A stretch of 26,005 nt of DNA from a virus: positions 1 through 26,005 of the IMG/VR virus record IMGVR_UViG_3300042344_000822; one strand, 5' to 3'. Below, piece after piece: positions 1-26,005 of this stretch (position 1 is the stretch's first letter; each line of letters starts with the position of its first letter). A program made the position numbers and the translations under genes. The notes beneath the pieces were generated by a model, which searched no databases, was not told where the DNA came from, and was given only the letters and a program-made list of their open reading frames with translations.

Positions 1-338
1 CACACAACGCCCACGCCCCACTCCGCCAGCGCCAACTCGCGCGCCTTCTTCGCCGTGTCGCAGCCGTGCTCCAGGTGCCAGGCCACGCGCTGCGCTAGGA
101 ACGCGGTCTCGCCGCTGAGGTCGGCGATGCGCTGGCGCAGCGTCGCGTCTGCCGCCCGGTCGCGCATCATCATCGCGTTGGCGACACGCTCGCTCACGCT
201 GGCATTCGCCGCGGCCACGCTGGCCTTCATCGTGTCGCGCTCCGACTCCAGGTCGGCGATGCGCTGGCGCGCGTGCCTCAGGTCGCGGCGCATGGTGTCG
301 ACCACGTCGGCGCTGTAGACCTTCTCCCCGCCGCTCAC
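1..338 (-). CDS. Coiled-coil protein of unknown function, C-terminus off the left edge
   Basis: This is an open frame of 112 codons running off the left edge of the window. The start chosen is GTG at 338, which overlaps the stop of the preceding gene as GTGA, the usual join in this genome. The translation begins VSGGEKVYSADVVDTMRRDL and continues as a highly charged helical stretch rich in Arg, Glu, Ala and Met, with heptad-like spacing, so a coiled coil is likely. It contains two similar short segments, QRIADLE near residue 28 and QRIADLS near residue 70, a possible weak internal repeat. No enzymatic motif is visible. It lies downstream of int and of the 82-residue gene, so it belongs to the far end of the leftward operon. 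The function is unknown. The reading is supported by frame continuity and translational coupling rather than by similarity. Confidence 0.6.
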   Translation of the reverse strand, partial: MSGGEKVYSADVVDTMRRDLRHARQRIADLESERDTMKASVAAANASVSERVANAMMMRDRAADATLRQRIADLSGETAFLAQRVAWHLEHGCDTAKKARELALAEWGVGVV

Positions 339-583
339 GCCCGCACCTCCACACCCTCGGCCAGCGCCGGCAGCACGCGCTCGGTCGGGCGCTCGTGGCG
401 GTCGGCAAGGAGGTCCTCTCGGCCGTAGTCGTGGAGCTGCGCGCGGAGCGAGGCCAACGCCGCCGCCGCCGCACGCGAGCGGTCGAGGTCGGCGAGCGAG
501 CACGCGGGGCGCGTCACAGCGGCCGAGAGCTCGCGGGTGATGGCCAGGATCTTGGGGTCGGTCAGGACGAGTCGAAGGCTCAT
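335..583 (-). CDS. Small protein of unknown function with its own operator-like promoter
   Basis: The 82-residue protein begins with ATG at 583 and overlaps the next gene by four bases (GTGA). The N-terminal half (MSLRLVLTDPKILAITREL) reads like a compact alpha-helical domain. The middle is an Ala/Arg/Leu-rich helix and the end is acidic. No known family is recognised. It lies 36 bp downstream of the integrase stop. That gap is AT-rich and holds a TTGACG box and an inverted repeat, so the gene can be expressed independently of int. A small, separately controlled gene next to int could be an excision or regulatory factor (for example a recombination directionality factor), but nothing in the protein proves this. 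Confidence 0.6.
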   Translation of the reverse strand: MSLRLVLTDPKILAITRELSAAVTRPACSLADLDRSRAAAAALASLRAQLHDYGREDLLADRHERPTERVLPALAEGVEVRA

Positions 584-589
584 GTCCTG

Positions 590-618
590 TATCTAGTATT
601 TAGATGATAGAGCGTCAA
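590..618 (-). promoter_or_regulatory. Promoter with overlapping inverted-repeat operator
   Basis: Reading leftward there is a -35-like TTGACG at 618-613, a 17 bp spacer, and a -10-like TAGATA at 595-590. The inverted repeat ATCTA-gtatt-TAGAT at 591-605 covers the -10 box and half of the spacer, which is where a repressor would block polymerase. The predicted start of transcription, about 7 bp after the -10, falls at the ATG at 583, so the message could be leaderless. The -35 match is good and the -10 match is moderate. The assignment comes from spacing and symmetry only. Confidence 0.45.
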
Positions 619-619
619 G

Positions 620-1702
620 CTACTCGCTAAAAGATATTCCGCCACCGAAGCGCAGCCGCAGCTGCTCGGGCTCGGTGACGGGCGCCGGTGCGATCTCGCC
701 CGCGAACGGGATCCGCTCGACTTCCGCGGCGATCTGGCTCCACTCCGTCCGCGAGTAGCCCTCGACCACGTCCCGGCTCCGGGCGTGGGTCACTTGCCGG
801 ATGAGCCCCGGCTCACACCGTGCGGCGCGGGCGGCTGTGAGGAACGTGTGCCGGAGCGCGTGGGGTGACCGACCCTTGCGCAGCCCCAGCACGGCCAGGT
901 CCTGCCGCATCCGCGCCGCGGCATTGTCGCCGCGCACAGGGGTGCCGTTGCCTGTGGGCACCAGCAGGTCCTCCCCGCGCGGGATGCGGCCGTGCCGACC
1001 GGCCCAGCCGAGGGCGTGCCACCAGGTCAGGCCGCGGGCGAGGGTCGAGTGGACCGGGACCCGGCGCACCGTCGCGGTCTTCGTCGCGCCCATCCGCCGC
1101 TCGCGGCAGTCGAACGACCGGGCCACGAACAGCTCGAGCCCGCCCACCGAGCTCCGCCGCAGGTCCGACCAGCGCAGCGCGGCGACCTCCCCGATCCGCA
1201 TCCCCGCCATGCCGCACAGTCCCCACAGCACCCGCCGCTGGGCAGGCACCCGAGGGTCCGAGACCAGCTGAGCCAGCTCGTCCAGCGCGAACCAGAACCC
1301 CGCCCGCCACTCCGGGTCGGCGTCCGCATCCGCCGGGAGGTCGGCCGGCCCCAGGATGCACGGCGTTGAGGGGATGATGCCGTCCACCACCGCGTCCCGC
1401 AGCACCCAGCTCAGCGTCGCGTAGGCGTGCCGCACCGTGCGCGGCGCCAGGTCCTCGGCCAGCCGCGCCACCCAGACCCGCACCCACGCGGCCGTGATGT
1501 CGGCCAGCGGGACGCCCGCGAAGGCCGGCCGCGCGTAGCTCTCCAGCCGCTGCCGGTCCGTCCGTAGCGAGCGCGGACGCACCTGAGCCCGCCTCGCCAG
1601 CCACCGATCCACGTACACGCCGAAGGTGCAGTCGGGGGCCGCCGTCGGCGCCGAAAGGCGCGCCAGCTCGGCAGCGGGCACACGAGGAGAGCGAGAACGC
1701 AT
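620..1702 (-). CDS. int: Tyrosine recombinase integrase
   Basis: The 360-residue protein is a phage-type tyrosine integrase that would recombine attP with a tRNA-Thr attB. An N-terminal SAM-like core-binding domain spans roughly residues 25-110, and the catalytic domain runs from about 135 to 325. The catalytic set is visible: Arg169 in GMRIGE, Lys208 in GATKTAT, His281 and Arg284 in HALRH, His306 in QVTHARS and the nucleophile Tyr316 in EGYSR. There is no obvious N-terminal arm-binding zinc or beta domain, so the protein is on the short side. The ATG at 1702 is preferred over an upstream TTG at 1741 because GGAGGA sits 9 nt before it. The gene lies 96 bp downstream of the small DNA-binding-like gene and next to the att core, the usual int-attP arrangement. 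Family assignment is secure. Directionality and partner factors are not visible. Confidence 0.95.
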   Translation of the reverse strand: MRSRSPRVPAAELARLSAPTAAPDCTFGVYVDRWLARRAQVRPRSLRTDRQRLESYARPAFAGVPLADITAAWVRVWVARLAEDLAPRTVRHAYATLSWVLRDAVVDGIIPSTPCILGPADLPADADADPEWRAGFWFALDELAQLVSDPRVPAQRRVLWGLCGMAGMRIGEVAALRWSDLRRSSVGGLELFVARSFDCRERRMGATKTATVRRVPVHSTLARGLTWWHALGWAGRHGRIPRGEDLLVPTGNGTPVRGDNAAARMRQDLAVLGLRKGRSPHALRHTFLTAARAARCEPGLIRQVTHARSRDVVEGYSRTEWSQIAAEVERIPFAGEIAPAPVTEPEQLRLRFGGGISFSE

Positions 1703-1762
1703 GAGCGATCTTCCTCCGAGGGCGCACGTCTGGTGCGTCAAAGTAGCGTGGAAATCATTGCG

Positions 1763-1792
1763 TTCGCGCGCGTGAGCAAGGCGGCGCGCGAA
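1763..1792. repeat. Nine-base-pair inverted repeat between attP core and int
   Basis: TTCGCGCGC at 1763-1771 and its exact complement GCGCGCGAA at 1784-1792 are separated by 12 bp. The repeat lies in the 96 bp gap between the stop of the upstream gene and the int ATG. As RNA it forms a GC-rich hairpin just after the upstream stop but has no U-tract, so it is not a textbook terminator. It could also be a pair of protein-binding sites in the P arm. The symmetry is seen directly; the role is inferred. Confidence 0.5.
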
Positions 1793-1798
1793 TGAAAA

Positions 1799-2194
1799 TC
1801 AGGCGGCTTTCGCCGAGGGATTCTGATCGTGGCGAGCGCGCGGTTTCGTAAACCGCAGGTCACCGGTTCGATCCCGGTCGTTGGCTTCCCCACCCACGCG
1901 CCGCTTCCCCTTCCCGCCCCCACCCGGGGACGGTGCCGGCCCGCCGCTCAGCGCGACCGCCATTGCCCGCGTCGACTCCAGCCGCTCCCGCGCCCGATCG
2001 AGGTCCGACGCAAAGCGCCAGACCACCGCGACCGACACACCATACTGCTCGGCCAGGGCCTGCGCCTCGGCGGCACGGTCGGCCTGCTCGGTGTGGGGGA
2101 CATTGCGGTACAGGAGGCCCGAGTCCTTGGGACGCGGGCCGCGCTTCTTCGGCGAAGTTTTCGGGTCGGGGGCCGGCGGGATCTTCTTGCTCAT
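1799..2194 (-). CDS. Small helix-turn-helix-like protein, candidate repressor, whose 3' end contains attP
   Basis: The 131-residue frame starts at ATG 2194 (MSKKIPPAPD). The N-terminus is basic and Pro/Lys-rich. Residues about 36-70 form two or three helices with a helix-turn-helix-like pattern, ALAEQYGVSVAVVWRFASDL, which would bind DNA. A Pro/Gly/Lys-rich linker follows (about 84-103). Residues 104-118 are simply the antisense translation of the tRNA-Thr core (..RTGDLRFTKP), and the last 13 residues, RARHDQNPSAKAA, are encoded on the int side of attP. The coding region is therefore cut and re-ended by integration. The -AA terminus resembles ClpXP/ssrA-type tails. Position upstream of int, size and HTH-like pattern match a phage immunity repressor, but no family match could be tested. 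An in-frame TTG at 2230 would add 12 residues, but it coincides with the -35 box. The protein could instead be an excisionase-like or other small regulator. Confidence 0.6.
   Translation of the reverse strand: MSKKIPPAPDPKTSPKKRGPRPKDSGLLYRNVPHTEQADRAAEAQALAEQYGVSVAVVWRFASDLDRARERLESTRAMAVALSGGPAPSPGGGGKGKRRVGGEANDRDRTGDLRFTKPRARHDQNPSAKAA
1840..1886 (+). other. attP: attP core: 3' half of tRNA-Thr(CGT)
   Basis: A 3' tRNA half is present on the plus strand: anticodon stem GCGGT (1840-1844), loop TTCGTAA with anticodon CGT (1847-1849), stem ACCGC (1852-1856), variable AGGTC, T arm ACCGG-TTCGATC-CCGGT (1862-1878), and acceptor strand CGTTGGC (1879-1885). The matching 5' acceptor strand GCCAACG and a proper D arm are absent upstream, so this is not a functional tRNA gene. 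Integrases of this family commonly use tRNA 3' ends, and the fragment lies beside int, so this is the attachment core. Integration would rebuild an intact tRNA at one junction. The true identity block may be slightly shorter or longer than marked, and the crossover is probably at or near the anticodon loop. Confidence 0.85.
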
Positions 2195-2201
2195 ATCTAC
2201 T

Positions 2202-2230
2202 CGTATGCAGACGTTTCGGTGCACCGTCAA
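2202..2230 (-). promoter_or_regulatory. Promoter of the attP-overlapping regulator, with palindromic operator candidate
   Basis: Reading leftward there is TTGACG at 2230-2225, 17 bp, and CATACG at 2207-2202. The predicted start falls at about 2195, next to the ATG at 2194, so the transcript could be leaderless. A perfect 10 bp palindrome, CGGTGCACCG, lies at 2217-2226 between the two boxes, a plausible site for autoregulation. The -10 match is weak (3 of 6), so the call rests mainly on the -35, the spacing and the palindrome. Confidence 0.4.
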
Positions 2231-2297
2231 CGGCTGAACACCTGCTCCGGCCGGGGCGCGCGGCCGCCCTCACATCGCATCACGCTGATGTCCGGAT

Positions 2298-2675
2298 CTA
2301 CGTCGCGAGCGCTGCCTCATACGCCTCACGGATCGTCGGGCCGTGACTGGTGCGGATCATGTAGCCGCGCTGCACAACGACCGCCCACCCCTCGCCTCCC
2401 ACGGCCTGAGCTCGCGCGACCTCGCGCCCGTCGTCGTAGATCACCGCGTGACCCCGACCGCGCAGTATGGGCCACGGCCCGGGCTCAAGCCCGAGCGCTC
2501 GCCGGGTGAGGGTGGCGACGGGCCAGCCGCACGCCGCGACCCACTCGGCGAGCTGCTCGGCCTGAGCCGCCGTCAGGCGGGGCGCGGCGAGCCGCTCGCC
2601 CGCCGCCCGGCCCGAGGGGCGGCGGCCCGCACCCGCTCGAGCGCCGCCCCGGCCGGGCTTCGCTGGGCGGGTCAT
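2298..2675 (-). CDS. Hypothetical protein with basic Gly/Arg-rich N-terminus
   Basis: The 125-residue protein starts at ATG 2675, overlapping the previous stop as ATGA. The first 30 residues (RPAKPGRGGARAGAGRR..) are a basic, Gly/Arg-rich tail like those on small terminase subunits and other phage DNA-binding proteins. The middle (about 35-65) is helical, with PRLTAAQAEQLAEWV. The C-terminal half is predicted beta-rich (GHAVIYDDGREVARAQAV, then WAVVVQRGYMIR). A DNA-binding role is possible from the tail alone. The family is not recognised. It is the last gene before the regulator's promoter, with about 100 bp between them. Confidence 0.65.
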   Translation of the reverse strand: MTRPAKPGRGGARAGAGRRPSGRAAGERLAAPRLTAAQAEQLAEWVAACGWPVATLTRRALGLEPGPWPILRGRGHAVIYDDGREVARAQAVGGEGWAVVVQRGYMIRTSHGPTIREAYEAALAT

Positions 2676-3067
2676 CGGCCGACCTGGGCTTGGGCCGCCG
2701 CTCCGACGATCGCCGCTGCGATCATGTTGAGGGGCCCCGCCGCACGCGCCCAAGCCTCTCTCACCTCGTCTGGAGACTCCACGCTGGGCCACCTCGACGA
2801 CTCCCACCACTCACGGCGATAGGCGATGGTCTCATCTCTGCCTCTGGGGACCGAAGCGTCATCGACCTCGGCACGCGCGCGCTCGATGAGCGGCGCCAGC
2901 TCGGGGACCGCCACGGTCGCACGCCAGCGATCCAACGGGGTGGTCCAGGTCGCACGCCACAACGCGACTAGAGACGTGGCGACCTCCACGCCGATGCTCT
3001 CTCGCGCGGCCTCGCCCACGCCGAGCGCCAGGTGGGCCAGGGCTAGGCGGCTCTCGTCGCGGCTCAC
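2672..3067 (-). CDS. Hypothetical helical protein
   Basis: The 131-residue protein starts at GTG 3067, overlapping the upstream stop as GTGA, and its own stop overlaps the next ATG. It is mostly alpha-helical, rich in Ala, Arg, Glu and Trp, with a Trp-rich central segment (LVALWRATWTTPLDRWRA, about residues 33-50) and a small, Ala-rich hydrophobic C-terminus (LNMIAAAIVGAAAQAQ). No catalytic motif is seen. The close coupling on both sides shows it belongs to the 3.9-2.3 kb set of small genes between the structural region and the regulator. Function unknown. Confidence 0.65.
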   Translation of the reverse strand: MSRDESRLALAHLALGVGEAARESIGVEVATSLVALWRATWTTPLDRWRATVAVPELAPLIERARAEVDDASVPRGRDETIAYRREWWESSRWPSVESPDEVREAWARAAGPLNMIAAAIVGAAAQAQVGR

Positions 3068-3318
3068 GACGCCACCTCGACACTCTCGACGCTGCCCATG
3101 TCCTCGCCGCTCTGGCGAGTCCAGTAGGCGACCGCGAGCTCGGCCGCGCGCAGCGGGCGGTGCCGCGCGTCGGCAGTCTGGTACGGGAGCGTCTCGACGC
3201 TCTCACCGTCGCGGTCGACGGTGACGCTCTGGATAGGGGCCGAGGCCTGCGCCAGATCGGCACGCATAATCCACTCGGTGCCGTCGCTCATGGTCACGAT
3301 GTAGTCGGTGGTCTTCAT
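3064..3318 (-). CDS. Small hypothetical protein
   Basis: The 84-residue protein starts at ATG 3318, chosen because AGGAGAGACC directly precedes it and because the upstream extension is a GC-rich hairpin region. The sequence begins MKTTDYIVTMSDGTEWIMRA, a beta-strand pattern, followed by VTVDRDGESVETLPYQTAD and a short helix with AYWTRQSG. It looks like a small, single-domain beta/alpha protein of the kind common in phage accessory regions. No family is recognised. Its stop overlaps the next gene start (GTGA). Confidence 0.7.
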   Translation of the reverse strand: MKTTDYIVTMSDGTEWIMRADLAQASAPIQSVTVDRDGESVETLPYQTADARHRPLRAAELAVAYWTRQSGEDMGSVESVEVAS

Positions 3319-3358
3319 GGTCTCTCCTGTGGCGCGGGTTGTCCGCGCCGTGCATGCT

Positions 3359-3416
3359 GGGCGCCCGCACACCGCTGTCACGGTGCGGGGCGCCCGGTGG
3401 TCTCTCCGGGCGCCCC
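3359..3416. repeat. Three GGGCGCCC blocks forming alternative GC hairpins
   Basis: The palindromic octamer GGGCGCCC occurs at 3359-3366, 3388-3395 and 3408-3415. The second and third sit in a perfect 11 bp stem (3387-3397 with 3406-3416, 8-base loop). The first can instead pair with the second, helped by the flanking GCAC/GGTGC sequences. The block lies in the 106 bp gap between the 3425-3895 gene and the next gene start. There is no U-tract, so it may act as a processing, attenuation or protection element rather than a simple terminator. Confidence 0.55.
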
Positions 3417-3424
3417 GGGCGGGG

Positions 3425-3895
3425 CTAGGCGTTGGCCATCGCCCGAGTCCGCGTCTCGATGATCATTGCCTCGGCCTGGCTCCGGGCCACCGAGTCACGG
3501 GCGAGGGCCCGCCGCGCGAGCTGCGCGGTCGCGTCGTCGCCCGCCGCCTCCGCCTCGGCGCCGAGGGCGCGCACGTCGTCGTCGGTCGCGCTGATCTGGC
3601 ACGCGGCGACCCAGGCGCGGCCGAGCAGGTCGGTGAGCTGCGCCTCGGTCACACGGCCGTCCGAGGCGTCTTCGATGTACGAGCCGCGGCGGACGTCGGG
3701 GCCCTCGCCCCGGATGCGGCACCCCTCGACCTCACCTTGACGAGTCGGCCGCACGGTGATCGACAGGTCGTCGCCCTCGTGAGCCGAGAGCCACTCGGTC
3801 ATGTACGCGCAGCGTGCGGCGTGCTCCTCGGTGGTGACGGGGGCGCCCCAGGCATCGGCGCTCAGTACGTGGGTCAGGCGGATCTCGGTGGTCAT
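3425..3895 (-). CDS. Hypothetical acidic protein, first gene after the AT-rich promoter gap
   Basis: The 156-residue protein starts at ATG 3895, preceded by ACGAGAGAGACC, nearly the same leader that precedes the gene at 3318. The N-terminal half is beta-rich (TEIRLTHVLSADAWGAPV, then DLSITVRPTRQGEVEGCRI). The C-terminal half is a run of acidic and Ala-rich helices. No family or motif is recognised. It is the first gene of the short set that leads toward the regulator, and it follows a 119 bp AT-richer gap, so it is probably transcribed from a promoter of its own. Confidence 0.65.
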   Translation of the reverse strand: MTTEIRLTHVLSADAWGAPVTTEEHAARCAYMTEWLSAHEGDDLSITVRPTRQGEVEGCRIRGEGPDVRRGSYIEDASDGRVTEAQLTDLLGRAWVAACQISATDDDVRALGAEAEAAGDDATAQLARRALARDSVARSQAEAMIIETRTRAMANA

Positions 3896-3948
3896 GGTCT
3901 CTCTCGTTTCTGCCGGGTGCGCTGTCACGCCCCGACGAGAGAGACTCT

Positions 3949-4010
3949 ACGCGTTCTCTGGTTCGTGGTCTACCGTAATTCAAACAATCGTACAACCGTA
4001 GCAACGGCGG
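3949..4010 (-). promoter_or_regulatory. AT-richer gap with direct repeats, likely promoter for the small-gene set
   Basis: The 119 bp gap between 3895 and 4015 is clearly poorer in G+C than its surroundings. It holds two direct ACCGTA copies at 3972-3977 and 3995-4000, 23 bp apart (about two helical turns), flanking an A/T-rich core. Leftward, TTGTAC near 3993 followed 17 bp later by TAGACC is a possible weak promoter. Spacing and composition suggest a regulated start point; no box is strong. Confidence 0.3.
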
Positions 4011-4014
4011 CGAC

Positions 4015-4518
4015 TTACGCGGGAGGGTCGGTCTTCGCTCGGCTGGGCGTGAGGCTCGACGGCAGGTCCGGCGTGGGGTCCGGGTCGTCGCGGAGGGGCA
4101 CCGGAGGCGCGACCAGGCGGTGACCGTCGGGCGGGGTCTCGGCCAGGGGGTCGAGCGCGGTGGTGACCGTGCTGTGGCCCATGCCTGGCGTCGGGCGCAC
4201 GCCCACGCGGGCGAGCACGTCGCGCACCTCGCGCTGGCGTGTGGTGCGCTCGATCTGTAGCTCGCGGGCCAGCTGCTCGGCGCGCTCGACACACGCGGCC
4301 TCGGCGGCTCGAGACTCGTGGGCGATCGCAGCCATGTCTTCAGAGAGCCGCCGTTGCGTGTCGACGATCTGCATCCACGCCGCACCCTGCGCCTGGCTCA
4401 CGCTCGCCTCGACGCCCGCGACCTCGGCGCGAGCTCGGCGCCGGCCCGTGACCCAGCCGACCGCGCCGGTGCACGCGCTGATGGCTGCTGCTACGAGGTC
4501 GCTCGGGTCGAGGGGCAT
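4015..4518 (-). CDS. Membrane-anchored coiled-coil protein, spanin-like or structural
   Basis: The 167-residue protein starts at ATG 4518 with GGGAGA seven bases upstream, one base after the previous stop. Residues about 8-26 (LVAAAISACTGAVGWVTG) are a short hydrophobic segment followed by Arg-rich residues (RRRARA), as in an N-in membrane anchor. Residues about 30-110 are a charged heptad-rich coiled coil. The end is Pro-rich (DPDPTPDLPSSL). This order resembles an inner-membrane spanin (Rz-like), but the hydrophobic stretch is weak and the gene is 5 kb from the amidase. It ends the late operon before the AT-rich gap. A role in lysis is a possibility only. Confidence 0.6.
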   Translation of the reverse strand: MPLDPSDLVAAAISACTGAVGWVTGRRRARAEVAGVEASVSQAQGAAWMQIVDTQRRLSEDMAAIAHESRAAEAACVERAEQLARELQIERTTRQREVRDVLARVGVRPTPGMGHSTVTTALDPLAETPPDGHRLVAPPVPLRDDPDPTPDLPSSLTPSRAKTDPPA

Positions 4519-4519
4519 A

Positions 4520-4861
4520 TCATGGTCTCCCGCGGCGGTCGCTGGCCGGCCACCACGTCGCGAGCGGGCGCGGAGCTGCGAGCCCGGACAGGCGTGGAGG
4601 GTCCGCGGCGCCGGCCGCGGGTGCGCAGGGTGGAGCCACGTCCGGCGCCGTGGGTGCGCCACCGTCGGGCGCAGAGAGTGATGCGGCCGCCCGCGCGACC
4701 GCGGCTAGTGCCTGGCGTAGCTCGGAGCACTCCGCCCGCACCCGCTCCAGCTCATCGGTCCGCGCCTGTAGCGCCCGGTGCAGCGCAGCCTCAGGCGCGA
4801 CGGTGATCCCGGCCGCGCGGCGCTCGGCCATGACGTCGTCGATGATCTCTGGGCGGCTCAT
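4520..4861 (-). CDS. Hypothetical coiled-coil protein with Pro/Ala-rich tail
   Basis: The 113-residue protein starts at ATG 4861, overlapping the preceding stop as ATGA. Residues 1-60 are a helical, heptad-like region (LHRALQARTDELERVRAECS). From about residue 65 the sequence becomes low-complexity, rich in Ala, Pro, Asp and Arg, and is probably disordered. No family is recognised. Tight coupling to both neighbours places it in the same operon as the membrane-anchored proteins around it. Confidence 0.6.
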   Translation of the reverse strand: MSRPEIIDDVMAERRAAGITVAPEAALHRALQARTDELERVRAECSELRQALAAVARAAASLSAPDGGAPTAPDVAPPCAPAAGAADPPRLSGLAAPRPLATWWPASDRRGRP

Positions 4862-5130
4862 CGCTCACCGTCCGTCACCAGCCGAAACGCCCGCTGTTTC
4901 CACGCCGGCCACGTCGCGACCTCGGCCGCGTTGGCCTCTAGGAACGCGAGGAAGTGCGCGCGGTCCTCCTCGCTGACCTGCGGCACCATGTCGGGGTCGA
5001 AGTCGCTCGCGACAGCGAGCACGGGGCCGCGCTCCCCCATGTTGGCGGGGCCGGGCAACGTCTGCGCCCGCTCCAGCCGTGACAGGCTCGCTCGCTCCGC
5101 CATCCATCGCGCCGCGTCGTATTCCTTCAC
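4858..5130 (-). CDS. Small hypothetical protein
   Basis: The 90-residue protein starts at GTG 5130, overlapping the previous stop as GTGA, and its stop overlaps the next ATG. It begins VKEYDAARWMAERASLSRLE, a helix, then has a loop with Gly/Pro, an acidic segment (DFDPDMVPQVSEEDRAHFLA) and a Trp-containing helix (TWPAWKQRAFRLV). It has no membrane segment and no known motif. The function is unknown. Confidence 0.65.
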   Translation of the reverse strand: MKEYDAARWMAERASLSRLERAQTLPGPANMGERGPVLAVASDFDPDMVPQVSEEDRAHFLAFLEANAAEVATWPAWKQRAFRLVTDGER

Positions 5131-5522
5131 CGCACACCCCCACAGGCCGCCCACGCTCCGAGCGCCACGCCCCCACCGCAGAGCGCGCACGCGCCCCCGT
5201 GCGAGAGCAGGTCGATCCACGTGGGCCGCTCGCCGGGGCAACTGTTCGAAGCCGTCGAAGAGTTCGCGGGCTCACACACCACCGGCGCCCGCGTCGCCGT
5301 CACCACGCGCACCTCAGCCGCCGCGCCCAACGCCCGGGACCACGCCTCCAGTGCGCACGCGTGCTCGGCCTGGGCACGGGCCACCAGCGCGGCCTCGGTG
5401 GCGCTCACGCCTGCGGACGCAGTGCGGGTGCGGTACTCGCGCTGGACGCACGTGACTTGCGCGGTGCGAGCCGCGGTGAGGGTGGCGGGCTCGGCGATGA
5501 GGGCCAGCACGAGAGCGATCAC
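5127..5522 (-). CDS. Cysteine-containing protein with hydrophobic N- and C-termini, probably exported
   Basis: The 131-residue protein starts at GTG 5522 (GTGA overlap). The N-terminus VIALVLALIAEPATLTAA is a short hydrophobic segment resembling a signal sequence without a basic n-region. Residues 20-80 are helical with Cys and Ala. The C-terminus has a Gly/Cys/Ala-rich hydrophobic stretch (GGACALCGGGVALGAWAA). The cysteines suggest a periplasmic location. It directly follows the gene for a membrane-anchored coiled coil (5519-5806), so the pair has the order expected of i-spanin/o-spanin. No canonical lipobox is present, however, and the assignment stays tentative. Confidence 0.55.
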   Translation of the reverse strand: MIALVLALIAEPATLTAARTAQVTCVQREYRTRTASAGVSATEAALVARAQAEHACALEAWSRALGAAAEVRVVTATRAPVVCEPANSSTASNSCPGERPTWIDLLSHGGACALCGGGVALGAWAACGGVR

Positions 5523-5806
5523 GACGCCGGCCCCTTCGGCGGTCCCGCCCACGCGCTGACTTCCGCCGACGTCACCGGCCCCGCGGGCGCACTCCCCCGC
5601 GCGCCGTCGACCGCCGCCGCGGTGTCCTCGCGCACGCGCGCCACAGCCGCGGCACGGTCGCGCTCGGCGGCCTCGGTGCCGCGGCGCACCTGCTCGATCG
5701 CGTCGAGGCGGCCGCGCTGCTCGGCGGTGATGACCTCGCGGCCGTGCCACCAGCGCGCGAGGGCGATGAGCGCGGCGACGATGGCGCCGACGATGACTGC
5801 GATCAT
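5519..5806 (-). CDS. Candidate inner-membrane spanin (Rz-like): N-terminal anchor plus coiled coil
   Basis: The 95-residue protein starts at ATG 5806, overlapping the upstream stop as ATGA. Residues 2-18 (IAVIVGAIVAALIALAR) are a clear transmembrane helix followed by the basic WWHGR. Residues 25-68 are a charged helix with heptad spacing (AIEQVRRGTEAAERDRAAAV). The end is Ala/Gly/Pro-rich. Size and order (anchor, then periplasmic coiled coil) match inner-membrane spanins, which help disrupt the outer membrane of Gram-negative hosts. The distance from the holin/amidase block (3.4 kb) is unusual, so a structural or accessory role cannot be excluded. Confidence 0.6.
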   Translation of the reverse strand: MIAVIVGAIVAALIALARWWHGREVITAEQRGRLDAIEQVRRGTEAAERDRAAAVARVREDTAAAVDGARGSAPAGPVTSAEVSAWAGPPKGPAS

Positions 5807-6060
5807 GGGCGCACGCTCGGGATGCGCGCCAGGAGTTGGGCCTCGACGCTGTCGAGGATGCCGCGGAAGCCGTCGATCATCCCGCGCACGTCCGCGGGGT
5901 CGGGCTTGCGGTCGAGTCCCCACTCGCCAGTCTCAGCAGCATCTATGACCTGAGCCGTCACAGTAGCAGCGTTCGTCATGTGCATTTTCGTGGCTCGGAG
6001 TATGGCTCGGCTCTCGTCGGTCTCACGCATGGTCGTCACCCGATCAACCGCAAGGTGCAT
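5803..6060 (-). CDS. Small hypothetical protein
   Basis: The 85-residue protein is read from ATG 6060, 13 bases after the previous stop. A second ATG at 6030 (MRETDES) with GGGTG upstream is an equally possible start and would give 75 residues. The sequence has a helical first half, a central EWGLDRKPDPADVRGMIDGF and a helix IDGFRGILDSVEAQLLAR. No family is recognised. Its stop overlaps the start of the Rz-like gene (ATGA), so the two are co-translated. Confidence 0.6.
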   Translation of the reverse strand: MHLAVDRVTTMRETDESRAILRATKMHMTNAATVTAQVIDAAETGEWGLDRKPDPADVRGMIDGFRGILDSVEAQLLARIPSVRP

Positions 6061-6073
6061 GGTCAAGCCCACG

Positions 6074-6349
6074 CTACACCCGAGGCCGTACGTCGAGCAC
6101 CTGCGCAGGCAGCGCGAAGCTCGTGCCGCTGATGCCGAGCTGGAACTGCACCCGATACTGGCCCTCCAGAGTCCACACACCCGCGGGGACGATGGCCGTG
6201 CACTCGTCGCCGTCGGGCGAGCCCGCCACCGACGTCGTCGATGCGTCGGGGCGACGCACGCGGAGCGTGATCGTGTAGCCGGTGAGGTCGGCGATGTCCG
6301 TCACCTGCTGTCGCACAACGGTGCCGATGTCGTTGACGTGTACGGTCAC
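6074..6349 (-). CDS. Small beta-sandwich virion protein, BppU-like
   Basis: The 91-residue protein starts at GTG 6349 (GTGA overlap). Its pattern (VNDIGTVVRQQVTDIADLTG, then YTITLRVRRPD, then an acidic loop, then GVWTLEGQYRVQFQLGIS and a final QVLDVRPRV strand) is that of the small immunoglobulin-like or BppU N-terminal-like domains found in phage tail and baseplate appendages. The protein consists of this one domain only. It follows two appendage genes, which supports a virion role. The fold call is from strand pattern and remembered family style, not from a search. Confidence 0.6.
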   Translation of the reverse strand: MTVHVNDIGTVVRQQVTDIADLTGYTITLRVRRPDASTTSVAGSPDGDECTAIVPAGVWTLEGQYRVQFQLGISGTSFALPAQVLDVRPRV

Positions 6350-6972
6350 AGCCGAACCTCCACGCTCGCGCTGGCGCGCGTCAGCGTCTCCGTCGTTTGC
6401 AGGGCGGCCCTGCCCAGCACCAGCCGCTCGCCGCCGCCTACGCTGACGAGCGCGGGTGTGGCCGTGGCCTCCGCCGGCAGGCCCACGGCCGAGCTGGCGC
6501 GCGCGGGTAGTTGCTCCGTCTCGCTCGCCAGCGTCAGGGTCGGGCTGCCTACCTCGGCGGCCTGGGTGGCCAGCGCGGTGAACTCGAGCACGTGCGCCTG
6601 CACCAGCGTCGCCGAGGCCAGCGCGGCCGCCGGAGCTGCGAGCGAGGACGCCGCCATGCCGATGTTCTGCGCCATCGTCGGCGACGACAGCGCGGCCGCG
6701 GGCGCCTCGAGCGCGGTCGCCGTGAGCGCGTGGACCTGCGACAGCGCCGCGGACCCGACGCTAGCCTGAGGCGCCGACAGCGACGCGGGCGCGAGGGCGT
6801 GCGCCTGCGTGAGCGCGGACGTGCCCAGCACCGCCTGAGGCGCCGACAGCGACGCGGGCGTGAGGGCGTGCGTCTGCGTGAGCGCGGACGTGCCCAGCAC
6901 CGCCTGAGGTGCCGCCAGCGGCGACGCGGTCAGTGCGAGACTGGCCGCGCCTCTGAGCAGGAGCAGCAGCAC
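6346..6972 (-). CDS. Virion-associated protein built from 23-residue tandem repeats
   Basis: The 208-residue protein starts at GTG 6972, one base after the previous stop. From about residue 17 it consists of about six repeats of roughly 23 residues with the pattern SLSAPQAVLGTSALTQ-HALTP. The first copies are nearly identical and later copies decay (ALEAPAAALSSPTMAQ, SLAAPAAALASATLVQ). Similar xLxAxxPxLGxPxLxQxHxLTA repeats occur widely in phage and prophage tail-associated proteins of Alpha- and other Proteobacteria. The repeats probably form a regular beta structure. A non-repeat end (about 165-208) has VSVGGGERLVLGRAALQ. The short hydrophobic start (LLLLLRGAASLAL) might look like a signal peptide but merges into the repeat. 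Confidence 0.75.
   Translation of the reverse strand: MLLLLLRGAASLALTASPLAAPQAVLGTSALTQTHALTPASLSAPQAVLGTSALTQAHALAPASLSAPQASVGSAALSQVHALTATALEAPAAALSSPTMAQNIGMAASSLAAPAAALASATLVQAHVLEFTALATQAAEVGSPTLTLASETEQLPARASSAVGLPAEATATPALVSVGGGERLVLGRAALQTTETLTRASASVEVRL
6772..6909 (-). repeat. 69 bp tandem duplication inside the repeat protein
   Basis: Two adjacent 69 bp units, 6772-6840 and 6841-6909, differ at only two positions by eye (C/T at the 21st and 33rd base). Each unit encodes one 23-residue protein repeat, so the duplication keeps frame. The flanking repeats are more diverged, showing this pair is the most recent duplication or was homogenised recently. Confidence 0.9.
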
Positions 6973-6973
6973 G

Positions 6974-8407
6974 TCAGATCACCATGCACCGGAGCATGAC
7001 GGTGGAGGTGTTCAGGACCATGTAGATGAACACCACGTCGGTCGCGCCATCGCGGTACGTCACATCAAAGGCCGTGTCGCCGAGGACCGCGGTGCCCTGC
7101 GGTAGAAGCATCGTGCCCCACCCGTCCATGATCGCGCGCGCGAAATCATAGCGGAACCATCGGCCCGTCGCGTTCTGCTGGATGTAGAGCGCGTCTCCGC
7201 TGTACGCGTACTTCGTCCCCGTCGTAAACGTCTCGGTCAGTGGCGAGTACGTGACCGCGCTCCACGAGTTGGCCGCGATGTCGTAGCGGTCCAGCAGCGC
7301 ACCCGCAGCGCCGCGAAAGCTGTAGATGTAGCGCCCGTTCTGGATGGCCGCCGCCGAGGTCCAGTCGGCCGCCGTCACGCCCCACACCCAGTGCGCAGAC
7401 ATGCCCGTCGTCGGTGCGCCGCTGCGAGCGACGCCGGGCGAGAGCGTCGACCACGAGTTGCCGCTGATGCTGTAGCGGTACATCGTGACTGCGTTGTTGC
7501 CCAGGAAATATAGGTAATCGTCGTTGCCCTCGATGGAGTACGTCGAGGTCGCGTCCGGCGTCACCGTCCACGTCGCGACGGTCAGCGTCGTGCTGGTGTT
7601 CGCCGTGATGCTGCGGATCTGCCCAGCCCCAGTGCCGCCCGTGATGCGGACCTGAGCGTTGATCCACTGGCTCGCGGTCCACCCACCGCCGGAGTCCACC
7701 AACGTCGTCGCGGTTGCTGACGTCGCGGTGCCGGTGTCGTGCGCGAGATATCCGTCATCCATCCAGCTCGGCGTCGACACAAGCCGCCCGTCGGTGCCGA
7801 CCGTCGCAGGGAGCCCGGTGATCGTGAGGCTCGTCCACGTGTTCGTGGCGAGATCGTATTTTCTGAACGAGCCCGTTGCCAGCGTGCCAGCGCCGAGCAC
7901 GTACCAAACCGGCGTGATGAGGCGATAGACCGTGGACGCCGAGAACGCCGAGCCGCTCGCCGCGGTGAACGTGATCACCGCGTTGGTGCCGATCGTGTTG
8001 CGCTCGATGACTTTAGTCTCGCCCGCGTTCGGCCCAGAGAGGATATGAACGCTGTACCCGCGCAGCTCGCACGCCAGCGTTTGGTTGGTCGTGATCGACG
8101 TCGTCGTGCCCGCGGTCGCGGTGAGGCTTGCAGCGGCGACCGTCGTACCGGTCGAGAATCCTCCAGCGACACCGCACGCGCCTGCGCCGAACGTGCCCGC
8201 GAGGGCCGGCGACGGGACCTGCACCCACCCGTTCGTCCCCGGCTTGAACAGGTAGGCAACGGTGTTCGACGTGACGTAGAGCTGACGCTGCTCGAAATGG
8301 CGCGACGACACGACGAACGTCGCCGCGCCCGTGGCGACCGGTGCGGGCGTCATGTACTCCCAGCGCGAGGCGTCGAGGATCTGTCGGAGGCCGATGGTCG
8401 TGGTCAT
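6974..8407 (-). CDS. Kelch-like beta-propeller tail appendage with two inserted modules
   Basis: The 477-residue protein starts at ATG 8407. Kelch-type blade motifs appear at about 52-67 (YLFKPGTNGWVQVPSP), 184-194 (YDLATNTWTSL), 312-324 (YSISGNSWSTLSP) and 375-389 (YDIAANSWSAVTYSP). Two related beta modules interrupt the propeller at about 97-164 and 226-293. Each has a T-rich start, then a variant of V-I-x-G-x-x-A-G-x-x-x-x-I-x-x-N-T and a final TVYRLI or STYSIEG strand. This type of module is common in phage appendage proteins. The likely role is a receptor- or carbohydrate-binding fibre or baseplate appendage. No enzymatic residues are evident. Confidence 0.75.
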   Translation of the reverse strand: MTTTIGLRQILDASRWEYMTPAPVATGAATFVVSSRHFEQRQLYVTSNTVAYLFKPGTNGWVQVPSPALAGTFGAGACGVAGGFSTGTTVAAASLTATAGTTTSITTNQTLACELRGYSVHILSGPNAGETKVIERNTIGTNAVITFTAASGSAFSASTVYRLITPVWYVLGAGTLATGSFRKYDLATNTWTSLTITGLPATVGTDGRLVSTPSWMDDGYLAHDTGTATSATATTLVDSGGGWTASQWINAQVRITGGTGAGQIRSITANTSTTLTVATWTVTPDATSTYSIEGNDDYLYFLGNNAVTMYRYSISGNSWSTLSPGVARSGAPTTGMSAHWVWGVTAADWTSAAAIQNGRYIYSFRGAAGALLDRYDIAANSWSAVTYSPLTETFTTGTKYAYSGDALYIQQNATGRWFRYDFARAIMDGWGTMLLPQGTAVLGDTAFDVTYRDGATDVVFIYMVLNTSTVMLRCMVI

Positions 8408-8408
8408 G

Positions 8409-8819
8409 TTAGGTCACCGTGATCTTTCCGCGCAGGGCGTCCGCCGCGATGCGCATGAGCGCGGGCACCTGGTCGCTTGCCGCGACGCCGCCCACCTGGC
8501 TCACCGTCGTCACCGTGCCCAGCGTCAGCGAGCCCGTGATCGCGTCCAGCAACACGCGCTGCCGGCCCGCGGTGTCCGGCATGACTTGGCCGACCGTGCG
8601 CGCGAGGCTCTGCACCGTCATGCGCAGGGCCTCGATCGCCTCCATCAGCTCGCCGACGCCCTGCACAGGGAGGCCGCTCGCGCTCGAGACCAGCGCGGCC
8701 GCGCCGTCCACGCCGTGCGCGAGCTTGACGAGCTGGAACTGCCGAAGCCCCGCGCCGTCGTCAACTTCGTCCGTCGCGATCGATGCGCCCGTGCCGGGCA
8801 GCGTGACGTTGTCCGGCAT
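8409..8819 (-). CDS. Conserved phage virion-associated protein
   Basis: The 136-residue protein starts at ATG 8819. It opens with DNVTLPGTGASIATDEVDDG, then RQFQLVKLAHGVDGAAALVS and GLPVQG. This signature (NVTLPGTG..ATDE....Q.VKL..G.DG) is recurrent in short phage structural proteins of many temperate phages, where it usually sits among tail fibre genes. A central helix (ELMEAIEALRMTVQSLARTV) and a strand-rich end follow. The exact role is unknown; the genomic setting among appendage genes agrees with a virion component. Confidence 0.7.
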   Translation of the reverse strand: MPDNVTLPGTGASIATDEVDDGAGLRQFQLVKLAHGVDGAAALVSSASGLPVQGVGELMEAIEALRMTVQSLARTVGQVMPDTAGRQRVLLDAITGSLTLGTVTTVSQVGGVAASDQVPALMRIAADALRGKITVT

Positions 8820-8821
8820 GG

Positions 8822-9193
8822 CTAGCTCACATCCGGGAAGCGCACGGTGAAGGACCCGAGCGCAAAGGTGTTGCCGGACGTCACCGCCTGCGAGGCCGTG
8901 AGCGTAGACGACGCCAGCAACCGCGAGTTGACCGAGTCCACGATCGCGTAGTGGGTGGCCGTGCCGCTCGCGGTGATGTTGCCGCCCGAGGCTGCGGCGA
9001 CCGTCACCGCGCGGCCGTCCGGGGTGCCATCCGCGGGCGCGCCGACCGAGACACCGGTGACGTTGCCGAGCGCGTACGTGCTCGTCGCCTCGGCGTACGT
9101 GGCTGGCTGCTGGCTGCACAGGTAGATGCGGTCCGCCTCGGTGTCGAGGATCGCGAGCCCGCCGTCGAACACGCGGTCATTGAGATATGCCAT
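8822..9193 (-). CDS. Conserved phage structural protein of the appendage block
   Basis: The 123-residue protein starts at ATG 9193 with a strong AGGAGG nine bases upstream, inside the 3' end of the holin-like gene (17 bp overlap). It begins AYLNDRVFDGGLAILDTEAD, then IYLCSQQPATYAEATSTYAL, and a repetitive beta region with TASGTATHYAIVDSVNSRLL. Proteins with this opening are frequent among short tail-associated genes of temperate phages of Alphaproteobacteria and relatives. It is probably a virion beta-domain protein. No enzymatic function is suggested. Confidence 0.7.
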   Translation of the reverse strand: MAYLNDRVFDGGLAILDTEADRIYLCSQQPATYAEATSTYALGNVTGVSVGAPADGTPDGRAVTVAAASGGNITASGTATHYAIVDSVNSRLLASSTLTASQAVTSGNTFALGSFTVRFPDVS

Positions 9194-9437
9194 CGCTTGG
9201 TCCCTCCTTTGATCCTGGCGCGCGCCACGCCTGCACGCCCGCGACGATGTGCCGCGCGCCGGCCTCGCCCAGCCCACCCACGATACCGAGCACAACGACG
9301 CCCACCGCGAGGGCCAGGCCGAGGGTGTCGGTCATGCGCTCGGCGTGGATGAGATGCGCACCGAAGCCCGCGAGCGAGAGCTGGCCGATCAACATCGACA
9401 GCACACGCCAGGTGAGCGAGCGGAGGAGCGCCTTCAC
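9177..9437 (-). CDS. Second holin-like membrane protein
   Basis: The 86-residue protein starts at GTG 9437, overlapping the upstream stop as GTGA. Two transmembrane helices are visible, about residues 6-26 (SLTWRVLSMLIGQLSLAGFG) and 37-57 (LGLALAVGVVVLGIVGGLGE), followed by a polar, charged tail (APGSKEGPSD). Two-helix small proteins beside an endolysin gene are typical of holins or of the second member of a holin/antiholin pair. It directly follows another two-helix protein and the amidase, so a lysis role is likely, but which of the two is the holin cannot be decided. Confidence 0.65.
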   Translation of the reverse strand: MKALLRSLTWRVLSMLIGQLSLAGFGAHLIHAERMTDTLGLALAVGVVVLGIVGGLGEAGARHIVAGVQAWRAPGSKEGPSDGISQ

Positions 9438-9622
9438 TGCGCCTTCTCCCACGCCCGATACAGGCCCCAGAAGATGCCGCCTGCCACGCCGATGCCGAGC
9501 ATGGCCGACGTGATGCGCTGGCCCATCTCGCCCGGCTCGGTGATGAGCTGGTAGCCCATGACGGCGGAGCCAAAGCCCAGCATGACGCCCATGCCGATGA
9601 TGATGCCCTTGGTGATGCTCAT
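9434..9622 (-). CDS. Small two-helix holin-like membrane protein
   Basis: The 62-residue protein starts at ATG 9622, with GGAGG about 9 bases upstream and a four-base overlap with the amidase stop. Two hydrophobic helices, about 6-25 (GIIIGMGVMLGFGSAVMGYQ) and 38-55 (ITSAMLGIGVAGGIFWGL), are joined by a short acidic loop (TEPGEMG) and followed by a basic-acidic tail (YRAWEKAQ). Size, topology and position directly after the endolysin gene are those of a class II-type holin. Confidence 0.7.
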   Translation of the reverse strand: MSITKGIIIGMGVMLGFGSAVMGYQLITEPGEMGQRITSAMLGIGVAGGIFWGLYRAWEKAQ

Positions 9623-10167
9623 GCCTTGGTCCTCCAACTGGACGGCACGTCTGCCGTGGTGTTGCGCTCGCGCAGCGTCGCGTAGACGTCAGCCACCTCG
9701 GGCAGCGTCCCGAGGGTCATCGCTTGCGCGACGGTCTCGCGGAACAGGTCCATCGGGTACGACGGGCACAGCTTGCCTTGCGCCTTGCCCGAGTCGGTCT
9801 CGTAGTGCCCGAGCACGTGGCGCGGGGCGAGCTGGTGCACGATCGCGATGGCCGCTACCAGGTGCGCCGTGCGGTGGAGTTGGAGCCCGGTGAACTCGGG
9901 CCCGATCATGCACACGCCCAGCGTGCCGGCGTTCAGGCCGGAGACGTGCGCCCCGGCGATTGTCTCGGGGCGACCGTCCTCAATCAGCCCGTCGGCGGCG
10001 ACGTCGTATAGGCCCTTTCTGGTGCGCCGGCCGTTGCTCACGACCCAGTGGTAGCCGATCGCGCCGTGCTTCCACTTGAAGCCCCGCTCCGCATGCCAGC
10101 GGTCGATCTCCGCAGCCGAGCCCCAGGGCGAGGCGGAGCAGTGGAGGATGATGAACTTGGCGCTCAT
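9619..10167 (-). CDS. N-acetylmuramoyl-L-alanine amidase endolysin (Amidase_2/T7 lysozyme type)
   Basis: The 182-residue protein starts at ATG 10167 (ATGA overlap with the previous stop). It cleaves the lactyl-L-Ala amide bond of peptidoglycan at lysis. The zinc ligands of this fold are visible: His9 in FIILHCSAS, His121 in VLGHYETD and Cys134 in GKLCPSY. The residues corresponding to T7 lysozyme Tyr46 and Lys128 are Tyr39 (GYHWVV) and Lys132 (GKLC). The core motif GAHVSGLNAGTLGVCMIG (about 72-89) is typical. There is no signal peptide, so export needs the holin. The following two genes encode two-helix membrane proteins, making a lysis cassette. No extra cell-wall binding domain is present. 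Confidence 0.93.
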   Translation of the reverse strand: MSAKFIILHCSASPWGSAAEIDRWHAERGFKWKHGAIGYHWVVSNGRRTRKGLYDVAADGLIEDGRPETIAGAHVSGLNAGTLGVCMIGPEFTGLQLHRTAHLVAAIAIVHQLAPRHVLGHYETDSGKAQGKLCPSYPMDLFRETVAQAMTLGTLPEVADVYATLRERNTTADVPSSWRTKA

Positions 10168-10943
10168 GACGGCAGGCTCCGCACCAAGAGGCAGCCCTCG
10201 AGCAGATAGAACCGCAGCGTGACCGCGGTCTGGCCACTGGCCAGCGGGCCGGGGCTGGCGTTGAGCTCCAAGCCCTTGAGCGTGCCGGCCGTCCCGCTTG
10301 GCGTGAACGTGCGCGAGTCCGCGATCACCGGCGCGTCCGAGTCAGAGAGGTCGATCAGCACCGCGTAGGCCGTCGTCGACCCCGCCGCGCACGCCACGAT
10401 CGCATCGTAGCGGCGGCCATCCGTAGGCGCAGAGCCCGTGCACGCGACCGTCGAGCCCGGCGTGCCGTTGTACCAGCGCAACACCCGCGCGTCGCCCGAG
10501 CCCTTGGTCCAGCCGTCGCCCGAGATCGTGCCGTCCGGCTCGAAGTCGCCCGCAAAATTCGCGGCCTGGAGCGCGCCGCCGCGGCCCGCGGTGGTGATGT
10601 CCAGCGCGAGGATCGCGCGCCACACGTAGCCCGCGCGCGTGGTCAGGAGCATCGACAACGACGGCAGGCCGAACCGACCCGCGGTCTCCGAGGCGCCGTC
10701 ACCGCTGGTGATGAGCGTGTGCAGGTACTGTGCGGGCTCGGCGCCGGCGGGGTTGGGTGCCACCGTGGCCGTGCTGGCCGGCGTAGCCCCGCCCGCGTCC
10801 AGCGCCATCCCGCGCTCGTCGTAGGTGCCCGAGGCCGAGGGCCGAACAACGAACGGGATCTCACCCACGCGCTGCGGCCCGGCGCGCAGGATGCCCGCGA
10901 TCGGCGCGGGCAGCGTCCCGAGGAAGGCCTCGGTGTACCTCAC
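10164..10943 (-). CDS. Tail appendage protein, unknown
   Basis: The 259-residue protein starts at GTG 10943 (GTGA overlap). The first 60 residues contain a Pro/Gly-rich segment; the rest is beta-rich with Gly/Thr/Ser loops, for example GRGGALQAANFAGDFEPDGT, YDAIVACAAGSTTAYAVLID and a final VTLRFYLLEGCLLVRSLPS. Composition and position between other appendage genes suggest a jelly-roll or lectin-like virion domain. There is no signature of a catalytic site. The function is inferred from context only. Confidence 0.6.
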   Translation of the reverse strand: MRYTEAFLGTLPAPIAGILRAGPQRVGEIPFVVRPSASGTYDERGMALDAGGATPASTATVAPNPAGAEPAQYLHTLITSGDGASETAGRFGLPSLSMLLTTRAGYVWRAILALDITTAGRGGALQAANFAGDFEPDGTISGDGWTKGSGDARVLRWYNGTPGSTVACTGSAPTDGRRYDAIVACAAGSTTAYAVLIDLSDSDAPVIADSRTFTPSGTAGTLKGLELNASPGPLASGQTAVTLRFYLLEGCLLVRSLPS

Positions 10944-11713
10944 GCGGGCTGCCCCACGGCGATGTACGCGACGTCGAGGCCGCTGGTGCCAACGCCGCCG
11001 TTGTTCGCCAACACAGAGACGTGCAGCACCGCGCCGGCAGGGAGGTTGGTCGTGTGCGTGGCGTCAGGATAGTCCACGCCGGTCTCAAGGTTGCGGACCT
11101 TGAACGTGGCGACCCCGTCGACCACGCGCACCGAGCACATGATCCACTGATCCTCATCGCGCGCGCCGGTGATGGTCGTGCGCGTGCGAGTGCCGGCGGT
11201 GGTGCCGCTGGTCGAGATGGCCTCGAGGTCGCCGATCGCGGTGTCGGTGTCGACGGTCGTGTAGCCCACGCCGATCACGTCGGCCAGGCCGTAGAGGTCA
11301 GCGAACGGGAACGGGCCCGCGCTCGCGAACGCCACCACGCCGCCCCACTGCCCGACGCGCGTCTGCGTGTAGCGCAGCACGGCCAAGATCTCGAAGCCGG
11401 CCTCCACCGTGACGCTCGCGTTGCCGTCCGCGCCCGTGCCGTCGAGCGCCTCGCGGATGATGCACGCGGTCGTGCCCGTGCTATTGTTGTCGGTCATCGC
11501 GCGGTGCCGGATCGACGCCGCGAGCGATGCGCCCGTGGGCGCTACCAACGTGTCCGTCGTGGCAAATCGGATCAACGTTGCCGGGAATCCGGTCTGCGTG
11601 AGATCGGGCCGCCACTCGGCGACACGCGGCCACCGCGCGGAGATCGCCGCGATGTCGTCCACGTCGTAGGCTGCGCCCGAACCGCCGCCGAAGCCGCGCT
11701 CGTAGATGGCCAT
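10940..11713 (-). CDS. Tail appendage protein with jelly-roll-like domain
   Basis: The 257-residue protein starts at ATG 11713 (MAIYERGFGGGSG); the AAGG before it is a weak ribosome site. The sequence is beta-rich throughout. The C-terminal half (RTTITGARDEDQWIMCSVRV, then VDGVATFKVRNLETG and VLHVSVLANNGGVGTSGLD) has the look of a concanavalin-like or LamG-type jelly-roll of the kind used for glycan binding by phage appendages. It lies between two other appendage genes. No catalytic residues are evident. Assignment of the fold is by strand pattern. Confidence 0.6.
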   Translation of the reverse strand: MAIYERGFGGGSGAAYDVDDIAAISARWPRVAEWRPDLTQTGFPATLIRFATTDTLVAPTGASLAASIRHRAMTDNNSTGTTACIIREALDGTGADGNASVTVEAGFEILAVLRYTQTRVGQWGGVVAFASAGPFPFADLYGLADVIGVGYTTVDTDTAIGDLEAISTSGTTAGTRTRTTITGARDEDQWIMCSVRVVDGVATFKVRNLETGVDYPDATHTTNLPAGAVLHVSVLANNGGVGTSGLDVAYIAVGQPA

Positions 11714-11715
11714 GG

Positions 11716-12027
11716 TCAGTTTGCCTTGAGGTAGACCTGGAAGGTCCAGGCCGAGCTCGAGCCCACCGACGCCACCGGGCGGACGACGGAGTAGTTGCCG
11801 TTGTACGTGTACGCGTTGGTGCCGACGGCCGGGCTCTCGCTCTCGACCTCGCTCCACGCGCCCGCGTCATCCTGCACCTGGAGGGTGACCGTGCACGCGC
11901 GGTCGGTGATGACCGTCATCGTCAGGCTCTGGCTGTTGAGGGGCGCCGTGTGCGTGTCGCCCGTAACGCTCGTCTCGGTCGTGGCAGTCTGGGAGATGCA
12001 ACGGTAGCGCGAGAAAGGTCCGGCCAT
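11716..12027 (-). CDS. Small beta-rich virion protein
   Basis: The 103-residue protein is read from ATG 12027 (MAGPFSRYRC). GTG 12042 is an alternative start and would add five residues. It is composed of beta strands (SQSLTMTVITDRACTVTLQV, then TYNGNYSVVRPV and SAWTFQVYLKAN) and looks like a single small beta-sandwich domain. It is the first minus-strand gene after the plus-strand lipoprotein, and no strong promoter is visible before it on the minus strand. It is probably a small tail appendage or joining protein. Confidence 0.6.
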   Translation of the reverse strand: MAGPFSRYRCISQTATTETSVTGDTHTAPLNSQSLTMTVITDRACTVTLQVQDDAGAWSEVESESPAVGTNAYTYNGNYSVVRPVASVGSSSAWTFQVYLKAN

Positions 12028-12088
12028 GCCCGGCATCCTCACGCGCGCGCACGCGACCCGTCCCGCCTAGGCCGGGGGCCCACAGGGC

Positions 12089-12122
12089 TTGACGCGCCAC
12101 CGCATCGACGTACCGTGGGGGG
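12089..12122 (+). promoter_or_regulatory. Promoter of the plus-strand lipoprotein gene
   Basis: TTGACG at 12089-12094 is followed after 16 bp by TACCGT at 12111-12116, then GGGGGG immediately before the ATG at 12123. Transcription would start at or within a base or two of the ATG. This matches the layout seen at the two other stand-alone promoters in the window. The -10 is weak. The presence of a promoter is also expected because the gene is opposite to all others. Confidence 0.5.
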
Positions 12123-12518
12123 ATGCGGTCTCCCCTGCCCCTGCTCCTGCTCTGTGTGGCCGCCTGCGGTGAGGGGCGTGAGCCGCCCGCCGGCGGGCGC
12201 CCGTCCTACGAGGTCGTCGACGTCAGCGACCCGGACGCGCTGGCCGACTGCTACGCGCCGAAGATGATCCTCATCCCGAACGACCCGGACCGCTTCTCGC
12301 AGTATGCGGGGCAGCCCACCGAGAACTGCGCCACCGAGTGCACCCAGATAAGCCGGTGCCGCAGCGTGTGTGCCGACACACCGGACGCATGCCCGCCGGG
12401 TGATGGGGCCGAGGGCCAGGCTGGGACCTGCGAACCGCAGCTCGCGGACTCGGTGCGGATGTTGGGCTACGTGGTGCCGCGCTGGCCGCTGAAGCGCTGC
12501 GACGAGCCGCCGGGCTAG
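12123..12518 (+). CDS. Cysteine-rich lipoprotein, probable lysogenic-conversion (moron) gene
   Basis: This is the only plus-strand gene. The 131-residue protein begins MRSPLPLLLLCVAACGEG: a basic n-region, a Leu-rich core and a lipobox VAAC with Cys15 as the lipidation site. The next residue is Gly, so by the usual +2 rule it would go to the outer membrane. The mature part holds eight further cysteines, mostly in a short region (ENCATECTQISRCRSVC and DACPPG), consistent with disulfides. No family is recognised. It has its own TTGACG promoter, sits inside the late operon, and its stop codon shares the palindrome CTAG with the opposite gene. Such isolated, oppositely oriented genes are typically expressed in the lysogen. 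A surface role such as superinfection exclusion is possible but unproven. Confidence 0.8.
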   Translation: MRSPLPLLLLCVAACGEGREPPAGGRPSYEVVDVSDPDALADCYAPKMILIPNDPDRFSQYAGQPTENCATECTQISRCRSVCADTPDACPPGDGAEGQAGTCEPQLADSVRMLGYVVPRWPLKRCDEPPG

Positions 12519-14443
12519 TCTTCGCGGACGAGCGCGAGGGTCCACTGGATCGACGCGGTATCGACTTCTTTGCTAACCACCTCCCAGAACACCGTCGCAT
12601 CCGCGCCGTCGACGCCCGTCCGGGCGTAGGCCTCGAGGTCGAGCGTGATGACGTCCCCGATCTGCACGCTGAGCTCACCCAACCCCGTCCGCACCGGCAT
12701 CGTCGGCGCACCGTAGGCGAAGCGGTCGATCCAGCCCGAGGCGATGGCCCGCCCGATCGTGATGTCAAAGACCACCGGGAGCGCCGTCAGCGTGTTGAAG
12801 CTGAGCGCCGTCGTGCCGAACTGCTCGCGCACGATCGTGTAGCGGTACTGGCGGGGGTGGCTGTACTGCCCCAGCGACGTCTCGCGCGGGTCCGAAAACG
12901 CCTGCGTGGAGGGCACCGCCACGCCGGCCGTGGCCCGCACGATCTCGATGCGCGCCGGGTCCTCGGCGTCGTCGCAGATCAAGAAGACCGCCTCGCGCCC
13001 GCTGGCCAGCGTGTCGAGCGGGTCCTGCTCGGGGTGGATGAAGCCGGTCTGGTCGGCCATCGCGCCGTCCGCGCCGACGAGCGGGATGGTGATGGTGCTG
13101 GCGTCGATGACCGTGCACGCCACGGGCGTGGCCGCGTTCACCGTGATGCCCGAGGTCGTGATGTAGGCGCCGGTCTCGAGCCAGTGGCCCGCGCACCCGA
13201 GGGTGGCCACGTTGCTGGTGATCGACGCGCTCGTGATCGCGATGCCGCCGCCTGCCGAGCCCCGGAATCCATAGCGGTAACGTGCGCCGCAGAAACCGAT
13301 CTCCGAGGCGCGCTCGATGTCGAGCGTCAGGTCGGTGTCGGCGATGGCACCGAAGGCGATCGGCGCGTGGGACACCGCCCTCAGCCAGTCGTTGTCCAAC
13401 TCCTCGGCCAGCACCCGGCCGATGGCCGACCCGGCCACCGCAAGGTCGCTCTGCGACGTCGTGTCCTCGACGACGTGGACCTGGTCGTTGGCCTGCGCGT
13501 AGTCGGACGTGCGGAAGGTGCTCCCGCTGGTGCCCGCCCGGACCGCGGCCGTGAGGTTCACGCGGTTGACGATGTTGCCGACGTAGTCGACCTCTCCGAT
13601 CTCGACCCACGTCCCACGGTCCCAGTGCGCCACCGCCGTCGCGGCCGCGTCGTAGGCCGCGAACTCCAGGCGGCCCGCGCTGTCGAGTCGGAGGGTGCCG
13701 CCGGCCAACTCGGCCAGCTCGAGCATCAGCTCCCAGGCGTTCCGGGGCGTCTCCAGGAGCGAGTCGCTGACCAGCTCGCGGCGCGGCGTCACGATGAGGC
13801 GCGACTCGCGGTCCTTGGCACGGGCGTAGGCGTCGAGCGCGCTGCTGATGGTCGACGTCAGGCGCGCGTCGTAGCGGCTGACGCTCCAGTGTGAGCGCGT
13901 CGTGTCGGCCTCGAAGTTGAAGCCCGCCGCGGCCCATAGGTCCGAGGCCACGTGCGTCGCCAGGATCTGGCGCATCACCTCCAGCGGGTGCTGGCTGATG
14001 ATGCCGAGCGTGATCTCCAGGTTCTGGAGGTAGCCGATGGCGTCGATCCCCTGGAATACGACCTCGCCGTCCGTCGTCGTCGTGTACGACGCGATGACCC
14101 CGCGCCACTCGTGGACGAAGTCCGTCACGAGGACGTCGGCCGTCCCGAAGCGCACGCGCATCACCTTCCCCACCACGTAGTTGCCGGTGATGAGTTGGCG
14201 CGCCACGCCGTCCGCCCGGAACGTCACGGCGCACTCGCCGGCCTCGACCTCGCGCGTCCGCGGGTCGATGCTCAGGGACGTCGGACTGACCTTCTCCACC
14301 GACGGGAGGTAGCCGAATAGCGGCCCCTCGCCGTCGACGAAGTGGTGCTCCACGCCGCTGCGCAGGGTCAGGCTCACGATGCGGCGCACCGGGGGCGCGG
14401 CGGAGCGCAGCGAGGCCAGGAGCGCGTCCGAGAGGGTCAGCAT
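12515..14443 (-). CDS. Large tail-tip/baseplate hub-like protein
   Basis: The 642-residue protein starts at ATG 14443 with AAGGAGC upstream and shares one base with the preceding stop. An N-terminal beta domain (about 15-160) is followed by GYLQNLEITLGIISQHPLEV (about 155-175), typical of hub-type proteins. A helical segment with WELMLELAELAGGTLRLDSAGRLEF follows, a frequent signature in hub and tail-associated proteins, then a long beta-rich C-terminal half. The end (VVSKEVDTASIQWTLALVRE) is also of hub type. Position after the tape measure and tail-tip genes, and size, support a central tail-tip role. No muralytic domain is evident. The exact class (Tal, hub or other) is not resolved. Confidence 0.7.
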   Translation of the reverse strand: MLTLSDALLASLRSAAPPVRRIVSLTLRSGVEHHFVDGEGPLFGYLPSVEKVSPTSLSIDPRTREVEAGECAVTFRADGVARQLITGNYVVGKVMRVRFGTADVLVTDFVHEWRGVIASYTTTTDGEVVFQGIDAIGYLQNLEITLGIISQHPLEVMRQILATHVASDLWAAAGFNFEADTTRSHWSVSRYDARLTSTISSALDAYARAKDRESRLIVTPRRELVSDSLLETPRNAWELMLELAELAGGTLRLDSAGRLEFAAYDAAATAVAHWDRGTWVEIGEVDYVGNIVNRVNLTAAVRAGTSGSTFRTSDYAQANDQVHVVEDTTSQSDLAVAGSAIGRVLAEELDNDWLRAVSHAPIAFGAIADTDLTLDIERASEIGFCGARYRYGFRGSAGGGIAITSASITSNVATLGCAGHWLETGAYITTSGITVNAATPVACTVIDASTITIPLVGADGAMADQTGFIHPEQDPLDTLASGREAVFLICDDAEDPARIEIVRATAGVAVPSTQAFSDPRETSLGQYSHPRQYRYTIVREQFGTTALSFNTLTALPVVFDITIGRAIASGWIDRFAYGAPTMPVRTGLGELSVQIGDVITLDLEAYARTGVDGADATVFWEVVSKEVDTASIQWTLALVRED

Positions 14444-15468
14444 CAGCTCTGCTCCTTGCTCACGTAGGGCGCGAGCTCGTCGAGCGCGACCTCCACCGTG
14501 TGCGTGCCGCCCTCGACGTTGGACACGCTGACGTCGCCGGTCACCCGCACGAAGTAGCAGATCCGCTCGTCGGTGTCCGGCTCGGGGATGTACAGCGCGG
14601 GTGCGTGACCCCACTGCGTCCCGGCGAAGAAGTCGCGGAACAGGTCCACGTAGTCGTCATCGTCCGGCATCCACAACAGCGATGTCTGGAGCCGACCCGT
14701 CCACCGCGGCACGCGCTGCCGGGCGCCGTCGTCGGCCACCGTCTCCTCGTAGCTCGAGGCCAGGCGCTGCTCGTCGGTGTCCACGTCCTGGCGGTGGTCG
14801 GGGCTGTAGCGTGTGCCTAGGTACACCTCGCCGATCTCCGGGATGCCGGTGGCGCCCTCGATCACGAGGCGAAGGTACGTGACCGCGCTGTAGCGCGCCC
14901 CGTCGGTGTTGCCGACCTCGAACCCCGCGCCGAGCTGCGTCTCCACCAGCCGCCGCCCGAAGTCGCCGGACCACTCGGCCAGCGTTTGCAAGCGCGTCGT
15001 GAAGGCCTCGTCGTCCGCGATCTCGAGCCGCGCGACGAGCGTGGACGTGCCGTCGATGTCGGCGAAGTTGTGGCCGAGGATGGCCACGACGTCGAAGGCC
15101 ACCGAGTCCAGGTGGCAGATCAGGTGCTGCGGGTCGTCGAACGCGCCCGCCGAGGGCACGTCGGCCAGGCCATCGTACAGGCGCGGCGTGCGCCAGGCGA
15201 TGACCGTGTCCGTCAGCGTCTCATCCGTGCCGGTCGCCCACGAGCCACCGTTCCGCCACTGCGGCGCGCCCTCGGCGCCGAGCTCGGCCATGACGTTGTT
15301 CGCCACCAGCATCGGCAGATCCGCGGCCGCGTTGGCGACCTGCGCCGCGGTCAGCGCGGTGGAGACCCAGACGGGCGGCGCGACGTCGACGTCTCCGCCG
15401 ACAGCCACCACACCCACCGCCACAACGACGGCGGAAACCGCCGTGCCGATGTCCTGAATGACGGCCAT
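14443..15468 (-). CDS. Tail-tip structural protein, paralogue A
   Basis: The 341-residue protein starts at ATG 15468, preceded by GAGGTGACCC. After a Val/Ala-rich hydrophobic start (VSAVVVAVGVVAVGG), the body is beta-rich. It contains VAILGHNFADIDGTSTLVA followed by RLEIADDEAFTTRLQTL, and further on YLRLVIEGATGIPEIGEVYL. These segments align by eye with similar ones in the gene at 16440-17330, so the two are probably paralogues. The pattern resembles discoidin-like domains used in tail tips. The last third contains DYVDLFRDFFAGTQWGHAPA and an acidic C-terminus. A tail-tip or distal-tail role is inferred from position. Confidence 0.65.
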   Translation of the reverse strand: MAVIQDIGTAVSAVVVAVGVVAVGGDVDVAPPVWVSTALTAAQVANAAADLPMLVANNVMAELGAEGAPQWRNGGSWATGTDETLTDTVIAWRTPRLYDGLADVPSAGAFDDPQHLICHLDSVAFDVVAILGHNFADIDGTSTLVARLEIADDEAFTTRLQTLAEWSGDFGRRLVETQLGAGFEVGNTDGARYSAVTYLRLVIEGATGIPEIGEVYLGTRYSPDHRQDVDTDEQRLASSYEETVADDGARQRVPRWTGRLQTSLLWMPDDDDYVDLFRDFFAGTQWGHAPALYIPEPDTDERICYFVRVTGDVSVSNVEGGTHTVEVALDELAPYVSKEQS

Positions 15469-15476
15469 GGGTCACC

Positions 15477-16436
15477 TCACGCGAAAGGCAGGCTAGCGGT
15501 GGGCGCATAAAGCGCGATGTCGCCGACCACGACGCGCCGCTGCGTCTGCGCGGTCTCGGAGTCGTCGAGCGTACCGAACGCGAGATCCAGCGGCACCGCG
15601 TAGGTGTCAATCCACTGGCCGAGTTGGCGGCCCGTAGACACGCCGTTGGCGCCCAGCTCGATGATCCCCATGACCGTCTCGCCGCTGTAGTCGAGGCCAC
15701 TTAGCCAGCTGCTCATGCCCCACGCGAGACCCGAAAACGCCGACGTCGTCACCGCGGAGGCGCCGCCGCTGGACAGTGACGACGAGTAGCTCGCGTTAGT
15801 CAGGAAGCTCGATGTGATCGCACCCGCCGCAGAGGTGATCTGCGTGATCCACCATCGGTTGTCTCCACGCCCGCCACCATTGCCGACCGCGTTGCTGCAA
15901 ATCACAATGAACGACGTGAAGAAGCTCGTGCCGAGCGTCTTGACCGCGAACATGATGTCGCCGCGCGAACTGCGCCACGTCGCGTAACGCGCATCCACCG
16001 CCGTCGTGTGGCCAAGGATGTTGGCCGAGGTAGAGACGGCCGTGGCCGTGCTGCTCGCAGTGGGAAGCGCCGACACGGACCCGCCGGAGTACGTGCCGGT
16101 GATGCCTCGGATCGCGAACCCCTGCGGGGTCGTGTCGGCGGAGGCGTTGTCCATGTAGAGGATGACCGACGCTACACCCGAGGCCCAGCCCACGGGGCTC
16201 GTGAGCACGATCCACGCGCCGGATCCGCTGGTGTTGATTTCCAGGGCTGCGGCGCTGGTCCAGTAGTCGGCCGCGCCGGCGGTCGTGCCGTCACTAGACA
16301 GCGAGACCGACCAGCCTGCGGCGACCATCAGGACCTTGAGCGCGAAGGCCGCCTCTCGGTATTGCACCTGCTGATCGCTGGTGCTGCTGAAGGTCTGATT
16401 GATCGCGATCGTCCACGTGCGGTTCGGATTCGGCAT
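15477..16436 (-). CDS. Virion structural protein of the tail tip
   Basis: The 319-residue protein starts at ATG 16436. It begins PNPNRTWTIAINQTFSSTSD, then REAAFALKVLMVAAGWSVSL and AADYWTSAAALEINTSGSGA. This layout (opening Trp-Thr-Asn strand, a helix with FALK-LM-AAGW, an SSDGTTAG loop, a WTSAAAL motif, then AWIVLTSP) matches a recurrent family of phage virion proteins. Similar proteins are usually present once among tail genes. The remainder is Ser/Thr/Gly-rich and beta. It lies between the two paralogous tail-tip genes. The function in the particle is not known. Confidence 0.7.
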   Translation of the reverse strand: MPNPNRTWTIAINQTFSSTSDQQVQYREAAFALKVLMVAAGWSVSLSSDGTTAGAADYWTSAAALEINTSGSGAWIVLTSPVGWASGVASVILYMDNASADTTPQGFAIRGITGTYSGGSVSALPTASSTATAVSTSANILGHTTAVDARYATWRSSRGDIMFAVKTLGTSFFTSFIVICSNAVGNGGGRGDNRWWITQITSAAGAITSSFLTNASYSSSLSSGGASAVTTSAFSGLAWGMSSWLSGLDYSGETVMGIIELGANGVSTGRQLGQWIDTYAVPLDLAFGTLDDSETAQTQRRVVVGDIALYAPTASLPFA

Positions 16437-16439
16437 AGG

Positions 16440-17330
16440 TCACTCCGCCGCCTGGAAGGGCGGGGTCTCGGTCCACGTCTGCTCCAGGACCTGCTCGTAG
16501 GGTCCGCTCGCGCGGGGCAGGTCCAACTCGGTGGCCTCGGTGGTCATGATGTGGACGCGGTGGGGGCTGGCGACGCTGGCGCGATACAGGAAGGGCCGGA
16601 CGCCGTAGTCGGTCTCGGCCCACCACGCGCGCACCGACGCGCTGTCCAGCAGCGTGGGCGCGGTGTCGAGGACGCGAATGGACGCCGGCCAGCGATGCGC
16701 CCCCAGGGCGCGCGCGCGGCTGATGACCGACGGGCCCTCGGCCGACGTGAGCCCCAGCCTGGAGCTCAGGCCGTAGACGTCGCGGCCGGTCCGGATGCCG
16801 CCCCGCAGCTGACGTGAGTGCCCGATCCACGCCTCGCCCAGCCGAGGCACGAAGGCCGACGCGGCGGTGAGGTGGAGGCGCGCGTAGCCGAAGCCTGTCC
16901 AACGCTCGTCCATGCGGTCAAGCCAGCGGTCTTGCGTGGGCGTCGCGCTGTAGACCGTCTCCAGGTTGGTGCTAAAAGCCGCGTTGTCGGCCACCTGCAC
17001 CTCGCACACGATGCCGCCCGCGATGGCGAGGGATGCGAGGTTGGTGTTGATGAGCGCGAGATGATCGAACGTGCCGCTCACGGCGCCCAGGACGAGCCAC
17101 CACTCTGTGGCGGCGGTCGTGCCGGGGTAGCTCTGGCGCGAGCCCCTGCGGTCGACGGCGTAGTAGCCCTCCGCGCCGGTGGCGGCCTCGTCGGTGTCGG
17201 TCGCGGCCCCGGTGTCGCTGGTCCAGATCGGGAGCGTGCCGTCGCCGAGGTGCGAGCCGATGAGCAGGGGGCGGCCCGCGGTCCGCGCCGCCGTCTCCGC
17301 CGCCAAGAACGCCGCCGACGTCCAGGTCAC
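16440..17330 (-). CDS. Tail-tip structural protein, paralogue B
   Basis: The 296-residue protein starts at GTG 17330 (GTGA overlap with the tape measure stop). The segment FDHLALINTNLASLAIAGGI followed by VCEVQVADNAAFSTNLETV, and YARLHLTAASAFVPRLGEAW, match corresponding segments of the protein at 14443-15468. Beta-rich composition and position immediately after the tape measure are expected of a distal-tail protein. The C-terminal region (YGVRPFLYRASVASPHRVHI) may form the ring-like base. No enzymatic residues are evident. The two paralogues suggest duplication in the tail tip. Confidence 0.65.
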   Translation of the reverse strand: MTWTSAAFLAAETAARTAGRPLLIGSHLGDGTLPIWTSDTGAATDTDEAATGAEGYYAVDRRGSRQSYPGTTAATEWWLVLGAVSGTFDHLALINTNLASLAIAGGIVCEVQVADNAAFSTNLETVYSATPTQDRWLDRMDERWTGFGYARLHLTAASAFVPRLGEAWIGHSRQLRGGIRTGRDVYGLSSRLGLTSAEGPSVISRARALGAHRWPASIRVLDTAPTLLDSASVRAWWAETDYGVRPFLYRASVASPHRVHIMTTEATELDLPRASGPYEQVLEQTWTETPPFQAAE

Positions 17331-19141
17331 GTGCGGAGCCGACCCTTCCGTGACAGGCGCTCAAGCGCGGGGACGAGTTGGCGGTGGATGGCCCGGTCCA
17401 GGTCCGCGGCCGAGGGCGCCACCATCGACTGCACCACCACGGTCCCGCTCACGGACGAGCCGCCCCCTCCCCCGCCAGCAGCGCGCGCCTGGCCGGAGTC
17501 GTCGGGTGCCCGGCCGCTGCGGACGTTCTCCCGCACCTGCGCGGCGGGGATGACGTACTCGCCGGGCATGAGCATCGCGGGGACGCTGTCCTGGCCGGAC
17601 ATGCCGCCGACGATCAGACCACCGCTGGCCAGCGCCAGCGCCTGAAACGCCATGGTCTCGGCGAAAGCCTTGGCGGCGGCTGCTGGCGCGAGGATGGGGC
17701 CGAAGATGGGGATGGCCGCCGTCGACGCGTACGCCGCGGCTGCGGCCTCGGCCGCGTAGCCCGCGATCCCCGCCTTGCGCAGCGCGGAGCCGAGCACCGC
17801 GTTGATGAGCGCCGTGATGCCGGTCTGCACCGCGATGCTGATGAGCGTGTCGATGATGGCCCGGCCGACGTTGCCGAAGAAGCCGAGGATGATCTCCGAC
17901 GCCGTCTGCGTCTGCTCGATCGCGGCCGAGATCATCCCGGTAAACGCCGAGCCGATGCCGTTGGCGATGCCGGTGACAACGTCGCGCAGCCCCTGCGTCT
18001 TGGTGGTGGCCTCCGACAGCGCGGCCTGTGCGCCCGCGAGCGACCCCGTCATCCGCAGCGCGGCATCGGCGGCGCCGCCGTACTCCTCGCGGAGCGCGGC
18101 CAGGCCGGTGCGGAGTTGGTCGGTGGCCTCGGCATTCTGCGCGACGCGCTCGTACTCGGTGGCGACCGTGCGCAGCTTGGACGCCAGCTGGTCGGCGCCG
18201 AGCGCGATGTTGGCCTGGGCGAGCGCGAGCGTACGCGTGCGCCACTCCGCGATGAGCGTGTTGATCCCGGCGATCTTGGGATTCCACTCCTCGATCTCTT
18301 TGCCGGTGAGACGGATGGCCGACCGCAGGTTGCCCGCGATCTTGGCGCCCGCGTCGCCGAGGCCCGACTGGACCGCGAACGCGACGTCCGCGATCTTCTT
18401 CTCCAGCGCCGACAACTCTGCACCCTGCGCGGCGAGCGCGGCGCTGCTCTTGTCGGCCGCCTGCGCGCCGGCTTCACCCAGCAGGCCCGTCAGCCGGGAC
18501 AGCGCCTGGAGCTTCTGCGCCTCCTCGGGGCTGGCGATGGCCGCGACCGACTTCTGGAGGCGGCTCGCCCACGTCGCGCCGGCGCTGGCCATGCCGAGGA
18601 ACGACGTCTTGGCCGCCTCGATGGCCATGCCCCAGCCGTACCAAGCGCGCGTGACCAGCAGGACCGCGACCGCGATGCCCGACGTGAGCCCCTGCGCGAC
18701 CTGTACGATCCAGCCGGTGAGGTTGGTGGCGATGATGTCCCGGTTCGCGTTGACCCAGGTCGTCATGCTCTGGAGCACGGGCGCGAGCGCCTGAGCTAAG
18801 GTGCGGATGACGGGCAAGAGCGCGTTGCCGATCGAGACCTGGAGCCCCTCGGCCGCCTTGGCCAGCGCCTCCATGTCCCGGCGCGTGGGGTCGTTGGCCG
18901 CCCGCAGCGCGAGCGCCCGGCCTACCGTCGCCTCGTAGCCCGCCGACACCAGCGCGAGCGCCTTCTTCACGAGCTCGAGCCCCTGGTTCAGGCCCACGGC
19001 CGCACCGCCCGCGATGCTGAAGGCGCGCTTGATGCCCGCGGCGAGCTGGCCCACGCGGTCGCCGGTGGCCTTGACCACGGCCGAGGCCGTGTCACGGGCG
19101 CGGATGACGAGGGAGACCGTCTTCTCTGTCGTCGCCATCAT
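17327..19141 (-). CDS. Tape measure protein
   Basis: The protein is 603-604 residues. Two adjacent ATGs at 19141 and 19138 follow GGAGG; the first gives an ATGA overlap, the second a better spacing. The sequence is almost entirely helical, with alternating coiled coil and hydrophobic stretches (SGIAVAVLLVTRAWYGWGM near 160; IIDTLISIAVQTGITALINA near 440). Near the end, residues 505-536 carry ASGGLIVGGMSGQDSVPAML then MPGEYVIPAAQV, the hallmark of tape-measure C-termini. At about 0.15 nm per residue a tail of about 90 nm is expected. It follows the G/GT pair and precedes the tail-tip genes, the conserved order. No lysozyme or peptidase insert is apparent. Confidence 0.93.
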   Translation of the reverse strand: MMATTEKTVSLVIRARDTASAVVKATGDRVGQLAAGIKRAFSIAGGAAVGLNQGLELVKKALALVSAGYEATVGRALALRAANDPTRRDMEALAKAAEGLQVSIGNALLPVIRTLAQALAPVLQSMTTWVNANRDIIATNLTGWIVQVAQGLTSGIAVAVLLVTRAWYGWGMAIEAAKTSFLGMASAGATWASRLQKSVAAIASPEEAQKLQALSRLTGLLGEAGAQAADKSSAALAAQGAELSALEKKIADVAFAVQSGLGDAGAKIAGNLRSAIRLTGKEIEEWNPKIAGINTLIAEWRTRTLALAQANIALGADQLASKLRTVATEYERVAQNAEATDQLRTGLAALREEYGGAADAALRMTGSLAGAQAALSEATTKTQGLRDVVTGIANGIGSAFTGMISAAIEQTQTASEIILGFFGNVGRAIIDTLISIAVQTGITALINAVLGSALRKAGIAGYAAEAAAAAYASTAAIPIFGPILAPAAAAKAFAETMAFQALALASGGLIVGGMSGQDSVPAMLMPGEYVIPAAQVRENVRSGRAPDDSGQARAAGGGGGGSSVSGTVVVQSMVAPSAADLDRAIHRQLVPALERLSRKGRLRT

Positions 19142-19560
19142 CGACCTCCGCGGCCCTTGGGGGCCTTCTTCTTACCGTCAGGGGGTGGCTCGACCTTGGA
19201 CCACTCGTCCGCCATCTCTCGGGCCGTCGCCTCGCAGATCGAGATCTCCGCCACGACCGGCGCCGGCTGGTCCGCCCCCGCGCCCGGGTACGGCCAGAGC
19301 TGAAGCGTCCGCCACAGCGACCACCGGCTCACCGCCACCTCGTCCTCGGCCTGCACCTGCGACCACGGGCACCGCTTCAGCTTTGGGTGCTCCGCCAGGT
19401 AGAAGCCGCCGTTGCTCTCCTCGTCGCAGTTCCGGACGCTGCGCCGCAGCGCCTCGTCCGTCTCCGCCTGCGGCGACGTGTCCTGGCGACCGCAGCGGCT
19501 GCACCCCCATGTCAGCGCCGGCGACGGCGTGCGCGCTTGGAGCACGCGCATCGCCGTCAC
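19138..19560 (-). CDS. Tail assembly chaperone, T-like part (downstream of -1 frameshift)
   Basis: This 140-codon frame starts with GTG at 19560, overlapping the upstream stop as GTGA. It is also entered from the upstream gene by -1 slippage at CCCAAAC, giving a fusion of about 273 residues. The sequence includes a paired CSRCG and a later NCDEESNGGFYLAEHPKLKR, so a small metal-binding site is possible, then a Trp-rich region and a basic C-terminus (DGKKKAPKGRGG). Position between the G-like gene and the tape measure is that of lambda gpT. The cysteines are unusual for this role. Independent translation from the GTG cannot be excluded. Confidence 0.75.
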   Translation of the reverse strand: MTAMRVLQARTPSPALTWGCSRCGRQDTSPQAETDEALRRSVRNCDEESNGGFYLAEHPKLKRCPWSQVQAEDEVAVSRWSLWRTLQLWPYPGAGADQPAPVVAEISICEATAREMADEWSKVEPPPDGKKKAPKGRGGR

Positions 19561-19569
19561 GAGTTTGGG
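19519..19569 (-). promoter_or_regulatory. -1 programmed frameshift signal: slippery CCCAAAC plus hairpin
   Basis: The minus strand reads CGC CCA AAC TCG TGA at 19571-19557. The heptamer C-CCA-AAC (19569-19563) is of the X-XXY-YYZ class, in the correct phase. Slipping back one base leads into CTC GTG ACG, which is exactly the frame of the downstream gene. After 6 nt (TCGTGA) a hairpin begins: CGGCGA (19556-19551) pairs with TCGCCG (19524-19519), and an inner stem GCGTGC pairs with GCACGC (19547-19542 with 19532-19527). Phase, spacing and gene context all fit. Confidence 0.85.
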
Positions 19570-19958
19570 CGGCGGCCCTCCTCAAGCGCGCTCATGTCGA
19601 CGATCGCGCCGTAGAGCTCCTCCAGCAGGCCGGCCAGCGCGGGGTCCGCGCTCTTGAGCACGGCGGCCACGAGCGCCTTGCCGTCCTCGATGGCCACACC
19701 GTCCTCCATGGCGACGCCGTGCACGACGGAGACGCGTGCCGCAACGACGCTGTGCAAGTGCTTCCGCGCAGCGGCCATGGCCTGGTTCGCCTTGGTGATG
19801 GCGAGGTCACGCGAGCGAGCGGCCTCGTACTCGGCGTGGGTCATCGGCAGCAGCTCGACCCAGAACGGGTCGGCGGCCAGGCGGTTGCCCCGGAACTCGG
19901 GCACGTAGGCCGCGCTGGTGGCCGGCGAAGCTGCGGCGGTGGCGATCTTGAGTCCCAT
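19557..19958 (-). CDS. Tail assembly chaperone, G-like part
   Basis: The 133-residue protein starts at ATG 19958 with AGGAGGGCAGAC before it. It contains GLKIATAAASPATSAAYVPE, then LAADPFWVELLPMTHAEYEA, a segment typical of tail-assembly chaperones just after the tail tube gene. A helical second half (LVAAVLKSADPALAGLLEEL) and ending EEGRRPNS follow. The last codons contain the slippery heptamer and the stop. It binds the tape measure during tail assembly in the lambda model. The frameshifted product would be the GT-like form. Confidence 0.8.
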   Translation of the reverse strand: MGLKIATAAASPATSAAYVPEFRGNRLAADPFWVELLPMTHAEYEAARSRDLAITKANQAMAAARKHLHSVVAARVSVVHGVAMEDGVAIEDGKALVAAVLKSADPALAGLLEELYGAIVDMSALEEGRRPNS

Positions 19959-19969
19959 GTCTGCCCTCC

Positions 19970-21154
19970 TCAGGTGAACGTGATCGTGATGGCGTTGGCG
20001 CTGGTCGTGTTCTGCTCCAGGCACGTGAACGGGACCTGGACGGTCGCCTCCTCGTCCTCGGGGAAGTCCACGGCGCTGAACTCGAGCTCGCAGCGGTCCA
20101 TATCGATCGTGCAGATCGAGCCCGCGACCGAGCCGAGCACCAGCTGGCAGTCGATGGCGGTAAAGTTGCTGTTCTTCCGGATGCCCAGCGCGGCGAGCTG
20201 GTCCGCACGCACGCGCATCGTGAAGCTGCCCGTCACGCTACGGCGGCCCCGGATGATGTCGGGCACGTGGACGGCGAAGGCGAAGTCGTCGAGCGGCTTT
20301 ACGCCGTTGTCGATCGTGACCTCGCCGCTCACCACCTGGAGTGCGCCGCCGTCGAAGGTGAACGCGCCCAGGATGCCCGCGATCGGGTTGCCCGCCAGCG
20401 TGGGCGTCGGCATGTACGGCACCACCGCAGCGTCGTCGGCCGCGGACTGCGTCGTCTCCAACGTGAAGCTCGGGCGCGCGGTGTCGACCGTGACCCGGTA
20501 GCCCGTGCCGGTGTTGGTGTTCGCGCCGACCTGGATGATCGAGTCCTGCTCGACCAGCAGCGCCGTGCGGTCGTTGTCGAGGACCATTGTCGCCGACGTG
20601 ACCATCGCGCCGTTGAGCTGCGACCGGCCGGTGTGCACCATGCGCGAGGCGCCGCCGCTGAACGCCACCCGCGGCTCGTCGGCGCCGGAGAAGCTGAACT
20701 TCGTGGTGTTGACCCACGCGCCGATCAGCGTCTCCATGTACACGGGGAAGGTGCCTGCGCCGCCCGGGTAGGCCGCCCGCGTCAGGGTGTTGACCTGCAT
20801 CGCCTGCGTGTTGCTCAGGCCGTAGACCACCGACGTGCCCGCGTTGATCGTCTCCGAGCCGAGGCCGCTCTGGAAGAACTCCTGCATGTCGGGCGCCGTG
20901 CCGGCCGTGCCGCTCGGGATGAGGTAGCCCTCGACCTCGTAGCTGATGGTCCGCTTGCCTGACGTGCGCGAGACGAGGCCCGCGGTGTCGCGGTTGTCGT
21001 TGCGGTCCATCCGCGCCTGCGCGTAGTCGATCGAGACCTTGAGCGCGTTGAAGCCGCCCGCGGCCGTCGCACGGACCATGGTGTCCATGGCCGACTGCGC
21101 CTCGATCGCGAAGCGCTGTGATCGCCCGAGGGCGTGCTCCTGTGTGATACCCAT
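19970..21154 (-). CDS. Major tail tube protein
   Basis: The 394-residue protein starts at ATG 21154; GGAGG is about 12 bases upstream, a loose spacing. It begins GITQEHALGRSQRFAIEAQS and is dominated by beta strands typical of tail-tube proteins (TISYEVEGYLIPSG, KPLDDFAFAVHVPD, SVTGSFTMRVRADQL, CELEFSAVDFPEDEEATVQV). The size (394 residues) is larger than the usual 200-250 residue tube protein, suggesting an extra domain in the middle (about 160-270). Its place directly upstream of the G/GT pair, and the absence of a sheath gene, support a siphovirus tube. Confidence 0.85.
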   Translation of the reverse strand: MGITQEHALGRSQRFAIEAQSAMDTMVRATAAGGFNALKVSIDYAQARMDRNDNRDTAGLVSRTSGKRTISYEVEGYLIPSGTAGTAPDMQEFFQSGLGSETINAGTSVVYGLSNTQAMQVNTLTRAAYPGGAGTFPVYMETLIGAWVNTTKFSFSGADEPRVAFSGGASRMVHTGRSQLNGAMVTSATMVLDNDRTALLVEQDSIIQVGANTNTGTGYRVTVDTARPSFTLETTQSAADDAAVVPYMPTPTLAGNPIAGILGAFTFDGGALQVVSGEVTIDNGVKPLDDFAFAVHVPDIIRGRRSVTGSFTMRVRADQLAALGIRKNSNFTAIDCQLVLGSVAGSICTIDMDRCELEFSAVDFPEDEEATVQVPFTCLEQNTTSANAITITFT

Positions 21155-21160
21155 AGCGGA

Positions 21161-21430
21161 TCAGCCTCCATCGCCGGCCGGCGGGGCGGGCGGGTCCAAG
21201 GTGAGGGTGCGCAGCCCATCGCGGACGCGCTTGGCCAGGACGTAGCCGCGGGCCTCGCCGGCCTCGACCACCGCGGCCGCAGCGACGTAGACCGTCGAGC
21301 CGACGACGGCCGTGACGATGCCGGAGCCCTGCTCGACGGACGCGCCCGCGGCGGGGCTCTCGCCCTCGTCGGCGGCGGCGGTGATGATGGGCGGCTGTCC
21401 GGCCTCCGTGCGCATGCGTGTGATCTGCAT
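21161..21430 (-). CDS. Small hypothetical protein between tail tube and terminator genes
   Basis: The 89-residue protein starts at ATG 21430 with GAGGAGACG upstream. The sequence is MQITRMRTEAGQPPIITAAA, then a Gly/Ala-rich middle (ASVEQGSGIVTAVVGSTVYV, AAAAVVEAGEARGYVLAKR) and a Pro/Gly-rich end. It may form a small beta-barrel or SH3-like domain. The function is unknown. Its position between the terminator-like gene and the tube suggests a minor virion or assembly role. Confidence 0.6.
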   Translation of the reverse strand: MQITRMRTEAGQPPIITAAADEGESPAAGASVEQGSGIVTAVVGSTVYVAAAAVVEAGEARGYVLAKRVRDGLRTLTLDPPAPPAGDGG

Positions 21431-21441
21431 CGGTCGTCTCC

Positions 21442-21957
21442 TCAGGATGTCGGGGGCGTCAGGGTGAAGGGCTCGTAGTAGACGACGTCCACCAGCATGC
21501 GCAGCGTCCCCTGGGCGCCGCGCGAGTCGCGCTCCGCGGGCGCCCCGGTCGTGTCCATGTACTCGCGGGCGCGCACCATCGTCGCGACACCGCCTTGGCC
21601 ATGGAGCGCGGCCGAGCCGTACAGCGCGGCCTTGAAGTCGTCGCGGAGGCGCGCGTTGTTCGTGCGTCGCTCGAGCGCGGCGGCCGCGTCGGACGTCGCC
21701 GTCACGGCCGTGTAGCCGGTGAGCAGCCACGTCGCGACGCACCGGCGGTGGCCGACGCTGTCCACCGCCTCCTCGCCCTGGAAGACGAGGTCGACCGCGG
21801 GTAGCGCCGTGCGGGGGATGGCGGTGATCTCGCGCTGGACGCGGCTGATCGATGTCGTCGCCACCGTGTAGTTGTAGGAGCCCACGCCCGCGGCGATGGA
21901 GCCCACGGCCGTAACGAGCGCCGACTCGATGTCGGTCAGGTTCGGGGACGAGCTCAC
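21442..21957 (-). CDS. Tail terminator-like protein
   Basis: The 171-residue protein starts at GTG 21957 (GTGA overlap). It opens SSSPNLTDIESALVTAVGSI, followed by a TTSISRVQREITAIPRTALP strand-helix region, AVDLVFQGEEAVDSV and VATWLLTGYT, then a long helix with ALERRTNNARLRDDFKAALY. This arrangement resembles small tail-terminator proteins that cap the tube before joining to the head, and the position just upstream of the tube gene fits. The assignment is by gene order and secondary-structure pattern. Confidence 0.65.
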   Translation of the reverse strand: MSSSPNLTDIESALVTAVGSIAAGVGSYNYTVATTSISRVQREITAIPRTALPAVDLVFQGEEAVDSVGHRRCVATWLLTGYTAVTATSDAAAALERRTNNARLRDDFKAALYGSAALHGQGGVATMVRAREYMDTTGAPAERDSRGAQGTLRMLVDVVYYEPFTLTPPTS

Positions 21958-22550
21958 GCGTCGCCCTCCAGCGCCTCGTCGACGCCCTCGCGGACGATGG
22001 CCTGGACCTCGTCGCCGATGCGGCGCGCGGTCTCGGCGATGTACCCCTGCGGCTTGAGCGTGACCTTGGGGACGAGCACGAAGATCGGCTTCACGCTCAG
22101 CGTCTCGCCCTTCTTGTTCTTCTTCACCTGCGCCAACAGCGGCGGCTTGCCGGGCCGCGGAATGAAGTGGAGCGCCTGCGGCCCCTCCTTCGGGAAGTGG
22201 CGCGGCCACTTGCCTGGCGCGACCTTGGCGAAGCTGAGCGGGACGGCCAGCGTCTTGCGCGTGCGCGGGAGGATCGTGCCGCCCTCCTCCTGGATGCGCG
22301 CGTAGACGAGGTCGGAGTAGCTCTCGGCGCCGACGACGTCTGCACCCTCGGCCACCAGGCGCTCGCGGAAACTGCGGGCCAGGCCGCCGCGGGCGCTGAT
22401 GTTGCGGCTGTAGAGCGTGCGTCGGATCTCGCCGGTGGCGAACTGCGCCGCGCGGAGCACCGCCTTGACCAGCGCGGGGCGCAGGCGCTGGCTCGCGCGG
22501 GCCATGAACGAGCGCGCCTCGCCCACGTCGACCTCGACCGCGAGGCTCAC
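21954..22550 (-). CDS. Neck/tail completion protein (HK97 gp10-like)
   Basis: The 198-residue protein is read from GTG 22550 (GTGA overlap); GTG at 22553 is one codon earlier. It begins VSLAVEVDVGEARSFMARAS, then RLRPALVKAVLRAAQFATGE and a central segment SYSDLVYARIQEEGGTILPR followed by TRKTLAVPLSFAKVAP. The Y-A-x-I-Q-E-x-G-G-x-I-x-P-x-x-x-K-x-L-x-x-P motif is characteristic of HK97 gp10/minor tail proteins that sit at the neck. A Lys-rich stretch (KKNKKGETLSVKPIFVLVPK) follows. Family call is fairly strong. Confidence 0.8.
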   Translation of the reverse strand: MSLAVEVDVGEARSFMARASQRLRPALVKAVLRAAQFATGEIRRTLYSRNISARGGLARSFRERLVAEGADVVGAESYSDLVYARIQEEGGTILPRTRKTLAVPLSFAKVAPGKWPRHFPKEGPQALHFIPRPGKPPLLAQVKKNKKGETLSVKPIFVLVPKVTLKPQGYIAETARRIGDEVQAIVREGVDEALEGDA

Positions 22551-22987
22551 CACAGCTTGTCCATCCCCACGCTGAAGGCGCGCGGCGTGATGTCGGTGCG
22601 CGCCGCGGTCGCGCGGGCCTCGGCGGCGGAGAGCCCGCCGACGTAGGCGCCCGTGTCTGCGGTCTGCATCTCGCGCTCGAGCTGGCCGAGGAGGTCCTTG
22701 AACTGCTGGAAGACCTGCGTCCGGGACGTGCTGATGCTGCCAGCGGTGAAGTCGGTGTCCCGGGCGATGTCGGCCAGGATGGCCCGCACCGCCTCGACCG
22801 AGGCGCGCAGGACGCTGGGGTGCAGCGTGTAGATCGCGGTGATACGCTCGTCGGTGAGGTACACGCGGGCCGTGCCGTCGAGCCCGCCCACGTCACCGAT
22901 ACGCGACCGGATCTGGGAGAGCGCGGTCGTGTAGTCGGTCGTCGTGTCCGTCGCGGTGACGGCCGGCTGTGGGAGGGTGACGGTCAT
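22547..22987 (-). CDS. Head-tail connector (adaptor) protein
   Basis: The 146-residue protein starts at ATG 22987; the ribosome site (GAGAGGTG) is about 12 bases away. It has helices DYTTALSQIRSRIGDV, YLTDERITAIYTLHPSVLRA and SVEAVRAILADIARDTDFTA, then QVFQQFKDLLGQLEREMQTA. This all-helical pattern with a D-E-x-I-x-A-I-x-x-L helix is seen in gp6-like or gp15-like adaptor proteins that bind under the portal. The location between capsid and neck genes agrees. The exact family is not settled. Confidence 0.65.
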   Translation of the reverse strand: MTVTLPQPAVTATDTTTDYTTALSQIRSRIGDVGGLDGTARVYLTDERITAIYTLHPSVLRASVEAVRAILADIARDTDFTAGSISTSRTQVFQQFKDLLGQLEREMQTADTGAYVGGLSAAEARATAARTDITPRAFSVGMDKLW

Positions 22988-23040
22988 ATGGGGCGCTCAC
23001 CTCTCTGGCGCTCGGCGCCACGGTCACTCGATCCTTGGAC

Positions 23041-23481
23041 TCAGCGCCCGCCCTTGGACGCGGAGGGCACCGCCATCGGGGCGGGCGCTGAGCCCTCGGC
23101 CTTGGACTCGAGCGCGGCCACTCGAGCGAGAAGAGACGCGTGCTCCGCCGCCTGCGCCTGGAGCTTGGCGGCCAGGTCGGCGCTGCGGGCGCGCTCGGCG
23201 GACAGCGCGTCCGAGAGCTGCTCCGAGTCCTTCGGCTCGACGGGCTCGGTCTTCTGGATCTTGGCAAGACGCGCCTCTAGGCGCTTCTTCTTCTCGCCTT
23301 CCAGCTTGAGCGCCGCGGTCGTGAAGGGGCCGAACTCTCCGCCCGGCCCCTCCCACTTCACGTAGCCGCTGCGGACGAGCGCCAGCGCGGCCTCGACGTC
23401 GCCCTTGAGCATGTCGGGCAGGTGGTCGCCGGGGCGCTTCTCGCCCTCGACGTGCTTGTGAGCATTGACGGTGATGAACAT
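23041..23481 (-). CDS. Hypothetical head-region protein with coiled-coil C-terminus
   Basis: The 146-residue protein starts at ATG 23481 with GAGGGCAC before it. The N-terminal 50 residues (MFITVNAHKHVEGEKRPGDH, LPDMLKGDVEAALALVRSGY) look like the small domain found in many short head-tail region proteins, where a basic strand, a P-G-D turn and a helix ending in G-Y/V are typical. From about 60 the chain is a charged helix with heptads (SEQLSDALSAERARSADLAA) and ends basic and Ala/Pro-rich. The role is unknown; its place between capsid and connector genes is conserved in style. Confidence 0.65.
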   Translation of the reverse strand: MFITVNAHKHVEGEKRPGDHLPDMLKGDVEAALALVRSGYVKWEGPGGEFGPFTTAALKLEGEKKKRLEARLAKIQKTEPVEPKDSEQLSDALSAERARSADLAAKLQAQAAEHASLLARVAALESKAEGSAPAPMAVPSASKGGR

Positions 23482-23509
23482 AGTTGTGCCCTCCGGATGC
23501 GAAACAGGA

Positions 23510-24505
23510 TCAGGTCAGGATCGAGGTGAAGAGGTAGCCGGCGTCAGCCGACACGAGCTGCACATCGTGGAACAGCTCGGCCTCCCAGTAGTCGGTCTTC
23601 AGCTCGTCCTTGCGGAACGAGTCGATTCGCACTGCGCCGTTCGCGGCGAGCCCGTCGATCTCGTTGTGCACGAACGTGTACGCCGCCGACTCCGAGAACG
23701 CGTTGGGGTTCTGCTCGACGTACCCGATGAACATCGTCTGCGCGACGAGGTAGCTCATCGACGCCGTCTGGCCCGGCGCCGCTGAGTTGTAGACGCCGCC
23801 CAGCTCGACCACCGACCCGGCCGCGAGGCCGAGGATGTCCTCCATGCCGGTGAACGACACCACGCCGTTGCGGGCGTCAGAGGCCGCGCCGCGGCTGGTG
23901 AAGTTCGTGAAGTCGCTGTGGCGCCGAATCACCTTGAGCACGTCCGGCGACCCGCCCACGAAGTTCGGCATCTTGCCGGTCCGCTGCCGGACCGCGTCGA
24001 TCGCGTCGGTGATGTCGACCAGCGGCGTGCTGTTGGGCAGCGACCAGCCGATCACCGAGGTGTTGGCCACGGCCGAGGCCGCGCCCACGAGCTCGGTGCC
24101 CCAGCCCACGCCCGCGGTGAGCAGGTTGGTGGCCGCGAGGCTGCTCGCGCTCAGGATCGCCTGGTACTGGAGGAACTCGGCGACGAACTTGTCCAGGCCC
24201 TGGCGCAGGGGCCAGAGCTTCTGGTCGTCGTCGCTGAGGCCGACCTTGGCCGCGAACTTGTCGAGACGCGTGGTCGCGTTGGCCAGGCCGAAGTCGAGCT
24301 CGGCGCTCTCCTTCTTGTTGCCGCGGCGCTGCATGCCGTTGCGGAACCAGTCGGCCTTGCTGAACACCTTGTAGGTGGCGTCCTTGGAGGCCTGCGGCAC
24401 GGGCGGCGCGAGGAGGCGCGCCCAGTTGGCGCTCGGGTCGGGCTTGTAGGCGACGGCGTAGTCCGTCGCCGGCTGATTGAAGGTGGACTGGTTGAGCGTA
24501 GGCAT
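23510..24505 (-). CDS. Major capsid protein
   Basis: The 331-residue protein starts at ATG 24505, preceded by AGGAGACACC. It has a flexible N-terminal arm (PTLNQSTFNQPATDYAVAYK), then DATYKVFSKADWFRNGMQRR and SAELDFGLANATTRLDKFAA. The helix with RQGLDKFVAEFLQYQAILS and the segments PLVDITDAIDAVRQRTGKMP and FVGGSPDVLKVIRRHSDFTN are those of HK97-fold capsid proteins of the spine-helix and A-domain type. The end has beta strands (YLVAQTMFIGYVEQNPNAFS, VRIDSFRKDELKTDYWEAE). Size and order after scaffold and decoration genes fit. No protease cleavage site could be proven. Confidence 0.85.
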   Translation of the reverse strand: MPTLNQSTFNQPATDYAVAYKPDPSANWARLLAPPVPQASKDATYKVFSKADWFRNGMQRRGNKKESAELDFGLANATTRLDKFAAKVGLSDDDQKLWPLRQGLDKFVAEFLQYQAILSASSLAATNLLTAGVGWGTELVGAASAVANTSVIGWSLPNSTPLVDITDAIDAVRQRTGKMPNFVGGSPDVLKVIRRHSDFTNFTSRGAASDARNGVVSFTGMEDILGLAAGSVVELGGVYNSAAPGQTASMSYLVAQTMFIGYVEQNPNAFSESAAYTFVHNEIDGLAANGAVRIDSFRKDELKTDYWEAELFHDVQLVSADAGYLFTSILT

Positions 24506-24526
24506 GGTGTCTCCTGTGGTCCTGGC

Positions 24527-25288
24527 TCAGGCGCGCACGTAGCCGACGGTCAGGAAGCCCGACCCGGCGGTGAAGGCGGTGGTCACCGCGACCTCGAGCG
24601 AGATCGCATCGGTGGCGGTGAAGGCGTTGGCGGCGGTCACCGCGGTCCCGGCGATCCGGGTGCCAGCGGGCGTGCTGGTCGCCAGGGTCACGGTCACGAC
24701 GCCGCCGGTGACGTTGGTCGTCCCGATCTCGGCGTTGAGCGCGATCGACGCGCCCGCGCCCGTGCCCACGATCTGCGTGGTCCACGAGAGCGAGACGATG
24801 CGGCCGGCGAACCCGGGGACCCAGTCCGTCATCAGGTCGCCGGACGCGGCGATGACGAGCGAGAGCGGGAAATTCCAGTACTCGACGCCGCTCGACGGCG
24901 TCGCCGGCTGGAGCACCATCACGGCACGGCGGTCGCCCGAGACGCCCGCGTAGATCGCGCGCGCGATCGGGAATCCCGCCTGCGTGGGCCCGGCGCCGAC
25001 GAGGCCGGCGCTGATGAGCGCGCCGTTCGCGTCGGGCACCAGCGCATCGCCCACGGCGACGGTGCCGCCGTAGATCGCGGGGAAGATCTCGCCCGCGGTG
25101 GCGAGCTCGGCGATCTCGCCGCTGTATGGGTTGTTCTTCAGGATGCCGATGGCACGCTGACCCAGCGCGGAGCAGAGCACCGCGGTCTGGTTGGTCTGGA
25201 TCACCGCGCGGTACTGCCCGGTGACCGAGTAGTCCGCGGCGGCGGTGAGGATGGGGCCCTGGCCGGGCGGAAGGCGAAGGTCGGACAT
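24527..25288 (-). CDS. Head decoration-like protein (DUF2190 style) with C-terminal beta domain
   Basis: The 253-residue protein starts at ATG 25288 with GAGGAGCC upstream. The N-terminal half contains SDLRLPPGQGPILTAAADYS and YRAVIQTNQTAVLCSALGQR, then AIGILKNNPYSGEIAELATA and GGTVAVGDALVPDANGALIS. This pattern (A-IGIL...P..GE.A.......A..GG.VA.GD.L) is typical of the DUF2190/decoration class placed just before the capsid gene. The C-terminal half (about 140-253) is a second beta-rich domain, larger than in the simple family. It may be a head fibre or decoration domain. Confidence 0.7.
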   Translation of the reverse strand: MSDLRLPPGQGPILTAAADYSVTGQYRAVIQTNQTAVLCSALGQRAIGILKNNPYSGEIAELATAGEIFPAIYGGTVAVGDALVPDANGALISAGLVGAGPTQAGFPIARAIYAGVSGDRRAVMVLQPATPSSGVEYWNFPLSLVIAASGDLMTDWVPGFAGRIVSLSWTTQIVGTGAGASIALNAEIGTTNVTGGVVTVTLATSTPAGTRIAGTAVTAANAFTATDAISLEVAVTTAFTAGSGFLTVGYVRA

Positions 25289-25300
25289 GGTGTTGGCTCC

Positions 25301-26005
25301 TCAGTTCCCGCGGGTCTGCTGGTACAGCTCGGGGTGGGCGTCGTAGACGCGGGTGCGCGCGATGGGCATGGACTTGGCGACCGGCATGGCGCGGAGGGTC
25401 TCGTCGGCGGCGATGATGGCCTTCGCCTTCGCCTCGATCTGCGCCTGGGCACTGCCCTCCTCCGGCGTCTTGCTCGAGCCCACGGTGACCAGCGTCTTAG
25501 CGACCGCCTCCGAGGACCTGAGCAGCGCCTCGGTGAGGATCTCGCCCGCGCTCTTGCCGTCCGCCGACTTCGCGGTGAGCGAGTCCGCCGCGCGCAGGGC
25601 GAAGATCAGGTCGTCCGTGGACGCACCGATGACCCCCCGCATCTTGGCGACCTTCTCGCCGTACACGCGCTTGGTCTCGATCTCGCGCATCGCGAGGAGG
25701 TCAGCCTCGAGCTTGTCGCTGCGGGCCTTCTCATCCACCAGGCGCTTGCGCACCGGCTCCGGGAGGGCGGCCATCGCGGCGGCGTCGCGCTGCTCGGGCG
25801 TGAGCTTGGCCTCGGCCTCGATCTCGGCGAGGCGGCGCTTGGCCGCGGCCTCGCCGGCCTTGGCCTGCTCGGCCTGGGACTTCATGGCCTCCATGTCCAT
25901 GTCGTCGCTGGGCTTCGACGCGCTCTTGATCTGCTCCAGGACGTAGGCCTGCTCCTCGGGCGAGAGCTTCGCCAGGATCTGCTCCATGTTCATCGCGTTG
26001 GACTC
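25301..26005 (-). CDS. Scaffold-like protein, possibly C-terminal part of a protease-scaffold fusion, open at right edge
   Basis: The frame contains ATG at 25993 (MNMEQILAKLSPEEQAYVL) but stays open to the right edge and lacks a visible ribosome site, so the start may lie outside the window. The visible 230 residues are highly charged and helical. A Met-rich DMDMEAMKS segment is followed by a long coiled coil (about 40-120, EAAAKRRLAEIEAEAKLTPE), then SAGEILTEALLRSSEAVAKT and a C-terminal segment ending RVYDAHPELYQQTRGN. This is typical of capsid scaffolds. In phages with DUF2190-type decoration genes, a protease-scaffold fusion is common at this place, which would explain the open start. Confidence 0.7.
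   Translation of the reverse strand, partial: ESNAMNMEQILAKLSPEEQAYVLEQIKSASKPSDDMDMEAMKSQAEQAKAGEAAAKRRLAEIEAEAKLTPEQRDAAAMAALPEPVRKRLVDEKARSDKLEADLLAMREIETKRVYGEKVAKMRGVIGASTDDLIFALRAADSLTAKSADGKSAGEILTEALLRSSEAVAKTLVTVGSSKTPEEGSAQAQIEAKAKAIIAADETLRAMPVAKSMPIARTRVYDAHPELYQQTRGN

Follow-up and report, generated by a model that had tools for sequence, protein, structure and literature searches.

Does integration of this phage rewrite a protein encoded across its attachment site and, if it does, is the rewritten protein an immunity repressor? The question is raised by a minus-strand frame of 131 codons which lies directly upstream of an integrase gene (int) and runs through a candidate attP core. 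A sequence-only reading had proposed that integration would cut a destabilising tail from the product of this frame and thereby stabilise a repressor. Integration-dependent immunity of this kind is described for the mycobacteriophages BPs and Brujita, and is also reported for Gordonia and Bifidobacterium phages.

The window analysed here is the whole of an IMG/VR virus record, 26,005 bases in length. Over positions 3-3000 it matches, at 100% identity, a segment close to the end of another record, G001 (IMGVR_UViG_3300044844_001309, 53,356 bases), and by eye the likeness extends to approximately 4011. The first 127 bases of G001 are an exact repeat of its last 127 bases (verified by script), and G001 can therefore be joined into a circular molecule of 53,229 bp, to about half of which the window corresponds. 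Just past the near-identity a clear divergence is seen by eye between the window from 4011 onward and G001 from 127 onward, so that the two contigs represent distinct strains or a recombinant. Both records have an intact attachment region and the same locus, which in the case of circular G001 fits a free or circular form of the phage. Elsewhere in the window, a plus-strand frame at 12123-12518 with a lipoprotein-like signal (MRSPLPLLLLCVAACGEG...) lies amid minus-strand tail genes; its codon score is near zero, a simple gene caller does not call it, and judged by eye it is a possible lysogenic-conversion or superinfection-exclusion gene.

Table 1. Features of the attachment region in window coordinates.
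Feature	Position	Strand	Details
Tyrosine integrase (int)	620..1702	-	360 aa from ATG 1702 (373 aa from TTG 1741); PF00589, PF22022
Gap between frame and int	1703..1798	-	96 nt
131-codon frame upstream of int	1799..2194	-	ATG at 2194, stop 1799-1801
Frame, layout of product	1799..2194	-	Basic N-terminus (KKRGPRPK), predicted helical hairpin 34-83, P/G-rich linker
Frame, 3' part	1799..2194	-	Residues 103-118 antisense to tRNA core, then tail RARHDQNPSAKAA
Phage-specific tail	1799..1840	-	Codons 119-131 and stop; predicted to be lost on integration
Candidate attP core	1840..1886	+	3' half of tRNA-Thr(CGT), anticodon stem to discriminator base
Intergenic region upstream of frame	2195..2297	-	Perfect inverted repeat CATCA-N3-TGATG at 2278-2290
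Next frame upstream of 131-codon frame	2298..2675	-	Coding score near zero

The candidate attachment core and the frame across it

The core had been read as the 3' half of a tRNA-Thr(CGT), and this identification was borne out: it holds an anticodon arm (TTCGTAA), variable loop, T arm, 3' acceptor strand and discriminator base, and is identical at 46 of its 47 bases to tRNA-Thr(cgt) genes called by ARAGORN in L011 and L012 and at 44 of 47 to one in L013, these three being contigs of Verrucomicrobia metagenome-assembled genomes (MAGs). No complete tRNA was called by ARAGORN, either in the window or in three stretches of G001, and the alignment of the Rfam tRNA model to 1812-1886 reaches 26.6 bits, short of the cut-off of 29. 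We infer that this core is the working attP. The frame itself has the ATG and the stop that had been claimed for it and shares strand and, with one stop and the gap between them, reading frame with int, whether int is taken to begin at 1702 or at 1741. The core lies 137 nt from the start codon at 1702, and attP is thus not inside int. The first base of codon 119 is position 1840, which confirms that the last 13 residues (119-131) are encoded on the int side of the core.

The core can be read without a stop in two of its three antisense registers, and when the downstream 98 bases were subjected to mononucleotide shuffling, 72% of the shuffles stayed open for at least 13 codons. A second minus-strand frame (1923-1738, 61 codons, register 2) also runs across the entire core, with a score of -22 bits. 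A frame crossing attP is therefore unremarkable in itself. If overlap is all that exists here, the locus offers a caution that antisense tRNA frames make layouts with an att site inside a gene easy to over-read.

The sequence-only reading had called for the host tRNA locus to be read across the junction. No match to the exact 47-bp core was found in the species genome-contig collection, so a host with that core is not represented there, and no lysogen was found; a relaxed core pattern retrieved three contigs, all from Verrucomicrobia MAGs, and it was across these near-identical tRNA-Thr loci that the new 3' end could be read. The integrase is present in none of the three tRNA-matching genomes and in none of 387 Verrucomicrobiota at an E-value of 1e-8. 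As a guess, the host belongs to the Myxococcota; an actinobacterial host is also possible.

The frame reads the tRNA antisense in the register ANDRDRTGDLRFTKP, and this register (register 1) is open across the whole tRNA and beyond in all three loci (ANDRVRTGDLRFTKPLLYQLSYVG in L011 and L012). The predicted lysogen products have 134 (L012), 251 (L013) and more than 302 residues (L011), as against 131 in the phage form. Register 0 meets a stop within the core and register 2 meets one just past it, in the tRNA 5' half; judging from these sequences, a truncation switch would need register 2, whereas the frame sits in the lengthening register 1. Because the tRNA is open in the frame's register, any host whose tRNA is similar would yield a lysogen form of at least approximately 127 residues. 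In L011 (101-599, minus strand), from a Methylacidiphilum MAG, the antisense tRNA-Thr register is seen by eye to continue, with no stop, into an integrase-like N-terminus.

Coding signal and predicted product of the frame

Codon-usage scoring, trained on the structural genes plus int, gives the frame +13.0 bits over 1887-2194, where it is the sole positive of six frames (the others ranging from -26 to -119). By block, codons 1-30 score +5.9, codons 31-60 +10.4 and codons 61-100 -1.4 bits, from which a gene probably starts at the frame's ATG; the tRNA part scores -6.4 and the 13-codon tail -3.7 bits, so that core and tail are not coding-like, and nothing points to coding selection on the last 30 codons. 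The whole frame scores +1.5 when int is omitted from the training, and the simple gene caller, whose threshold is 5 bits, did not include it among its calls. By eye there is no clear ribosome-binding site before the frame, and RNA folding of the region revealed nothing unusual.

A helix-turn-helix (HTH)-like segment had been noted in the N-terminal part. It is reflected in a Pfam match to HTH_11 at residues 42-76, which at 17 bits falls below the cut-off of 25, as does a match to LPD22 (19.8 bits, cut-off 28.6); the profile search that had been suggested for an HTH repressor family accordingly returned no match over the Pfam cut-offs. PHROGs yielded nothing significant and NCBIfam no match, the best hit of a PDB sequence search was no better than E 0.4, and a fold search from the poor single-sequence model of the frame gave nothing better than E 1.8. 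In that model (AlphaFold2, single sequence, pTM 0.30) helices are predicted at 34-51 and 55-83, with block means of pLDDT of 89 and 91 at residues 41-60 and lower values elsewhere. A DNA-binding hairpin is plausible on this model, and it is with its N-terminal part that the protein would contact DNA.

The phage form ends in -AKAA, as had been pointed out in likening it to ssrA-type tails. Among the 242 stop-to-stop frames of 60 or more codons in the window, such -AA ends occur in only two, and among its 32 listed genes in one, namely the frame itself; 0.5% of shuffled tails have AA before the first stop. Across the whole genome, four of the 72 called genes, among which the frame does not figure, end in -AA as well, one of them with winged-helix matches. 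Since these other genes end likewise, the -AA end is treated here as weak support for a switch. The integrase C-terminus reads -SFSE and carries no tag.

Conservation of the frame across attP in relatives had been proposed as a further check, and only the same phage was found to share it: tblastn against phages and plasmids and the scan of viral contigs detected no relative beyond it, G001 alone carries the frame among G001 and nine records with related integrases, and it is present in none of 15 records with related terminases, chosen from 22 loci; two of the 15 records are short pieces of the same phage. Two candidates in L004 were rejected. One (31% identity, E 9e-6 among candidates) has an internal stop and is a stretch antisense to a portal-like gene; the other, a small protein with the motif PKKRGPRPKD, aligns at 34% over 50 residues in an alignment driven by that basic motif.

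Integrase relatives and candidate repressors

The matches of the integrase to PF00589 and PF22022 are just over cut-off. It matches 26 phage records (14 Gordonia, five Mycobacterium, four Myxococcus, two Bifidobacterium and one Thermus), and IntP of Myxococcus phage Mx8 is by far the best of these at 32%, the other genera giving lower scores. In the viral scan, by two-sequence alignment, ten loci were obtained: G001, Mx8 (L018) and eight more. Alignment with the five closer relatives (L016, L017, L019, L020 and Mx8) revealed that the integrase is without an N-terminal segment of approximately 30-40 residues before the core-binding domain which all five possess, and of which a start at TTG 1741 would give back just 13 residues. 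Pfam names no arm domain in the integrase relatives; from its position, the missing segment would be the arm domain. The repeats near the core are two-copy direct repeats of 85-92% only, none of them convincing as arm-type repeats. Short integrases of 275-284 aa are also found in the more distant L021-L024, and shortness by itself is therefore unspecific. In these four loci, which on sequence would form a phage group of their own, each short integrase has a small, similar gene before it at approximately 3500-4900 (L021: LTKLRKDAPGSIT...).

A tRNA spans the 3' end of int in L016, L017 and L020, and the int frame reads antisense across it; none was found at the int 3' end of L019. The tRNA is a tRNA-Pro in L016 and L017, and in all three it lies near the contig end. 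These three are apparently the prophage form of a C-terminal exchange of the integrase like that of Mx8, whose attP lies within int and in which integration gives int a new 3' end (PMC6070905). Proteins altered by integration thus have a precedent among these integrases, but in those cases it is the integrase itself that changes. In each of the five closer relatives, whose upstream genes were those scanned, an HTH_17 match is seen in the gene preceding int (uoi in Mx8; four of the five are over the Pfam cut-off and L020 is just below). The frame has no match to PF12728 (HTH_17), though it stands at that position, and the analogy to uoi/xis is therefore positional only.

A separate conventional repressor had been named as a finding that would speak against the switch, and one candidate touches that point. 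Only one of the 72 called genes is on the plus strand; it is called from 23619 within the open frame G001:23523-23909 (L007:3523-3909, plus strand), between portal-like and protease-like genes. Its product scores close to the HTH_3 cut-off (24.4 bits; 22.9 against 23 in a second scan) and hits PHROG 4583, a family of transcriptional repressors, with 2.6e-6; a third contig (G401) also has the gene, 99% identical. It may encode the immunity repressor or be an accessory gene. An inverted repeat of 28 bases, CCTGTA-N16-TACAGG, covers its GTG start (L007:3507-3534) and occurs once in L007; the window has one site with two mismatches, at 586-613 downstream of int, as had 17 of 100 shuffles.

The stretch 584-619, between int and the next gene, has 39% G+C within a phage of 71% G+C and holds a TTGACG hexamer (by eye) and a perfect palindrome, ATCTA-GTATT-TAGAT, at 591-605; it looks like a promoter-operator, and a consensus scan finds no promoter there. 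ATCTA-N5-TAGAT has this one perfect site, at the same place in L008, and none in L007, while the inverted repeat upstream of the frame (Table 1) has one perfect site, the same in L008, and single one-mismatch sites in L008 and L007. That intergenic region also has a TTGACG hexamer by eye, yet the consensus scan gives no promoter. These operator searches, which covered the window, L007 and L008, revealed no regulon that would name a repressor. The next frame upstream is on the same strand as the 131-codon frame, so that no divergent cro-like partner is seen; the plus-strand frame that overlaps it (2343-2822) scores -44 bits.

Competing explanations and known systems

Our confidence is evenly divided on the reading which we place first, namely that the frame is a small integration-module gene adjacent to int, with a 3' end overlapping attP, and that integration swaps its tail and unlinks it from int. 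The frame would occupy the place held in the closer integrase relatives by the small HTH gene (the uoi/xis position), and the 3' end of the frame would be crossed by attP. The free phage would make from it a protein of 131 residues. Upon integration into a host tRNA-Thr(CGT), the first 118 codons would stay beside the restored tRNA at one end of the prophage and int would move to the other; in place of its 13 C-terminal residues, the protein would gain residues read from the antisense strand of the tRNA 5' half (LLYQLSYVG...) and from host DNA. The change of C-terminus and the uncoupling from int would occur together; the geometry foreseen in the sequence-only reading, with loss of the tail, run-through into the antisense of the tRNA and separation from int, stands to that extent. 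The exchange of tails would most likely be a side effect of where the att site lies, and the most likely role of the protein is in the control of integration, excision or int expression, not in immunity. We counted in favour of this reading the identity of the core to tRNA genes, the same locus in circular G001, the sole positive codon score of the frame, the HTH_17 genes upstream of int in the relatives, the register open in all three loci and the HTH_3 candidate on the opposite strand. Counted against it were the missing HTH_17 match, the lack of any relative of the frame, the core and tail that are not coding-like, the omission of the frame by the gene caller, the immunity cassette of Brujita, which is equally similar in layout, and the failure to find a lysogen or host.

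That the frame is instead an immunity repressor of the BPs/Brujita type, degraded in its phage form through the -AA tail and stabilised when integration removes it, is the main rival reading and appears rather unlikely. It is supported by the anatomy, which is near that of Brujita in the size of int, the gap, the antisense tRNA-reading 3' part and the -AA end, the last being uncommon in the window, together with an integrase that is without the N-terminal segment and without clear arm repeats, as in such phages (PMC9635641 and PMC6109161), and a Brujita repressor that likewise stays below HTH cut-offs. It is opposed by lysogen forms that are lengthened in three loci when those of known systems are shorter (PMC9934374), by the frame sitting in register 1 and not in the register that gives a stop, by the absence of a divergent cro-like gene, by the -AA end on other called genes and its absence from int, by a BLASTP search with the Brujita repressor as query, which gave nothing, and by the short integrases of L021-L024. 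A more sceptical explanation, that the frame or its part past approximately codon 95 is not functional coding and is open merely through the antisense register of tRNA-Thr and a G+C content of 71%, would account for the open core registers and shuffled tails, the negative scores of core and tail, the lack of relatives in phage, plasmid and viral collections, the want of a clear ribosome-binding site and the absence of the frame from the calls. It is made improbable by the +16 bits of codons 1-60, the sole positive score among six frames over 1887-2194, the ATG start and the gene that relatives carry at that place upstream of int. Lastly, the tRNA-like core could be a relic, with the integrase using another site, for instance the int 3' end, as the tRNAs across int in L016, L017 and L020 (none in L019) and the attP inside int of Mx8 (PMC6070905) might suggest; this is highly improbable, given that 46 of 47 bases identical to tRNA genes would hardly be kept by a relic, and ARAGORN finds no complete tRNA in the window.

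On sequence, the layout of the locus strongly resembles that of Brujita, which is named as integration-dependent in PMC6109161. In Brujita, used as a control, the gp34 repressor of 128 aa ends in PNEHAA and is followed by a gap of 70 nt and an integrase of 318 aa; here the frame of 131 aa ends in -AKAA and the corresponding values are 96 nt and 360 aa. The last third of gp34 runs antisense through a tRNA-like T arm (Rfam match 2686-2703, plus strand), and the Brujita integrase too begins near its core-binding domain. Its repressor is below the cut-offs of Pfam HTH models (HTH_19 18.6 bits against 30.2), and weak HTH matches therefore leave room for a repressor. Brujita differs in having a divergent gene 35, a putative excisionase, across the control region, which the present locus does not have. 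The Gordonia phages Catfish and TinaLin, whose integrases match, carry a membrane-protein gene between repressor and int and are therefore no model for the locus.

With the BPs/Brujita type in general the locus shares a candidate attP core in the 3' end of a small same-strand gene directly upstream of int, a short integrase, no clear arm sites and the -AA C-terminus of the phage form; integration-dependent phages are described as armless, with an attP that has no arm-type sites (PMC9635641 and PMC6109161). It also shares a core antisense to a tRNA, which is a tRNA-Thr in some known systems (PMC9635641 and PMC9934374). It differs in a lysogen form that is predicted from three tRNA loci to be longer, the prophage forms of known systems being cut short by a host stop that lies in or close to attL (PMC9934374), in having no divergent cro-like gene, in an integrase closest to that of Mx8 and in a repressor role that is here putative. 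The comparison with tRNA-dependent lysogeny (Fionnbharth and others; PMC10865867) yields a tRNA gene as attB, an integrase-mediated process and attP beside int as common features; the core here, at 47 bp, would restore the tRNA, and no phage tRNA gene was found in the window or in three stretches of G001.

Concerning Mx8, the likeness lies in an att site within a coding frame, so that integration alters the C-terminus of a protein, and in the small HTH gene uoi, whose place upstream of int the frame takes. In Mx8 it is the integrase that is altered, attP being in the 3' part of int, whereas here the upstream gene is altered, int stays intact and the integrase is without the N-terminal segment. 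The locus may be a case in which integration-dependent control arose independently for a second time, with an Mx8-type integrase and probably outside the Actinobacteria; the integrase would have lost its N-terminal segment, attP would have moved into the upstream regulatory gene, and integration would exchange a destabilising tail for a host-encoded antisense-tRNA extension, with no truncation; we regard this scenario as unlikely. The literature matches listed, mostly titles and abstract openings, describe the coupling of lysogeny to integration by a frame across attP for actinobacteriophages and contain no case of integration-dependent immunity for hosts beyond the Actinobacteria. The occurrence of the same anatomy with an Mx8-related integrase would make it possible to ask whether this layout has arisen repeatedly in evolution, and whether truncation can be replaced in its effect by a host-encoded extension of the protein.
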